Virus record (IMG/VR): IMGVR_UViG_3300009098_000002
Span: 1-47,166 of that record
Source: a virus
Length of the DNA: 47,166 bases
Direction: 5' to 3' (one strand)
Part shown: positions 1 to 47,166 of the stretch, in pieces
Position numbering within the stretch: position 1 is the stretch's first letter
Layout of the letters: the number at the start of each line of letters is the position of its first letter
Translations under genes and position numbers: made by a program
Notes under the pieces: model-generated
Seen by the model: only the letters and a program-made list of their open reading frames with translations
Database searches by the model: none
Told to the model about the DNA's origin: nothing

Positions 1-123
1 ACCACTGACAAAGCAGGAAATCGGGGACAGGAAGGAATCGCAATGACACCAGAACATCAGATTAATCTACTGCTTGACCGAATAGATACGCTGGAATCCG
101 AGTTAGCCAGAGAGCGTGCCTCG
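1..123. repeat. Left copy of the 123-bp terminal overlap
   Basis: Bases 1-123 are identical to 47044-47166. A perfect end overlap with a reading frame running straight through it is what an assembler leaves at the ends of a circular or circularly permuted molecule. It could instead be a true short terminal repeat of the packaged DNA. The unique length is then 47,043 bp. Confidence 0.95.
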
Positions 124-357
124 GCGGCTGCGTTGCTGGAGGGCCTAGCGAAGAAGTGGAAAGCGCAATGCCCCGGTCAACCAGAGACCTTTCTTGACGA
201 TTATTGGCGCGGTTTTACGGTTAAGGGACAAGCATGTGCCGAAGAATTATTGGCAGCCATCACCACCGACCAAGCCAGCCTGGGTGGCGCTTCGCCGAGT
301 GATCCTAAGCCTGCCAAGGGCAACCCGCCTGCCACCGAAAGGAGTGCGCGCACTTGA
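1..357 (+). CDS. C-terminal part of a coiled-coil protein crossing the circular junction
   Basis: This is the 3' end of the gene that begins at 46714. The frame is open from base 1 and stops at 357. Joined, the product is about 228 residues. An internal ATG at 43 has its own good ribosome site (AGGAAGGAATCGCA before ATG), so a shorter 104-residue product could also be made. The region after that ATG repeats a motif from the first half: a heptad-like stretch LESELARERAS(A/S)AALLE, probably a coiled coil. The C-terminus ends NPPATERSART, like the end of the 45472 gene product (DPPANSDRSAR). No enzymatic domain is recognised. The function is unknown. Confidence 0.75.
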   Translation, partial: TTDKAGNRGQEGIAMTPEHQINLLLDRIDTLESELARERASAAALLEGLAKKWKAQCPGQPETFLDDYWRGFTVKGQACAEELLAAITTDQASLGGASPSDPKPAKGNPPATERSART

Positions 358-506
358 AGTTGCCGTTGCTCAAGCTGCGGCTGGCATCAGAAGGTCGCTG
401 TTTGCGCTGTTGCCAGCACGGCTATGTCGAGGAAAAGTGCCGTTTGTGCCTCGGCTGCCTGAATCTGGCGATTCTCGAATATGCGAAGTGGAAGAAGGCG
501 CAGTGA
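354..506 (+). CDS. Small Cys-rich protein
   Basis: A 50-residue product starts at TTG 354, which overlaps the stop of the upstream gene as TTGA. It has six cysteines in a cluster (CLRCC around residues 16-20, then CRLCLGC around 29-35), which suggests one small zinc-binding knuckle. The C-terminus is basic (YAKWKKAQ). The same TTGA/GTGA/ATGA chain links it to the genes on both sides. No family is recognised. Confidence 0.6.
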   Translation: MKLPLLKLRLASEGRCLRCCQHGYVEEKCRLCLGCLNLAILEYAKWKKAQ

Positions 507-685
507 AGCAAAAGATCAAAGTCAGCAAGAAGTACGGCGCCTGGTGGTGCACCATCCCCGGAGACGTGCCAGACTGTTCCCGACATGAGCACTTCTCAGA
601 TGCTCTGGCAAAGGTTCAATGGGCGCTCAGAACTGCCATTGCTGGCGTTGGCGTGCCCGCTGGCGCGACGGAGAGGAAAACATGA
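503..685 (+). CDS. Small hypothetical protein
   Basis: A 60-residue product starts at GTG 503, with a GTGA overlap with the preceding stop and an ATGA overlap with the next start. It begins basic (MKQKIKVSKKYGAWWC) and continues with a mixed alpha/beta stretch. The size and the N-terminal strand with paired tryptophans vaguely recall small HicB-like or phage accessory proteins. That is not enough for an assignment. Confidence 0.55.
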   Translation: MKQKIKVSKKYGAWWCTIPGDVPDCSRHEHFSDALAKVQWALRTAIAGVGVPAGATERKT

Positions 686-894
686 GTGAAACATGGCAAC
701 AACAGCATCCGCGTTGCGAATGCCATGAATGCACGCAGGCTCGGTATCGGGGAAGTTTACAATGGCAACTCGACCAAGTTTCGTGGCGGCTGGCTGTCAG
801 TGGAGGCTCACTTTGCGGGGCCCATGAAGCTGATGAATCGCCGGTTCCTAATGCCGGTGAGCCGATTAGGGGCAGGTCGCCACGAAGCACCTAA
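682..894 (+). CDS. Small protein with CxCxxC motif
   Basis: A 70-residue product starts at ATG 682 behind GAGAGGAAAAC. The motif CECHEC at residues 12-17 may bind a metal. The end (NAGEPIRGRSPRST) resembles the ends of the proteins from 45472 and 1-357. This is the last plus-strand gene: its stop overlaps the end of the minus-strand DUF5675 gene by four bases, so the early and late transcripts converge here. A rival frame from GTG 686 (72 residues) has weaker context. Confidence 0.5.
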   Translation: MSETWQQQHPRCECHECTQARYRGSLQWQLDQVSWRLAVSGGSLCGAHEADESPVPNAGEPIRGRSPRST

Positions 895-1283
895 GAAATT
901 GTGACCGTGCTGTCTTCCCCTGCGTTCTCCGCCAGCATTAGGGCAAGTTCAATCTTCGACGTAGCGGGCAGGGAATCGTAGATCAGCCAGTCGCTTACCC
1001 GGTAGAGGGCCACCAACACGCAACCGTCACTGTCGGTTGCTCTGTTTCCACCATGAAATTCAATGGCTGTTCGGCCTGGGACATCGACAATGTGCGGAGT
1101 AATCCTGCCGAAGCGATCACTCCAGTGAAGTTTTAGAGCGTAGGTTCCTGGCGGGATCATGAGTGCAGAAGGTTCAAGGGTGTAGCAAACCTGTTCGCCA
1201 TCGAGTGAAAGCGTGCCTGTAGTGCTGGCCCGGTATTCCGAGTTCTCCGGGCCAGACCACAAGCGGTGAACCTCGATAATCAC
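891..1283 (-). CDS. DUF5675 family protein, likely lysis-associated
   Basis: This is a 130-residue protein. It shows the family pattern: a beta-rich start with LSLDGEQVCYTLEPS, then IPPGTYAL, HIVDVPGRTAIEFHGGN and DSDGCVLV. The Gly-Asn and DGC(V/I)LV pieces resemble the active-site region of L,D-transpeptidase-like folds. DUF5675 genes are common beside phage lysis genes. An action on cell-wall peptides is inferred, not shown. The GTG start at 1283 overlaps the upstream stop (TAGTG), so translation is coupled. It is the last gene of the long minus-strand block. Confidence 0.85.
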   Translation of the reverse strand: MIIEVHRLWSGPENSEYRASTTGTLSLDGEQVCYTLEPSALMIPPGTYALKLHWSDRFGRITPHIVDVPGRTAIEFHGGNRATDSDGCVLVALYRVSDWLIYDSLPATSKIELALMLAENAGEDSTVTIS

Positions 1284-1870
1284 TACCGCCTGCGGGCAGG
1301 ATTCAAGGTGTAATTCAGAGTCGCGGTTGTGGCGACGGGCACGACGGCAGTAACCGTGAAGGCTACGCTGTCGGTCAAACCGTTGCCCTGGTCGAGCGCG
1401 GACACGTTTGCCGTGCCAGCCGCAACCAAGGTGGCAATTCCGGTGCTCGCGTCCACCGAGACGATGGCCGTGTTGTCGGACGCGAAGATTACTGGCCCGA
1501 TCGGTGCTACAGCTGAACCATCGGCTGCGGCTTCTGCAAACGTCGGTGTAGCTGTGTTTCCTGGTGCTCCTGAAACTGGTGCTCCCATGGGAACGCCTCC
1601 TATAGAGTAAGTAAGATTTGCTGATACTGCTTTTTCGGGCGGTGCCGAACCCTGGATGGCCGCAACAATAGCGTCGGTGGATGCTTTAATGGCCTTGATC
1701 GTGTCTTCTGCCGCGTCTTCAATGGCGTCGGCCAGCTTCTTGTTCTGCTGAACTATGAGCCGTTCCAGTTCCTTCAGCTCGCGAACTACGTCTCTATCGC
1801 TCCATCGCTCGTCTCGTTCATCCACGTTGCGCCTCCGATTCCACAAGTCTACGATTTTGTCGAACCACAT
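1283..1870 (-). CDS. Coiled-coil protein with bacterial Ig-like (Big-type) domain
   Basis: This is a 195-residue protein. Residues 1-70 are charged and helical (WFDKIVDLWNRRRNVDERD, then a heptad-rich stretch to about 65), probably a coiled coil. Residues 75-190 are Ala/Thr/Val-rich with the Big-type signature SDNTAIVSVDASTGIATLVA followed by GTANVSA. The C-terminus is basic (NPARRR). No signal peptide is visible. Big domains commonly stick virion or surface proteins to carbohydrate or cell surfaces. Here the gene lies among lysis/envelope genes, so it could be a late virion decoration or a lysis accessory. Confidence 0.7.
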   Translation of the reverse strand: MWFDKIVDLWNRRRNVDERDERWSDRDVVRELKELERLIVQQNKKLADAIEDAAEDTIKAIKASTDAIVAAIQGSAPPEKAVSANLTYSIGGVPMGAPVSGAPGNTATPTFAEAAADGSAVAPIGPVIFASDNTAIVSVDASTGIATLVAAGTANVSALDQGNGLTDSVAFTVTAVVPVATTATLNYTLNPARRR

Positions 1871-1886
1871 TACTGTCGCTTTCTGA

Positions 1887-2636
1887 CTATCTGGTCACGG
1901 CCGTCAAGTCCGCTATCAGTGTTGCCATGTCGAAGCCAGAGGGGTCGAAGCCTTGCTTATTGAGCCATGCCGGAGACAGTAGGACGTAACTTTCATCCGT
2001 GTATTTCTTCCAGAACGCCCATGTCATAACCTGCCTCATGCCCCAGGTGATGCACGTCAGTGTATTGCTCGGGTTGTCATACATCGGCACGATAACTGCA
2101 TGTCCGCCGACGATGCCGCCATCATTCGGAACAACATCCCAAATCTGCCCCTGCGCGTTTTGATCCATGGCCGATTGGGGTACTTGGAAGCCGATATAGG
2201 CAAAACCGAACAGATAGATGGCCTCTTGCACGTGTCCAAGCGTCTGCGGATTGATGGCTGCGAACGCTGCGAGCCTGGACAGGCCGGATGGGCTGTTGTG
2301 CCACGCCTTCAGGGAATCGAGTTCGTTCTCGCCGTTGTCGCTCGAGGCGTCACCCGGAACATACCCGCCGTTTGTTTCGTAATTGTTAAGAATGGTTGAA
2401 TCAGGCACCGTGACCATGCGGCCGGTATTCAGGGTCCAGACTTGCTCGGCATGGCCTTTGGCGCTCTCGACACAACAGCCGAGGTTGTCATTGAGCATCA
2501 TGCCCCAGTTGAAGTTAAAGCCCCTTGTCCAATCGACGCGAGGCGGTGGCGTTGGCAGTTTGGGCGTGAGATAGCTGCCGAACTGTAGCGTTCGCTTGTC
2601 GAAACGTGCTGGTTTTTTGCCTAGTTTGCGTTCCAT
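1887..2636 (-). CDS. Papain-like cysteine peptidase-fold protein
   Basis: This is a 249-residue protein. The N-terminus RKLGKKPARFDKRTLQFGSY is followed by NDNLGCCVESAKGHA, where the Cys (54 or 55) sits at the start of a helix as in papain-fold enzymes. GGHAVIVPMYD supplies a His near residue 179, and CITWGMRQVMTWAFW follows. This order (Cys, His, then a Trp-rich segment) is that of a group of papain-like proteins found in phages and actinobacteria. I infer peptidase or amidase-type activity, perhaps in lysis. No signal peptide is visible. The ATG overlaps the lipoprotein stop as TAATG. Confidence 0.75.
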   Translation of the reverse strand: MERKLGKKPARFDKRTLQFGSYLTPKLPTPPPRVDWTRGFNFNWGMMLNDNLGCCVESAKGHAEQVWTLNTGRMVTVPDSTILNNYETNGGYVPGDASSDNGENELDSLKAWHNSPSGLSRLAAFAAINPQTLGHVQEAIYLFGFAYIGFQVPQSAMDQNAQGQIWDVVPNDGGIVGGHAVIVPMYDNPSNTLTCITWGMRQVMTWAFWKKYTDESYVLLSPAWLNKQGFDPSGFDMATLIADLTAVTR

Positions 2637-3217
2637 TATTTCAGTTCCGCTTCAGGGTGATTGAGTGTTACGCAGACAGAGTTAAATGCCTTCTTAAAAT
2701 CGGCTGGACTCTTGTAGACCTTCGGCACGATAGGCTGCGTCTGTGACCCGACTTTGACAGTCTTCGTTGTCGGGACTGCGGGAAGCTGGCCCATAAAGCC
2801 CATGATGGCCGACAGGATGATGTTCGCGAGACCGATCACGATAGCAACCAGCGGATTGTTCCCCAGGTTGAGCGCATTGAGAAACGACTGGAAATTGTCC
2901 GCTATGTCCTTGAGCACTGTCTTGATCTTCGCCAGCAGCGTTGCCTTATCAGCCGGATTCGTGTCTGCGTTGTATTGGCTGATGGCCGCGGACAGATCTG
3001 CAAAGGCTGCTTTCACAATCGTCAGGATAGCGGTTGCACCCGGAGGCACAAGGGGCCCGAGCAGTGCAACGATGCTGTCAATCGCAGACAGGCCCACCGG
3101 GATCCAGTTCAGGATATTGGTAAACACGCTGCAGCCTGTCAGGGACAGCGAGAATCCGCCAGCGAAGGCCAGCAATGCGAAACTACCGATGCGACTTGCA
3201 AATGTTCGTCTGTTCAC
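2636..3217 (-). CDS. Phage lipoprotein with RR-type signal peptide
   Basis: The product is 193 residues from GTG 3217 (GAGGA six bases upstream). An ATG at 3235 would add six residues. The N-terminus NRRTFASRIG, then a hydrophobic run ending SLSLTGC, is a lipobox preceded by a twin-arginine-like motif, so export and lipidation are likely. The middle holds hydrophobic/amphipathic helices (LGPLVPPGATAILTIVKAAF; NNPLVAIVIGLANIILSAIM). Lipoproteins near phage lysis genes may be spanin-like or block superinfection. Which applies here is not decided by sequence. Confidence 0.75.
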   Translation of the reverse strand: MNRRTFASRIGSFALLAFAGGFSLSLTGCSVFTNILNWIPVGLSAIDSIVALLGPLVPPGATAILTIVKAAFADLSAAISQYNADTNPADKATLLAKIKTVLKDIADNFQSFLNALNLGNNPLVAIVIGLANIILSAIMGFMGQLPAVPTTKTVKVGSQTQPIVPKVYKSPADFKKAFNSVCVTLNHPEAELK

Positions 3218-3224
3218 AGATTCC

Positions 3225-3404
3225 TCATTTCTCATTACTTTCTAGTACTCTCCAGCTTTTCTTTCCGCAGTGCGGGCACGGTCCTTGCTTGTACAGGTCC
3301 AGATCCACGATGGTTCGTTCGAGCGTGTCATCATGCACATCGAGCGACGGTTCCTTGATTGCTTTGCGGTGCCAGCAGAACTCGCACTCAATCCAGATAG
3401 TCAC
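3225..3404 (-). CDS. Small zinc-ribbon protein
   Basis: The product is 59 residues from GTG 3404, the start that overlaps the upstream stop as GTGA. Two cysteine pairs, CEFC (7-10) and CPHC (43-46), are about 32 residues apart and would make a zinc ribbon. The middle is acidic (DVHDDTLERTIVDLDLY). A longer frame starting further upstream would overlap the DUF3309 gene fully and is not needed. The function is unknown. Confidence 0.65.
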   Translation of the reverse strand: MTIWIECEFCWHRKAIKEPSLDVHDDTLERTIVDLDLYKQGPCPHCGKKSWRVLESNEK

Positions 3405-3556
3405 CGCCGAATTACACCCAGCAAGTACAAAACCAGCACAATCACAAGGATAGTGCCGAGTATCCCAAACCCTCCATTCGGCCCCCACTGTGAATAGCCC
3501 CAATACCCGCCTCCAAGACCGAACACGAGAATCAGTATTATGATAAGCAGCAACAT
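3401..3556 (-). CDS. DUF3309-like small membrane protein
   Basis: The product is 51 residues, with a strong ribosome site (GAGGAGGTTTC) before ATG 3556. There are two hydrophobic segments, LLLIIILILVFGLGGGYWGY and GILGTILVIVLVLYLLGVI, joined by a Gly/Trp-rich turn (YSQWGPNGGF). This is the layout of DUF3309 proteins. In this setting it could act as a small holin or antiholin, but the family has no firm function. The stop overlaps the next start as GTGA. Confidence 0.75.
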   Translation of the reverse strand: MLLLIIILILVFGLGGGYWGYSQWGPNGGFGILGTILVIVLVLYLLGVIRR

Positions 3557-3565
3557 GAAACCTCC

Positions 3566-3727
3566 TCAGAAAAACGATGCCAACAGCCAGAAGAACAAGC
3601 CGATCCCGATAAACTTGACGCGGTATGGTTCAATCGGCGCGGGCCAGCCAAATCCAGCGATGGCGAACATGACGAGCGCGATTACGATGCAGATTAAATG
3701 CAGTGGAGCTCCATTGTTGCGTTCCAT
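3566..3727 (-). CDS. Small two-helix membrane protein, holin candidate
   Basis: The product is 53 residues with a GAGGAGGA ribosome site before ATG 3727. There are two membrane segments: LHLICIVIALVMFAIAGFGW (9-28) and FIGIGLFFWLLASFF (39-53). A short loop containing PIEPYRVK lies between them. Its size, two helices and place among lysis-type genes fit a class II holin. There is no sequence family to prove it. The DUF3309-like gene follows ten bases later. Confidence 0.65.
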   Translation of the reverse strand: MERNNGAPLHLICIVIALVMFAIAGFGWPAPIEPYRVKFIGIGLFFWLLASFF

Positions 3728-3737
3728 AAAATCCTCC

Positions 3738-4067
3738 TCAATCCTGCTTCAACCGAATATCTATCTGGTTAACCCTGGCCTCGACCACGTACATCTTGTT
3801 CTGCAAGGTCTGGATGGCGTTGTTCACATCATGCTTGGACAACCGCAAATCCCTGATTTCCATGACTAGCCCGCCTTGTCCCTGTACGCCTAAAAGCAGT
3901 ACCTTGATGGCCTGTAATTCGACCGACAGAGCTTCATATTTCCCGTTGCCGTTACCATTGCTGTTCTGAGTCTGAAACTTCTTGTCCATGAAATAGCGGA
4001 CGGAAGCCCAACCCATCCCGAGAGATATACCCGCCGCGATCACGGCTAAAAACTGTTCGAGGCTCAA
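3738..4067 (-). CDS. Membrane-anchored coiled-coil protein
   Basis: This is a 109-residue protein from TTG 4067 (GAGGTG upstream). Residues 4-25 form one membrane segment (EQFLAVIAAGISLGMGWASV). An Asn/Gly-rich linker (QNSNGNGNGK) leads to an amphipathic helical region (about 45-107) with regular hydrophobics, likely a coiled coil. One N-terminal helix plus a periplasmic coiled coil is the shape of an inner-membrane spanin or a holin-associated protein. Its proximity to two lipoproteins makes a spanin role possible but unproven. Confidence 0.65.
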   Translation of the reverse strand: MSLEQFLAVIAAGISLGMGWASVRYFMDKKFQTQNSNGNGNGKYEALSVELQAIKVLLLGVQGQGGLVMEIRDLRLSKHDVNNAIQTLQNKMYVVEARVNQIDIRLKQD

Positions 4068-4085
4068 CCGCGCACCTCATTGACA

Positions 4086-4523
4086 TTAGGATTTGGTTCC
4101 CTTCTCTGAAGTGTTTGGATCGACGGAGAGGGTCGCTTTAATCCCCGGAACGTCGGTTTCAATCTTCGGTTTCTCGGCATCAATGACGCGCTGCTTACTG
4201 TCATGCTCATCGGACATGCGTTTTGCTTCATCCGCAATCGCTTGATCCTCGCCCCTGTTGGTAAGGTCAGCCACACGTTGCAGGGCGCTGGCAGCGAGGC
4301 GAAGGCTTACGCCGTGGTCATTGTTGACGAGGGTGTGAATCTCGGTGAGTTTCTGGCTCTGGACAGCAGTATTTGCCGCCAGAGTGGTCTTGGCTTCCTC
4401 GACTTTCGTGGCAGCCATCTTTCCAATTACCACATTGACAACCGCCATCAGTGCGAATGCGATGGGCGTTAAAAACGTCACCCATTCCTGAATAAGAGTC
4501 GAATCTGGTGGTGGGCCTATCAT
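4086..4523 (-). CDS. Membrane-anchored helical protein, lysis-module accessory
   Basis: This is a 145-residue protein. A membrane segment lies at about 12-34 (WVTFLTPIAFALMAVVNVVI). A long Ala/Lys/Glu-rich helical region follows (about 36-120) and the tail is polar and charged. The layout resembles the neighbouring 3738-4067 product, suggesting a pair working in the same membrane. The stop of the upstream lipoprotein abuts the ATG (TAG-ATG), so translation is probably coupled. No named family is recognised. Confidence 0.65.
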   Translation of the reverse strand: MIGPPPDSTLIQEWVTFLTPIAFALMAVVNVVIGKMAATKVEEAKTTLAANTAVQSQKLTEIHTLVNNDHGVSLRLAASALQRVADLTNRGEDQAIADEAKRMSDEHDSKQRVIDAEKPKIETDVPGIKATLSVDPNTSEKGTKS

Positions 4524-5291
4524 CTATTTGGATACTCCTGTGGCCGTGGCGTTCAGTCCATCTACTGCCATAGTTCCCGAGAATGCGCTGCCTGCTGGCA
4601 CATTCGTGGTCACTGCTGTACACGTCACCGTGTTCACCGTGGGAGTGCAGGTCAGTTTCAAAGTGGGTGTGGGCGGCGGCGGTGGCGGAGTAGAGACGAG
4701 TACAAGATTGTCCCCGCCGACGTAGCCCGTGCAGCTTGGAATTGCGGCCGCGCAAGTATCGAACTTTACTTGTATCCACGTCCAGCCCAGCGTACTGACA
4801 ACCTGAGCGCCCGCCGTCACCGTTCCGAGTGCTCCAGCCGGTTCCGTGCCCAAGAGCGTCCCGAGGCCAGAAGCAGCAGCCGTCGCGCGCACGTTCGCAG
4901 TAGCCAGCGTCTTGACGCGGTCCCCGGTGTTGAATCCTGATGGCGGTGGCGGTGGCGGCGGGGGAACGTTGTCAGGCGGCGTGGTGACGGAAACCGTGTT
5001 CGATGGCACGCTCTCCCCGGTGAACAGGGAACTGCACGTCACGCAGAACGAAGTCACCTGATAAGTAAAAGCTGTCGAAGCGGGAAGCGAAGAATCCGTG
5101 TAGGTCAAAGCCGCCGTAGTGCCCACGACTGCATTGTTGCGGTAGACGTGGTATTGCACGCCAGCCGTGGGACTCGCAGCCCAGGACAGCGATGCTGAGT
5201 GCGTGCCCGTCAGCTTGACAGCGGTCTTTTTCTTGCCGCACGAGGCGAGAGACAGAACGAGAAAGAGAAGCGCGTACCGTTTACAGCTCAT
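4524..5291 (-). CDS. Lipoprotein with fibronectin III-like and SH3-like domains
   Basis: This is a 255-residue protein. The signal MSCKRYALLFLVLSLASC has a lipobox ending LASC, followed by GKKK. Residues about 28-105 look like fibronectin III (SASLSWAASPTAGVQYHVYR, then LTYTDSSLPASTAFTYQV). Proline-rich linkers separate it from an SH3b-like stretch (GDRVKTLATANVRATA and GYVGGDNLVLVS) and a last beta-rich domain. This style is common in secreted proteins of Acidobacteriota. A surface lipoprotein made late might cap receptors or serve in lysis. The start overlaps the end of the LuxR-type gene by 11 bases. Confidence 0.8.
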   Translation of the reverse strand: MSCKRYALLFLVLSLASCGKKKTAVKLTGTHSASLSWAASPTAGVQYHVYRNNAVVGTTAALTYTDSSLPASTAFTYQVTSFCVTCSSLFTGESVPSNTVSVTTPPDNVPPPPPPPPSGFNTGDRVKTLATANVRATAAASGLGTLLGTEPAGALGTVTAGAQVVSTLGWTWIQVKFDTCAAAIPSCTGYVGGDNLVLVSTPPPPPPTPTLKLTCTPTVNTVTCTAVTTNVPAGSAFSGTMAVDGLNATATGVSK

Positions 5292-5646
5292 TTTTACCTC
5301 GCACGCCCATTTTGGTGAAAATGTGGTTCAAGTGAAAATTCAAACAACTGCGGGAAATGCCCAGCTTGTCCGCAATGACCTTATTCGGAAGCCCGCGGGA
5401 TGTTTTCACCATTTCGTAGACGCTCTTTTCCATGACGGTCAGATAGGCCAACGAAATACGGGCCTTTTCAAGTACCTGCAAAACATCCACATATTCGCGA
5501 CTGAGATTGTCGATTCTTGTTCCCAGACTTTGTAGACTCGCAAGCGCATCCTTCCGTTCAGCGAGCAGGCTATTCAGCCTGTCCACTTCGCGTTCCAGCC
5601 TGCCGATGTGGTCTACCAGATCCTTATCGCTGATTTTGTGGCGCAT
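5281..5646 (-). CDS. Coiled-coil plus LuxR-type helix-turn-helix regulator
   Basis: The product is 121 residues from ATG 5646 (AAGGAAACACGA upstream). A TTG at 5724 with a GGAGG four bases before it would add 26 residues. Residues about 8-70 form a heptad-rich coiled coil (DLVDHIGRLEREVDRLNSLL). The C-terminal 55 residues match a LuxR/GerE HTH: GLPNKVIADKLGISRSCLNF then HLNHIFTKMGVR. There is no receiver or ligand domain. A DNA-binding regulator inside the lysis module is odd. It may time lysis genes or alter host expression. Confidence 0.75.
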   Translation of the reverse strand: MRHKISDKDLVDHIGRLEREVDRLNSLLAERKDALASLQSLGTRIDNLSREYVDVLQVLEKARISLAYLTVMEKSVYEMVKTSRGLPNKVIADKLGISRSCLNFHLNHIFTKMGVRGKNEL

Positions 5647-5742
5647 TCGTGTTTCCTTGAATCTGTAGCGCAAGTGCCAATCTCTTGTAATTCCGCGATG
5701 CGTATTGGGGTTGGCGCTCAGCAATGATCCTCCATCAGCTCT

Positions 5743-8031
5743 TTAGTATCCGGCTACAAACACAGTCGGCTCGACAATGACGCTGGTTGCTGGAGCCGTA
5801 ATCGTGCTGTTCAGCGTTCCGCCTGAAGTCGTTCCTGTGCCGCCTGCGGGAGCAGCGCCATGCGTAAACATCGCAAGATGCGTGTTGACCGAATCTCCGG
5901 CAAAGACCGCCGCGGGCGCGGCTGCGCTCGACGTATTCGCAAAGCAATACCATCCGGGTATCATGTTGACGTTCACAGGGGCGCCCGTGATTGCGATAGT
6001 CTTGACTCCCGTGGATGGCGCTAGAACTGTGCCTGCGGTCGGGCCGGTGTGAAAAACCAAGGGAACGCCTGTCGCGCTTGCCCTGCAATTCGGCCCGTAG
6101 ATGCCAATGTCGTACACAGCGGCTGTGTTGTCGGCGGTCGATAAGGCGTAGGCCATGGCACTCAGCACGCTCACCGTCGTGCTGATGTAGAAGGACGATA
6201 GTTTCGTGGCGTTTTGGGCTACGGCTGAACCGATGGCCGCGGTGCTATTTACCGGATTATTGGAAAAGGAAATGCCCGACGGTGGCCCTGGCGCGCCCCA
6301 GGTGTTATTGATGCGAAAGATGTAGGCTCCAGTGCCGCCCGCAGTCGTAGGAGTCAAGCTGGTGCAATCCGTGCAATAGATTTGCGAGCCGTTACCAGCG
6401 ATGGGCAAAGTGGCAAACGTGATTCCCACAGAATCCGTATTTTGGGTGATGATGTCGGCGGTGCTTCCGCCGGAATCGAAGGTTACCGTCGGATCGCCCT
6501 GGCTGTTTTCGTAGACGTTCCGGTTGTTGAGGGAATCGACACGGGACACACAGAAATGGATGTGGATGCAGACGGTATCGCGGAATTTGTTATTCGCAGC
6601 ATTGGCACTGACCCCCGCAGTATTGTCGAAACGAACGGCCGCGCTGTTGGTGGCGTCGCTCCAGTCGATGTAGTTGCTCTCTATGAAATTATCGAGGGAA
6701 TGCTGCACCGCAACCGTGGTGACGCAGATGCCATAATTGGGTCCGCTGCCGGTTCCCGTAGAAGCCACGGAATTGTTCGAGATATTGGCCCCGATAGATT
6801 CGCCTTTCAGATTGATCGCGCACTTACCAGTAACGGATGTGACATCGAATGAGATGGCGCTGTTCTGGATGCGTCCCGCGCCGTTCACCAGAATGCCGTC
6901 CGATCCGCCGTTAAGATATGTGATCGTGCTATTGTTGACTTGCGACGAGTTCATGGTCAGTGCCGGATGGCTGGCCCCACCCCCGATGATCGTGGTATTG
7001 GACACCAGATCCACCTGGCCGAGAATCATTCCTTCAAATGCGCCGAAGTTTTGGATGTCCAATCCGTTAAAGGTGCTCGGGCTGCCCTCCACCGCCACAT
7101 TCACGACTGCGAAACCACTTCCATTCGTCATGTACCCGCCGTTGTATATGCTTTCGCTGCTGCTTATATCGACGGTCGTTCCGGTCGCTGGCGCCGTGTC
7201 TTGGGTGTCTCGGAAAGTGGGACTGTTGATAAACGTTATGCAACTGTTTTCGAGATAGGCATGATTGCCAAAGTCAGATACTTTGATGTCGTTCAGTGAA
7301 GGCCATGCGGAGAATTGGCAGTTGATCGAACTTCCTTTGATTCCCTGAATCGCCACGTCACTAATGATTCCAAACTCCATGCCATTCAAAACGATTCCGT
7401 CGCCGGTATTCGTGGGGCGATTGCCCTTTAATGTGATTCCGCTGATCGACTGATAAAGTCCGCTTAACGTCATCATGTCGATGTTCGCAGCCTTGGTGAA
7501 TATCGTGGTCTTGGAAGGACATCCCTTGATCGAGTATCCATCGCCCGCAATAGCTGCGGTCTGGCTGATCTGCTGGCCGCAGAATGTAAACACTACGGAG
7601 GCAGGAGCGGTGACGGTAACGGCGGTCGATAACGTCTGGGCACCGGTCAGGTTGTCACCAATACAAACGCCGATATTCGAAGGTAATTGCGCCACGCAGG
7701 CGTTCATCTTCGCGCCGAGGTTTGCGCCTGCGATTCCAGCCATGTCGAGCACAACCGTCCCCGGAGAGATGGCCGTTGCCGCCGAATAGTACGCGGTATC
7801 GCCTGCCGTGCCCGCATTGATGCTTCCGCCACCGCCCCCCTGCGCAACCCACGTATTCGCAGGCCCGCAAATGAATAGCTGCCATGTATCAATCGCGTTG
7901 TACTGATCGCCGCCTGAGCACGTAGCAGGCTTGGCTGCCGCATTGCCCGTCTGCACGCGCCCGTTGATCGTGGTTTGTGCCGAGGCGGGAAGCGCCCACA
8001 GAAATAAGGCCAGAATGAGTAGTTTTTTCAA
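5743..8031 (-). CDS. Beta-helix tail spike-like protein with signal peptide
   Basis: The product is 762 residues from TTG 8031, whose TTGA overlaps the upstream stop and which starts exactly at a Sec signal (MKKLLILALFLWALPASAQ). TTG 8049 is an alternative. A Cys-containing head domain (KPATCSGGDQYNAID, LFICGP) and a Gly-rich hinge (AQGGGGGS) follow. A long stretch of short beta-strand turns (about 170-520, with TGDGIVLNGMEFGIISDV) is typical of pectate-lyase-like beta-helices. The C-terminal domain (about 590-762) is Ala/Thr-rich. It is probably a receptor-binding or depolymerase spike. The signal peptide is unusual for a virion protein. Confidence 0.8.
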   Translation of the reverse strand: MKKLLILALFLWALPASAQTTINGRVQTGNAAAKPATCSGGDQYNAIDTWQLFICGPANTWVAQGGGGGSINAGTAGDTAYYSAATAISPGTVVLDMAGIAGANLGAKMNACVAQLPSNIGVCIGDNLTGAQTLSTAVTVTAPASVVFTFCGQQISQTAAIAGDGYSIKGCPSKTTIFTKAANIDMMTLSGLYQSISGITLKGNRPTNTGDGIVLNGMEFGIISDVAIQGIKGSSINCQFSAWPSLNDIKVSDFGNHAYLENSCITFINSPTFRDTQDTAPATGTTVDISSSESIYNGGYMTNGSGFAVVNVAVEGSPSTFNGLDIQNFGAFEGMILGQVDLVSNTTIIGGGASHPALTMNSSQVNNSTITYLNGGSDGILVNGAGRIQNSAISFDVTSVTGKCAINLKGESIGANISNNSVASTGTGSGPNYGICVTTVAVQHSLDNFIESNYIDWSDATNSAAVRFDNTAGVSANAANNKFRDTVCIHIHFCVSRVDSLNNRNVYENSQGDPTVTFDSGGSTADIITQNTDSVGITFATLPIAGNGSQIYCTDCTSLTPTTAGGTGAYIFRINNTWGAPGPPSGISFSNNPVNSTAAIGSAVAQNATKLSSFYISTTVSVLSAMAYALSTADNTAAVYDIGIYGPNCRASATGVPLVFHTGPTAGTVLAPSTGVKTIAITGAPVNVNMIPGWYCFANTSSAAAPAAVFAGDSVNTHLAMFTHGAAPAGGTGTTSGGTLNSTITAPATSVIVEPTVFVAGY

Positions 8032-8744
8032 TTGAGTACCCCGATGCAAATCACGTCGATGATGTAGGTCTGCGTCGAGACGGGCAGACCTTCATAGGTC
8101 AACGTATAAATGGACGCTGTTCTCGTCGTTCGAAGATCCGATACCACGCCCGTACCGTCCGTCCATTGCGCCTGGATGACTGGAGCAAAGAGCCATGGGC
8201 CATCGTGGAAAGTTAGCCGCACGGTAGGGCTGATCGAAGGTGTTGTGCCGGCGGTGATCGTGAAGCGATGCGCCATATCCGAGCCGTGAATCGCCGTGAT
8301 GGTCGCGCCAGTGCCCCAGCCAGTCAGCAGGAAATCTCCGGCGACGAGGCTCGTACCCGAAGCGTAGAACCGCGCTGAGTTTGGGATGCTGAACAGTACT
8401 GGCGGAAGCACCGTCGTTGTGGCGGCAAGGCTGTTCAGGTTGACCGTGAATCCGGTAATCGAATACTGGATCGGTCCCACTTCGTTGCCCTGGTTGTCGC
8501 GGTAGGTAACGTTGTAAATCGTGTTCGCCGGATTGATGTTGTCATTGCCCCACAGGGCTTGCGTGAATGAGCCGTCCGCCGCAGAGTAGGCCACATACTT
8601 CAGGGCAGGGAAGATGCCCGTGCCGATAATCGTAATCGGGTTGCCGACGCCCGTATTGGCCAGCTCGAAAATCACTTGACCTTGCGCGATGACACCATTA
8701 CTCAACTGGATGAGATTGCCGACGACTTGGCAGGGAACTGGCAT
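8028..8744 (-). CDS. Beta-rich tail protein upstream of the spike
   Basis: This is a 238-residue, almost entirely beta-rich protein (repeats of hydrophobic/Thr strands such as NLIQLSNGVIAQGQVIFELA and PIQYSITGFTVNLNSL). No signal peptide is visible. The end, YIIDVICIGVLN, runs into the TTGA start of the spike. The gene order (FN3-like protein, this one, spike) suggests a tail-fibre adaptor or spike-anchoring protein. No family is recognised. Confidence 0.7.
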   Translation of the reverse strand: MPVPCQVVGNLIQLSNGVIAQGQVIFELANTGVGNPITIIGTGIFPALKYVAYSAADGSFTQALWGNDNINPANTIYNVTYRDNQGNEVGPIQYSITGFTVNLNSLAATTTVLPPVLFSIPNSARFYASGTSLVAGDFLLTGWGTGATITAIHGSDMAHRFTITAGTTPSISPTVRLTFHDGPWLFAPVIQAQWTDGTGVVSDLRTTRTASIYTLTYEGLPVSTQTYIIDVICIGVLN

Positions 8745-9260
8745 CTAAAAGTGTGGCCCCGGTTTCACTCCAAACAGGCCGCCTCCTCCCCCGCTGCCAC
8801 CGCCCACTGCGTTGATGTTTACACCCTTGTCCGACACAGGAATCACTGTTGCGCCTACTGCCAGCGCTGCACCAGCCACAGGCGTCGATGGCGCACTGCG
8901 TCCCCACTGCGTAATCGTCACGACTGAGTAGTACCGCGTTACCGTGTCATTCAGATTGAAGCGCATCAGGCTGTTGGACTGTGCCGACATGTTGGCCGAG
9001 ACGGTGGCGATGGGCACGCCTGGAGGGGCATTCGCTGCCGACGTTTCATAGACCGCATAGGCGCGCGCCTGGTTCACTTCATTCCACACCACCTGCACGG
9101 CGCCCGGATGCGGGATGGTGGCCACCTGCGGCGCGATGGGCGCGATCGGCGTACCCTGCAAGGCTTGAATGGAATTAGTCAGCCAAGTAGCCCAATCCTG
9201 CTGATTCGGGTCATCAAAGCTTGGCGGAGCATTCCACGTTCGTCTTGGACCGAGAGGCAT
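8745..9260 (-). CDS. Fibronectin III-like tail protein
   Basis: This is a 171-residue protein. An N-terminal helical/Pro-rich segment (RRTWNAPPSFDDPNQQDWAT) is followed by an FN3-like fold at about 42-130: VQVVWNEVNQARAYAVYETS, then TRYYSVVTITQWGRSAPSTP. The C-terminus is Gly-rich (GGGSGGGGG) and ends GVKPGPHF. A role as a virion surface or fibre-attachment protein is inferred from its position two genes before the spike. It overlaps the preceding gene by one base (TAATG). Confidence 0.7.
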   Translation of the reverse strand: MPLGPRRTWNAPPSFDDPNQQDWATWLTNSIQALQGTPIAPIAPQVATIPHPGAVQVVWNEVNQARAYAVYETSAANAPPGVPIATVSANMSAQSNSLMRFNLNDTVTRYYSVVTITQWGRSAPSTPVAGAALAVGATVIPVSDKGVNINAVGGGSGGGGGLFGVKPGPHF

Positions 9261-9604
9261 TACTGTTTAACCTTCTCCAAATCCATCGTGATTATTTCTG
9301 GCGTGGCGTTGGCAACCTCATCCTGTGCCTTTGCCATCGCTGCCTTGATACGTTCGATTACATCCGTAATTTCATCGTCCAACGTGAACCGCACCCACTC
9401 ATTGCGATAGAGAGCTTTATCGAACTTGCTTCCATTCCAGTTCGCAGAGACCGCCCATTTGCCATTAGGCGTCATATCGGAATTAAATTCTTTCCACGGC
9501 CCAAATAGAGAAAATCCCTCCGGTGCTTTCGCGGGTACGGTTGGGCCATTCACCGTCCAGCCAAGAGTTTTCATTTGCTCCAAAACCTGTTCCACGGTCA
9601 CCAT
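9260..9604 (-). CDS. Hypothetical protein in tail module
   Basis: The product is 114 residues from ATG 9604 (GGAG nine bases upstream). A start further upstream would overlap the preceding gene. The sequence has an N-terminal helix (VTVEQVLEQMKTLGWTV), a Trp/Asn/Lys-rich beta middle (GPWKEFNSDM; KWAVSANWNG) and a C-terminal helix. The function is unknown. It may be virion-associated or a small chaperone for a tail protein. Confidence 0.65.
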   Translation of the reverse strand: MVTVEQVLEQMKTLGWTVNGPTVPAKAPEGFSLFGPWKEFNSDMTPNGKWAVSANWNGSKFDKALYRNEWVRFTLDDEITDVIERIKAAMAKAQDEVANATPEIITMDLEKVKQ

Positions 9605-9608
9605 ATTG

Positions 9609-10142
9609 CTACTCTCCTTTGAGCACGTAAATCTTTTCCCGCGACACCGGATTGCCGTTGTTGATGAGCGCGTGCGGATCAAAGTCCCGCATCATGCGAA
9701 TCGAGCGCAAATCGGTTACGAGCGCCGCCGTCCCTTTTTCGGTGAGTTTTTGCCGAACGAAGTTGACGAATCTTTTTTCGTAGCTGGTAAACGAGTCGCC
9801 GCCCCGAAGCGGGATGTCGGGATTGTCCTTCCACTGCTCCAAGACTGTTCCCAGTACAGTTTGAACAGTATCGGCGGGCGCTGCGTGATGTCTTCCGAGG
9901 TTGAAACGACGTAGCTTAAATTCAGTTCTTGGGGGCACGTGCAGTTCGTTTGCAGCGACATTAACCGCTTCGGTGTCGAGGTCACTTCCGAGGACATATT
10001 GCACCCCTTTGTCAGATAGCTGCTTCAGGCGTTCACGGAACGCTTTTTTCGAGTTGCGATCGAGTGGCACGCGATGCCAGCCGGTCTCTCGACCCTTTAG
10101 GTCCAGCTTGTTTTCAGGTGTCGGCACGAGGTACAGAACCAT
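9609..10142 (-). CDS. Degenerate histidine-phosphatase-fold protein
   Basis: This is a 177-residue protein. It follows the phosphoglycerate-mutase/histidine-phosphatase layout: an N-terminal strand, then GRETGWHRVPLD (compare the family's GW..(V/T)PLT), then VQYVLGSDLDTEAVNVAANE (compare the SSDL..A..TA segment), and a late strand TAALVTDLRSIRMM where the family has its second His. The catalytic RHG of the first strand is replaced (YLVPTPEN), and the second His appears to be Asp. So the fold seems kept and the chemistry lost. It may be a structural or binding protein. Confidence 0.55.
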   Translation of the reverse strand: MVLYLVPTPENKLDLKGRETGWHRVPLDRNSKKAFRERLKQLSDKGVQYVLGSDLDTEAVNVAANELHVPPRTEFKLRRFNLGRHHAAPADTVQTVLGTVLEQWKDNPDIPLRGGDSFTSYEKRFVNFVRQKLTEKGTAALVTDLRSIRMMRDFDPHALINNGNPVSREKIYVLKGE

Positions 10143-12059
10143 CTATTTCTCTCCCTTTCGCTTCTTGTATCCCTTGGAATAGTCGTTCGGGTCCACGAGG
10201 TCGCCACCCTGCTCGTCATAGCCGGGAACTTCGTCCTTGTAGACGATGCCCTTTTCTTTTCTTAGTCTCTCGACGTTTGCGGCCATACGGGGCATATCGG
10301 CCTTGGCTCTGGCAATGGCAGCTTCATCTTCCTGCGCCCAACTGGGTTTCATGGACTGCTTTAGTCTGGCCATCAGGCTGCCTTTGTCGAGCGGCGGCAA
10401 TCCGGTGGAACCGCCGCGCATCGGTGGTGGCATTTGTTCCGGTGCGTTTTCAGCAGCTTTCAGCGAAATCTTGCTCGTCGGGATTGTTGGTACGCCTTCA
10501 TCCCAGCCGCGCGCAATAGATGCAGCTTTTCCTGATCCTGCCTCATAGAACGGACTGACTTTTGAGTTCTCGATGAACTTGGAGGCTTTTCCTGCCCCAC
10601 TCAGCATCCGGTCAATACCAATTCCAATAGCAGCACCAGGCATATAACCCATGCCAGTCGCATGACCCAAGACAGCACCGCCGAGCGTACCGCCAGGAAA
10701 CCATCGAAATCGTTTCTGCGCCATGAGCGCCTGAGCTTTGCCATAGTCTGATCCTTCGTTGGCCAGATCTTCGGTCTTGATTCCGTACTTGTCCCAATCT
10801 CCTAGCAGGGTATGAATGTGGGCCATGGTATTCGGATCGGACAACGGGGCCAGCGTGTCCTTGGCTGTGTCACCGTACATGATTTTCTTAACGGTAGGAT
10901 CATTCAGAAAAGCCAGATGCTTTTTATGAAGATTGTTGTAATCTGCATAATCCTTCACCGCATCTGCTTTGCCAGCCGCACTCGCCATCTGCGTACTCAG
11001 GTCATCATAAGCAGTAGCGAGTACGGACTTCATTGGCCCTGACGATGACGCCATCGCAGCGCCTATTTTGCTGCGCCATTGCTTTGCTTGGTCGGCGCTC
11101 CATCCACCAGCCCCAGCACCTTTCAAGGCTTCGTTTACCTGTTCAGGTGGTAGTCCGCGTCCGGTTTTTGGGTCTGAAAATTCGGCCCTGATTTCGTTCA
11201 CAGATTTACCAGCGGCTAATCGCTGTTTAACGACATCCGAATATGGACTGACTGCTTCAGGGGCAGCTTCTTCTTCGAGCATCTGGGCAAGCCCGCGCGG
11301 ATATTTCTCAGGTGTCTTGACCAGCTCCGCTTTCGCCTCATTGACCTTGCTCATCACTTGCGTTGGATCAATCGCACCTTGCGGGAATTTCTCATCTACT
11401 TTTTTAATGTAACTCTGTGCTGCATCGCCTACAGCCTTATGGATATTGGAACTGGCGTTTTTAAGCGTCTCCTGAACGCCAAGGCCACGCTTGTATGTTG
11501 CATCAGCTACGCCAGCTTTAAGTTCGGCACCAGACTTCGCAGGTTCTGTCCCCTTCGCAATATCCTTCAGCATTAATGCGCGTGTTAAACCAGAAGCAAT
11601 GCCATGAGAAGCAAGTTCAGGATCGCCCTGCTTGACGCCCTGATAGGCTTCCTGGCCTGAGCCGACTTCCGCCTTGCCGAGTCCATACGCGCCAGTCAGC
11701 GCGCCGGCCGTCGGGTCGAGTGCTTCCTTCCATGTCGGCGTGTGACTGGCAAACCCTTTTACAAGATCGGTAAGCGGTTGCTGTGTTTCGGGAATGCCGA
11801 GACCGGAGAATCCGCCGAGCGTGGCACCGCGGCCAATTTGCCCGGCTGTATCCTTTACGCTAGACGGTGAAATCATTGGTTGCATTTTTCCTGCAAGCGG
11901 TTGCGGCGCGACGGGCGGAGTAGGCATCTGTGTCTGCGAGCCGGGAATGTTGCTCGAAAGATGCTGCTTCACCACGCCGTCGATCACAGACGGGTCCGTG
12001 CCATCAGGGAAGTGCAGCACCGTCTTTCCGTCCGGCAGATGGGCTTGAATGTCTGGCAT
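10143..12059 (-). CDS. Large ejection/internal virion-type protein
   Basis: This is a 638-residue protein. The start MPDIQAHLPDGKTVLHFPDG, then SVIDGVVKQHL, is the short beta-alpha motif often seen at the N-terminus of phage injected proteins. A Pro/Gln-rich linker follows. From about 85 to 500 there are long Ala/Lys-rich helices, with one Gly-rich hydrophobic stretch (FPGGTLGGAVLGHATGMGYM). The C-terminus is very basic (YSKGYKKRKGEK). It sits with two other Gln/Ala-rich genes, as the gp7/gp20/gp16 ejection genes do in P22-like phages. The family assignment is by layout only. Confidence 0.65.
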   Translation of the reverse strand: MPDIQAHLPDGKTVLHFPDGTDPSVIDGVVKQHLSSNIPGSQTQMPTPPVAPQPLAGKMQPMISPSSVKDTAGQIGRGATLGGFSGLGIPETQQPLTDLVKGFASHTPTWKEALDPTAGALTGAYGLGKAEVGSGQEAYQGVKQGDPELASHGIASGLTRALMLKDIAKGTEPAKSGAELKAGVADATYKRGLGVQETLKNASSNIHKAVGDAAQSYIKKVDEKFPQGAIDPTQVMSKVNEAKAELVKTPEKYPRGLAQMLEEEAAPEAVSPYSDVVKQRLAAGKSVNEIRAEFSDPKTGRGLPPEQVNEALKGAGAGGWSADQAKQWRSKIGAAMASSSGPMKSVLATAYDDLSTQMASAAGKADAVKDYADYNNLHKKHLAFLNDPTVKKIMYGDTAKDTLAPLSDPNTMAHIHTLLGDWDKYGIKTEDLANEGSDYGKAQALMAQKRFRWFPGGTLGGAVLGHATGMGYMPGAAIGIGIDRMLSGAGKASKFIENSKVSPFYEAGSGKAASIARGWDEGVPTIPTSKISLKAAENAPEQMPPPMRGGSTGLPPLDKGSLMARLKQSMKPSWAQEDEAAIARAKADMPRMAANVERLRKEKGIVYKDEVPGYDEQGGDLVDPNDYSKGYKKRKGEK

Positions 12060-13132
12060 TACTGAACCCTGTTCCCCTTGGAATCGTAGTGAATGTGTAC
12101 GTCACCGCCACCCTGTTGCTGTTTCTTGGCAGAGGCCTTGTTCTGCGGCGCTGGCACGCCCGTAGGCGTAGCCTGTGCTGGCGTGGGAGACATAGGCGCG
12201 ACTCCTGGCATCCCGCTGCCAGCCGATTCGCCAATCATCTTGTTGATGTCATCGAGACCTACGACGTAAGACATCGCCGGATACTCAATTGCAAGTTGCT
12301 GTAGCTTGGTAAGCACTTGCAACCCTTGCTCCGTGCCCTTTTGCGACAATGCTGTGCGGGCAAGATCCAGAAACCCTTCCTTGATACCCATTCCCTCACT
12401 TGAGAGGTTCACCTTAGCCTTGTCGAGGCCATATTTCTGGATGGCTAGTTTCATCTTTTCATCGAACTGGCTGGCTTTTTGGTCAAGCATCTGGTGCGCG
12501 ATATCCAGCCGTCCGCTGGCCATGGCTTTTTGCCACTCATTGCGGTCCTGCGCCAGTTGCAATTTATCCGTAAGATTTTGAATCTGAGCGTCCCGAAGAT
12601 CGCCCTTGCTGGCGACATCTTCCGCTTTAGTTGCGGCGTTAACGTCACCCGTATTGGCCTTCTGTTTATTGATATCTGCGCCTTGCTGCCGGATGTCGAG
12701 GCTGCCACCCTGGTACGCGCCTGTCTCTGCAAGGCGGGACAGCGATTCCGCTTTCTGCTGGTTCAGTTGGGTACGCTCGAGGCGTTCCTGCGGCATCATG
12801 GCTGTCCAGCCGCCGCTCTGCGCGATCTGAGCGATGGCTTTTATCAGGCCTGCCACCATGGGATGTTTCAGTGCGTCGATCAGCCCGCCACCCTGCGGCA
12901 CGGCTTGCCCCATTGGGTTGTTCATGGCCTGCTGCGACTGCCCCATGAGTTGCTGAACCATCGGCGCCATGGAATTGCCGGGAGAGGAGGGAGGCGGTGG
13001 TGTTGGACCGCCTCCACCAACGGCTTGCGCCTGGGGGACAGGTGCCTGCTGCTGAGGGGCAGCCGGCTGTTGGGCCGTCGGATTCATTAAGGCCGCAAGC
13101 GGATTCGGATTTTGCGGATCGCCTTGGCTCAT
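12059..13132 (-). CDS. Gln/Pro-rich helical ejection-type protein
   Basis: This is a 357-residue protein. The N-terminal 70 residues are disordered (runs of Gln, Pro and Ala). A central helical part at about 85-290 is rich in Gln/Ala/Lys (SGGWTAMMPQERLERTQLNQ and many similar heptads). The C-terminus is Pro/Gln-rich and ends with a His/Asp-rich patch (DVHIHYDSKGNRVQ). Its composition and position between two other such genes suggest an internal virion protein released with the DNA. Confidence 0.6.
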   Translation of the reverse strand: MSQGDPQNPNPLAALMNPTAQQPAAPQQQAPVPQAQAVGGGGPTPPPPSSPGNSMAPMVQQLMGQSQQAMNNPMGQAVPQGGGLIDALKHPMVAGLIKAIAQIAQSGGWTAMMPQERLERTQLNQQKAESLSRLAETGAYQGGSLDIRQQGADINKQKANTGDVNAATKAEDVASKGDLRDAQIQNLTDKLQLAQDRNEWQKAMASGRLDIAHQMLDQKASQFDEKMKLAIQKYGLDKAKVNLSSEGMGIKEGFLDLARTALSQKGTEQGLQVLTKLQQLAIEYPAMSYVVGLDDINKMIGESAGSGMPGVAPMSPTPAQATPTGVPAPQNKASAKKQQQGGGDVHIHYDSKGNRVQ

Positions 13133-13848
13133 ACCGGTGTTCCTTGTGTGCCGGGTGGCTGCAGGAGATTCCCGAAGTTGTACGTGCCCTGCGTCGGGAA
13201 TTGCTGCGGCGACGGCACTTGCGACGGGTTCGGCCCTGTGGTCACACCCGCATTGACGTTCGCTCCGCCTGTCGAACTGGTGTTCCCGTTATAAGGAATG
13301 TTTTGCAGCGCTTGCCCGAAGGCGTTAAATGAACTGCCAATCCCGCTATTCACAGGCTGCGGCGTGGCGCCCACCGTGTTCTGCCCACTCATCATGTTGC
13401 CGAGGCCCGCCTGCCCTTGCGCTGCCTGAAACTTTACCTGTTCATTGTTCAATAAGTTCTGGAGGTAGCTGTTCGCGCTCGACTGCGCTTGCTGCGTTCC
13501 CAGTTGTCCGAGAGCTGCTGCCGTAGTGCCGCTAGGACCATAGCCCAGACCACTTGCACCCATCTGTCCGCGAAGTTGTCCGGCTGCGTTACTGAACTGT
13601 TGGGCATTTTGTTCCGCTCCCGCGCGCTGGATGTTCTGCAGGTAAGGACTTCCTTGCTGTTCGTACTGCTGGTAGAACGGACTCAGTTGATTGAATACCT
13701 GACTTTTCTTCTGGAGTTCCTGATTGGCGATGTCCTGATTCGTTTGCGCCCCTGCGCTGGCCTGGCCACTGTTGTGGATCTGTTCACCGACCCCCGCGCC
13801 CGCGGCGGCGACCCCGGCAATCGCAAGGGCTGTGCTTAGGACTGGCAT
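13129..13848 (-). CDS. Gln/Asn-rich ejection-type protein with hydrophobic N-terminus
   Basis: This is a 239-residue protein. Residues 3-22 are a hydrophobic Ala/Gly helix (VLSTALAIAGVAAAGAGVGE). A long Gln/Asn/Ala helical region (about 30-160) follows, then a Gly/Asn/Pro-rich tail. This is the pattern of phage internal proteins that enter the cell envelope during DNA injection. Its ATGA overlap with the next gene couples the two. It overlaps the GNAT gene by 13 bases. Confidence 0.65.
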   Translation of the reverse strand: MPVLSTALAIAGVAAAGAGVGEQIHNSGQASAGAQTNQDIANQELQKKSQVFNQLSPFYQQYEQQGSPYLQNIQRAGAEQNAQQFSNAAGQLRGQMGASGLGYGPSGTTAAALGQLGTQQAQSSANSYLQNLLNNEQVKFQAAQGQAGLGNMMSGQNTVGATPQPVNSGIGSSFNAFGQALQNIPYNGNTSSTGGANVNAGVTTGPNPSQVPSPQQFPTQGTYNFGNLLQPPGTQGTPV

Positions 13849-14297
13849 GGACGAAGCTCCTTCTGATACCCGATTTCTACTTGGTGGTATCCGAATCGTT
13901 CATAAATGGCGCTGGCCTTGGCGTCGGGTGCCGTGAACTGCATGAAGTGCGCCTTCATCTCCAAAGCGATACGTTCCGCGGTCCACATGAGCCGCATGGC
14001 GATTCCGCCCGGTCGGTACTGCGGTTCGACATACCAGATGATTTCCAAGGCTGTCATTTCCCCCGAAAAGTGGTGCGGGAACAGGAGGAAAGCCAAGACC
14101 CCAGTGATCCGGCCATCGAGGTCTGAAACCAGAATTTTAGCTGCCGGGTTGCCGATAAGCAGGGAGGCGAAGCGGGTAGCCTGTTCCGGGTTGTCGGCAA
14201 GCTGCCCTGCGTATGGCCCTTCCGCGAGAAACTTCCTGCCGAGTTCGACGACGCGCGGCACGTCTTCAATGGTGGCCTCTCTGATTTCGTCAGTCAT
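13836..14297 (-). CDS. GNAT-family acetyltransferase
   Basis: The product is 153 residues from ATG 14297, which overlaps the upstream stop by eight bases. It shows a full GNAT core: EIREATIEDVPRVVELG, a central strand (ITGVLAFLLF), the strand MTALEIIWYVEPQYR, then PGGIAMRLMWTAERIA where acetyl-CoA would bind, and ASAIYERFGYHQVEIGY at the end. The usual Q/RxxGxG/A is represented by YRPGGIA. Such genes recur among phage structural genes. The substrate is unknown; virion protein or host-target acetylation are possibilities. Confidence 0.8.
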   Translation of the reverse strand: MTDEIREATIEDVPRVVELGRKFLAEGPYAGQLADNPEQATRFASLLIGNPAAKILVSDLDGRITGVLAFLLFPHHFSGEMTALEIIWYVEPQYRPGGIAMRLMWTAERIALEMKAHFMQFTAPDAKASAIYERFGYHQVEIGYQKELRPCQS

Positions 14298-14883
14298 AAA
14301 TCGGGTTCCCCTGTGCGTTCGTCCCCACAATGCCGCCTACCGTCTGCCCCGCGGCGTTGATCGTGTTGGGCGGCGACACAGCCCCCGGGTTGAACATCTG
14401 CGACCATTGCAGCATCGTCTGCGGCAAGCCCGGAGAAGCAGCGTTACCACCGCCGAGGTTCGGATACTGCACGTTCGCGTCGGTCAGGTTCCCGTACGGG
14501 TTGAACTGCAAGGCTTGGTTCTGCTGCGGCCGGCGGAACGAGTTGCCGATAGCAGAAGCCAAGTTCTGCCCGTAGGAAGCATCCATCTGCCCGAAGGACG
14601 TGGGCCGCACCGCCTGCGCCGCCATGGGATCGTACTGCCCGCCGTAGGACGGGCCTGAACCCGTCGTGCCCTGCGTCTGCTGCGGCTGCGGGATGGCACC
14701 CTGTTGCTGCATCTGCATTGGGCCGGTGACGTGCGGCGAAGCCATGCCCATCTGTCCACCCGTTGCGCCAATTCCGCCTTGCTGCGGTTGCTGCTGCCCG
14801 CCGACACGCGCGTTCCCGCCAAACATGGAACCCATGTTCGAGGAGAGGTCGCCTACCCGCCCGAGATAGAGTTGTCCCGCCAT
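14290..14883 (-). CDS. Gln/Gly-rich virion-type protein
   Basis: This 197-residue protein of low complexity starts MAGQLYLGRVGDLSSNMG. Gly/Gln/Met-rich stretches follow (about 20-80), then Asn/Gln/Pro-rich sequence to the end (NPIYD). No domain is recognised. It lies directly after the nozzle gene and before the ejection proteins, so it may be a tail or internal virion component. Confidence 0.55.
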   Translation of the reverse strand: MAGQLYLGRVGDLSSNMGSMFGGNARVGGQQQPQQGGIGATGGQMGMASPHVTGPMQMQQQGAIPQPQQTQGTTGSGPSYGGQYDPMAAQAVRPTSFGQMDASYGQNLASAIGNSFRRPQQNQALQFNPYGNLTDANVQYPNLGGGNAASPGLPQTMLQWSQMFNPGAVSPPNTINAAGQTVGGIVGTNAQGNPIYD

Positions 14884-17412
14884 TTACCTCGCCACCACAT
14901 GGTCGTAAGAGACTTGATAGCCGCGCAGTTCGTAAAAGCCCGGCCCGGAAGGGAAGTTGCATTGCACTTGGAAGCGGCGCCCCTTTACCGACCGCACACC
15001 CCCAAAGCGAAACACAGCCGGAGAATACTCCAGACCAAATACTTGACTCGGACTGTCCACCCCCGGCACCAGCTTGACCGTCTGCGGATTGATTCCGAGG
15101 ATGTATTTGTCATCGTCGTAGGCCAAAATGTTCCAGTTCCACCCTTGCGTCGATAGGTACTTTGGCTGCTGGTTGGTGGTCACACGCATCCAGCGGCCGG
15201 TCTTGATGAGTTCGGGATCTTGGTTGCCGACCGCGTGCAGCGTCAGGCTTGAGTTCGGGATGGACAGTTCCGACGTGACCGTGTAGTAGCCATCCGTCCA
15301 GTCCACATCCGTAATCAGGTCCGCTTCTCCGACTAGCAGATGGTTCTTGCTCACCGAATCAAAAGCCGCTTCGATCGACTCACAGTTGCGGTTGTAGACG
15401 TACCAGGTCGGCTGATTCGTGGCCATGTCGAACGTGAAGTAGGACGGCTGGCCATTCGACGCGAGAAGGTCGAGGTCCAGAAGCAGCAGGGTATTGTTCT
15501 GCACGGACTGATCGAGCGAAAGGGCCAGAGCCAGCCAATTGCGGTCCCCGGACTTGTAATTCTTCATCTTGGCGAACTGGATGCGCTGCGCGCGATTTAG
15601 CAGGTTTTGTATCGGTTTACCCACATTCTTCGGCGCATAGTGGTCAGTAAACAGCCACACTTCCCTGTCGCTCGACAACCAAAACACCCCGAGAGATGTC
15701 ACAGCCGTCGCGTACGGCGAAGCGCAGCCGATTTTATAGGGCAAGCGCTGAATGGACGCCCCCAACTGTTGCGCGTTTGCCACAGTATTGTCAGAAAGTG
15801 TGCCTGTCAACTTAAACATGTCCTGTTTGGAGGACCAGATGATGAGGCCGGTGGGCAGATTGGCCATGCCGTTCAGTTGCGATTCGCCCACGGGCAGCGT
15901 GATCTCGTTCAGCAGGGCAAACGATTCTGTTGGCTGGCCTACAACGGTCGATTCGATATTCGAGTAGAAGAAGCTCTGCAGCGCCCCAGGCACGCCGTAG
16001 ACGAGTACCCGCCCCTGGTAGTCCTGCAGGAAAGCGCCGATTGGCGGCGGCACGTTTTGTTTCTGGTCAATCTCATTCGTAAATGGCGCATTCGGCGGTT
16101 CCGAGTTTGCTGTGTCGATGAATTGCAGACCAGAGGTTGCGAGAGCCTGTGTTGGATCAAAGGCGTTCCTGGCAATCCGCAGATAGACGGTTCCGCCATC
16201 TCCGGTCGCATAAAGCCGAATATGTGTGGCCTGGGCATCGAAAATCTGGAAATTGGCGTTGGTAACGGCGCCCCCGCCCAGCGATGTCTCGATCGACAGG
16301 TGCGTGGCGTCCGCGACCGCCGTAACGAACCGTGAGACTCCGATCCCGGTATCAATCCAAATCTTCCGTCCAATCCATGCCGAAGTGAAGAAGGTGTTTG
16401 TTCCCACAACGGTTGTGCTGAATCCCGCTACGGACACCGTTCCCGGTTCGATGCAGTTGATGGTTCCAATCTGGTTGTTATAGGGCACGTACTGCGATGC
16501 GGGGCTTGGCGCCGACACATGCCCTGTATTGGCATTCTCCCAGGCATATTCGTACGATCGCCCCACCGTCTTGGTGATCTGCACAGTGCTCGTGCCGCCC
16601 GACGATGCGCCCGCGACGTTCGGCCCGATATTGACGTAGCTGAAGGATGTGCCGGGCACCGATGCGGTAATCAGCGCAGAAGCGCCAGGCTGCGTATTGA
16701 AGCTGGTATCCCCAGTCAGCGCCACATTCGCATAATTTCCTGGTGCAAACAGTCCCGGCAGAACGCCCAATGAAAAGACCGTAGCGATATTGCTCGTCCG
16801 TGTGGCCGTGCCAGCGGCCATAGTGCTTGAGGCTCCCGCCGATGGCGTAATCGCTGGCGAAGCATCCGGCGTATCAAGTCCCCAATATTCCAAGGTAAAA
16901 ACGTTCGACGCATAAAAGAACTTGATGCGCGCGAGACCGTTGGTTTGCAGGATGTAGGACGGAAGCGGAGAAAAGCGCATCCAGGGTCCGAGTTGCGAAG
17001 CGGCCGTGAACAGAACGAGCGTATTGAGCGTGACTGCCGCGACCGACCCGTAGCCGATGATTTTGTAGGGAAACGGGAAGGACAGAACCGCGGTATTCTT
17101 GTTCACCAGAATCAGGTACGGAAACGCTGCGCCGATCGGCACAAAGGAAAAAATGTCCGTAATCAGGGAACCGTTGGCCCATGCCCCGAGACTTGAGGCG
17201 TTGGCGATGGGTGCCCAGCGCGCGCGCCGTACGTTCTGATGTTGCCCTGAGTAGACGTTAGAAGCGCCCGCCCAGAACTGCGGACTCATCAGTTCGGGGT
17301 TCGTGTAATCGTTGAATCCGCCGGTAAACGCCTGCAGCGTAAGCGTCTGCGTCCCAATAGTGCCTTGGGTGCTCTCGAACTCGGTCTCGGGTCTACGTCG
17401 TGTGCTCGGCAT
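14884..17412 (-). CDS. Putative tail nozzle/hub protein
   Basis: This is an 842-residue, beta-rich protein. After a basic Arg-rich start (STRRRPETEFES) it runs as beta-propeller-like strands with recurrent Gly/Asn turns, for example NDYTNPELMSPQFWAGASNV and VFWLSSDREVWLFTDHYAPK. It follows a 320-residue gene of adaptor type. This small-then-large pair matches the T7 gp11/gp12 (adaptor plus nozzle) arrangement of short-tailed phages. The role is assigned from size, composition and order, because no motif proves it. Confidence 0.6.
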   Translation of the reverse strand: MPSTRRRPETEFESTQGTIGTQTLTLQAFTGGFNDYTNPELMSPQFWAGASNVYSGQHQNVRRARWAPIANASSLGAWANGSLITDIFSFVPIGAAFPYLILVNKNTAVLSFPFPYKIIGYGSVAAVTLNTLVLFTAASQLGPWMRFSPLPSYILQTNGLARIKFFYASNVFTLEYWGLDTPDASPAITPSAGASSTMAAGTATRTSNIATVFSLGVLPGLFAPGNYANVALTGDTSFNTQPGASALITASVPGTSFSYVNIGPNVAGASSGGTSTVQITKTVGRSYEYAWENANTGHVSAPSPASQYVPYNNQIGTINCIEPGTVSVAGFSTTVVGTNTFFTSAWIGRKIWIDTGIGVSRFVTAVADATHLSIETSLGGGAVTNANFQIFDAQATHIRLYATGDGGTVYLRIARNAFDPTQALATSGLQFIDTANSEPPNAPFTNEIDQKQNVPPPIGAFLQDYQGRVLVYGVPGALQSFFYSNIESTVVGQPTESFALLNEITLPVGESQLNGMANLPTGLIIWSSKQDMFKLTGTLSDNTVANAQQLGASIQRLPYKIGCASPYATAVTSLGVFWLSSDREVWLFTDHYAPKNVGKPIQNLLNRAQRIQFAKMKNYKSGDRNWLALALSLDQSVQNNTLLLLDLDLLASNGQPSYFTFDMATNQPTWYVYNRNCESIEAAFDSVSKNHLLVGEADLITDVDWTDGYYTVTSELSIPNSSLTLHAVGNQDPELIKTGRWMRVTTNQQPKYLSTQGWNWNILAYDDDKYILGINPQTVKLVPGVDSPSQVFGLEYSPAVFRFGGVRSVKGRRFQVQCNFPSGPGFYELRGYQVSYDHVVAR

Positions 17413-18374
17413 CAGCGGCTCGGTGAACTAATCGAATAACGAATGGCAGCTTGCGAGAAACGGCGGCGCCGCGGCGGTTCCTGCCGTTGCCGGGTCATTA
17501 CGCTGTCCCGCATGGCGTCAATCTGTTCCTTGGCTCTACTCGTGTAATAAGCAAGGCGCGGGTCGTTCCCTGGCGCAGCCATCACGTTGCGCGTGGCACA
17601 GGTAGCGATCACGTCATGGTGCCCAAGCGGAATGTCAGGGACCATGGCCAGCTGGTATCCGACCGTCGTGACTGCAGGAGTAATCTGGTTGACCGTCGTC
17701 AGTGTCGTGTCGTTCTGGATGCTGAGTACCCGGTAGGTCTGGTTGCCGCCACCCGTAAGTACCAGTTCCACGCCTACGCCCGTGTCCTGATCCGAACCGG
17801 GCAAGCCGCCCTGAAAGTCCGCACCCAGAATGCTCGTGAAATTGGAGGACGTTCCGGTGACAACAGAGCCGAGCGAAGAAACCGTGCCATTCGAAACGAT
17901 GGTCAAGGGCAGGAATACAAACGTATAAACCACTTCGATCTGCACGCCAACGGGCAATGGTCTGGCGAACTGCACGCTGCCATTTGAGAACAGGACGTAG
18001 CGATATGGGCCACCCTGGGACGGCTGTTGCGGTGTGTTCTGCGCTAGTTCGAGATATTCCGGGTCGTTCCAACTGCGCGGCAGTGCGGTAATCCAGTTCG
18101 AATCGCTGGGCTGCAGGATGCGGATACGGTCAATCTGGAAATAGCGGTTGGAAATGTTGCCGGTCAGGTTGTTGTTGAAATTGTAGAGGAAATCAAATTC
18201 GTTGGTCTGGACGGCTACCGAAGTCGTGCGAACGTCGGTGAAATAGGAATCATCCAACTGCAGAATGTAGTTCCAGACTTCCTGATAGGCATCGTTGATC
18301 TCGTCATAGAGTTCGGACGGATCGTACCCCGGAAGCCTGCGATTTACCCTCTGCCAGATGGAATATAGATTCAT
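17412..18374 (-). CDS. Putative head-to-tail adaptor protein
   Basis: This is a 320-residue protein. The N-terminal part (LYSIWQRVNRRLPGYDPSEL, then YDEINDAYQEVWNYI) is a helical start like that of phage adaptors bound under the portal. A beta-rich middle and a C-terminal helix follow, and the end is basic (PPRRRRFSQAAIRYS). The ATGA overlap with the nozzle gene ties the two together. It is best explained as the adaptor half of the adaptor/nozzle pair. Confidence 0.55.
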   Translation of the reverse strand: MNLYSIWQRVNRRLPGYDPSELYDEINDAYQEVWNYILQLDDSYFTDVRTTSVAVQTNEFDFLYNFNNNLTGNISNRYFQIDRIRILQPSDSNWITALPRSWNDPEYLELAQNTPQQPSQGGPYRYVLFSNGSVQFARPLPVGVQIEVVYTFVFLPLTIVSNGTVSSLGSVVTGTSSNFTSILGADFQGGLPGSDQDTGVGVELVLTGGGNQTYRVLSIQNDTTLTTVNQITPAVTTVGYQLAMVPDIPLGHHDVIATCATRNVMAAPGNDPRLAYYTSRAKEQIDAMRDSVMTRQRQEPPRRRRFSQAAIRYSISSPSR

Positions 18375-18380
18375 TCATCC

Positions 18381-18971
18381 TTATCTCTTTGGCGCTGGTG
18401 CCGTGATCTTAGCGACTTCCGCTGCCACAAGTGCGGCCAGCGTTTCCGGGTCAATCTTCTGCTCGATGATTCGAACTTCCTGGCTGCGGTGCTCGGTCTC
18501 CGCTTTTTGCACCGTGTCGGGTGGCTTAAGTCCCAGAATCTGATAGCACTCCGCTTCATAGGTGTTCGGCAGCCATCGTCCAGGGCCTCCCTGCATCTTG
18601 GTGCGGAATTGCTGCTCGAAGCGATCGACAAACATGCGGCGCAGCTTGAGGTTCTGCTGCTTCGAGTCGGCCTCAATCTTTTCGCGCTCCTCATCGGTGA
18701 TCTTTTCGAGGTTCGCGCAACGGATGCCGCGCAGCCGGAAGTCGCCCTGCAAGCGTTCGGCTACCTGCTGCCCTGTGGTAATGGATTCGCGCCCGTCGCC
18801 AGCCGCATCGACCCAGGATTCGAACCGCACATGCTTATAGAAGTCTTCGAGGTGCGTCCACTGGCCAGCCTTTAGGATGACTTGCACACCCAAAGCCTGC
18901 AGGTAGTCGCACATGCAGCCATTGTCAGCATCCCACTTGGGATGATCTTCGGAACTGAAAACACTCCACAT
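18381..18971 (-). CDS. Hypothetical virion-module protein
   Basis: This is a 196-residue protein. The N-terminus has an acidic/His segment with two Cys (WSVFSSEDHPKWDADNGCMC). A helical, charged middle (ITDEEREKIEADSKQQNLKL) and a C-terminal helix rich in Glu/Ala (ETLAALVAAEVAKITA) follow. It starts immediately after the Ig-like gene (TAATG overlap). No family is recognised. It may be a head completion or tail assembly factor. Confidence 0.6.
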   Translation of the reverse strand: MWSVFSSEDHPKWDADNGCMCDYLQALGVQVILKAGQWTHLEDFYKHVRFESWVDAAGDGRESITTGQQVAERLQGDFRLRGIRCANLEKITDEEREKIEADSKQQNLKLRRMFVDRFEQQFRTKMQGGPGRWLPNTYEAECYQILGLKPPDTVQKAETEHRSQEVRIIEQKIDPETLAALVAAEVAKITAPAPKR

Positions 18972-19324
18972 TATTTGCTCCTCTTGATTCCAGCGAGTTG
19001 CGCCGGAGTGAATCCCTTTGCCGCCAGATCCGCAGGCGCAGCATGTGCAGGCGCGGCGGCGTGCGCTGGTGCTGCCGGTCCGGCTGGTCGCGCAGTCGGA
19101 ATGGACATCGTAAATGCAGGGCTTTCCTCAATGGCGTTTTCACCGTACACAGTGACAGTCCACTTCGCGGCGTAATCTTCACCCTTGATTTCGGGAATGG
19201 TGTAGGACGCCCATTGCGAGCCTCCCAGCATCTTGCCGTTGCGCTTCCACTGATATTTGTACGGTCCTGCCACATCGCTCTTGACGCCCAGCGTGGAACC
19301 GGATTGCACGATAGTCGTGGCCAT
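18971..19324 (-). CDS. Small Ig-like decoration protein
   Basis: This is a 117-residue protein. Residues 1-75 have an Ig-like beta pattern: SDVAGPYKYQWKRNGKML (compare the Y.W..NG motif of Ig/PKD-type repeats), then EDYAAKWTVTVYG. Then comes an Ala/Pro/His-rich linker (PAAPAHAAAPAHAAPADLAA) and a short C-terminal helix (FTPAQLAGIKRSK). Ig-like domains on phage heads or tails usually bind surfaces weakly. It is one of a series of small beta-rich genes after the coat gene. Confidence 0.65.
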   Translation of the reverse strand: MATTIVQSGSTLGVKSDVAGPYKYQWKRNGKMLGGSQWASYTIPEIKGEDYAAKWTVTVYGENAIEESPAFTMSIPTARPAGPAAPAHAAAPAHAAPADLAAKGFTPAQLAGIKRSK

Positions 19325-19337
19325 AATGAAAAGCCTC

Positions 19338-19703
19338 CTAATTCACGTCTTTGAAAACCTTGTCCCAGTTCTCGGCATACAGTCTTGAGTAGCCGATGCG
19401 TGATTCCCGAAGATGCAGACCGGCATGGACAACTTTCTCCGCTGCATCGAACCATTCGTTGTCCTGACTGTGCTCCCAGGCCTTCCTCGCATTGTCCCGC
19501 TGGTCGCGGTAGAACCCCACAAAGGCGTCGGCATTGCGCTTCTCAGGATTGCCGATGTCGAGCAACTTCAGGTCAAAGTCCGTAATGCCATCCTGCTCGG
19601 TCGTGCGCGCGACGTATTCCTCACCCTTGATGTTCTCGCCGACAATATCCAGCTTGCCGTCGGCGCGCTTCTTGGTCTTCAGTCCCTTAGGTAGCTCTGG
19701 CAT
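19338..19703 (-). CDS. Hypothetical small virion-module protein
   Basis: This is a 121-residue protein. The N-terminus is basic and beta-like (PKGLKTKKRADGKLDIVGEN). The rest is helical and rich in Asp/Asn/Tyr (VGFYRDQRDNARKAWEHSQD). No family is recognised. The gene is preceded by a GGAGGC-type site and overlaps the upstream stop by one base (TAATG). Confidence 0.6.
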   Translation of the reverse strand: MPELPKGLKTKKRADGKLDIVGENIKGEEYVARTTEQDGITDFDLKLLDIGNPEKRNADAFVGFYRDQRDNARKAWEHSQDNEWFDAAEKVVHAGLHLRESRIGYSRLYAENWDKVFKDVN

Positions 19704-19942
19704 TAGAGCGCGTTCGCCATTCCCAGGATCGGAGTCGGGGAAGCGGCGAAGTCGAAATTCGTGCTCGTCCCGGCAGTCGCTTGCAGCGCGGTCTGCATGG
19801 CTGCGTTCTGTGCCGCCGTCAGGCTGCAGGTGACGATGGTTGTCTGGTAGGGCAGGGTGCCCGACAAAACCTGCAACGTTGCCGCGCCGTTCGCGCTGGC
19901 AATGTTGGTAATCGTGATTCGAACTGCCGGAAGATCGGCCAT
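19703..19942 (-). CDS. Small beta-rich virion-type protein (paralogue pair, short copy)
   Basis: This 79-residue protein begins MADL. It contains ATLQVLSGTLP followed by a Cys and SLTAAQNAAM. The next upstream gene encodes TRLQVFGGS, a Cys and ELTAAQAASL in the same order, so the two look like paralogues. No domain is named. It may be a head decoration or fibre protein. Confidence 0.6.
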   Translation of the reverse strand: MADLPAVRITITNIASANGAATLQVLSGTLPYQTTIVTCSLTAAQNAAMQTALQATAGTSTNFDFAASPTPILGMANAL

Positions 19943-19955
19943 AGGAAAAACCCCC

Positions 19956-20462
19956 TTAGATGGCGTTGTATACGCCAGGCAGCGGACTTGGCGCGGCTAC
20001 CTGCGTCACTGTCGTTGAAGCCGAAGCGGCCGGAGAACTGACGGTAACGATGTCTCCCGCGGTCACGTTGGCAGCGTTGGCTCCACTGACGTAGGTAACG
20101 TGCAGTGTGGTGTTGTTGTCCACCGTAACAATCTGCACGACGGTATTGGCGAGCGAGCCGCCCTTGGTGGCAATCGTGATCTGCTGCCCCGCAGCCAGGT
20201 TTCCTACGATCGGCTTTCCCGCCGTGTTGTTCATGGTGTAGGAAGTGTTGTTCGCGGCAGACAGGTCAACCGTCTGGTTGCCCACGAAATAGGTCGGAGT
20301 CTGCACGGAACCCGAGGAGAGCGAAGCTGCCTGCGCAGCCGTCAGTTCGAAGTCGCAGACAAGGAACTGGTTTCCCACAGACCCGCCGAAAACCTGCAGG
20401 CGCGTCGTTCCACCCGCTGTTACCGTGGTGGCAACCAAAGATTGAGTGATTAAGTCAGCCAT
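19956..20462 (-). CDS. Beta-rich virion-type protein (paralogue pair, long copy)
   Basis: This 168-residue protein begins MADL. Its first 60 residues match the plan of the 79-residue neighbour (LQVFGG, Cys, LTAAQAA). A further beta-rich Thr/Val/Asn stretch follows (ANVTAGDIVTVSSPAASAST and similar). No Cys pairs or signal peptide are seen. It is likely a surface protein of the head or tail, judging by its place just after the coat cluster. Confidence 0.6.
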   Translation of the reverse strand: MADLITQSLVATTVTAGGTTRLQVFGGSVGNQFLVCDFELTAAQAASLSSGSVQTPTYFVGNQTVDLSAANNTSYTMNNTAGKPIVGNLAAGQQITIATKGGSLANTVVQIVTVDNNTTLHVTYVSGANAANVTAGDIVTVSSPAASASTTVTQVAAPSPLPGVYNAI

Positions 20463-20474
20463 AGAAAAATCCTC

Positions 20475-20927
20475 CTAACCCATGTGGGCAAAGATATTTG
20501 CCCCCGTACCAGTGCCGAGCGTTACTGTCGTGAAATTCAGCCTGAGACAACCGTTGCCGCCAAGACCCGAAAAATCGACTCCAATCACGCCGGCGGAGGC
20601 GAGCGTGCCGAAGGCCAGGGCCGAATACGTGGTGAGCGTGGAAGGCGCGCCGGTGACTCCGAACGTCCTGGTCAGGATGCCGAAGGTAGTACCACCGTCG
20701 AGCGATGTTTCCACCTGAAAGGTCAGCGCCGTGACCGTGCCGCCGACCGGGACAGCCTGAAACCACACCATGCCGCGATAGTTCGAGCATTGCGGCGGAA
20801 TGGCGAACGTACCGTTGGGTGACGTTCCTGCCGTGCCGGTCGCGTTGATGGCTCCGCCAGTTCCAACGTAGAGAGCTTCGTCTACGCCAAGGCGGAGTGT
20901 CTTGTGCGGGATGGCGATGTTGGCCAT
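20475..20927 (-). CDS. Beta-rich virion-type protein
   Basis: This 150-residue protein is rich in Gly, Thr and Phe (DEALYVGTGGAINATGTAGT). No family is recognised. A late run reads FQVETSLDGGTTFGILTRTF, a Gly-turn beta pattern of carbohydrate-surface or decoration proteins. An AGGAGG site precedes the next gene, so it is probably translated at its own rate. Confidence 0.6.
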   Translation of the reverse strand: MANIAIPHKTLRLGVDEALYVGTGGAINATGTAGTSPNGTFAIPPQCSNYRGMVWFQAVPVGGTVTALTFQVETSLDGGTTFGILTRTFGVTGAPSTLTTYSALAFGTLASAGVIGVDFSGLGGNGCLRLNFTTVTLGTGTGANIFAHMG

Positions 20928-21281
20928 TTAGTGTCCAAAGGCAATGAGTGCTGTCTTGAATGTTGCAGCCGTAGCACCTGTGCCGACTTCCGTACCAGCC
21001 GCCACGAATAGACGCATTGCTCCGGTAACGGCATCAATTTGTGCGTAGCCGCCGACCGCCGCGCCGGTATTGGAGTTGTCTGCCCAGATCCCAACCGGGT
21101 TCGGTGGCGGCGCCTGCAACTGCGAATCGGACGTCGAGGCGAAGGTGTTCAGGGTGAACAGCGAAGCGGGCAGCAGGTAGCCGCCAGCCGGATAGCTGGT
21201 ATCACCCACAACTTCGATAATCACCATGAACTCGGAAGCGCCCCAAGTCCATTTGTACATTGGGGTTACGGTCAAAGCCAT
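20928..21281 (-). CDS. Small beta-rich virion-type protein
   Basis: This is a 117-residue protein. The start ALTVTPMYKWTWGASEFMVI is followed by strands and Pro/Gly turns, with a Gly/Ala-rich end (AAGTEVGTGATAATFKTALI). No family is recognised. Its ATG overlaps the stop of the small acidic gene upstream as TAATG, so the two are coupled. Confidence 0.6.
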   Translation of the reverse strand: MALTVTPMYKWTWGASEFMVIIEVVGDTSYPAGGYLLPASLFTLNTFASTSDSQLQAPPPNPVGIWADNSNTGAAVGGYAQIDAVTGAMRLFVAAGTEVGTGATAATFKTALIAFGH

Positions 21282-21430
21282 TAGCCCTCCTCGGGATAGT
21301 CGGAATCCTTGGACTTCGTTGGGCCGTTGACCTTGTTCGATTCCGACTCGTTCAGGTCAGCCATCGCTTCCTTGACTACGCTATCGACTCCCTTGGTGGG
21401 AACTGATCCGTAGATGTCATCCTTGCTCAT
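21281..21430 (-). CDS. Small acidic protein with DIYG motif (copy 2)
   Basis: The product is 49 residues with GGAGGACATC before ATG 21430. The start is MSKDDIYGSVPTKGVDS. The rest is polar and disordered-looking (VKEAMADLNESESN; KDSDYPEEG). The neighbour just upstream also has DIYG near its start and a disordered acidic tail. They may be small coat-associated proteins or assembly factors. Confidence 0.65.
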   Translation of the reverse strand: MSKDDIYGSVPTKGVDSVVKEAMADLNESESNKVNGPTKSKDSDYPEEG

Positions 21431-21441
21431 GATGTCCTCCG

Positions 21442-21615
21442 TTATTTCAAGTTCTCCAGACCGCTCTTGGACACATCGGGGCCGTCGGACTTGTCCTGCT
21501 TGTCCGTGACCCCGGTGCCGCGCATGATCTTCAGCCCTTCAGCTGCGATCGCCTTCCCCTCATCCTCGTGTTCGGAGAGATCGGGACCGTAGATGTCACA
21601 ATTACGCTTGGCCAT
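21442..21615 (-). CDS. Small acidic protein with DIYG motif (copy 1)
   Basis: The product is 57 residues. ATG 21615 overlaps the coat-protein stop as TAATG, so it is translated with the coat. The start is MAKRNCDIYGPDLSEHEDEG. The tail is polar (DKQDKSDGPDVSKSGLENLK). There is no fold signature. Its coupling to the coat gene suggests a head-associated function. Confidence 0.7.
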   Translation of the reverse strand: MAKRNCDIYGPDLSEHEDEGKAIAAEGLKIMRGTGVTDKQDKSDGPDVSKSGLENLK

Positions 21616-22946
21616 TAGTAGCCCCCTTGCACTCCCGAGGCCGGCACGGAAAGACCGGTGATGGCTGTGTTTGCGTTCGGGAAATGGCAGCCGAGGTTGC
21701 CGCGGAACTCAAGGAACGCCTGGAACGCATCCGTCCACACGCCCGACGAGTTGACTACGCGGTTCAGGATTGAACCGGTACGGTCGTCAAAGCTCAGTTT
21801 CCGCGCCGTAACCTTCAGCATGGATTCCTTGTTGACGAAGTACAGCGTGTCGCGCGGTGCGTCGGTGTCGATGACCCAGGGCACGCCTTCGAACTCGTAG
21901 GCGGTGTAGCCAAGGTCCATCTTCATTGCTGTGCCGTTGAACTGTTTTAATGTCCAGCCCATGTCGGCATAGGCGTGCAGTTGCGCGCCGTGCGACCAGA
22001 TGCGGAGCTTGTTCAGGTCAACCGCGCCGCGGGCCTGCTGAATGAGCCAGATCCCGCGTCGCAGGTGATCCCTCGTCAAGGCCGGAGTCCCAGTCAGCGG
22101 AATGACGTTGGCGTTGTACTGCGGGTTGTTCACGCGGTTGATGTTCTGGAAGTTGGTGGCGAAGGTGCCGTTGTCGATGATGACCTTGAGGCCAGCCATG
22201 GCTTTGTTGAACGAGTCAGCCGAACCAGCCGCCGCGCCCACCGAGGATACGATCGCATCGCCCACCGCAATCGCCGTGGCCGAGGAAGCGGGACCGATGG
22301 TAATGGTCACGTTGCCGCCCGCCGAAGTGTTCTGAATCGTGCCGGCCGCGCCTAGGGTATTTTGCACAGATACGATCTGCGCCGAGAACTTCACTGGGGT
22401 CGTGGTTCCGGTATAGACGTTGATGAACTGGCCAGGACGCAGGTAGCGCGCGCCGTCACCCGTTCCGGTCACGTCCAGCACCGTGTTCACGGTGGTCGAT
22501 GGCGTGGTCGTGTTATTCATTTTCCCGAGGATGCCTGTGCCGTCGAGGAAGGAGTACATGTTCAGTTCTTTGATGGCCTGCACCACGCCGTTGCGGATGT
22601 TGAACGCCAGCGATTTGACGTAGTTCGTCGCATCACCGCCGCCGCCCGCATCGAGCGCCGCGCCCGTGAACCCGATCGTCTTGGCGTAGGAATAGAAGCC
22701 GACGAGCGCGCGGTTGACCTTTTCCGAGTCCGCGCCAGGCAGAGCGCCGCCATCGGCATACCATGCGTGCGCGCCGTTGGGCGCCATGTGGACCGGGATT
22801 TCCAAACCCCGGTTCGAGATCATGGTGCCGGTACCCTCGAACACGTCATTCCAGAGGACGGGCGCGGTATTGAATTGCTTGTCGATGCGAGGTGCGAAAA
22901 CGATCTTGAAGATAGGATCGGCTGCTGAAAGATCAAATTGTCCCAT
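21615..22946 (-). CDS. Major capsid protein
   Basis: This is a 443-residue protein, placed straight after the scaffold gene. The N-terminal arm (DLSAADPIFKIVFAPRIDKQ) and the LEIPVHMAPNG region with a run of helices and sheets fit an HK97-type fold. The insertion at about 160-245 is rich in Thr/Ala/Gly (TGTTTPVKF, then NVTITIGPASSATAIAVGDA), probably a surface I-domain. The C-terminal part (FDDRTGSILNRVVNSSGVWT) ends AITGLSVPASGVQGGY. The assignment rests on size, order and fold-like layout, not on a named family motif. Confidence 0.8.
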   Translation of the reverse strand: MGQFDLSAADPIFKIVFAPRIDKQFNTAPVLWNDVFEGTGTMISNRGLEIPVHMAPNGAHAWYADGGALPGADSEKVNRALVGFYSYAKTIGFTGAALDAGGGGDATNYVKSLAFNIRNGVVQAIKELNMYSFLDGTGILGKMNNTTTPSTTVNTVLDVTGTGDGARYLRPGQFINVYTGTTTPVKFSAQIVSVQNTLGAAGTIQNTSAGGNVTITIGPASSATAIAVGDAIVSSVGAAAGSADSFNKAMAGLKVIIDNGTFATNFQNINRVNNPQYNANVIPLTGTPALTRDHLRRGIWLIQQARGAVDLNKLRIWSHGAQLHAYADMGWTLKQFNGTAMKMDLGYTAYEFEGVPWVIDTDAPRDTLYFVNKESMLKVTARKLSFDDRTGSILNRVVNSSGVWTDAFQAFLEFRGNLGCHFPNANTAITGLSVPASGVQGGY

Positions 22947-22949
22947 GGT

Positions 22950-22967
22950 GGGCCTGCTTTAAGGCCC
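22950..22967 (-). promoter_or_regulatory. Stem-loop between scaffold and coat genes
   Basis: GGGCCT and AGGCCC form a 6-bp stem with a 6-base loop (GCTTTA) just before the coat ATG, in the only gap of that cluster. No U-tract follows, so it is not an obvious terminator. It may block the weak ribosome site until unwound or stabilise the coat mRNA. Confidence 0.5.
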
Positions 22968-22974
22968 TGCTGGT

Positions 22975-23847
22975 CTACCGCTTGAGAGCGGTCTGAAGGT
23001 CTTTCATCATTCCCGAGTCGCCCCAGATTGGATCTTGTCCGGGCGCGTCCTGCGTGCCGTTCACGGCTTCCGCAGCGGGAGTGATTTCCTTGCCCCCACG
23101 CGATTCGACAGCGCGGCGGGCCTCATGTTCTTTGCCAGCAGAGGCTTTGATGTCAGCAGTCGCCTTGGCGGAAGCCTCGGCAAAGTACTTCGGTAGGTCC
23201 ACGTACGTTCCGTTTGCAACCCTGGTTGCCGCTGCATTGTCCTTGTAGACAAGTTCTTGCGTCTTCAAGCGGATGTAATCCTTGGTCGTATCAGTGACGC
23301 CCTCGGGCAATTTGGCGAGTAATCCATCCATGGCCGAGTTGTATCCGGTCATAATGGCTTGCTGTTGCCGCTGGCTTTTCTCCTGATTCTTCTCTTGGAT
23401 CAATCCTTGCAGTTGGGCTTGCAATTGGTCGATACGCGGGTCGGGTGAAGGAACAGCGCTGCTCGCGCCATTCTGCGCCGTGTTCTGAGGGAGCTTCTTT
23501 CCAATCACTTCCCACCATTCGTCGGAAACCGCTTCCAAGAGGTTCTTGTAAGCCTCGGGATCGGCTTTGGCGATTTCCGCGGTCAAGACTCGTGGATTCG
23601 TCTTGATGATGTCGGGCAGCTTTTGAATCAACTGATTGGCTTGCAAAAGCTGTTGATAATTCTGAATCGTAACCCCGGCATCTGCGAAGGTTTTAAGTGT
23701 CTGGATGTCCTGCTCGGTGAACTGGGGCGGAGGAGTTGCGGGTGCTGCTTCCTCTGTAACTACGGGCGGGACCGCCGATTCGGCAGGCTTCGGTGGTGGT
23801 GCCGCAGTTTCCAGTTCCGAAAACGAAACAGAGTTCGTAGTACTCAT
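22975..23847 (-). CDS. Capsid scaffolding protein
   Basis: This is a 290-residue protein. A disordered, acidic N-terminal part (LETAAPPPKPAESAVPPVVT) precedes a helical Glu/Gln/Lys-rich middle (TFADAGVTIQNYQQLLQANQ; QLQAQLQGLIQEKNQEKSQR). The C-terminus has a short helix after a Gly/Asp linker (WGDSGMMKDLQTALKR). This composition between portal and coat genes is typical of scaffolds, in which the last helix binds coat. There is no protease domain, so maturation does not seem to rely on cleavage from here. Confidence 0.8.
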   Translation of the reverse strand: MSTTNSVSFSELETAAPPPKPAESAVPPVVTEEAAPATPPPQFTEQDIQTLKTFADAGVTIQNYQQLLQANQLIQKLPDIIKTNPRVLTAEIAKADPEAYKNLLEAVSDEWWEVIGKKLPQNTAQNGASSAVPSPDPRIDQLQAQLQGLIQEKNQEKSQRQQQAIMTGYNSAMDGLLAKLPEGVTDTTKDYIRLKTQELVYKDNAAATRVANGTYVDLPKYFAEASAKATADIKASAGKEHEARRAVESRGGKEITPAAEAVNGTQDAPGQDPIWGDSGMMKDLQTALKR

Positions 23848-23891
23848 CGGGTTAGAGTCTATACCCTATGTCAAGTAAATCAGCACACATT

Positions 23892-26279
23892 TTACTGGGT
23901 GTGTCCGTTTCTGCGCTTCTGTTGCGCCGAATGGCTCTGTCCGCGAGGACCAACTGCGTGCTGATTTCCGCCAGGCGGTTGCGGAGTATGCGGCTTAGAG
24001 GCTTGGCCTTTTTGCGCGCGCTGCTGCCGGAACTGGGCGTCGTTGTTCGGGTTGCCTTGCTCACTTTGCCCTCCCTGCTGTTGCGGTTGCCCGCCCGCTT
24101 CGGCTTGCGCGCCCTGCATGGCCCCTTGCACCTGCATCCAGTTGGACATGTTTTGCACATGCTGAATGAAATGGGTGTGCGCGGCAACCTTAGTTTGTGG
24201 CTGCTGTGTCTCGAAGTCGTCGGAGTTCATCCAGTGCTTTAAGGTCTGGATGTGGGCTTGGTCGTTCTGGATGCCCATGATGGGCTGCGGGAACTGGCCC
24301 GTCTGTTTACCGTTCTCGATTTCCTTTTGCTGTACCTTGGCGTCTTCGTTGTAGTCATTCAAGTCGGGTGACAACTGCCACAACTCTAATATTTTTCTCT
24401 GAACTACCTGGGGAAGCTGCGGATTGAATGCCCCCGCCGCTATCGCTTGTGTAAAAGATTGTTGTTTTGTTGGGTCTAACGGGATGATCGACGCCTTCCA
24501 CACGTAGGAACCAGGTTTCAGCATCTCGCCACGCAGTTTCTTGAACTCCCATATTCCATTGCTCCCCATGGCCGCCTGAATGCGATCGTCCAGCCAATTC
24601 TCGCAGGCCAGCTTGGTCATTTGCCCCGCCCACTTTTCTTCTTCTTCCCGATACATGAGTTGAAGCGGACCAAGCATTTGCTGATTTTGAGAAATAGCGG
24701 TTTGCTGTCCACCGAATGTGTCAATTCCAGGGACATGCTGTCCCATTGAAGCGGGGCTAATCCCTGAATGAAACTGCATATCTTGCTTTTTAGCTCCTCG
24801 CCAGTTCCAAACATCCGGTGATAATTGGCCGCCAGGAAGCCATTTGGCGACTTGATCCAGATTACGTTGGCCAAGGTTTTTCACCTCAATCATGTATCCA
24901 GCGTCATTGATGATGTTGTTTTTGTCGAGCTTTTGTGTATCCGCTAGTAAGACGGGGAGGGTGTTGTAATCGACGTGACGCAGGATGAGGCGGTCCACCT
25001 CGTCCACGAGCATCTGATCGGGTAATAAATCATCATCTCCGTCTCCCCAGAACCGTCCTTCGACGTGGATGTGCTTAAAATGAGTCCAGTGGTCGTCCAT
25101 GGACTCGTTGCGGGATTCAAGGAGACAATCATCGGCTTTCGCGGCATACAGTCCATCGGGAAACTTCTTTCTCAGTTCGTCATCGAAAAAGAACTGGTTC
25201 GGTCTGATCCATCCCTGAATGAGCGTGGTCTTGGCCTGCGTCACAGCGCGTTCGTACCAGCCGGGATACTGCGTCGGATCGCTTGGCAATTCGGGAATCG
25301 CCTGCTGGTAAATGAGTCCAATATCTTCCGAGGCATTGACCGTGTCACCCGGCATGTAGGCATCGCCGCCGAAGTCAGCCTTGGGGTAGGTGGCTTGCAG
25401 CGAAGGCTTGTCCACCATGCGCACGCGCAGCAAGTACGGCGCCTGCCAAAGATTCTTTACTGAAGACCGCACGTAGACTTCGAATGGCCAGACCACTTCG
25501 CAGATTTCCTGCCCTTTGGGATAAACGGTTTTTCCTTGCAACTGAGGCACGGTTGCTGTGTTAGGAGGGATTTGCTGGATTGGCTGTGGCGCAGATGGGC
25601 CACACGAAGGGCACACAGATTGAATACCTTCTCCGCCCATTCCGCAATTCGGGCATTGCCATGATCCCGCATCAAGTTGCACCTCCACGTCTTCGAACAC
25701 CGGGGCGGTGACGAACCCGTAGCGGGGATCGACCGAATAATAGTTATACCGGAACGAGTTGCCGTAAATGCGCAGGTTCGTCGCTTCCATGGCGCGGATG
25801 GCGTCGTAGCCGATGTTTTCCTTCATCATGGCCAGCGTGGCGCGCGCGGCTTCAGCTACTCCCTGTGCTTCGATGTCGGCGGAAGTGGGCTGCGCTATGA
25901 ACTCAGGGGCAGTCTGTACATACATGGCAGCTCCATATCGGATGTAAGCACGATAATCGTTGGCTGCGAAACTGTACTCGGCCTGATTAACGCCGACGGA
26001 ATCAAAAGACATCCCTGTGTCGCTTAACACGGAGTCGTGGTAACCCGTATAAAACAGGTGGTTTCTAAACCATTTTCTGTGGAGTTGTAATTTCTCGTAT
26101 TGACTTTGGTAATAGTACTGATCTAACAACCACAGGATGCGTTTCTCGGGCTTCTCACTTTGGGGATATGATGGAAAAACATCCTTCTGGCTTTTTGCCA
26201 AAGGGCTGCGGATTGGTTTATCTCCGCCCTTAAATAGCTGGCGAATGCCCGCCATCAATCCAGAAGGTGCGTTACCCAT
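23892..26279 (-). CDS. Portal protein with inserted zinc ribbon
   Basis: This is a 795-residue protein. A helical N-terminal half includes NENIGYDAI-like segments and a strand-rich wing (YGNSFRYNYYSVDPRYG), and the long C-terminal helical/Gln-rich tail has low complexity. Size, order (terminase upstream, scaffold and coat downstream) and layout fit a portal of the 80-90 kDa class. Residues about 207-228 hold two Cys pairs (C209, C212 and C223, C226), a zinc ribbon not part of a usual portal. It may stabilise a loop. The tail (AQKGQASKPHTPQPPGGNQH) is disordered. Confidence 0.85.
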   Translation of the reverse strand: MGNAPSGLMAGIRQLFKGGDKPIRSPLAKSQKDVFPSYPQSEKPEKRILWLLDQYYYQSQYEKLQLHRKWFRNHLFYTGYHDSVLSDTGMSFDSVGVNQAEYSFAANDYRAYIRYGAAMYVQTAPEFIAQPTSADIEAQGVAEAARATLAMMKENIGYDAIRAMEATNLRIYGNSFRYNYYSVDPRYGFVTAPVFEDVEVQLDAGSWQCPNCGMGGEGIQSVCPSCGPSAPQPIQQIPPNTATVPQLQGKTVYPKGQEICEVVWPFEVYVRSSVKNLWQAPYLLRVRMVDKPSLQATYPKADFGGDAYMPGDTVNASEDIGLIYQQAIPELPSDPTQYPGWYERAVTQAKTTLIQGWIRPNQFFFDDELRKKFPDGLYAAKADDCLLESRNESMDDHWTHFKHIHVEGRFWGDGDDDLLPDQMLVDEVDRLILRHVDYNTLPVLLADTQKLDKNNIINDAGYMIEVKNLGQRNLDQVAKWLPGGQLSPDVWNWRGAKKQDMQFHSGISPASMGQHVPGIDTFGGQQTAISQNQQMLGPLQLMYREEEEKWAGQMTKLACENWLDDRIQAAMGSNGIWEFKKLRGEMLKPGSYVWKASIIPLDPTKQQSFTQAIAAGAFNPQLPQVVQRKILELWQLSPDLNDYNEDAKVQQKEIENGKQTGQFPQPIMGIQNDQAHIQTLKHWMNSDDFETQQPQTKVAAHTHFIQHVQNMSNWMQVQGAMQGAQAEAGGQPQQQGGQSEQGNPNNDAQFRQQRAQKGQASKPHTPQPPGGNQHAVGPRGQSHSAQQKRRNGHTQ

Positions 26280-26682
26280 TCGCTGATTTCCTTCTTCCTT
26301 CCATGCGCCGCCACTCTCGTTGCGTTTTGGTCATGGCAGGGAAAAGAATAAGATACCGAAGACAGTCTTCAATTATTTGTTTCTTCACAATGCAGTAAGG
26401 TCGGATTGAGCGAAGAAAAATATAGGCAGATTCTTTTTTGCTGAAATCCAGAATGTACTGTGCTTTCTTGCTGATGACTCGATCTGGCGTTTTACGGACA
26501 CGCTTCTCTAGCCTAACCTTGCTGTGGATTCCATGGGCCGCAAGAAATCTCTGTATTCGCAACAGCACACCTTGATCCGACTGGTAAATAGAAATGAAAA
26601 CATTTGTGACATACTTTTGGCCCATTGGAACATAAATGGATCCTTCACCATCAAAGAATCCGGCGATGTAAGCCCAATTCAT
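26272..26682 (-). CDS. LAGLIDADG homing endonuclease
   Basis: This is a 136-residue single-motif protein. The N-terminal IAGFFDGEGSI is the LAGLIDADG helix with its catalytic acidic residue. The following strands (VFISIYQSDQGVLLRIQRFL) and the later AQYILDFSKKESAYIFLRSI fit the half-domain fold, so it should act as a dimer. It is free-standing, wedged between portal and a small gene with an ATGA overlap upstream and eight bases of overlap with the portal. It probably mobilises itself by cutting phages that lack it. Confidence 0.9.
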   Translation of the reverse strand: MNWAYIAGFFDGEGSIYVPMGQKYVTNVFISIYQSDQGVLLRIQRFLAAHGIHSKVRLEKRVRKTPDRVISKKAQYILDFSKKESAYIFLRSIRPYCIVKKQIIEDCLRYLILFPAMTKTQREWRRMEGRRKSANG

Positions 26683-27014
26683 TTCTTCACGTCCCCCATT
26701 CCTGCGCGGGGTTGCGGCATTCCGGGGATTGCAAATCTTACTGGATTGGGCTTTTGTTTCATGTGCTTCAATCTCGAAACGGCTTCCTCGATGCGTTCGG
26801 CAATGTCGGCTTGCTTGGCTTCGCCGGTGATCTCCGCGAGCGGTTCGATGTCGGGCAGCGGGTTATGTCCCTGACTTACGAGGAGCCTGTCGATCAGCCC
26901 CTTCTCGATCTGCTGGTGCTGGTACTCCCGCAGCAGGAGTATAATTGCCAGTACGACCGGCGAGATACAGGAGAGAACCAGCAACAGAACGGAGTTCGTC
27001 AAGACTGTACTCAT
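26679..27014 (-). CDS. Small membrane protein overlapping another frame
   Basis: The product is 111 residues from ATG 27014 (AAGGAAG upstream). The N-terminus is one membrane segment (NSVLLLVLSCISPVVLAIIL). It continues with a charged helix (ADIAERIEEAVSRLKHMKQK) and a Pro/Arg-rich end. Its stop overlaps the endonuclease ATG (ATGA). The 5' part overlaps another plausible gene (26863-27048) in a different frame. The function is unknown; it could be virion- or envelope-associated. Confidence 0.65.
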   Translation of the reverse strand: MSTVLTNSVLLLVLSCISPVVLAIILLLREYQHQQIEKGLIDRLLVSQGHNPLPDIEPLAEITGEAKQADIAERIEEAVSRLKHMKQKPNPVRFAIPGMPQPRAGMGDVKK

Positions 27015-27048
27015 TCCACTGGTCTTCCTTTCCAAAGTTGTCAGCCAT
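26863..27048 (-). CDS. Overlapping small protein in alternate frame
   Basis: The product is 61 residues from ATG 27048, which overlaps the stop of the zinc-ribbon gene as TAATG, the same coupling used at many joints of this block. The N-terminus MADNFGKEDQWNEYSLDELR looks like real protein, and the C-terminus is Ala/Pro-rich. It lies largely within the 26679-27014 gene in another frame, so either one is false or the two are truly overlapping genes. Confidence 0.45.
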   Translation of the reverse strand: MADNFGKEDQWNEYSLDELRSVAGSLLYLAGRTGNYTPAAGVPAPADREGADRQAPRKSGT

Positions 27049-27248
27049 TACGCTATCCCTCCGCATTTCGGGCATTTGCCGCGCCCTTGCACTTCGGTCC
27101 CTTCCTCGGGATGATACAGTTGACCGCAGAAGTGACATCGAACGTGACTCCCAAGGAACTTCTGTACCGGAACCTTGGGAACAGACTCAAGCTCTTGGGC
27201 TTCGGCTTCGATTTGCTTTTCAAGCGCGCTCTTTGGTGGCTGGTCCAT
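27048..27248 (-). CDS. Small zinc-ribbon protein
   Basis: This is a 66-residue protein. After an acidic helical start (ALEKQIEAEAQELESVPKVP) come CHFC (about 38-41) and CPKC (about 59-62), a rubredoxin-like zinc ribbon. The C-terminus is GGIA. Such proteins recur in this genome (3225, 30498, 42613), but no common function is visible. Confidence 0.75.
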   Translation of the reverse strand: MDQPPKSALEKQIEAEAQELESVPKVPVQKFLGSHVRCHFCGQLYHPEEGTEVQGRGKCPKCGGIA

Positions 27249-27378
27249 GTTTGGGTTTCGCTTTCGCGGACACTTTCAGCTTCATGCTGGCCTTGCCATT
27301 CTTGGATTTCTGAGCGAGCGCCGCCACCTTGCTGAACAAGGGTTTTGCGAGGGCGGCCATCGAGGATAGGTCAGCCAT
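27220..27378 (-). CDS. Small basic protein
   Basis: The product is 52 residues. ATG 27378 overlaps the stop of the upstream gene by eight bases, and its end overlaps the zinc-ribbon start by 29 bases. The N-terminal half is a short amphipathic helix (LSSMAALAKPLFSKVAALAQ). The rest is Lys-rich (KSKNGKASMKLKVSAKAKPK). It may bind nucleic acid or act as a small virion protein. Confidence 0.6.
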   Translation of the reverse strand: MADLSSMAALAKPLFSKVAALAQKSKNGKASMKLKVSAKAKPKHGPATKERA

Positions 27379-27970
27379 TGATTAGTTTCACCGCTTCCCG
27401 CCATCCTAAAATGTCATCGTCCCGCCACAAACTGCACACGTCACCACACGCGACCGTCGTTTGCAGCGCGCGGCAGAAGCCAGTGGGACTATCCCACTTT
27501 TCCGTCTTGCCGTCCACGATGTAATGATCGCAATCATCGCCGCCGTCGCAGCCGCCGCAGTTCGCGCCGCCATGTTTCAGTCCTGGTTTCGGTGCGTTTA
27601 TCCAAACGAGTCCCATGTAATCGGGATCACCGGCACCAAAATAATCAATGTTCTTGGAAACTCCGTAGGTATGCATGGAGCAGCAGGGCCAGTATTCGAT
27701 GTCATTGTTGGTGATGTTCTGAATCGGGGTTCGCGCCCCAATGAGAGCGCAGTGTTTGTCATTGCGGAGAAATACGCAATTCGCGCAACTGGCTGGCTCA
27801 TTGTGCATCTCCTCGGCGGTGGTGAACAGCGCTTCGCCCTTGGTGGGCACGATCGGGGTATCGACTTCGGGCAGGGATTTCGCGCGGCGCATGGCGTTGA
27901 CTTTCTCGATCTGGCCCGCACCGTAAACCGGGAAGCCGCCCTTCTCGATCTTAAGATCGCTTCGACTCAT
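27371..27970 (-). CDS. Cys-rich protein of unknown function
   Basis: This is a 199-residue protein. Cysteines cluster in the second half: SCANCVFLRNDKHC, WPCCSMHTYG, then CGGCDGGDDCDHY and CRALQTTVACGDVCSL. This could bind zinc or an iron-sulphur cluster, or form disulphides. The C-terminus (WREAVKLING) overlaps the next start. The ATGA overlap with the fibre gene suggests a fibre-related or virion function. Confidence 0.6.
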   Translation of the reverse strand: MSRSDLKIEKGGFPVYGAGQIEKVNAMRRAKSLPEVDTPIVPTKGEALFTTAEEMHNEPASCANCVFLRNDKHCALIGARTPIQNITNNDIEYWPCCSMHTYGVSKNIDYFGAGDPDYMGLVWINAPKPGLKHGGANCGGCDGGDDCDHYIVDGKTEKWDSPTGFCRALQTTVACGDVCSLWRDDDILGWREAVKLING

Positions 27971-30501
27971 TCTTCAGTGCCTTGTACGTTCACAACCACG
28001 CCGCCGCCCAATGCTCCGGTTCCACCAAGTGCGAGGTTTACATTGAGCACGTTTCCTGCGGCTGCGGATAAAACCCCGAAGTACCCCATGTCAATCAGTC
28101 CAGAATTGAATTGCACGCCATTGGTCGTTGCCGCAGCAGCGAGGGGAACAAAAATTACGTACTTGACATTCATATCCGTACTGGAATCTTGAAACGTGAT
28201 CGTAACCGTGCCTGCGGTGGTGGCAAATGCCGCATTTCCTACTACTGTGACTTGAAACTTCAGCAAGCGGAATTTATTGCTGGCTCCTGGCGTCCAGACA
28301 GCGGTATTGCCGGAGGCTGTTGCAATGGCTGCTCTGAAAACGGTTGGGGTACGCTGCTTGCTCCAACCCTTGCGGACAGCATCCGTGGTTCCCGAAAAGG
28401 CTCCACCATAGACGGATTGAGCAACGAAAAGAGGAGCGTTATTAAAACCGGGGTCAGGAAGCGGCACGACGTTCGACGTGTTATCGCCAATCGCAAACGA
28501 ACTGGTAGCACTTTGAATCGAAGCCGAACCCTGCGAAGGCGCTTGCTGGGTCGCCATCGCGCCGATACTGACTGTGCCGGTCCCGGTAATTACGGTGGAC
28601 AACCGCACCCGAAACGAAGCCCATCCGGTTACGTCAACCTGAAATCCTTGATTTGTTGCCGAAAGCGGTTGCGTGCCATTTCCGGTATTCAACGCAGCGC
28701 GCGTCTTTATGTTCGTAGCGTCAATCGGATACCAGTTGGTTCCCGCCGTGGTATCGGAAACCTCAAACGTGATGGTTCCTGCGGTGATTGTGGCGGTGGC
28801 GCTCCAAGAAACAGCGATACCGGCATAGCCGATAATATTGGTCAGGGTGATTGCCGTGTTCGATCCCGTGGCGGAAGTCCATGACCCGGTAACTTCAGGG
28901 ACATTTCCGCCCATAATTCTTTGGCTGCCGTGAAGATCAACGGACTCTAGAACCTGATCGCCTTCCGTCCATGTGGGAGAATTGGCATTTCCAAGAGCTG
29001 GTAGAGTTCCGATATTCGTTGCGTCAGGAGCGGCGTTGTTGTTGGTCAGGTTGCCAGCCGCCGTAACCGTTCCCGTTACGGCTGTTGTCGATCCCGTGTC
29101 GGCAATAACGTGCCCGATCACTGCGGCACCAGCATCGAGTACGGTATGCAGGTTCGTCCCGGTTGGCTGGACTACTGTTACGTTTCCAGTAACTGCGGTC
29201 GTGGACCCTGTATCCGCGATGACATGACCGATGACAGCTGCAGAGGCATCATTGATGACATGCCCGATGACGGCGGCCCCGGCATCCAGCACCGCATGTA
29301 AGTTCGTGCCCGTACCTTGCACCACGGTCACGTTGCCAGTTACGGCGGTCGTCGAGCCAGTATCGGCAATCATATGGCCGATGACCGCTGCGCCTGCGTC
29401 GAGGACGGCATGAAGATTGGTTCCCGTTCCCTGCGTTACCGTGACAGTGCTCGGCGGCGTAAGGGTCGTGATCTGCGCCGCCGTCAAAACAACTGGCATG
29501 GAAGCCGCAGCGAGTGCTTGACCCTGCGAAGGAAGTTTGTCTACGTCCGCCTTGATGGCAGCAAGATTGCCGCCTGCTTCGAGCGCCAACAAGGAAGTAT
29601 TTAGATTCGTTCCGGCATTCGCGGTAACTGTACCGCTCACTGCGACCGTTCCTGTGACTGCGGTAGTTGAACCCGTATCGGTGATGACGTGCCCGATGAC
29701 GGCTGATGAGGCATCGTTAATGACATGCCCGATAACTGCGCTGCCAGCATCAAGGACTGCGTGCAGGTTCGTGCCGGTACCTTGCACTACCGTTACGTTG
29801 CCAGTTACCGCGGTCGTGGAACCTGTATCCGCGATGACATGGCCAATAACAGCAGAACTCGCATCGTTCACCACATGCAGGTTCGTACCCGTCGCTTGCG
29901 TAACCGTTACGGTGCCGCTGACTGGTTGCGTGGCAGGGAAGTTCGATACCGCCACGGTCCCGCTGACCACGGTGTTCAGGTTTCCCGAGTTGTCGGTGGA
30001 AAGCTGGTGCTGATTGGTATCCGGTCCAACGCCCGAAACAAGCACGGGATTGATGGTGCTGGCCGCGGTGCCGTTGGCTTGCGTGCCCTGCACCAAGGGA
30101 TCGGCCCAGACCGCGCTTGTATTGCCCGGCTGTGAAATGGGAATTTGTCCCGCGTGCGTGAGCGTTCCGGTAATCGGAATGCCATTGATTTCCGTGGCGT
30201 CCACAACACCGGTTCCCGAATGCCCCAGTGTGGCGCCCGTTCCGACAACCATGAAAGCGGAAATATTGGTTCCGCTCATGATCTGATCGAAAGTCGGAGC
30301 GCCCCCGCCGCCGCCGCCTTCAATGGAAACCCAGGTATAGGGATTCTGCGACGTGCAGCGTTTCACCAGATGATTCTGAATATCGACCCACAGATCATCG
30401 ACCCAGGGAATCGGGAAAACCTGATCGCCCGCCAGCGAAGTCGAGGACTGGTCTGGCGGGTTGCCCTGCTTATAGATCGTCGGTGGACGGAAGAAACTCA
30501 T
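27967..30501 (-). CDS. Repetitive beta-rich tail fibre protein
   Basis: This is an 844-residue protein. The N-terminus (FFRPPTIYKQGNPPDQSSTS, then a Gly-rich hinge IEGGGGGGAP) may anchor to the tail. The middle (about residues 187-490) consists of repeats built on TGTNLHAVLDAGAAVIGHVI followed by ADTGSTTAVTGNV, with partial copies inserted. The C-terminal part (about 540-844) is a beta-rich domain without repeats. Repeated Thr/Val strands of this type form beta-solenoid or triple-stranded fibres. It likely extends the receptor-binding apparatus. Confidence 0.8.
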   Translation of the reverse strand: MSFFRPPTIYKQGNPPDQSSTSLAGDQVFPIPWVDDLWVDIQNHLVKRCTSQNPYTWVSIEGGGGGGAPTFDQIMSGTNISAFMVVGTGATLGHSGTGVVDATEINGIPITGTLTHAGQIPISQPGNTSAVWADPLVQGTQANGTAASTINPVLVSGVGPDTNQHQLSTDNSGNLNTVVSGTVAVSNFPATQPVSGTVTVTQATGTNLHVVNDASSAVIGHVIADTGSTTAVTGNVTVVQGTGTNLHAVLDAGSAVIGHVINDASSAVIGHVITDTGSTTAVTGTVAVSGTVTANAGTNLNTSLLALEAGGNLAAIKADVDKLPSQGQALAAASMPVVLTAAQITTLTPPSTVTVTQGTGTNLHAVLDAGAAVIGHMIADTGSTTAVTGNVTVVQGTGTNLHAVLDAGAAVIGHVINDASAAVIGHVIADTGSTTAVTGNVTVVQPTGTNLHTVLDAGAAVIGHVIADTGSTTAVTGTVTAAGNLTNNNAAPDATNIGTLPALGNANSPTWTEGDQVLESVDLHGSQRIMGGNVPEVTGSWTSATGSNTAITLTNIIGYAGIAVSWSATATITAGTITFEVSDTTAGTNWYPIDATNIKTRAALNTGNGTQPLSATNQGFQVDVTGWASFRVRLSTVITGTGTVSIGAMATQQAPSQGSASIQSATSSFAIGDNTSNVVPLPDPGFNNAPLFVAQSVYGGAFSGTTDAVRKGWSKQRTPTVFRAAIATASGNTAVWTPGASNKFRLLKFQVTVVGNAAFATTAGTVTITFQDSSTDMNVKYVIFVPLAAAATTNGVQFNSGLIDMGYFGVLSAAAGNVLNVNLALGGTGALGGGVVVNVQGTEE
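29040..29940 (-). repeat. Tandem repeats inside fibre gene
   Basis: Units of about 114 bases (38 codons) recur, with shorter partial units. Conserved codons encode TGTNLHAVLDAG and AVIGHVIADTGS. Copies differ mostly at synonymous sites. Such arrays change length by slippage or recombination and set fibre length. Confidence 0.8.
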
Positions 30502-30779
30502 AAGGTGTTGTACCCGCGCTTAATCGCTTTCATGTTGCCATGCTTGTCCAGAAACACTTCCATGGGTTCCTTGCACTCACAAACCACGGTTGCCTGATAG
30601 GCGGATAGCGGAATTAAACCTTTCATTTCGTACTGCTTTTTACAGGAAGGGCACTCAATGACGGTGATGGGAGGCGCAGCAGGCGCATGTTCGCTCCACT
30701 GGGTCGGAATGGAGAATTTTTCGCTTCTCTGTCTGCGCCACGCTCCGGCAATCTTTTCTTTCAGTTCGGCCAGTTTCAA
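30498..30779 (-). CDS. Small zinc-ribbon protein
   Basis: The product is 93 residues from TTG 30779, whose TTGA overlaps the stop of the spike gene. A TTG at 30791 is a rival. The start is helical and basic (KLAELKEKIAGAWRRQRSEK). CPSC (about 47-50) and CEC (about 71-73) suggest a zinc ribbon. The end is basic (GNMKAIKRGYNTL). The gene sits between spike and fibre, and the function is unknown. Confidence 0.65.
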   Translation of the reverse strand: MKLAELKEKIAGAWRRQRSEKFSIPTQWSEHAPAAPPITVIECPSCKKQYEMKGLIPLSAYQATVVCECKEPMEVFLDKHGNMKAIKRGYNTL

Positions 30780-32863
30780 TTTCCACCGCAATTCAATGAG
30801 AGGATGTCGCTGGCTCCCCAGGCAACGGCTGCTCCGGTGCTGGTGGTTTGGTTCTCAACCGTCACCGTGCCGGTTGCGGATGCCGTTTGCCGGGTGTTAT
30901 CTGCGCGATGCGCGGCTGCTGCGGTGATGTTATTCACTTGGCAATTCCATCCGGCCGAGGCGGTTGGCATGGCAATCACGCCGCTCGAAGCCGCCCCGCC
31001 CGTTCCTACGTTCACGCGGAACGATGCGGTTCCATTGGTGACGGAGATCGTAGGGCTGGAGCCGAACCCTGAGGAAATCGTGGGCGCAGTCTGCGAGAAC
31101 AGCAATTTCCCTGCGCCGCCCGCAGGTCCCATCGTCAGGGCACTAAACATTCCCCCACAAAAACCGTTGGCGCAGGCAAAGTTGTTTCCGGGGGCATTGT
31201 CCACAATCGGGTTCGTGATCGTGCCGCTGGCATACGTTAGGTGGTATTCGTTCGTTCCCGAATGGCTATCGTTCAGGATGCCGTTCGTCATCGTGGTCAT
31301 GTGCGCAAAAATCTTGGCGCCAGCCGTGTAGGTCATGCTGATGCCGGTGGTGGCGCTTTCCATCAAAATCCCGTATGCGCCAAAGCCGCGGGCGCGGTGC
31401 GCATTCGTGCCATCCACGGAAAGAAAGATCCGCCCGGTGCCGCTTTCCCAGTGCGTTCCGAAAAATTGCGTGTTGTCGGTGATGACGCTGCACGGCTGTC
31501 CTGCGGTCGTGGCGTTGCAGATGATGTCGCCATTGAAATAGTTGACGCCCGTGACGCCCTGCGCCGAGTGCGCAAAGGCCATCTGCGTATTTTTCCCTGA
31601 ACGGAAATCCATAATCATCGCGTGGTTGACGAAGCCGGTAGAGTTGCCCCATCCGTTCGTGCCGGTGAAAACGATGCCCGTACCGCGCGTATGATTGGAA
31701 ACTTCCGGCTGCAACCCTGAGCCGCTCGGCGCGGCTGCGATGTCGAAGTTCGTCCCGTAGGCTGCGCCCGTACAGCAAGCGTTCTGCGATACTTCCGTCG
31801 CGGTCACGGTGGATGCATACACCATTGCGTCGAGCGCCGGAGCGCCAGGAGTCGCAGGCAGGGCAACCCGCACCGTGCAGTTGCCGGAGCCGGGGCAGGT
31901 GCCGTCCGTCGTGGCGGAAGTCTCCGCCGAGGGCAGGGAAGTGCCCCATCCGGTACGGTGCGCGATCTGGACGAATACCGTTACAGTTGCGCCAAGCGCG
32001 CCGCCTGCGACCGCCGTGACTGTTGGCGTGGCCGGTGCGGAAAGACCCGCATAGGTGAATCCATCGGTTGCAGGACTCTCGAACACTTCATCCGAGCAAT
32101 CCTTCATGGCAAAGCCTGCGCCGCCCGTGGCCGTGTTATCAATGACCGTAATGTTGGAAAACTTTGGACCGGCATAGGTGCCGCCCGATCCCGTGTAAGG
32201 ACCGCACTCAATGGCGATCGTGCCTGCGGGGATTCCAGTAATCAGCTCGATGGAGCAGGGCCGGGAAGATGTTCCAGACTGATTGATACCGGCTGAAGTG
32301 CCGCACTCCAGACGCACACCGTTTTTCTGTGCAAGATTAATGGCTACCTGCGCGTTCTGCGTATCCGCTACAGCCGTGGAAATTCCATACCGACCAGGGT
32401 TCAGGCGAATGGTTCCGCCACTCGTCGGAAGGGCCGCAATACACGCACGCAGGGCAGGACCGGCATTCACGGTGGGCACGGTGGCGCCAAGCGTAAAGGG
32501 GGCGTTGTAGGGAGAAGCGGAGCAATCAATCCAGGGACGCGGACCTGCGAAAATACCCGATCCGCTTCCACCGCCCGAAATGACATCGGTTCTGCCAGTA
32601 ATCTGCACTTGCACGGGCGCGGAACCCTGATCGTAGAAAAATGTGAAATTTCCAGAGGCATCGAGTGAAGCAGGTTGCGGTATGACCTGCGAAAGCGCCA
32701 CATCGGCATAAATGGGAATCTGATTCGTGCAGGGATTGCCGCCTTGTGCCGGCGCGCCGCAGACCGTAATCTGGGAATTAGGTGCTGGAGGATTCACAGC
32801 AAAGGGAACGCCTTGGGCATAGGCGGAACCCATCAAACCGAAAAGCCAAAAAATCCACTTCAC
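30776..32863 (-). CDS. Second beta-helix spike-like protein with signal peptide
   Basis: This is a 695-residue protein. The start (MKWIFWLFGLMGSAYAQ) is a Sec signal. Then comes a small Cys-rich head (ITVCGAPAQGGNPCTNQIPI) and a beta-helix-like region with SASPYNAPFTLGATVPTVNA and PGRYGISTAVADTQNAQVAI. Repeated NGDIICNATT-type turns lead to the end (ILSLNCGGN). It is similar in plan to the other signal-peptide spike at 5743-8031. It may be a receptor-binding or polysaccharide-degrading spike. Confidence 0.75.
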   Translation of the reverse strand: MKWIFWLFGLMGSAYAQGVPFAVNPPAPNSQITVCGAPAQGGNPCTNQIPIYADVALSQVIPQPASLDASGNFTFFYDQGSAPVQVQITGRTDVISGGGSGSGIFAGPRPWIDCSASPYNAPFTLGATVPTVNAGPALRACIAALPTSGGTIRLNPGRYGISTAVADTQNAQVAINLAQKNGVRLECGTSAGINQSGTSSRPCSIELITGIPAGTIAIECGPYTGSGGTYAGPKFSNITVIDNTATGGAGFAMKDCSDEVFESPATDGFTYAGLSAPATPTVTAVAGGALGATVTVFVQIAHRTGWGTSLPSAETSATTDGTCPGSGNCTVRVALPATPGAPALDAMVYASTVTATEVSQNACCTGAAYGTNFDIAAAPSGSGLQPEVSNHTRGTGIVFTGTNGWGNSTGFVNHAMIMDFRSGKNTQMAFAHSAQGVTGVNYFNGDIICNATTAGQPCSVITDNTQFFGTHWESGTGRIFLSVDGTNAHRARGFGAYGILMESATTGISMTYTAGAKIFAHMTTMTNGILNDSHSGTNEYHLTYASGTITNPIVDNAPGNNFACANGFCGGMFSALTMGPAGGAGKLLFSQTAPTISSGFGSSPTISVTNGTASFRVNVGTGGAASSGVIAMPTASAGWNCQVNNITAAAAHRADNTRQTASATGTVTVENQTTSTGAAVAWGASDILSLNCGGN

Positions 32864-32889
32864 CGCAAAAGCTGTTTTCTGTACATCAT
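32860..32889 (-). CDS. Possible 9-codon linker minigene
   Basis: MMYRKQLLR starts at an ATG that overlaps the terminase stop (ATGA) and ends in a TGA that overlaps the GTG of the spike gene (GTGA). Such a tiny frame could pass ribosomes from terminase to spike. It may be chance. Confidence 0.3.
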   Translation of the reverse strand: MMYRKQLLR

Positions 32890-34373
32890 GTTGGACGTGA
32901 GAATAGTCCTTTTCTCGAAGAATGGAAAGGAGTCCTTTTCCAGCGTTCCACTTTGGCCTGCTTTTGATCCGCCACCTCCTTCTGCTGCCAGAAGATTTTA
33001 CTCATAATCGGCAGGCCGGGCTTGTCCCACTTCTTCGCGGTCACAATTTCCATGGGCAGCGGGCGAAACGTATGTATCGCATACCTGATTCCGTCCGGCA
33101 TGTGCGAGTTTTCGTGATTGGTCGTGAAATCGTTCTTGGGCTGCCCGGAACGGTCCTTCGGCCACTTATAGCCCGAAATTTCCCGTATCGTGTTCTGGCA
33201 GGAAGAGGCGACGAAGTACCGCGGGGAACCGTTGATGTTCGGATTGAAGGGATGCGTGAGGTTCGTGTCGATGTGCATGTACTGCTCGGTCTTAAAGAGG
33301 CCAGGGCGGCGCTCTTTCATTGCCGGTACGCCGTTTATTCCGTGCTCCTCTAACTCTTGCGCTGCAGCTCGCTGCGCAAAGTCGTAAGCAAGTCCCTCAA
33401 GCGTTCGTCCACTAAGATATCCTTGTAATTCGGCGGCGATGGGTGCAATTCGTAGATCAACTCCGTATACTTCAGCAAATTGGTACAGGCGACCATCCGG
33501 AGCCACAGCGATAATCGGCAGCGCCCACGGATCACCCTCTGACCCGCTTCCAATATCCATGCCAACGATAACCGGCCAATCAGAAGGAGGCAGGTTTTGA
33601 CCTCCGAAGATAGCGTGATTTTCGGTGTCGTCGTAGACATGCGATGGCTCCGTAAACTCTTTGTACACCAAATCCGTGAAATCGGTGAAATATCCGTAAA
33701 TGAACCGGTCTGCCCAGTCCTTCGGGTACGTGGCAAGCCGGTTGGCCAGGTATTCTTCCGGCAAAAACACGTTTTCCATGGAACTTGCCGAAATGCCGTG
33801 ATATAGCCGCTTCCAATCGTCCTTCCGGTTCGGATCGAAAAACCACCGCCACATGTAATCGTGTCCGGCAGGGTTACTTCCAAGCCTCAAAATGCGCCTG
33901 GACTTCGTTTTCCGCCTAAGACGACCGACCAGCAGCAAAATGACCTTTTCATCGACTTCCGACGCTTCATCCACGTACGCTTTGCTCAAATTCAGCGATT
34001 TTATATGCCCTTGCACCTTGGGGTCGGTGATGTCGAGATGGCGGAAAAGCACTTGATGCCCGTTTTCGAACGTCCAGATCTTCTTTGCTTCCGCCCAGGT
34101 GCCCCATTCCGCGGGTACCAGCTCCAGAAACGTCTGCAGGGTCGTGGTTTCGAGGGCAGGCATGTTCAAACGGCCAACGAGACTCATTCCGCCTGGATCG
34201 TCGGCCGCATTCAGGATGCAAGCGGCCATTAATCCGCTTGTTTTGGCGCTCCCTTCACCGCCGACGTACGCGCACCCGAACGCTTTGCTGGAAATAAACT
34301 CGCGCTGCTTGGGCATCCGGTCAAGATTATTGATGACTTCGTGCCAGCCGAGTTCGCCTTGGTAGTAACCCAC
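32886..34373 (-). CDS. terL: Terminase large subunit
   Basis: This is a 495-residue protein from GTG 34373 that packages DNA: ATPase plus nuclease. The Walker A-like GGEGSAKT spans residues 38-45 and Walker B is KAYVDEASE at 131-139. The coupling motif LRLGSNPAG lies at 162-170. In the nuclease half, VIVGMDIGSGSEGDP (Asp 273) and GLAYDFAQRA (Asp 331) are candidates for metal-binding acids of the RNase H-like fold. The length is normal for the family. The small subunit is not certain; 37001-37501 is a candidate. Confidence 0.95.
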   Translation of the reverse strand: MGYYQGELGWHEVINNLDRMPKQREFISSKAFGCAYVGGEGSAKTSGLMAACILNAADDPGGMSLVGRLNMPALETTTLQTFLELVPAEWGTWAEAKKIWTFENGHQVLFRHLDITDPKVQGHIKSLNLSKAYVDEASEVDEKVILLLVGRLRRKTKSRRILRLGSNPAGHDYMWRWFFDPNRKDDWKRLYHGISASSMENVFLPEEYLANRLATYPKDWADRFIYGYFTDFTDLVYKEFTEPSHVYDDTENHAIFGGQNLPPSDWPVIVGMDIGSGSEGDPWALPIIAVAPDGRLYQFAEVYGVDLRIAPIAAELQGYLSGRTLEGLAYDFAQRAAAQELEEHGINGVPAMKERRPGLFKTEQYMHIDTNLTHPFNPNINGSPRYFVASSCQNTIREISGYKWPKDRSGQPKNDFTTNHENSHMPDGIRYAIHTFRPLPMEIVTAKKWDKPGLPIMSKIFWQQKEVADQKQAKVERWKRTPFHSSRKGLFSRPT

Positions 34374-34991
34374 TTAAACCGTCCGGCGACCTTCGAACAG
34401 CGGCTCGTCCCACACGTCGATGTAGAATCGCTCCGAACCGTAAACCAGTATCAAAAACGGGTCAGGCACCGCGTGCAGAAATTCCACTTCAAACGTCGCG
34501 GCTGGCAATTCTTCCTTCAGTTCAATGGCTCTGGAAAGCGCAAATTCCGGCACCGCTTCGGCATATTTCTCCAGCGGAGTCTTTTCCCACTTTACCATGT
34601 GCCCCTTGGAAGCAACCATCTGGCTCTGATAGGCTTTCACCTTGTCCGCATCGAGAGGATCAAATCCGAGCTTCTCGAACGCCTGTGCGCACTCCCAGCG
34701 GGACTGCTTGGCCCGTTCGTCCTTGTCGATGCGCTCCCCGAGAACCTTGTATCCGAGGAGTCTTCGGGCCTTGGCCGCCAGATTCACCCGCTCCACCGCT
34801 ACCTGTTCCGAGGGTTCGACGGCAACGAGCGTCGTGCGCGCAAGATCAGCCACCTTGGGCGCATCGACACGTTTTACATTTACCAACGGTTGAAAATTCA
34901 TTTGTGCATTTTGCAACTGCTGAAAGTATTGAACCGCGTTTGTAGTTGTCAAACCACCGATTGCTTGGCCCATTCCTACGATTCCGCCCAT
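34374..34991 (-). CDS. Hypothetical protein before terminase
   Basis: The product is 205 residues with a strong AAAGGAGG site before ATG 34991. The N-terminus is Gly/Gln-rich (GGIVGMGQAIGGLTTTNAVQ) and the middle helical and charged. The C-terminus is beta-rich with conserved-looking aromatic residues (LHAVPDPFLILVYGSERFYI). Its stop abuts the terminase start. It may be a packaging or head-assembly factor, or a misplaced virion protein. No family is recognised. Confidence 0.6.
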   Translation of the reverse strand: MGGIVGMGQAIGGLTTTNAVQYFQQLQNAQMNFQPLVNVKRVDAPKVADLARTTLVAVEPSEQVAVERVNLAAKARRLLGYKVLGERIDKDERAKQSRWECAQAFEKLGFDPLDADKVKAYQSQMVASKGHMVKWEKTPLEKYAEAVPEFALSRAIELKEELPAATFEVEFLHAVPDPFLILVYGSERFYIDVWDEPLFEGRRTV

Positions 34992-35014
34992 AGTGCCTCC
35001 TTTTTAGTTTTCTT

Positions 35015-36286
35015 TCAGAATTGACGATACCAGATGCTGTTCGGCCCTTGCTGGAAATCTGGCACCAGCTCCTCGACCGCCTGCGTCACCCCCCAAACAT
35101 CCCCCGCGGGCGTATCGGCGGTTGGCCCATAATCATGCCCGCAAAGCAAGCCCCCAGGCGCCAGAATCTTCGACCAAGCCTGAATGTCCGCCTTCACCGA
35201 CTCGTAATCATGCGCCGCATCTATAAAAATCATGTCTGGCCTGAGATTCCCGTTCCATCCCGCCGCCGCGGCCTGCGAGTCCTTCCGAATCGCTTGGACA
35301 TGCAGTGACGAAATATGGTCAAGCAGATTGTACTCAAAGGCCGTGTAGGCGTTGCGCGTCTCCTGCGCAAACAGCCGCCTTTGCTCCGGCGCCCCCGCCC
35401 ACGTATCCACCGCGAAAATCTGCCCAAACGTGTTATCCGCCATCGCCCGCGTACTGCGCCCATGAAAACTGCCTACTTCCACAATACATTTCCGCTCCTT
35501 CGCTTGCTTGGCCAGCCAGAAAAGCTCCTGCTCGCTCATCCACCCGAATATCTTTAATGCCTTGGAGATATCAATGGCCGGCTTCGGCGGGTCCGCCATC
35601 CCCGCTTCCTTGTTAATCCCCCAGCTATACATCCTTTGCTTGCAATGCAGAATCTTGTCCGGAATCGTGGTCACGTACTCGTGCCACAAATATTCCACCT
35701 TCTCCCCCACAAGTCCATATTTCCCAAGAAGATCCCCAATCGTCGTCGTCTTCAGCCCAAACCGGGCGATGTTGCGGGAAAGCGTGTAATCGTCAATCAA
35801 ATGACCCGGCTCCATCCCGAAATTCCGCTCGTTCGTCGTCGGCGTGATGTTTCTCACTGCCTCATCGAACGTCATTTCGAGAGGATGCCATAAATCAAGG
35901 CAATCTCCACTAGCCACAGTAAACCAGTTGCAACTGCCAATCTGCCGACCCGAACGCCGAAAATATGCGTCCGATCGAAACCGGTTCGGCGCAAAGTCGC
36001 ATCCCCAGTGAAGCACAGTGTCGTGAGAAAGGAATTCAGTAATATCCACAAAATCTGGATGGATAAGGGCGTCTGAGTCCACATAGATGTTCCAGTCATA
36101 GTCCTTCCCCAATTCATGAATCTGCAGCTTCTCGTACACCACTGGCCACCTAGGATACCTCCGCTCCCGAATCTCCCGAATCTCCGCCCCGCACTTTCCC
36201 GCCCACCGCTCCAGAAACGGCCTGGTCAACGCCTTCAACTCCGGCGCATATTCCCCTATATCCAGCACCCACACCACCTTCTTCAT
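35015..36286 (-). CDS. Glycosyltransferase-methyltransferase fusion
   Basis: This is a 423-residue protein with two domains. Residues 1-215 resemble a small galactosyl/mannosyl-type GT: KKVVWVLDIGEYAPELKALT, then WPVVYEKLQIHELG and NIYVDSDALIHPDFVD, where D70-S-D72 is the metal/sugar-binding DxD. Residues about 262-420 are a class I SAM methyltransferase: CIVEVGSFHGRST (SAM loop), FAVDTW, MIFIDAAHDYESVKADIQAW and APGGLLCGHDY. It might add and methylate a sugar on a virion protein or the host surface. It is the third gene of the late block, after RHH and a small gene. Confidence 0.8.
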   Translation of the reverse strand: MKKVVWVLDIGEYAPELKALTRPFLERWAGKCGAEIREIRERRYPRWPVVYEKLQIHELGKDYDWNIYVDSDALIHPDFVDITEFLSHDTVLHWGCDFAPNRFRSDAYFRRSGRQIGSCNWFTVASGDCLDLWHPLEMTFDEAVRNITPTTNERNFGMEPGHLIDDYTLSRNIARFGLKTTTIGDLLGKYGLVGEKVEYLWHEYVTTIPDKILHCKQRMYSWGINKEAGMADPPKPAIDISKALKIFGWMSEQELFWLAKQAKERKCIVEVGSFHGRSTRAMADNTFGQIFAVDTWAGAPEQRRLFAQETRNAYTAFEYNLLDHISSLHVQAIRKDSQAAAAGWNGNLRPDMIFIDAAHDYESVKADIQAWSKILAPGGLLCGHDYGPTADTPAGDVWGVTQAVEELVPDFQQGPNSIWYRQF

Positions 36287-36475
36287 TCAGTACCTCTCGT
36301 CCTTCTTCCGATACGTCCTGAAATCCACCGGATCGCCCGGCTGGCTCTCAATCAAAAACCGATAATCCTGACAACTCTTGCAAAGGCAAAACTGCCACTT
36401 CGATTCCGCCAAATGTACCTCAAACGGTTTCACATAATCCGGGTCCCTGTGTGGTAGTACCCCCAACTGTTTCAT
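36287..36475 (-). CDS. Small Cys-containing protein
   Basis: The product is 62 residues from ATG 36475 (GGAGG five bases upstream, ATGA overlap). Two cysteines in CLCKSC (about 32-37) and a Phe/Tyr/Arg-rich end (DFRTYRKKDERY) are seen. It sits between the RHH protein and the GT-methyltransferase. The function is unknown. Confidence 0.6.
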   Translation of the reverse strand: MKQLGVLPHRDPDYVKPFEVHLAESKWQFCLCKSCQDYRFLIESQPGDPVDFRTYRKKDERY

Positions 36476-36786
36476 TTGCGCCTCCATTTGTAGTTCTCAC
36501 ACCCCGGTATCGGACACGCTTTCGCTCCATAGTTGTGCGAGCATACTTCTACTTTTCCTCCCCGTACAGCAGCCTTTTCCACGATTCCGGCAGACTCCAC
36601 AGCAACTCGATCGGCAATAAACTTCCGTCCCGCATCCGTAGGAATCGCAACATTCGGTTGCATAACTTCATCGTTACAACGTTCTCTAATCCATTGCGCA
36701 AGTGACTGTCCTTCCTTTTCTGCCTTCGCACGCCAGTCCTTCAATTCCTCTTCCGAAACCCGCATCCGCCACATCACGGTTTTCAT
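36472..36786 (-). CDS. RHH-type DNA-binding protein with Cys/His tail
   Basis: This is a 104-residue protein. Residues 1-40 fit a ribbon-helix-helix: VMWRMRVSEEELKDWRAKAE, then EGQSLAQWIRERCND. The C-terminal part (about 80-104) has CSHNYGAKACPIPGCENY, a possible zinc knuckle. It is the first gene of the late minus-strand block. Three copies of TGTCGCTACA lie over its promoter, and the -10 is so close to the ATG that the mRNA may lack a leader. It is likely an autorepressor or the late-block switch. Confidence 0.75.
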   Translation of the reverse strand: MKTVMWRMRVSEEELKDWRAKAEKEGQSLAQWIRERCNDEVMQPNVAIPTDAGRKFIADRVAVESAGIVEKAAVRGGKVEVCSHNYGAKACPIPGCENYKWRRK

Positions 36787-36837
36787 GTCGCTACATTATG
36801 CCGTGTCGCTACACGTGTCAATGGCTTTGTCGCTACA
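36786..36837 (-). repeat. Triple operator-like repeat TGTCGCTACA
   Basis: TGTCGCTACA occurs at 36786-36795, 36804-36813 and 36828-36837 (18 and 24 bases apart). On the minus strand these read TGTAGCGACA, a short dyad (TGT...ACA). They lie upstream of -35, in the spacer, and over -10/ATG. Confidence 0.85.
36793..36821 (-). promoter_or_regulatory. Late-block promoter, leaderless
   Basis: Read on the minus strand: TTGACA (36821-36816), a 17-base spacer, then TAATGT (36798-36793), six bases before ATG 36786. CATAAT with a 15-base spacer is an overlapping alternative -10. Transcription would start at or very near the ATG. Confidence 0.65.
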
Positions 36838-37000
36838 AGGAAATGCCAAAAATTGTCTGGGCAGATGTACATATATTTTTGCCGCCGGCCGTCCTTGCCT
36901 GCTTCCCTGCCAGGTAGGCCCCCGGACCACTACGTCTGATAATAATCATCTATGTTAACTACGATGTGCTTGATTACATTACATTTAACTCTATCTGACG
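36838..37000. other. Intergenic stretch without gene
   Basis: No frame or ribosome site of note was seen. It is AT-rich at 36940-37000 (GTTAAC near 36955) with scattered short dyads. It may hold a terminator for the 37001-37501 gene, but none is clear. Confidence 0.4.
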
Positions 37001-37501
37001 CTACTCTTTGGTGGGCTGTATTTCTATCTCGCTGATAACAGAGGACTTTAACTTTTCGGGGTTTGCGGTCTCTGCCGGCGGATCGCTGTGCAATAACACG
37101 TTCAGCGTCTGATTCAGCGTTACGTCACTTGCCAGCCGATTACCTGTAGGTTGCTGATTATCAAAGCATTTATCCAGTAACCAGAGAGCCGCGGATTCGC
37201 TATTCTTCTCTAGGCGAACGTCTAGAGTTTTGAGTGCTGCTGGTACTCGATTCATAGCGCCGGCGCGACCATCTTCCATCATTCGGTCCACGTCCGTTAA
37301 GTTAGTGATATTACGAACCGTATTGACAGCGATGCCTAAGTCGCGTGAAATCTTGGCAGTCGATTCGCCAGCGAGTCTTTTAGCTACAACAGCATTCTTA
37401 ATGGCGGGCGCCTTACGGGTAGAACGTCTATGAACAGTAGGTTGAGTCTTGGGGGGTAGTGTACCTGGGGCTTGTGCCATCTGATTGTTAACCCTGCGCA
37501 T
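37001..37501 (-). CDS. HTH protein, small-terminase candidate
   Basis: This is a 166-residue protein (ATG 37480 is an alternative start). A basic, Pro-rich N-terminus precedes an HTH: IKNAVVAKRLAGESTAKISR, then DLGIAVNTVRNITN. A helical central part (ALKTLDVRLEKNSESAALWL) follows, then a variable acidic tail. The HTH plus oligomerising helices fit small terminase subunits, though a transcription factor is also possible. It is transcribed divergently from the early operon, ahead of the late block. Confidence 0.55.
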   Translation of the reverse strand: MRRVNNQMAQAPGTLPPKTQPTVHRRSTRKAPAIKNAVVAKRLAGESTAKISRDLGIAVNTVRNITNLTDVDRMMEDGRAGAMNRVPAALKTLDVRLEKNSESAALWLLDKCFDNQQPTGNRLASDVTLNQTLNVLLHSDPPAETANPEKLKSSVISEIEIQPTKE

Positions 37502-37579
37502 TGACAGCGACCTGCAGCCTAACAGGGCACAAGCGTACAGGCAAGAGCAAACTATTTTGAGTGGAGCGTACGATTATGC

Positions 37580-37608
37580 TTGACAGGAAAACACTGTTAG
37601 TGCATACT
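37580..37608 (+). promoter_or_regulatory. Early-operon promoter with dyad in spacer
   Basis: TTGACA (37580-37585), a 17-base spacer, then CATACT (37603-37608). The spacer contains CACTGTTAGTG (37592-37602), an inverted repeat with 4-bp arms. The same site, one base changed, lies in the minus-strand promoter near 39.63 kb. Confidence 0.7.
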
Positions 37609-37620
37609 GGGTTCACTTAA

Positions 37621-37637
37621 GGCAGTAACCAACTGCC
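37621..37637 (+). promoter_or_regulatory. 5'-UTR hairpin before first early gene
   Basis: GGCAGT and ACTGCC form a 6-bp stem with loop AACCA. The ribosome site (AGGAG) starts two to three bases later. The same hairpin-then-SD layout occurs at two further early genes. Confidence 0.65.
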
Positions 37638-37651
37638 ACAGGAGAAAACAA

Positions 37652-37930
37652 ATGAACATCTGCCCTTGCTGCAAACGAGCCATCCCACAGCCCAAAAACA
37701 CGCTAGATAAGCGGATCCTGCAGGACTTGGAACGCGTCAACGCTGCTATTCGCGCTTGCGAGTCTGCGCTGTCTAACCCATTCTTTGCCGATGCCATTGA
37801 CGCAATTAAGGCCGAACGTCTGCGCCTGAACAGGGCATTGACCGATCACCGCTTGCTGTGGTCTCTGTATCGCCGCGCCGACAAAAAGCCTCCCTACTTT
37901 GTCGTGGAAAGTGTCGAGGTGGCAGCATGA
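37652..37930 (+). CDS. First early gene, small CxxC protein
   Basis: The product is 92 residues from ATG 37652, with AGGAGAAAACAA before it. NICPCCKRAIP gives a CPCC knuckle at the start. The rest is helical (DKRILQDLERVNAAIRACES) and ends in a basic, aromatic stretch (YRRADKKPPYFVVESVEV). As the first gene from the early promoter it is a candidate for host takeover or regulation. The function is not recognisable. Confidence 0.75.
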   Translation: MNICPCCKRAIPQPKNTLDKRILQDLERVNAAIRACESALSNPFFADAIDAIKAERLRLNRALTDHRLLWSLYRRADKKPPYFVVESVEVAA

Positions 37931-38133
37931 TTACCATATACGCTTCAGAGCAACGTGGTGGACGAATAAAGATGGTTACGGACAGGGATTGTCTGCCACC
38001 CGACGCGATTCGCACGTCAACCGTATATTTCCCAGATGAAGATTCGATCATGGCGACGGCCGAAATGTACCACGCGCGCGGATTCTCCGTCTGTGTTGAC
38101 TTGGGACATAAGTTTTACGAATACGAACAGTAG
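37927..38133 (+). CDS. Small early protein
   Basis: The product is 68 residues from ATG 37927, overlapping the previous stop as ATGA. A beta-rich start (MITIYASEQRGGRIKMVTDR) is followed by a helix (EDSIMATAEMYHARGFSVCV). The end is FYEYEQ. No family is recognised. Translation is coupled to the first gene. Confidence 0.65.
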   Translation: MITIYASEQRGGRIKMVTDRDCLPPDAIRTSTVYFPDEDSIMATAEMYHARGFSVCVDLGHKFYEYEQ

Positions 38134-38179
38134 GTATCCTCGCAGCGCATCCTTACGGGTGCGTTGCCGGCTGTACCTA
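38131..38179 (+). promoter_or_regulatory. Nested RNA stem before an early gene
   Basis: Outer arms TAGGTA (38131-38136) and TACCTA (38174-38179) enclose an 11-bp inner stem (38142-38152 with 38157-38167, two G-U pairs) closed by loop TTAC. The outer strand abuts the AAGG of the next ribosome site, so folding may control it. Confidence 0.6.
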
Positions 38180-38188
38180 AGGTGAAAC

Positions 38189-38344
38189 ATGAGACAAACT
38201 CACACCGTACCCAAAACCAGCGATATGCAACGCTTGCTTGCAGCTCTGGCCGCCATTCAGATCCTATGCGCGCGCGGCGCCACACTCGAACAGATTCACG
38301 ATGCTGCAGAACGTGCTATTCAGTTACTTACGTCTAGACACTAA
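38189..38344 (+). CDS. Small helical early protein
   Basis: The product is 51 residues from ATG 38189 with AAGGTG five bases upstream. It is mostly helical (MQRLLAALAAIQILCARG, then ATLEQIHDAAERAIQLL). The length and amphipathic pattern suggest a dimerising peptide. No family is recognised. Confidence 0.55.
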   Translation: MRQTHTVPKTSDMQRLLAALAAIQILCARGATLEQIHDAAERAIQLLTSRH

Positions 38345-38346
38345 AA

Positions 38347-38360
38347 GCGCTTACCAGCGC
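38347..38360 (+). promoter_or_regulatory. Short hairpin before an early gene
   Basis: GCGCT and AGCGC form a stem with loop TACC, followed by AGAGGAGAAAAACA and an ATG. Layout and flanks match the hairpin at 37621-37637. Confidence 0.6.
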
Positions 38361-38374
38361 AGAGGAGAAAAACA

Positions 38375-38653
38375 ATGACTTCCGAAGAAATTAAGGCTAC
38401 ACACTTTTTCGCCGGGCCAGATCAGGCATATTTAGACCGAACACTTTGGATCAAGGAAATCGCGTACCAACTGGCCGTGCTGAACGAAACACGCGCCATT
38501 GTGCCCGAATTGGTTGAGGCTTTGAGAGAATTAAGCGGTAGAGCACAAGGCCTGTTAGAGGGTGAACCAGATACCCAAGAACTTTGGGATAAGTTAGGCC
38601 CCGAAATCCGTAACGCTCAGAGAATTATGGCGAAAGTGTACGGACGCCAATGA
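38375..38653 (+). CDS. Small helical early protein
   Basis: The product is 92 residues from ATG 38375 (GAGGAG upstream). It is largely helical (IKEIAYQLAVLNETRAIVPE, LVEALRELSGRAQGLLEG), ending in basic KVYGRQ. No motif is identified. ATGA links it to the next small gene. Confidence 0.65.
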   Translation: MTSEEIKATHFFAGPDQAYLDRTLWIKEIAYQLAVLNETRAIVPELVEALRELSGRAQGLLEGEPDTQELWDKLGPEIRNAQRIMAKVYGRQ

Positions 38654-38742
38654 CGCGCATCATGTGCTGGCTGTTCCCGCGCTGGATTCCCCTGAACGAG
38701 CAAAAGCGCATTGCTTTGCGCCGTGTGAGGCTATCGCTATGA
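38650..38742 (+). CDS. Very short basic peptide
   Basis: The product is 30 residues from ATG 38650. Overlaps of ATGA type exist on both sides, which favours real translation. It is Trp/Pro-containing at the start (TRIMCWLFPRWIPLN) and Arg-rich later (ALRRVRLSL), an amphipathic or membrane-active type. Confidence 0.4.
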   Translation: MTRIMCWLFPRWIPLNEQKRIALRRVRLSL

Positions 38743-38888
38743 CGCTAATCCTCGACATCGTGGCAGCTCTCGCTATCTTTTTTTGGGTTCTGCCCGCCAT
38801 CGGTGAGTTTTTAGAGGATACCGGCGAATGGGCATGGTACATCCTGATTGGCATCATCCTCATTGGCATTGTGGCGGTGACCCTGTGA
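38739..38888 (+). CDS. Two-helix small membrane protein
   Basis: The product is 49 residues from ATG 38739. It has segments LILDIVAALAIFFWVLPAIG and WAWYILIGIILIGIVAVTL with a short acidic loop. An early-made membrane peptide could exclude superinfecting phage or act as a holin. It is coupled to the next gene by GTGA. Confidence 0.6.
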   Translation: MTLILDIVAALAIFFWVLPAIGEFLEDTGEWAWYILIGIILIGIVAVTL

Positions 38889-39328
38889 AACTGACCATTG
38901 TGCTCGCTGTCTTGCTTGCGCCGATCGCCGCCCGCGGTCAAACCGAATGCTTCCGAGATTGCGATTCACCCGAACGGCCAGTATATGATCGGCCGGCCAA
39001 GCCTGAACCTGTCATCAATCGGGAGTTTGTAGCGGATGCGTCTGTAATGGCTGCAGCCTGGGCCGCGGATGCGATCCATACCAGAAGCTATTTATCAGGC
39101 GGTACGTATCGGCATGAATCGGGTGCATTCTTTCCCGGTTCACGCAATACAGCCGCCATTATGGGCGCGTGGGCTGCGGTTGACCTGGGCGCCGCGGTTC
39201 TTGGTTACGAATGGAAGCGCCATGTTTCGAATCGCTACTTGCATCCATTGTGGAGATTGCCCATGCTGATTCGAGCTGGCGAGCACGTACAGGCGATCCA
39301 GTCAACGCATGATGTTTTCACACGATAA
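38885..39328 (+). CDS. Exported early protein
   Basis: The product is 147 residues from GTG 38885. MKLTIVLAVLLAPIAARG is a signal peptide, followed by a Cys pair (ECFRDC) and a helical body. The body has YLSGGTYRHESGAFFPGSRN and AIMGAWAAVDLGAAVLGYEW. The Asp/Ala-rich helices may insert in the membrane. The role of a secreted early protein is open; superinfection exclusion is one idea. Confidence 0.65.
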   Translation: MKLTIVLAVLLAPIAARGQTECFRDCDSPERPVYDRPAKPEPVINREFVADASVMAAAWAADAIHTRSYLSGGTYRHESGAFFPGSRNTAAIMGAWAAVDLGAAVLGYEWKRHVSNRYLHPLWRLPMLIRAGEHVQAIQSTHDVFTR

Positions 39329-39391
39329 TTTTGTGCAGGGCGCTTTTCTTTGTTTTTCCCGTCCTGCCAAACGCGCGGCTGGTAACCGCTA

Positions 39392-39413
39392 GGCTGGGTG
39401 CGTAAGCCCAGCC
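39392..39413. terminator. Convergent hairpin between two gene ends
   Basis: GGCTGGG and CCCAGCC form a 7-bp perfect stem with an 8-base loop. It lies between the plus-strand stop at 39328 and the minus-strand stop at 39415, where a bidirectional terminator is expected. There is no clean U-tract directly after it, but a T-rich run lies at 39345-39360. Confidence 0.5.
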
Positions 39414-39414
39414 A

Positions 39415-39606
39415 CTAATCTTGTGCGATGGTTTCGAGGGCTACAGATTTTTTGGGACGGCCACCATGCTTTTTAAGGATACGCGGCTTATTCCAGTATT
39501 GAGACTTGCACACGCCGCAGCGCCTAGGCTCGCCAACCGGCCGCCAGGTAGCGCCACACCGAGAGCATGTGCATTCAAGCACTTGGACCATCTTTTGGAG
39601 TACCAT
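39415..39606 (-). CDS. Zinc-ribbon protein with basic tail, possible regulator
   Basis: The product is 63 residues from ATG 39606. CTCSRC (about 9-14) and CGVC (about 28-31) make a zinc ribbon. The basic end contains KKHGGRPKKS, an AT-hook-like GRPKK. It sits behind a TTGACA promoter with an operator shared with the early promoter, so it is a good candidate for a phage regulator that sees its own site. A leaderless transcript is expected. Confidence 0.65.
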   Translation of the reverse strand: MVLQKMVQVLECTCSRCGATWRPVGEPRRCGVCKSQYWNKPRILKKHGGRPKKSVALETIAQD

Positions 39607-39613
39607 GCTGGCA

Positions 39614-39642
39614 ATCCTAAGCACTAACGGTGTTCCTGTCAA
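39614..39642 (-). promoter_or_regulatory. Minus-strand promoter with shared operator, leaderless
   Basis: Read on the minus strand: TTGACA (39642-39637), 17 bases, TAGGAT (39619-39614), seven bases to ATG 39606. CACTAACGGTG at 39622-39632 is the reverse of CACCGTTAGTG, one base from the operator of the early promoter. A second sequence match, TTGACAGGAA, opens both promoters. Confidence 0.65.
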
Positions 39643-39659
39643 GAAAAATGAAATAGTCC

Positions 39660-39688
39660 TTGACTCTTATACACGTGGCGTGTATTTT
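39660..39688 (+). promoter_or_regulatory. Plus-strand promoter candidate with 17-bp palindrome
   Basis: TTGACT (39660-39665), a 17-base spacer, TATTTT (39683-39688). ATACACG-TGG-CGTGTAT (39669-39685) fills the spacer, an inverted repeat with 7-bp arms. Its target is unclear: a plus-strand gene begins only at 40183. Confidence 0.5.
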
Positions 39689-39825
39689 CACAACGTGAAT
39701 CCAACTTCACAACCCGGAAATGAATCAACAGCTTGGGCCATGCTGTGGCCTATAAGCTATAGCTATGTTAATTATCTCAATCGTAAATACACAAACAACA
39801 ATGAAAATGCGGCTATTAACACTTG
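39689..39825. other. AT-rich intergenic patch with short palindrome
   Basis: No supported gene was seen. It includes AGCTATAGCT (39755-39764), a perfect palindrome, in an AT-rich setting. It may carry further regulator sites or a terminator for the 39826-40083 gene. Confidence 0.4.
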
Positions 39826-40083
39826 TCAGGCGGATTTCTTAACGTCTGATAAAAACTCCACCTTGTGCGGTGCGGCCTGCACGGCATCTCCTCGCAGAAT
39901 CTTGGATCGGTTCTCGCGGAACCACTGTGTCACCATTCCTGCCGCCATCTGTTCAATCCATGAATCAATATCGCGTTTGGCAATCTTGGAGAGATTCGCT
40001 GCGCGGTTCAGGGCCGAAAGCTCTAAATCTTGCAGCGCGCTGTCTGAAAAATCGAACAGATCCTCAAGCGATGGAAGGCCCAC
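39826..40083 (-). CDS. Small helical protein
   Basis: The product is 85 residues from GTG 40083 with AAAGGGGA upstream. It is helical (LFDFSDSALQDLELSALNRA; KRDIDSWIEQMAAGMVTQWF), with an acidic start and charged end. The charge pattern and lone position in a regulatory patch suggest a DNA- or protein-binding factor. No family is recognised. Confidence 0.5.
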   Translation of the reverse strand: MGLPSLEDLFDFSDSALQDLELSALNRAANLSKIAKRDIDSWIEQMAAGMVTQWFRENRSKILRGDAVQAAPHKVEFLSDVKKSA

Positions 40084-40182
40084 GGGTTCCCCTTTCCGCA
40101 GACGGTTTACCAGCCAACCACTCGGTTACCGGGAGCTTTACACAGATCGCCACATAACGTCAAAGGTACCTGTGGAAAACGT

Positions 40183-40428
40183 ATGCTGATCTTTACCGGA
40201 AAACGGCTGGCACGTCTGCGCATTAACGTGGACCCCGAAATGATCGAGGCCATTACTCGTCGCGCTATACGAAATGACCGGCCCATCAGCATGGAGATTG
40301 AGCACCTTTTGGAAGTCGGATTGTGCAATGACACGGACGATGATGTCTACGGCCAGTTCAGGCTTTATGCGCCCATCATGGCCCTTCCGCGTCCAGTGAA
40401 ACCCGTTCGGAAAGAGCGCATCGCTTGA
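40183..40428 (+). CDS. RHH-type regulator
   Basis: This is an 81-residue protein. LRINVDPEMIEAITRRAIRN then DRPISMEIEHLLEVG has the strand-helix-helix order of ribbon-helix-helix (Arc/MetJ-like) proteins. The tail is Pro/Arg-rich. It heads a plus-strand run leading to the ERF operon. It may control one of the operator sites in this patch. Confidence 0.7.
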   Translation: MLIFTGKRLARLRINVDPEMIEAITRRAIRNDRPISMEIEHLLEVGLCNDTDDDVYGQFRLYAPIMALPRPVKPVRKERIA

Positions 40429-40679
40429 TAAAAATCACCATTGAACGTCACGGCAAGCGCCAATATAGAGAAACGGTGAACTACGTCATCAGCAAGACGC
40501 CGACCGATAAAACAAGGCCGTCTGACTATGGCTCCAGGCAGGAAATTGTATTCGATGAGAAGTACGAGCCGCGTGAAGTAACGAAATGGGCCGATACCAA
40601 AGATACGCTTCTAGAGCAAGAGATCACTGATTCTGATTTCGATCTTAAGGCCGTCATCAAGGCCATAAACGGGCTCTAG
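40425..40679 (+). CDS. Small hypothetical protein
   Basis: The product is 84 residues from TTG 40425 (TTGA overlap with the RHH stop). A beta-rich, charged start (IKITIERHGKRQYRETVNYV) is followed by a helix near the end (DLKAVIKAINGL). No known motif is seen. It is co-translated with the RHH protein, so it may be a partner of it. Confidence 0.6.
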   Translation: MIKITIERHGKRQYRETVNYVISKTPTDKTRPSDYGSRQEIVFDEKYEPREVTKWADTKDTLLEQEITDSDFDLKAVIKAINGL

Positions 40680-40719
40680 AAGGGCGGGTCGCTTGAATCT
40701 GTTATCGGAGGCCACGACC

Positions 40720-40944
40720 GTGATTGACCAGATGAACAACCTAAAGCCTCGGCTGACGCCTGAGGACATCATCCGCCGCTCAGATGAAGGGCAAAAGAAC
40801 TTCATCGAAACGGCAATGGCTGCCTTTCGCGTGCGTGAGGCTCGCGAAGACCGCAAACGCTTGTGGGCCGGAACGGGGTTAGCTCTCGCCATTACCGCGA
40901 TCTCTGCTTTGGCTATCTACTTCATTCTGCATGGGAGCCTGTGA
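40720..40944 (+). CDS. Small membrane-anchored protein
   Basis: The product is 74 residues from GTG 40720, chosen for its GGAGG site eight bases upstream. TTG 40693 would add nine residues. A helical cytosolic part (RLTPEDIIRRSDEGQKNFIE) is followed by a C-terminal membrane segment (GTGLALAITAISALAIYFIL). Tail-anchored topology is likely. The function is unknown. Confidence 0.6.
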   Translation: MIDQMNNLKPRLTPEDIIRRSDEGQKNFIETAMAAFRVREAREDRKRLWAGTGLALAITAISALAIYFILHGSL

Positions 40945-41153
40945 TGGACCCGAAGAAACAAGCCGCTTTGGAAGTCATCCTGGCTGCGCTGTCCGTGCGT
41001 CAGGAAGACAGAGTAGGCGAATTTCCCGATGCGTTGCACGCCGACGTCATCGACGCCGCCATTCGCAGCGTGACGCCGAAGCCGCCTGAGATGAATTGGC
41101 TTTCCTATGCCGAGATCATCTGCCACGGGCCATTGAAGCGGAGGGCATCATGA
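40944..41153 (+). CDS. Small helical protein
   Basis: The product is 69 residues from ATG 40944 (TGATG overlap with the previous stop). It is mostly helical (KQAALEVILAALSVRQEDRV), with a Trp/Leu-rich end (EMNWLSYAEIICHGPLKRRA). It is coupled to both neighbours. No family is recognised. Confidence 0.55.
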   Translation: MDPKKQAALEVILAALSVRQEDRVGEFPDALHADVIDAAIRSVTPKPPEMNWLSYAEIICHGPLKRRAS

Positions 41154-41374
41154 CTCCCGACGAACAGATGGAACAGCGCGCCAACTATTACAAGATCATC
41201 GCGGGCGAAGACGCCATCTTGCGCGAGGCCGGATACATCGCTTGGGAAGAATTTGGGCGCGAGTTCTACGAGCTGGGCCAGCAGGATGCCGAGCGCATCT
41301 GGGCCAAGGCGGAAATTGCCTACGCGAACTACCTAGCCGACATAGCCGAACAAGAGAGGGAAAACTGTGAGTGA
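41150..41374 (+). CDS. Small acidic helical protein
   Basis: The product is 74 residues from ATG 41150 (ATGA overlap). It is rich in Glu, Gln and aromatics (QMEQRANYYKIIAGEDAILR; EEFGREFYELGQQDAERIWA). Eight bases overlap the ERF gene. It may act with the recombinase, but nothing proves it. Confidence 0.6.
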   Translation: MTPDEQMEQRANYYKIIAGEDAILREAGYIAWEEFGREFYELGQQDAERIWAKAEIAYANYLADIAEQERENCE

Positions 41375-42200
41375 CGCGCAACAGGCGCTTGAAGCGAAGC
41401 CCGAAACGACCAAGAAGAATCTTGCCCAGAAGATTCTGGAAATTCAAAACGCGGTTGGCGTGGTCAAGAAATTGGGGAAGTTCGACTCCGCAATGGGCGG
41501 AGGGAATTATCTGCGGATCGAAGATGCGGTTGTAGCTGTCAACAAGCTGATGTGTGCACGCGGCTTGATCTTTACTGGAACGCTTCTCAGTAAGCCGAAC
41601 GCTGAGGATTTTTTCTTGACTCGCGTGCCTCATGAAAAAGGATCAAAGGAAGGTGCGATCAGAAGTGGCTACATGACCAACCTTGTTATGGAATGGACGT
41701 TAGAGGACGCCGAGACAGGCGAAAAACGTTCATGGTGTTTCCCCGGCGATGGGTATGACGGCACAGACAAATCTGTATATAAGGCCATGACTGGCTCTCG
41801 GAAGTACGGAATCACTATCATTTTCAATCTACCAATCGGGAACGATGTTGAGGAGCACGGGACAGTCACATTTGAGGAAGGCAAAGAGAAGCAAAAGAAG
41901 ATTGCTGCAAACAAAGTAGCCGAGGCTGCCGCGCGTGGCGTGCCTTCAGCTCTCGATGCAATGTCCCAAGTCGAACCGGAAAAGAAAATCATCATCACGC
42001 GGCCTGAGGAGTTTAACGGGCATTACATCATTGCATCTGGATATATCGCAGTGCCGCAACTCGATACATTCTTTGCTGATACTGGCTGCAAGCGCCTTGA
42101 CTCCAAGAAAACCGGCAAGACCGGCTGGAAAGTTCCGGCAGACTACGAAAAGAGCCTGCTAGGGATGTGTGAGCGACTGAATATCGAAGTGGAAGGCTGA
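41367..42200 (+). CDS. erf: ERF-family ssDNA annealing protein
   Basis: This is a 277-residue protein from GTG 41367. It pairs complementary ssDNA in phage recombination. Family features: NLAQKILEIQNAVG, then MGGGNYLRIEDAVVAVNKLM, RSGYMTNLVMEWTLEDAETG, and the late KSVYKAMTGSRKYGITIIFN with LPIGND. The last is the ERF signature of Ala/Tyr-rich helix then acidic end. The C-terminal part (about 215-277) is separate, perhaps for DNA or partner binding. With RusA and HNH enzymes it fits recombination-led replication. Confidence 0.85.
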   Translation: MSDAQQALEAKPETTKKNLAQKILEIQNAVGVVKKLGKFDSAMGGGNYLRIEDAVVAVNKLMCARGLIFTGTLLSKPNAEDFFLTRVPHEKGSKEGAIRSGYMTNLVMEWTLEDAETGEKRSWCFPGDGYDGTDKSVYKAMTGSRKYGITIIFNLPIGNDVEEHGTVTFEEGKEKQKKIAANKVAEAAARGVPSALDAMSQVEPEKKIIITRPEEFNGHYIIASGYIAVPQLDTFFADTGCKRLDSKKTGKTGWKVPADYEKSLLGMCERLNIEVEG

Positions 42201-42292
42201 CTTTCGGGAACGGCGGCGCGATAGGCACGATCCAAATCAAGCCGCTATGAGGTTACGCTGCCGTCGGTCAGCTCCCGATACGGACCAAATTC

Positions 42293-42616
42293 ATGAGCCG
42301 AAAACGCCACAACGTAGACAGTGAAGCGACTGCGGGCGCTAAATTTTTCGATAAAAGGTCATACGTCACGCACACCGGCAAGGAGTTCCGTTTCGGTGCG
42401 GACAAGACAGTGCTTCGTCTGGAATGTTTTTACCGCGATCAGCACACCTGCACATCATGCGGAAAGTGGCATTACCAATGTGATTTGGATATGCACCACA
42501 TTCTGCCGCTTGGGAAGGGCGGCGATGACAAGCTCTCGAACGTCACGACCCTTTGCAAGTGGGGCGATTGCCATAAAAAGCTGCATGTTCGCCCGCGGTT
42601 CGGAGTAGCCGTATGA
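42293..42616 (+). CDS. HNH endonuclease
   Basis: This is a 107-residue protein. CTSCGKWHYQCDLDMHHILP then LGKGGDDKLSNVTTLCKWGD and CHKKLH shows the full HNH core with its two Cys pairs around a zinc and the catalytic His of DMHH. It may nick DNA during packaging or act as a homing-type nuclease. A 92-base gap separates it from ERF. Confidence 0.9.
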   Translation: MSRKRHNVDSEATAGAKFFDKRSYVTHTGKEFRFGADKTVLRLECFYRDQHTCTSCGKWHYQCDLDMHHILPLGKGGDDKLSNVTTLCKWGDCHKKLHVRPRFGVAV

Positions 42617-42855
42617 GCGAAAACGGAGAAGCTGGCCTGGCTTGTCCTAAATGTAGCGGCGCCACGATTGTTATTGATTCCAGGCCAAGTGAGAGCAAAG
42701 CAGCTGTTCGCAGACGACGTCAATGCTCGAACGGGAGATGCAGAAAGAGATTTACAACATACGAAATACATCAGCGCCTATTTTCGGAAATCGAATGGGC
42801 CAACAGCTTTCGGGTACAACTTGCAAAACTATTGCGATATGCAGGGAAAGAATAG
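42613..42855 (+). CDS. NrdR-like zinc-ribbon protein
   Basis: The product is 80 residues, overlapping the HNH gene as ATGA. CPKCSGATIVIDSRPSESKA then RRRRQCSNGRCRKRFTTYE is the zinc-ribbon domain of NrdR, down to the RFTTYE. The ATP-cone domain that follows in NrdR is absent. NrdR represses ribonucleotide-reductase genes. A stand-alone ribbon could bind the same NrdR boxes or act locally. Confidence 0.85.
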   Translation: MSENGEAGLACPKCSGATIVIDSRPSESKAAVRRRRQCSNGRCRKRFTTYEIHQRLFSEIEWANSFRVQLAKLLRYAGKE

Positions 42856-42858
42856 GCT

Positions 42859-43014
42859 TTGAGAACCGCCAAGCAGATCCGCGAAGCCTACTGGCAGCGC
42901 AAGATAGCGGACAGCATTTTGCGGCGGGACGCACGCGTTGGATGGTGGTGGGCGCGGCGGGAAGAATTGATGCGCTGTGCGGCTTGGAAGATTTGGCCGA
43001 AAAAGTTGAAATAG
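42859..43014 (+). CDS. Small basic Trp-rich protein
   Basis: The product is 51 residues from TTG 42859. RTAKQIREAYWQRKIADSIL then RRDARVGWWWARREELMRCA is strongly basic with three Trp in a row. It has the look of a small DNA-binding peptide. It sits between the zinc ribbon and the replication protein. It has no named family, and its start is weak. Confidence 0.5.
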   Translation: MRTAKQIREAYWQRKIADSILRRDARVGWWWARREELMRCAAWKIWPKKLK

Positions 43015-43022
43015 GGGGCCGT

Positions 43023-43583
43023 TTGCAGGGATTTGTCAAGCTTAGGCGCGGCATTCTGGAGCACCTTCCAGACCGCATTACTGCCGATGAGTGCCTCTGT
43101 TACACGTTAATCATACTAATGGCCGATCACCGCTCGGGTGCGTGGCGCGGGTGCGCTCAGGCAATGGCAAGGAAGACCGGATGGTCTGTTCGCCAGTGCC
43201 AAGTGGTCCTGAAGTCACTCCGGCAAAAGGGCTACATCACCGGACAGCCCACCACTGGCCGCGGTCAGTACCTTATCCGGGTCGTTAAGTATTTCCACAA
43301 GGCGCATGGGGATGCGCTTTATACCCCAGAAGGCGCACCGGGATGCGCTTTAAGGCCTCAGAAGGCGCATGGGGATGCGACGTATCAAGAAGTACTACAA
43401 GAAGAACTACACAAGAAAAAACCCGCGCAACCCCGGCGCGGCCACTCCCCAGAGCTAATTCGTCAGATCGAAGCAAAGCAAAGGCGCCTAGAAAAAGAAG
43501 CGGATGCGTGGCGGGAGGGCCAGGTAGGACGGAACTGGATGAGCGACCAACTCGAAGAATGGCGAAAGGCTAAAGCCCTATGA
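43023..43583 (+). CDS. Winged-helix replication protein
   Basis: The product is 186 residues from TTG 43023 (GGGGG five bases upstream). The start GFVKLRRGILEHLPDRITAD and following ADHRSGAWRGCAQAMARKTG then WSVRQCQVVLKSLRQKGYIT make a winged-helix domain like the N-terminus of DnaD-type phage replication proteins. The C-terminus is a charged helix (EAKQRRLEKEADAWREGQVG). Three iteron-like dyads lie inside its coding region, which suggests it binds its own gene as origin. Confidence 0.75.
   Translation: MQGFVKLRRGILEHLPDRITADECLCYTLIILMADHRSGAWRGCAQAMARKTGWSVRQCQVVLKSLRQKGYITGQPTTGRGQYLIRVVKYFHKAHGDALYTPEGAPGCALRPQKAHGDATYQEVLQEELHKKKPAQPRRGHSPELIRQIEAKQRRLEKEADAWREGQVGRNWMSDQLEEWRKAKAL
43299..43384 (+). 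repeat. Iteron-like dyads in the replication gene
   Basis: Three near-identical 23-base units (AAGGCGCATGGGGATGCGC and flank) start at 43299, 43330 and 43362, spaced 31-32 bases, about three helical turns. Each holds a GCGCAT-4-ATGCGC dyad, perfect in the first and one mismatch in the others. The 31-base step puts the middle copy in another reading frame, so the sequence is kept as DNA, not as protein. Confidence 0.8.
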
Positions 43584-44095
43584 CCACAAAAACTGAGTAT
43601 CGGGAGTACATCGCGTCCGAACCGTGGCAGAAGCGTAGGAAGGAGTTCTTACTGGCCTATCCGCGTTGCAACCGCTGTGACATTCCAAGGTGGCTAGCAG
43701 TGGTCGCCTACGATCAAGACCTGCACGTTCACCATAGAAATTATGCTCGCGTCGGCCAAGAGATAGATGATGATTTAGAACCCCTCTGCAAGAGATGCCA
43801 TGAGCTAGAGACGTTCGGCCATTCTTACTTGCACGTTCCGAGAAGCGAGCCTTGCTGCATTTGTCTGCAAGAATTTTCATGGGTTAGGGTCGATGGCGAA
43901 GCCATGCATCAACCCGGCTTATGTTCCGAGTGCTCGATGATTTTAGCTATGTGTATCGGCAACTTCGATGGCGGCCGGATGAGTTTATCAAGTCTTTCTC
44001 CCGTCGGTGATCCGATTGAGAGTATCCGGCGAGAATTAGACCGTGTTGAGAGACGTATGGAAGAAAACAGAAAAAGGCTTGAGGCGAAGCAGTAG
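43580..44095 (+). CDS. Second HNH-type endonuclease
   Basis: This is a 171-residue protein (ATGA overlap with the replication gene). It contains CNRCDIPRWLAVVAYDQDLH then VHHRNYARVGQEIDDDLEPL and CKRCHELE, the HNH layout with two Cys pairs. A second Cys-rich patch (CCICLQEFSWVRV; CSECSM) follows, and the C-terminus is a coiled coil (RRELDRVERRMEENRKRLEA). It may be a nicking or homing enzyme near the putative origin. Confidence 0.85.
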   Translation: MTTKTEYREYIASEPWQKRRKEFLLAYPRCNRCDIPRWLAVVAYDQDLHVHHRNYARVGQEIDDDLEPLCKRCHELETFGHSYLHVPRSEPCCICLQEFSWVRVDGEAMHQPGLCSECSMILAMCIGNFDGGRMSLSSLSPVGDPIESIRRELDRVERRMEENRKRLEAKQ

Positions 44096-44286
44096 TGATT
44101 AGCGAAGTCCAGCTCATGGCTCGCCTAAAGGCGCAAATAGAACTTGGCAGGGACCGCTTGTCCGTGAACATGGATCAGGCGATGCAGGTTGCGAGATTGC
44201 TGGCTCCGCACATCCGGGACATCATCCGGGACGGGATTGCCGATGCGAAGCGGGAATGGACGGAACGGCTGGAGCGGCAGCGATGA
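44095..44286 (+). CDS. Small helical protein
   Basis: The product is 63 residues from GTG 44095 (TAGTG overlap). It is almost all helix (VQLMARLKAQIELGRDRLSV; HIRDIIRDGIADAKREWTER). It is linked to the methyltransferase by ATGA. The function is unknown. Confidence 0.65.
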   Translation: MISEVQLMARLKAQIELGRDRLSVNMDQAMQVARLLAPHIRDIIRDGIADAKREWTERLERQR

Positions 44287-44747
44287 GGATGCTTGATTTG
44301 TTCTGCGGCCGTTGGGGCTGGTCGAAGGCGTTTGCTGCCCGTGGGTGGGCTTGCACTGGGGTCGATTTGGTTAATCCTCCCGAGGTTCCTGTGGGCTGCA
44401 ACTTTTGGAAACGCGATGTTCTTGAATTTGTGGTGAATCAAATCAGGATGTGGGACTTCGATTTCATCTGCGCCTCATCTCCCTGCGAGCAGTTCAGCGT
44501 CCACGGAATGAAGCACTTCCATCCGAATCCGCCGTACCCGGAACTGGGAATCAAGCTATTCGAGCACACAAGGCGCATCTGCGAGGAATCAGGTGTTCCG
44601 TATGTCATGGAGAACGTACGGGCAGCGCAGCAGTTTGTAGGCAATGCGGTGCATCACTGCGGGCCGTTTTATCTGTGGGGTACGGGAGTGCCGCCATTGA
44701 TGCCGCGAGGAATCGCAAAGGGAATTGAGCGCCGTTTCCGAGCGTGA
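44283..44747 (+). CDS. Short C5-type DNA methyltransferase
   Basis: This is a 154-residue protein from ATG 44283. Motif I is LDLFCGRWGWSKAF, then TGVDL. Motif IV is SSPCEQFS, with Cys 68 the catalytic residue (the usual form is PPC). Motif VI is VMENVR. The target-recognition part of C5 enzymes (motif IX and beyond) is missing, so the protein is short. This fits a known class of small phage enzymes. It may mark phage DNA against restriction. Confidence 0.8.
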   Translation: MRMLDLFCGRWGWSKAFAARGWACTGVDLVNPPEVPVGCNFWKRDVLEFVVNQIRMWDFDFICASSPCEQFSVHGMKHFHPNPPYPELGIKLFEHTRRICEESGVPYVMENVRAAQQFVGNAVHHCGPFYLWGTGVPPLMPRGIAKGIERRFRA

Positions 44748-44823
44748 TCTTGGTTTTTAAGAACTAACGCAGCGAAGGCAAGGACCGCCGTTAGATGGCG
44801 GGTGTTCAAAGCGAAAGGCACGG

Positions 44824-45042
44824 ATGATGACAGGCTCAAGACCCAGGCCCCAGAAGCGGGAATCGGAAGCCAGCACGCGCAAGCGTAAACCAAGATTCTA
44901 CTATGCTGTTCTGTGGCTGAATGTTCGGGATCAGCGCCGAGTCCGTTGGTTTGAGGACTATAACAGGGCGCTTAATTTCAGGGCGCTATTTCCCTACGAG
45001 CGAAGCGCGATGTTCAAAACAACGGGGATAATCGGGCTGTGA
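44824..45042 (+). CDS. Small basic protein, paralogue A
   Basis: This is a 72-residue protein. KRKPRFYYAVLWLNVRDQRR then VRWFEDYNRALNFRALFPYE and RSAMFKTTGIIGL match the protein at 46209-46376 almost residue for residue. The N-terminus is Arg/Lys-rich. It may bind nucleic acid. The gene overlaps the RusA start (GTGA), so the pair is coupled. Confidence 0.7.
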   Translation: MMTGSRPRPQKRESEASTRKRKPRFYYAVLWLNVRDQRRVRWFEDYNRALNFRALFPYERSAMFKTTGIIGL

Positions 45043-45413
45043 CCGAGTTGACTATCACCGTGCCGGGAACGCCTGTATCGGTGAACCATTACGTGAAACA
45101 TGCTCGCAACGGGAGACACTATGTCGTCAAAGAAGCTAAAGCCTTCAAAAGTAGCGTGGGGCTATTGCTGGCAGGTCGGTCAATCACTGCTAGTGAATAT
45201 AGTCTTGAAGTCTGGATTTTCCTCGGTCACGGGCAACGGGGAGATGGTGATAACTTCTGGAAAATCATCGCAGATGCGCTGGTCGAAGCAAAAGCGATTC
45301 ATTCGGATGCAGCCGTTGTCGATTGGGTTCTTCACAAAAGGCGGGACCGCGCCAATCCGAGGACGGAAATAACGATATGGGACGCCAGTAAAGGCATGAA
45401 ACGAGCGACGTAG
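45039..45413 (+). CDS. rusA: RusA-family Holliday junction resolvase
   Basis: This is a 124-residue protein from GTG 45039. It cuts four-way junctions in recombination. The fold opens with ITVPGTPVSVNHYVK. The active-site region is GQRGDGDNFWKIIADAL with Asp 69, Asp 71 and Lys 75, and Asp 90 in AIHSDAAVVDWV. Numbering is within one of E. coli RusA (70, 72, 76, 91). With ERF it fits recombination-led replication and clean-up of branched DNA before packaging. Confidence 0.9.
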   Translation: MTELTITVPGTPVSVNHYVKHARNGRHYVVKEAKAFKSSVGLLLAGRSITASEYSLEVWIFLGHGQRGDGDNFWKIIADALVEAKAIHSDAAVVDWVLHKRRDRANPRTEITIWDASKGMKRAT

Positions 45414-45471
45414 CGGGGTTGCCGATGTCGGATCGACCAAGAAATGAGACTTTGCCACCTAAGAGGGAAAA

Positions 45472-46212
45472 ATGACGAGCGCGAGAGAGTGTCACATCTG
45501 CCGATTCGCTGGTAACGGCCAGGTAATGACATCCGAGAAGGATTGTCCGAACGGCGACCACAATGAGCAGATGTACTCGAAATCCGAAGTAGACGCCCTC
45601 CTGCGCGACGAGCGGGCACGTACCGCGACCAGAGATCATCACATTGACGTGTTACGTCGTGCGGATGCGGCCCTGAAAGCCGACCTAGCGAGAGAGCGGG
45701 CACGCGCCCTCGAAAACAGGGGCATAGAAACTCCATGTTCTCGCTGTGGCGGATTGGGAGTTCGTGCTTATGCCAGTACAGCCACTTGGAGCGGCGGCAT
45801 GGGCGGCAACATGATTACTTCTGACGTTTGCGACCATTGTTGGGGAAGCGGCGATGAACACAGAAAGTGGGTCAACCTTAGAGATAAGCAAGCCGACCTA
45901 GCCAGAGAGCGGGCACGCGCCGACGAGTGCCAATCGCGCATAGATTCACTTATGGTGGATTGTGCGGATCTCCGTTTGGACCTTAGGGCAATGGAGGATC
46001 AGATCGACGAAGTGCGGAAGCTGGCGGTTGAGCAAATGACTCACGATGGAAATTGCCGATGGGTAGTGCTCGGTTCAGACTTCGGACCTTGTAATCGCTG
46101 TTCGGTGCTAGCCATCCTAGACAGGAAGCTGGATGCGGGTGGGAGCGTTGCGGGCGAGGCAGAGCCGCTTTCGGGCGACCCGCCTGCTAACTCAGATCGG
46201 AGTGCACGTTGA
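45472..46212 (+). CDS. Coiled-coil protein with zinc knuckle
   Basis: This is a 246-residue protein. Two Cys patches are seen: CHICRFAGNGQVMTSEKDC at the start, and CSRCGGLG then CDHCWGSG in the middle (DnaJ-type CxxCxGxG). Coiled-coil regions contain the repeated block DLARERAR(A) at two places. The end DPPANSDRSAR resembles that of the junction-spanning gene. The stop overlaps the next start as TTGA. It may be a structural or scaffolding factor for early functions. Confidence 0.7.
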   Translation: MTSARECHICRFAGNGQVMTSEKDCPNGDHNEQMYSKSEVDALLRDERARTATRDHHIDVLRRADAALKADLARERARALENRGIETPCSRCGGLGVRAYASTATWSGGMGGNMITSDVCDHCWGSGDEHRKWVNLRDKQADLARERARADECQSRIDSLMVDCADLRLDLRAMEDQIDEVRKLAVEQMTHDGNCRWVVLGSDFGPCNRCSVLAILDRKLDAGGSVAGEAEPLSGDPPANSDRSAR

Positions 46213-46376
46213 GCAGAAAAAAGACCAAGTTCTATTACGCCGTTCTTTGGATCAATGTGCGGAATCAGCGAAGGGTTCGTTGGTTCGAAGATTACAACAC
46301 CGCCCTTAATTTCAGGGCACTATTTAGGTATGGGCGAAGTGCGATGTTCAAGACCACTGGGATAGTCGGAATTTAG
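46209..46376 (+). CDS. Small basic protein, paralogue B
   Basis: The product is 55 residues from TTG 46209 (TTGA overlap with the previous stop). KFYYAVLWINVRNQRRVRWF then EDYNTALNFRALFRYGRSAM and FKTTGIVGI differ from the 44824 protein at about eight positions. This is a recent duplication. The function is unknown, possibly nucleic acid binding. Confidence 0.7.
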   Translation: MSRKKTKFYYAVLWINVRNQRRVRWFEDYNTALNFRALFRYGRSAMFKTTGIVGI

Positions 46377-46450
46377 TAGGGAGCCGGGTTGCGTGGCAAG
46401 GACTCCGATTCCAGTGAGGCTAAAGACTAGAGGCACAGGAAAGAATCGCA

Positions 46451-46717
46451 ATGAAGCTACCAAAAATGAGACACCCGATGTGCTCGATTGATCGTTGTGA
46501 AACGTGCCTAGCGGACTGCATCGCTCTTACTGACTATCTGTTTGAGCGCACGGGATTGTTGCGCCAGTTCCACGACATGCTTGGAGAATATCGAGCCTTT
46601 CTCGATAAGCAACATATCCCGGCAGAGTCGAAATATGGCTGGCCACTTCCCGCCGTTTTCGACGCGAATAACGTGGAAGCCTTTATTTCGGACATGGTAG
46701 GGGAGGAATCGCAATGA
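46451..46717 (+). CDS. Small Cys-containing protein
   Basis: This is an 88-residue protein. CSIDRCETCLADCIAL suggests a zinc site. A helix (LLRQFHDMLGEYRAFLDKQH) and an acidic end follow. The start (GAATCGCA before ATG) is one of three similar starts in this region. ATGA joins it to the next gene. Confidence 0.65.
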   Translation: MKLPKMRHPMCSIDRCETCLADCIALTDYLFERTGLLRQFHDMLGEYRAFLDKQHIPAESKYGWPLPAVFDANNVEAFISDMVGEESQ

Positions 46718-47166
46718 AGCTGACGAACGAGCAACTGGCGCAGTGGCGAAATTTGGTTGAACGAGGCGTAAAGCCCACCAAGCCGGGAGATGATACCTTT
46801 ACATATTTCAGAGACGAATTAAAACTTCTCGACCACATCGACGAGCTGGAATCCGAGTTAGCCAGAGAGCGAGCGTCGTCGGCTGCGTTGCTGGAGAAAG
46901 CGATTGCCGCGACCGATGCGGATGTAACAGGCATGATCATTCACACCCTGCGTTCGATGGCCCTGAATCTGAAAGACGACTACCGCAAGTTGATGGAAAC
47001 AGCAGCGGACGCATTCGAGAAGCACCCACGGGTACCACAATCCACCACTGACAAAGCAGGAAATCGGGGACAGGAAGGAATCGCAATGACACCAGAACAT
47101 CAGATTAATCTACTGCTTGACCGAATAGATACGCTGGAATCCGAGTTAGCCAGAGAGCGTGCCTCG
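46714..47166 (+). CDS. Coiled-coil protein, 5' part of junction-spanning gene
   Basis: From ATG 46714 the frame is open to the window end and continues at base 1 to the stop at 357, giving about 228 residues. The first part has KLTNEQLAQWRNLVERGVKP and a coiled coil with ELESELARERASSAALLE. A second, near-identical block (TLESELARERASAAALLE) follows across the junction. The likely origin is tandem duplication with an in-frame fusion, as an internal ATG with its own ribosome site marks the second copy. The function is unknown. Confidence 0.75.
   Translation, partial: MKLTNEQLAQWRNLVERGVKPTKPGDDTFTYFRDELKLLDHIDELESELARERASSAALLEKAIAATDADVTGMIIHTLRSMALNLKDDYRKLMETAADAFEKHPRVPQSTTDKAGNRGQEGIAMTPEHQINLLLDRIDTLESELARERAS
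47044..47166. repeat. Right copy of the 123-bp terminal overlap
   Basis: This is identical to bases 1-123; see that entry. The gene at 46714 passes through it without a break. Confidence 0.95.

Follow-up and report, generated by a model that had tools for sequence, protein, structure and literature searches.

Gene order and promoter architecture

The window analysed here comprises nucleotides 1 to 47,166 of an IMG/VR virus record (IMGVR_UViG_3300009098_000002). On its minus strand, a gene for a ribbon-helix-helix (RHH) protein (P0001) lies between the gene for a helix-turn-helix protein (P0002) and a series of codirectional genes that includes those of the large terminase subunit (TerL) and the major head protein (Table 1). 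The position of P0002, taken by itself, suggests a small terminase (TerS-like). Homologues of several of these genes were found in other phages, whose loci are designated by L and a number.

Table 1. Coordinates of the features discussed in the text
Feature	Position	Strand	Remark
Operator copy 1, TGTAGCGACA	36828..36837	-	5' of -35
-35 hexamer TTGACA	36816..36821	-	exact consensus-pattern scan
Operator copy 2, TGTAGCGACA	36804..36813	-	within the 17-nt spacer
-10 hexamer TAATGT	36793..36798	-	contains TAA, in frame as a stop four codons ahead of ATG
Operator copy 3, TGTAGCGACA	36786..36795	-	shares TGT with -10 and A with ATG
Start codon ATG	36784..36786	-	6 nt after -10
RHH gene P0001, 104 aa	36472..36786	-	N-terminal RHH, C-terminal C-x-H-...-C-...-C knuckle; probable leaderless start at 36786
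P0003, 66-aa C-x-C-x2-C protein	36287..36487	-	overlaps the RHH gene
Protein with C-terminal Methyltransf_24 domain	35015..36286	-	adjacent, downstream
205-aa protein, no assigned family	34374..34991	-	downstream
Large terminase subunit TerL (Terminase_3 / phrog_2)	32886..34373	-	profile match
Major head protein	21615..22946	-	farther along the same codirectional series
P0002, helix-turn-helix protein	37001..37501	-	upstream of the RHH gene; relatives keep homologues in place
Noncoding block	36840-36960		between P0002 and RHH genes
Promoter-like site	37580-37608	+	
Promoter-like site	39642-39614	-	
HNH-endonuclease-like gene	42293-42616		
HNH-endonuclease-like gene	43580-44095		

The near-consensus promoter of the RHH gene reads TTGTAGCGACAaagccaTTGACAcgTGTAGCGACAcggcaTAATGTAGCGACATG on the minus strand and has the layout TTGACA-17-TAATGT-6-ATG, with three identical copies of the 10-mer TGTAGCGACA at -51, -27 and -9. 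The initial annotation had described three repeats over TTGACA-17-TAATGT and a -10 hexamer six bases before the ATG at 36786; the repeats are exact, and both the positions of all copies and the spacing hold. The promoter (36793-36821) is one of four exact matches to TTGACA-N16-18-TANNNT within the window. The TGTAGCGACA triplet is not a chance product. Exact copies of the 10-mer are confined in the 47 kb to the three at the promoter, and the sole copy with one mismatch, at 9951, lies inside a predicted late gene. Moreover, the triplet is the window's only cluster of at least three identical, non-overlapping 10-mers within 60 bp, and none of 200 simulated windows with the same dinucleotide make-up contained a comparable one. 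For operator detection, a three-zone score was introduced beside the automatic 9-mer repeat statistic, because the latter missed palindromic two-copy operators. The window promoter reached the maximum of 30/30; no value above 21 was seen in 300 shuffles of the region, and none above 22 in 300 other 76-base windows.

Further elements of the window deserve mention. The noncoding block between P0002 and the RHH gene is conserved among relatives (upstream of RHH in L015-L021 and L070-L107), examples being AAGCGGCCAAAAACC...CCAACTTTTGC and, in other relatives, GGGAAGCAGCCGAAA; it could be a cos/packaging or a regulatory element. The two promoter-like sites of Table 1 share exact ACAC(T/C)GTTAGTGC between TTGACA and the -10; the two forms, TTGACAGGAAAACACTGTTAGTGCATACT and TTGACAGGAACACCGTTAGTGCTTAGGAT, are the only exact copies within the window and may be where a second regulator acts on the early promoters. 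The two HNH-endonuclease-like genes lie amid early replication genes (Erf, O-like, RusA).

Properties of the RHH protein and of P0003

The N-terminal 45 residues of P0001 are predicted to adopt the RHH (MetJ/Arc/CopG) fold, which agrees with the initial assignment of the gene. The NikA-like Pfam family (PF21983) was matched with an E-value of 3e-5 and 24.4 bits, below the curated threshold of 27, and 8 of 18 relatives matched it at E-values up to 0.01; the PHROG match was to an Arc-like repressor (E 2e-4). In the AlphaFold model, which is confident over residues 1-41 (pLDDT about 96 for residues 11-30), helices span residues 12-24 and 29-41. DSSP assigned no strand to residues 2-9 of this single-chain model; the sheet requires a second subunit. 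Unstructured residues 47-76 account for the low pTM of the full model (0.37), and the RHH part alone was used. The best Foldseek matches were Arc and NikA structures, with probabilities of 0.98-0.99 and, for so short a domain, E-values of at least 0.4; CopG and RHH antitoxins were matched as well. VIA-align gave Z-scores up to 7.2, and every top row was an RHH protein. In most relatives, a variable linker is followed by a C-terminal knuckle C-x-H...C-x2-C, typically CKHGxxKGxRCWQCGG; the window version is CSHNYGAKACPIPGC. Judging from the pattern of cysteines and histidines, this knuckle may bind a metal.

The window phage has no close cultivated relative: the best TerL matches in INPHARED are about 25% identical, and neither an RHH nor a DNA match was found in cultivated phages. 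The best plasmid match was weak (E 0.2). A TerL search of 396 genomes from the phylum of L062 (Acidobacteria) gave no host match. In an unrelated 69.8-kb phage (L010), an RHH-like gene (502-338, minus strand) begins TGTAGCTACATG and has two TGTCGCTACA copies upstream, the sites lying at about 511-568.

Homologues of P0003 lie directly 3' of the RHH genes in five further phages (L073, L096, L165, L168, L170), and the family motif HxAESxWxxCxCxxC (HxAESxWxxCxCxSCQ) appears to be joined to the C-terminal end of the RHH protein in L075 and L078 (a short match, E 0.004-0.009). Because of this neighbourhood and fusion, P0003 is suggested to be a functional partner of the RHH protein. RHH antitoxins autoregulate two-gene operons in such a manner, and the order and overlap of the two genes, their association in other phages and the fusion would suit a toxin-antitoxin-like pair in which P0003 is the partner of an RHH antitoxin. 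We nevertheless consider this explanation very improbable: P0003 had no significant match in Pfam or PHROG and thus offers no recognised toxin, as a type II operon would; in most TerL relatives no P0003 homologue was detected behind the RHH gene; and the RHH-fused motif is easier to reconcile with a shared module for metal binding or regulation than with a toxin.

Start of the RHH gene

The codons in frame ahead of the start are TAA TGT AGC GAC ATG. An upstream start is prevented because the -10 hexamer itself supplies an in-frame stop codon, and the alternative starts Met5 or Met8 would truncate the predicted beta-strand. No Shine-Dalgarno sequence was seen ahead of the RHH gene in the window sequence, and in the clearest cases the -10 lies 6-7 nt from the start codon. 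Given this geometry, the RHH mRNA is very likely leaderless, as the initial annotation had held to be probable.

Promoters of related phages

Relatives were collected from IMG/VR by means of TerL, and two additional scans with the RHH sequence added phages without a related TerL in their flanks. An RHH-like gene lies upstream of TerL in 25 of 36 IMG/VR loci, several of which are near-duplicate contigs; it was not detected in the other 11, some of them truncated. In the clearest cases, the promoters retain a TTGAC(A/G/T) -35 and a spacer of 16-17 nt, and their -10 precedes ATG or GTG by six or seven nt. The operator words differ between phages and occupy the same three places (TGTACGCACA, GTCTAGAC, TTTGGGACC, GTGGTCCC, TGTACCCACA, TGTACATACA; Table 2).

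Table 2. Operator words of related phages and the residue triads of their RHH proteins
Phage	Operator or repeat	Triad
L070	TGTACGCACA	R,Y,R
L073	GTCTAGAC	L,T,K
L083	TTTGGKACC	L,K,Y
L096	GTGGTCCC	L,K,Y
L168	TGTACCCACA, three copies at -52/-28/-9, near copy farther upstream	T,K,R
L170	TGTACATACA, three copies at -51/-27/-9	P,Q,R
L107	TGTAyATACA	P,Q,R
L165/L166	GTAATAC	T,S,R
L013 and L081	GTACG words	R,E,R
Ten other phages	CACATRTG-like sites in most	R,V,Y

In L070, L073, L083, L096, L168 and L170, the repeats lie at about -52/-28/-9, and from phage to phage all copies change in concert. Their three-zone scores were 26-30/30 (26-28/30 for the first four), values equalled by none of 300 other windows from the same locus. 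L165 and L166 scored 24 and 26, which was reached by 2/300 and 1/300 other windows, respectively. The repeats of L075, L076, L082, L084, L090, L162 and L164 are two in number, degenerate or unrecognisable; for L162 and L164, no clear operator was found at the RHH promoter.

All three occurrences of GTCTAGAC in the 45-kb record of L073 are at the RHH promoter, and the record of L096 contains TGGTCCCR as the promoter triplet plus three single copies. Given these counts and the absence of further exact copies in the window, a regulon scattered across the phage genome is unlikely. On one 78.7-kb viral contig (IMGVR_UViG_3300020579_000009; L089 and L098), TerL and RHH genes are each present twice, with words upstream that differ; either two related phages are joined there or the assembly is chimeric.

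Operator sequence and predicted DNA-facing residues

RHH repressors contact bases through three alternate residues of their beta-strand (Gln 9, Asn 11 and Arg 13 in Arc), and they bind near-palindromic operators, usually several, at their own promoter. At the aligned strand, the window protein has the triad M,R,R (M5, R7 and R9). Where triads agree, operator words are shared even between phages whose TerL proteins are only 55-61% identical: L083 and L096 (L,K,Y; 55%) have TGGGACCA in common, one being the reverse complement of the other, and L013 and L081 (R,E,R; 61%) have GTACG words in common. In contrast, different triads at 74-79% TerL identity go along with almost no common words; L083 and L018 (79%) have nothing in common among their operator words, and those of the window and L013 (78%) do not overlap. 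When triad labels were permuted over all phages, none of 5000 permutations matched the observed association with shared words. Outside the R,V,Y group, repeated words are shared by 3/3 same-triad pairs versus 3/52 different-triad pairs (3 of 10000 permutations). Note that permuting triad labels corrects only partly for phage relatedness, and that the triad columns, defined by the alignment and the Arc frame, were picked after some operators were already known. L170, which was found through its RHH protein, agrees with L107 in its triad (P,Q,R) and carries the expected operator TGTACATACA; outside the R,V,Y group, no other phage provides a clean same-triad test on data not used before. In L162 (R,V,Y), the operator expected from the triad is missing.

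Sites, geometry, gene order, conservation and covariation with the beta-strand can be read directly from the sequences. They indicate that operator identity tracks the three predicted DNA-facing residues and not phage relatedness. The prediction that the TGTAGCGACA triplet is the operator of the RHH protein, its ligand in the initial annotation, is thereby strongly supported, both by the conserved layout and by the covariation with the triad.

A different protein could bind the repeats, either P0002 at a packaging/cos array or a host regulator of the Phd/YefM type, the overlap with the RHH promoter then being secondary. P0002 adjoins the sites and has a helix-turn-helix, and TGTAGCNACA pairs occur ahead of Phd/YefM-like antitoxin genes in bacterial genomes. 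This reading is in our judgement very improbable, since the beta-strand of the RHH protein covaries with the operator sequence. P0002 in particular is disfavoured: its helix-turn-helix is nearly identical in L083 (= L016) and L018, whose operators differ, and no homologue was found in the fetched flanks of the L168, L170 and L165 cassettes.

The motif was also followed beyond this gene family. As a marker of RHH genes, it was rejected when used alone, as scans of IMG/VR and GTDB gave mostly coding-DNA repeats or promoters of other genes. Where TGTAGCNACA pairs end at an ATG elsewhere, the gene that follows is mostly not an RHH gene; in several cases it looks like a Phd/YefM-type antitoxin. Such pairs end on or beside the start codon of Phd/YefM-like genes in L035, L038, L053, L059, L066 and L067 (Nitrospirillum/Azospirillum) and likewise before such genes in L046, L039, L041 and L052. 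A similar short operator apparently serves an unrelated fold, the gene type having been judged by eye. Another phage promoter, TTGACT-17-TATATT in L008 (8420-8452), has TGTAGCGACA in its 17-nt spacer and just past its -10; the gene behind it is cut off by the contig end. A literature search for the 10-mer returned, among the matches listed, primers and unrelated items only.

Proposed mechanism and reach of the promoter

With considerable confidence, we interpret the element as the promoter at which an Arc-like RHH repressor of an uncultivated tailed phage shuts off its own gene. Sites over the spacer, the -10 and the start would most simply block the polymerase, which makes negative autoregulation the economical explanation. 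For binding, repression, RNA start and reach into the late genes we infer the following course. RHH dimers would recognise near-palindromic sites of about 10 bp by placing a two-stranded beta-sheet in the major groove. The three sites being interleaved with the promoter (5' of the -35, in the spacer and across the -10 and start codon), occupied DNA would exclude RNA polymerase. When the RHH protein is scarce, transcription would begin at or a few bases from the ATG and yield a leaderless RHH mRNA, which may run on into P0003, the methyltransferase gene, TerL and farther; accumulating protein would then close the promoter. Protein and operator would have diversified as a unit on a fixed promoter geometry.

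How far this control extends is a separate matter. The initial annotation had called the element the switch for the whole late block. Such a master switch would silence the packaging and structural genes, for example in early infection or in a carrier state, until the RHH protein is released; we regard it as a serious possibility that falls somewhat short of being probable. Of the four exact promoter matches, only that of the RHH gene is intergenic ahead of late genes, and the downstream genes mostly overlap or have small gaps through P0003, the methyltransferase, TerL and the capsid gene. The RHH gene is located just 5' of TerL in many relatives and 3' of an unrelated TerL in L170, and an RHH protein of an archaeal virus, SvtR of SIRV1, represses both its own gene and a late structural gene (PMC5569661). 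On the other hand, P0002 is encoded upstream in the same orientation and a simple scan detected no minus-strand terminator between it and the RHH gene, so that the late genes may also be transcribed from farther up. The cassettes of L168 and L165 have no recognised terminase gene next to them. A lysogenic role for the silencing finds no support: the tyrosine integrase family PF00589 was not found in nine records (that of the window and those of eight relatives), which may be fragments, and was detected in 14/14 control genomes. What stands of the earlier claim is that the promoter heads a long run of codirectional genes, among them those for TerL and the capsid. That it controls the late block as a whole is plausible and in part supported. 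Repression here would reach the late genes unless they are also fed by another promoter. The simplest scope with support is the promoter of the RHH gene itself.

A broader interpretation is that triple operator, leaderless promoter, RHH protein with its zinc-type knuckle and often P0003 form a portable cassette. Its specificity would have been remade repeatedly under diversifying pressure via a three-residue beta-strand code, preventing cross-repression of the late genes of coexisting related phages. We offer this as speculation that is rather unlikely to hold; if true, it would amount to an immunity- or incompatibility-like system sited in the late region. In any case, at least seven natural, predicted RHH-operator pairs are available on a near-fixed promoter scaffold, including same-triad and different-triad pairs, and with this series specificity change in beta-sheet repressors becomes directly testable with short DNA fragments. 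The finding further points to a self-limiting control point beside the packaging genes of an uncultivated phage family without close cultivated relative, and to leaderless translation of a phage regulator.

Comparison with known systems

RHH autorepression and the divergence of repressor-operator pairs are already known. In the open-access literature, we found no description of a phage gene family in which three sites are interleaved in a fixed manner with a predicted leaderless promoter and at least seven operator specificities occur.

One close parallel is Arc of phage P22 (and Mnt), which is phage-encoded, has the RHH fold with recognition by a beta-sheet and is among the best Foldseek matches. 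In contrast to Arc, to which it is about 26% identical over 39 residues, the window protein has an additional C-terminal C-H-C-C knuckle; its three predicted sites are interleaved on its own predicted leaderless promoter beside packaging genes.

MobC of plasmid RA3, also an RHH protein, represses its own promoter via a palindrome between -35 and -10, and in plasmids related to RA3 promoter conservation is lost just around the MobC operator (PMC4175270). The Pfam lead of the window protein is likewise NikA-like. MobC differs by its single operator, its ribosome-binding site and its role in conjugation; no relaxase was recognised among the scanned genes neighbouring the window RHH gene. SvtR differs from the window protein with respect to its archaeal promoter, the separate promoter of the structural gene and its operators. 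Finally, repressor-operator pairs of Cluster A mycobacteriophages are reported to evolve different specificities (PMC6550527, PMC9283540). These immunity repressors are of another type and their stoperators are spread genome-wide, whereas the exact sites of the window phage and of L073 are gathered at one promoter.

Follow-up and report, generated by a model that had tools for sequence, protein, structure and literature searches.

A spacer element shared by two promoters of a soil-type bacterial virus may be an operator for one repressor

The operators of the lambda repressors CI and Cro overlap the early promoters, which are repressed by occlusion, and they are symmetric and clustered. Arc and MetJ are RHH repressors. 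The repressor of mycobacteriophage L1 recognizes asymmetric operators (PMC1934351). RelB of Escherichia coli binds repeated hexads [A/T]TGT[A/C]A through residues of its β-strand such as R7 (PMC2812701), and its base-contacting residues are 3, 5, and 7 (PMC2812701).

The two promoters described here, site 1 and site 2, resemble the lambda system in that putative operators overlap early promoters and may act by occlusion. Unlike in lambda, however, site 2 is not symmetric, 2 kb of DNA separate the two sites, and a CI/Cro-like gene was not found. The arrangement would resemble that of mycobacteriophage L1, in which one repressor is served by several asymmetric operator copies in a phage genome; by contrast, no CI-type repressor was identified here, and there are two copies only. 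A symmetric-operator regulon of the lambda kind is not supported, as the arms reach 4 bp at site 1, at chance level, and 3 bp at site 2, and the proteins scanned between 37652 and 40679 gave no HTH repressor match. A MerR-type operator, with a dyad within a 19–20-nt spacer, was rejected since both spacers are 17 nt long. The likeness to Arc, MetJ, and RelB concerns the gene at 36472–36786 and not sites 1 and 2: an RHH protein goes together with short TGT..ACA sites repeated in the promoter of its gene. The copies abut in the relO operator of RelB, whereas those of the triple repeat start 24 and 18 bp apart.

The window, which is the whole stretch of 47,166 bases analysed here, is a complete IMG/VR record of a soil-type bacterial virus. 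Its first 124 bases are repeated at its end (first match at 0-based position 47,043), which fits a genome of about 47 kb that is circular or terminally redundant. The minus strand encodes the terminase and structural genes, from about 1 to 37.5 kb, and the plus strand encodes the early and replication genes, from 37.65 kb onward. A similarity search found no phage records resembling the region. Relatives were collected from IMG/VR with the large terminase (L003–L046, 53–100% identity) and with the Erf protein (L015, 75%; L016, 69%); no closer strains were found with the TerS-position protein or the first early protein as bait. A TerL profile search of genome contigs for the host gave no match, and Rfam and tRNA searches returned nothing. 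The window also contains internal repeats of about 75% identity at 29058–29933, within the minus-strand gene 27967–30501 (best pair 29174–29450 and 29639–29915), and a duplicated small gene (44889–45035 and 46224–46369), the copies of which are 79% identical and both encode FYYAVLWLNVRDQRRVRWFEDYN-like proteins.

Table 1 Features of the two promoters and their surroundings in the window
Feature	Positions	Strand	Basis or detail
Conserved Arc/NikA-like RHH protein gene, C-terminal Cys/His motif	36472–36786	-	Profile matches, alignment
RHH gene promoter TTGACA-17-TAATGT	36793–36821	-	Start codon 6 nt after -10
Triple operator-like repeat TGTAGCGACA, three exact copies	36786–36837	-	36828–36837, 36804–36813, 36786–36795
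Site 1, putative early promoter TTGACA-17-CATACT, spacer GGAAAACACTGTTAGTG with shared element	37580–37608	+	Letters, promoter scan, syntenic L015 3697+
Site 1 leader	AGGAG at 37640, ATG at 37652	+	
Small zinc-ribbon ORF, 63 aa, CxxC..CxxC, leaderless-type start at 39606	39415–39606	-	Sequence; neutral codon score
Site 2, putative promoter TTGACA-17-TAGGAT, spacer GGAACACCGTTAGTGCT with shared element	39614–39642	-	Letters, promoter scan, spacer alignment, ATG 7 nt past -10
Promoter-like site TTGACT-17-TATTTT, back to back with site 2	39660–39688	+	Promoter scan
Short RHH-like protein gene, candidate repressor of sites 1 and 2	40183–40428	+	By eye from sequence
Erf-like annealing protein gene	41367–42200		

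Site 1 reads TTGACAGGAAAACACTGTTAGTG-CATACT from 37580 on the plus strand, and site 2 reads TTGACAGGAACACCGTTAGTGCT-TAGGAT from 39642 on the minus strand; both are of the sigma-70 type with a 17-nt spacer, and re-reading of the sequence confirmed the coordinates and letters given for them in the preliminary description. They are the only promoter-like sites between 34500 and 47166 that match the consensus at 10/12 positions with 17-nt spacing. The motif CAC(T/C)GTTAGTG, which had been reported from both spacers, is present there, and its two exact copies are the only ones in the window, as are the two copies of TTGACAGGAA. The shared element as a whole is asymmetric and about 20 bp long, GGAA(0-2)CAC(T/C)GTTAGTGC, and is positioned between the -35 and -10 boxes of both promoters; the window holds no third clear copy. 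At site 2 the element is 2 nt nearer to the -35 box than at site 1, which has two extra A residues, so that the -10 boxes of the two sites are in different register.

The syntenic early promoter of L015 (3697, plus strand) supports site 1 as a real promoter, because its -35 flank is conserved: it reads GATAATGCTTGACA, compared with GATTATGCTTGACA at site 1, and keeps GAT(A/T)ATGCTTGACA. Its spacer, TCATGCCTAACTTAATA, differs from that of site 1, whereas the leaders of the two, as far as the first ATG, can be partly aligned. In the zinc-ribbon ORF, the first internal ATG (39606) is 7 nt past the -10 box of site 2, and a message starting there would be leaderless. Leaderless genes are marked, according to published work, by TANNNT boxes about 12 bp upstream of the start (PMC3160421). 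Among the promoters of L003–L046 and the window, leaderless-type starts, counted where an ATG or GTG 4–9 nt after the -10 box begins an ORF of at least 35 codons, follow 22 of 72 promoter-like sites as against 8% of random positions; the 22 are not independent events, because some of the 72 sites are homologous to each other. Examples from the window are 39606 and 36786. Promoters of the clade have an A/T-rich extended -35 flank at -9 to -4 before TTGACA, roughly A-n-A-T-T-T before CTTGACA, where the C at -1 had been selected for in the promoter scan. The spacer of the promoter-like site back to back with site 2 contains a perfect dyad with 7-bp arms, ATACACG-TGG-CGTGTAT (39669–39685), which is unique in the window; the 164-codon plus-strand ORF behind it has a negative codon score and was not accepted as a gene.

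How far the spacers agree beyond chance depends on what is compared. When the whole window was compared blindly with itself, gaps allowed, the pair of sites scored 20 and ranked 12, and most of 40 shuffled genomes also reached this score. The pair is unremarkable by this measure, but it beats chance once both sites are taken as promoters. Aligned without their hexamers, the spacers score 12, which is reached about once per 20,000 shuffles (p about 1e-4), and none of the 25 within-genome promoter pairs with a match of at least 10/12 ranks above them. With slightly more downstream sequence included, the score is 13, reached in none of 3,000 shuffles, and is the best of 124 within-genome pairs at a looser cut-off in the window and 45 related loci. 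Corrected over the 209 promoter-like pairs in the window that match at 9/12 or better, p is about 0.02. Therefore, the likeness of sites 1 and 2 is probably not due to chance, though this is not beyond doubt.

The dyad with 4-bp arms that had been described for both sites is present at site 1 only, as CACT gtt AGTG. Site 2 reads CACC gtt AGTG, where the C forms a C:A mismatch in the innermost pair and leaves arms of 3 bp at most. Shuffling the same spacer yields a dyad with 4-bp arms in 14% of cases, and 9–14% of random 17-mers from the window contain one. Because such arms are so common, the dyad is at chance level even at site 1 and was rejected as evidence for an operator.

The preliminary description had proposed the presence of the site in relatives as a check. 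The joint motif is absent from the IMG/VR viral contigs and from the 45 fetched related loci, and a search of the full records of ten relatives with one mismatch allowed gave scattered matches only, about as many as a reversed control pattern. In 257 Gb of genome contigs it matches once, in a Bacteroidales MAG, which is no more than the roughly two matches estimated by chance. No zinc-ribbon gene or RHH-like gene of the 40183 type was detected in the records of L015 and nine other relatives, in a search run without a positive control, so that its empty result carries little weight, and all the relatives obtained are too distant to carry both genes. The check goes against a shared operator as far as it could be run; however, an operator that changes fast would look alike.

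Spacers of other promoters in the clade support the operator reading of sites 1 and 2 by analogy rather than by homology. The spacers of 34 distinct CTTGACA promoters of the clade, sites 1 and 2 included, are richer in dyads than shuffled ones, with a net dyad score of at least 4 in 14 of the 34 (6.3 expected) and of at least 6 in three (0.18 expected). Examples of operator-like spacers are AACCTAACGCTAGGTT in L021 and AACCCATCGCTGGGTT in L037. Three consecutive early promoters of L033 (3508, 2826, and 2599, minus strand) share parts of CTAAGCG(A/C)TT(T/G)GG, which makes this a second genome of the clade with a spacer element, in other letters, common to several promoters.

The explanation that we favour, tentatively and at somewhat less than even confidence, is that sites 1 and 2 are an asymmetric operator of one repressor encoded by the phage or its host. 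The repressor would bind the shared element at both sites and occlude RNA polymerase there. Its two targets would be the main early promoter on the plus strand and the promoter of the leaderless zinc-ribbon gene on the minus strand, and the early operon and the zinc-ribbon gene, which are convergent, would be switched or silenced together. This reading rests on the likeness of the spacers, the position of both copies between the -35 and -10 boxes, the syntenic L015 promoter for site 1, the leaderless-type start behind site 2, and the operator-like spacers of the clade. It is weakened by the ordinary rank in the blind comparison, the chance-level dyad at site 1 and its lack at site 2, the neutral codon score of the zinc-ribbon ORF, and the lack of a third clear copy, of conservation in the relatives obtained, and of a linked protein. 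Of the earlier proposal that two promoters share one operator, the more-than-chance spacer element stands; the dyad at both sites, conservation in relatives, and the zinc-ribbon protein as repressor are not supported.

Candidates for the repressor are, in order, the RHH-like product of 40183, another phage protein such as that of 39826–40083, a host regulator, and the zinc-ribbon protein. The RHH-like protein, recognized as such by eye, is a candidate regulator; its single-sequence structure prediction has two helices and a mean pLDDT of 55, too low for fold searches. None of the proteins scanned between 37652 and 40679 matched an HTH repressor, and the only match to an HTH model, a weak one, was given by the protein at 37001–37501 in the TerS position.

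The main rival explanation, which we consider unlikely rather than implausible, is that site 2 is a copied promoter: the zinc-ribbon gene would have arrived with a copy of the early promoter, or gained one by recombination, and no regulator would be involved. The 2-nt indel and the asymmetry of the element fit a decaying copy, L015 is without the zinc-ribbon and RHH-like 40183 genes, and the chance level of the pair in the blind search indicates that there is no long duplicated flank. However, the likeness stops at the promoter, with no flanking homology past about 34 nt, and would thus imply a copying event that was very short or long ago and nonetheless left the spacer intact.

It is less probable still that two promoters built on the strong consensus of the clade have spacers that agree by accident. 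The corrected p value over the 209 pairs and rank 12 in the blind self-comparison leave room for such a coincidence, and TTGACA with its A/T-rich upstream flank is common to promoters clade-wide. Against it stands the probability of about 1e-4 for the pair with the hexamers excluded, and by consensus no other promoter of the region is as strong as sites 1 and 2.

Repressors that consist of a single zinc ribbon are unusual. The preliminary description had suggested that the zinc-ribbon protein represses both promoters, its own included, which we regard as very unlikely. Its gene is located directly behind site 2, and the CxxC-CxxC ribbon is accompanied by a GRPKK stretch like an AT-hook core. 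The case for the ORF as a gene comes from the CxxC-CxxC motif and the promoter; its neutral codon score counts against the proposal. Nothing else points to the protein as a repressor: it has no family match above the cut-off, no homologs in viral contigs, phages, plasmids, or the ten relatives' records, and a single-sequence structure prediction with a mean pLDDT of 56, too low for fold searches. The repressor is probably not the zinc-ribbon protein and, judging by sequence, would not be the conserved RHH protein, whose operator-like set lies 0.8 kb away, either.

The latter is the best-supported regulator of the region. Its N-terminal domain matches the Arc-like repressor profile phrog_6506 (E 1.9e-4), and the protein matches the NikA-like family of Pfam with an E value of 3.3e-5 and 24.4 bits, just under the cut-off of 27; at E values up to 0.1, NikA-like matches were obtained for 10 of 14 aligned members. 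The profiles thus predict the RHH domain of an Arc-like autorepressor, and the promoter of the gene carries a repeated operator-like site, with one copy before the -35 box, one in the spacer, and one overlapping the start codon; three exact copies arose in 0 of 200 shuffles. The protein is probably a self-regulating repressor ahead of the terminase and structural genes and is predicted to bind the triple repeat.

Many relatives have RHH homologs in the corresponding position, close to the gene for the large terminase. The homolog's promoter contains three or four copies of a repeat in L015, L006, L016, L036, and L005, a number that was reached in 0 of 200 shuffles in each genome. Measured from the start codon, the copies are mostly located at about -52, -28, and -9; the outer copy of L005 is at -65. 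Within the alignment the protein of L036 stands far off, with 13% identity to that of the window. The repeat core is specific to each genome and nearly uniform within it: TGTACCCACA in L015, TGTACGCACA in L006, TCCGTACA in L016, GTGGTCCC in L036, and GTACGG in L005. At the central four bases the copies agree to 97% within genomes and to 34% between them, a difference never reached in 20,000 permutations that dealt the copies among genomes, but its within-genome part is partly built in because the copies were picked as repeats and aligned by eye; the independent evidence for the repeats is the shuffle test.

Residues 5 and 7 in the N-terminal strand, whose positions match those of RelB contacts, also differ between genomes. 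R5/E7 is found in L005 and L016, which share the core ACGG when either strand is considered, and in L026, where this core also occurs among weaker repeats. The window protein has M5/R7 (AGCG), that of L015 has T5/K7 (ACCC), and that of L006 has R5/Y7 (ACGC). In this small sample the pairing of residues and cores is a hint of a recognition code of RHH proteins. The early promoter of L016 (5750–5790, plus strand) ends with ATCCGCACATG, one mismatch from the start-codon copy ATCCGTACATG of its RHH repeat (4468, minus strand) and at the same place relative to the ATG. The triple repeat is a stronger, firmer, and recurrent operator-like set compared with sites 1 and 2, and no published counterpart was found in the open-licence literature. 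That the RHH protein of 36472–36786 also binds sites 1 and 2, for which its standing in the region and the recurrence in L016 might speak, is the least probable explanation and is set aside on sequence grounds, because TGTAGCGACA is absent from both sites even with one mismatch.

It is well known that several phage promoters can share an operator, and asymmetric operators have been described from mycobacteriophages (PMC1934351), to which sites 1 and 2 would add an example. If one repressor holds both promoters, they would provide a first handle on early control in a clade for which a similarity search gave no annotated phage record. It is conceivable, though rather less than an even prospect, that the clade uses spacer operators as fast-changing switches in two circuits. 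One would be based on a shared early element, as at sites 1 and 2 and the three promoters of L033; in the other, the RHH circuit ahead of the terminase and structural genes, the repressor's recognition strand would change in step with every operator copy from relative to relative, so that relatives no longer cross-regulate. The RHH repeats matter more than sites 1 and 2, as they are found in six genomes with a similar three-site layout and different cores. This series of six genomes is natural material for reading the code by which RHH proteins recognize DNA.

Follow-up and report, generated by a model that had tools for sequence, protein, structure and literature searches.

Within the genome of a soil phage (IMG/VR record IMGVR_UViG_3300009098_000002; the stretch analysed, positions 1 to 47,166, is referred to below as the window), three phased repeats lie inside what appears to be a gene for replication, and the locus raises the question of what these repeats do. 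The original prediction held that they are an iteron origin or an operator inside the initiator gene. Our analysis indicates that the three repeats are very probably the replication origin of the phage, which would lie within the initiator gene as it does in lambda.

The repeats lie in a replication initiator-like gene

The gene that hosts the repeats and the genes on its two sides are the following.

43023-43583, plus strand: replication initiator-like gene matching phrog_270; TTG start assumed, with AGGGGG upstream
42293-42616 and 43580-44095: HNH endonuclease genes flanking the initiator gene

That the host gene is a replication gene is supported by the match of its product to phrog_270 (phage replication initiation; E=2e-6), which covers residues 21-183 and spans both the wHTH and the C-terminal part. 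Weaker matches were obtained to the O-like families phrog_678, phrog_391 and phrog_345 (E 0.0012-0.036) and to DnaD-like proteins, and a match to HTH_36 fell below the cut-off of that family. A sequence search of the PDB returned only unrelated ribosomal proteins, with E above 0.06. In the predicted structural model an N-terminal winged helix (residues ~9-84) is followed by a disordered linker (~89-123) and C-terminal helices; pLDDT is ~70-92 over most of the wHTH and below 50 at residues 89-119 and 121-123. Foldseek searches with this model returned wHTH folds, MecI/BlaI repressors among them, none of which was below E=0.001. The repeats occupy codons 91-121 and code exactly for the disordered stretch.

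The gene directly after the initiator gene encodes one of the two HNH endonucleases, and the neighbourhood also includes genes for an Erf-like annealing protein, a DNA methylase and a RusA-like resolvase. A scan of ten neighbouring proteins revealed no recognisable helicase or P-like loader. Positions 42613-42855, a little upstream of the initiator region, encode a protein of 80 aa whose zinc ribbon is of the NrdR type (Pfam E=3.5e-15). An endonuclease look-alike of the LAGLIDADG type (MNWAYIAGFFDGEGSIYV, by reading only) is found elsewhere in the window, in ORF 26272-26682 beside ORF 23892-26279.

Three direct repeats in alternating frames

The array consists of three 27-bp direct repeats, all read on the coding strand.

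43295-43321, plus strand: iteron 1, CCACAAGGCGCATGGGGATGCGCTTTA, with the perfect dyad GCGCAT-GGGG-ATGCGC at 43302-43317
43326-43352, plus strand: iteron 2, CCAGAAGGCGCACCGGGATGCGCTTTA, in the other codon frame, its dyad with one broken pair
43358-43384, plus strand: iteron 3, TCAGAAGGCGCATGGGGATGCGACGTA, with a diverged right half

The positions of the three phased units were confirmed, with start-to-start distances of 31 and 32 bp. The unit had been described as 23 bases long; these bases do repeat, but the likeness extends to 27, and the units are almost tandem (27 of each 31 positions). A GCGCAT-4-ATGCGC dyad had been ascribed to every unit, and it is perfect in unit 1, while units 2 (GCGCAC..ATGCGC) and 3 (GCGCAT..ATGCGA) each keep 5 of the 6 pairs. 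Perfect 6-bp dyads with a loop of up to 8 occur in 1.6% of the 27-mers of the window. The middle unit does lie in a different frame from the outer two: relative to the gene start at 43023 the frame positions are 2, 0 and 2, so that the middle unit is translated differently (KAHGDAL, EGAPGCAL and KAHGDAT for units 1, 2 and 3, respectively).

The three-copy 23-mer match in the array scored 19/23, which was reached by none of 300 dinucleotide shuffles (maximum 15) and by none of 300 synonymous-codon shuffles (maximum 18). Elsewhere in the window, no stretch of 561 bp contained a comparable array, the next best scoring 14. A candidate for a fourth site at 38702-38728 on the minus strand, a partial iteron match of 19 bits, was rejected, as 4 of 200 shuffles equalled its score.

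These results bear on the explanation that the units encode a repeated peptide and that the likeness of the DNA is a by-product of selection on the protein. Units 1 and 3 are indeed in the same frame and both encode KAHGDA, but unit 1 is closer to the out-of-frame unit 2 (89% identity) than to unit 3 (81%), the synonymous shuffles keep the peptide and fail to recreate the array, and the linker peptide differs in the homologous initiator described below. The shift of frame contradicts this explanation, to which we attach a negligible probability. Selection on the DNA, as originally proposed, is upheld both by the shuffles and by the frame of unit 2.

The window holds other repeats as well. Seven copies of a 33-nt repeat (29104-29865; spacing 36/114/315), with 67-85% identity to the reference copy, lie inside the minus-strand ORF 27967-30501 and probably reflect a repeated motif of a structural protein. 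Close to the end of the contig, duplicated DNA at 45677-45926 and 46824-47166 gives two early proteins coiled-coil-like repeats of the ADLARERAR type.

A homologous initiator gene has unrelated repeats with the same geometry

Searching with the downstream HNH protein led to a 56-kb viral contig (IMGVR_UViG_3300021171_000001, hereafter L114), in which the same HNH gene is directly preceded by an initiator gene. Its product is homologous to the window initiator over the full length (40% identity; tblastn E=2e-25) and is the one true full-length homologue found. The C-terminal part FWxxYPRK...TWLNxxRWxDE of most relatives is absent, as a full motif, from both proteins. The L114 gene contains three copies of AAAAAGTGACGACACTAATGACGCCACTTT with spacings of 31 and 32 and frames 2, 0 and 2; as in the window, the third copy has a diverged right half. 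Two of the copies agree at every position over 30 nt. The L114 unit, too, is a dyad, and two units together fold as single-stranded DNA (z=-6). In contrast to this shared geometry, the L114 unit shares no evident sequence with that of the window, and its array lacks the high GC content. A check suggested with the original prediction, that dyads should be present at the same site in relatives whose proteins differ, thus gave a positive answer in L114, and related initiators carry arrays of different sequence (see below).

Further searches extended over several collections. In phages, a tblastn search with the window protein yielded no match at E<0.001 and only three weak ones at E up to 10, and scans of viral and genome contigs for close relatives found nothing. 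The combined profile of L114 and the window found no relative in genome contigs, nor did the L114 protein in phages and plasmids. When viral contigs were scanned at the DNA level for the paired window iteron, only two were retrieved, and both hits were rejected as coiled-coil-like or low-complexity protein repeats in other coding sequences.

Could the array be a neutral tandem duplication, in which slippage recently duplicated a functionless 31-bp unit within the linker? The nearly tandem arrangement and the identity of the two L114 copies would fit. However, L114 combines unrelated sequences with the same spacing and frame pattern, 37 genes have arrays at this place (see the survey below), and the adjoining tract is conserved at the codon level. 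This explanation is disfavoured, and we regard it as very improbable.

An A-rich tract and a GC-rich dyad follow the array

Two further elements adjoin the array on its downstream side.

43380-43424, plus strand: A-rich, purine-rich tract, a putative DNA unwinding element, 36% GC, with codon-level conservation in L114
43423-43441, no strand assigned: GC-rich dyad CCGCGC-AACCCCG-GCGCGG, conserved in L114 at the DNA level

The GC content of the tract is within the lowest 1% of the window's 45-mers. Tract and dyad make up a codon-conserved stretch, 43389-43439, in which all 12 residues that are identical between the window and L114 also share the codon, vs. 21 of 58 elsewhere. Such a same-codon run arose in 97 of 100,000 permutations, for a region that had been noticed before it was tested for codon conservation. 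Unrelated iterons at equal spacing, next to a codon-conserved tract and dyad, imply that the geometry and the opening region were kept and that the recognition sequence was replaced.

The role of the GC-rich dyad in the window is uncertain. On the minus strand it resembles the hairpin of an intrinsic terminator (stem CCGCGC-n7-GCGCGG, then the T run GTTTTTTC), and the L114 counterpart keeps a 5-bp stem and TTTTTTC. The dyad, though not the array, might accordingly act as a terminator of leftward, minus-strand transcripts, shielding the origin or marking the end of an antisense RNA, with no role in origin opening. Yet a minus-strand terminator-like site follows just 2 of the 37 surveyed arrays, lambda, EBPR podovirus 2 and JBD68 have a non-terminator dyad at that place, and no minus-strand promoter was identified. 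We consider a terminator role possible but on the whole unlikely for the window, and as a feature of the whole family it was rejected on the count of 2 in 37.

Out-of-frame arrays recur at the same site in related initiator genes

We surveyed 82 related or comparison initiator genes, lambda O included, and scored each for an array exceeding all 60 of its synonymous shuffles. Such arrays were found in 48 genes, out of frame in 37 of them, and the first repeat copy was located at codons 79-128. Spacings of 22 or 23 bp accounted for 51 of the 74 intervals; among the surveyed arrays the 31/32 pair occurred in the window alone. The 60 bp after the arrays were A-rich on the coding strand (37% A vs. 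28% in whole genes, T being unchanged), and a dyad past the A-rich tract stood out at the 10% level in 11 of 38 cases, a minority.

The phrog_270-type initiators of EBPR podovirus 2, Arthrobacter phages Abidatro and Kuleana, Pseudomonas JBD68 and G005/L016 resemble that of the window in their wHTH and in the out-of-frame iterons at codons ~80-120, but differ from it in a spacing of mostly 22-23 bp (two turns) and in a longer C-terminal domain. G005 is a contig from a sister phage, whose terminase is 61% identical to that of the window phage. Its initiator gene, of another sequence, has AAAGGGTGCA at the same place in three copies, 22 bp apart and out of frame; in the survey statistic, another, in-frame repeat of this gene scored higher. 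Repeats were also observed in genes next to HNH relatives on other contigs: three out-of-frame copies of GGGGGTCCACCGGA, 22 bp apart and beyond chance, in L122 (4456-5373), and non-chance arrays in L119/L120 (3327-4004).

Given 37 such genes among 82, we suggest that out-of-frame linker repeats of wHTH phage initiators may serve as a practical origin marker for uncultivated phages.

A putative origin within the initiator gene

The sequence evidence thus favours the iteron origin that had been proposed: the phrog_270 match of the host gene, the same-site arrays in relatives, the geometry in L114, and the A-rich tract with its dyad all point to it. By analogy with lambda and SPP1, the initiator (43023-43583) would bind the three dyad iterons via its N-terminal winged helix, probably as one dimer per iteron. 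With the sites 31-32 bp apart, i.e., about three helical turns, the bound dimers would lie on one face of the DNA and could form a compact complex. This complex may strain the adjoining A-rich tract until it opens, with the dyad at 43423-43441 bounding the opened region, and the C-terminal part of the initiator would recruit the replicative helicase or its loader. The DNA of the array would be free to change without breaking the protein, because it codes for a flexible linker. The GC skew begins to rise in the right-hand part of the window; it cannot place the origin, since gene orientation changes in that part as well.

The same dyads could conceivably be an operator or autoregulatory site, at which the initiator or another phage regulator blocks or slows transcription through its own gene. 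A distance of nearly three turns between dyads fits cooperative repressor dimers, the MecI/BlaI wHTH repressors are among the weak fold matches of the product, and binding by the initiator could serve both roles. Regulation of this kind is nevertheless made less likely by the location of the array, 270 bp inside the coding region and not at a promoter, and by the lack of another convincing copy in the window, where the sole distant look-alike (38702-38728) is not clearly beyond chance. Moreover, no sigma-70-like site adjoins the array, and the order of an array followed by an A-rich tract and a dyad is origin-like. We consider an operator function improbable and retain the origin as the preferred reading.

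Comparison with the lambda and SPP1 origins

The lambda origin is located centrally in gene O. Its iterons are hyphenated inverted repeats, each of which binds two O molecules, and after them comes an AT-rich tract where unwinding takes place (PMC7466680, PMC6022878). O occupies each hyphenated-dyad iteron as a dimer, beside the AT-rich region (PMC6022878), and its two domains are connected by a flexible linker (PMC7466680). The annotated iterons of lambda have spacings of 20, 24 and 23 bp and are therefore out of frame as well. The window shares with lambda at least three iterons in the initiator gene, located at linker codons between the N-terminal DNA-binding domain and the C-terminal part, as well as the hyphenated dyad in each iteron (with the broken pairs of units 2 and 3) and the order of iterons, adjacent A-rich tract (43380-43424) and dyad.

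The two systems also differ. Lambda has four 18-bp iterons at about two helical turns (20-24 bp, a spacing shared by most relatives), whereas the window has three 27-bp units at 31 and 32 bp. This spacing counts against a lambda-type origin, as do the lack of a recognisable helicase or loader gene among the proteins scanned, the missing C-terminal motif and the finding of just one full-length homologue. The iteron sequences are unrelated, the window protein matches O-like families weakly (E roughly 0.001-0.04), lambda O did not match the profile of the relatives, and lambda has a P-like loader while none was recognised in the ten proteins scanned here. With this spacing, a loader neighbour not found and weak similarity to O, the sequence does not establish strict membership of the lambda O family for the window. 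In SPP1, oriL lies inside gene 38, an origin within a phage gene like the one proposed for the window; SPP1 has a distant oriR too, whereas the window has no second site clearly beyond chance.

The window and L114 offer a natural experiment, in which two initiators with 40% identity go with unrelated iteron sequences in one and the same geometry. The pair opens the questions of which initiator residues read the iteron and why the spacing is held while the sequence is free. It might represent a separate sub-class of phage origins located within genes, with an initiator complex that assembles on three iterons at a distance of three turns. Geometry, A-rich tract and GC dyad would be fixed, the iteron sequence would be replaced wholesale together with the recognition domain, and the spacing would be the conserved code. 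We put this forward tentatively, with belief falling slightly short of doubt. An origin inside a gene is of a kind known from lambda O and SPP1 gene 38; what is new here is a three-turn spacing kept through the complete turnover of the iterons.
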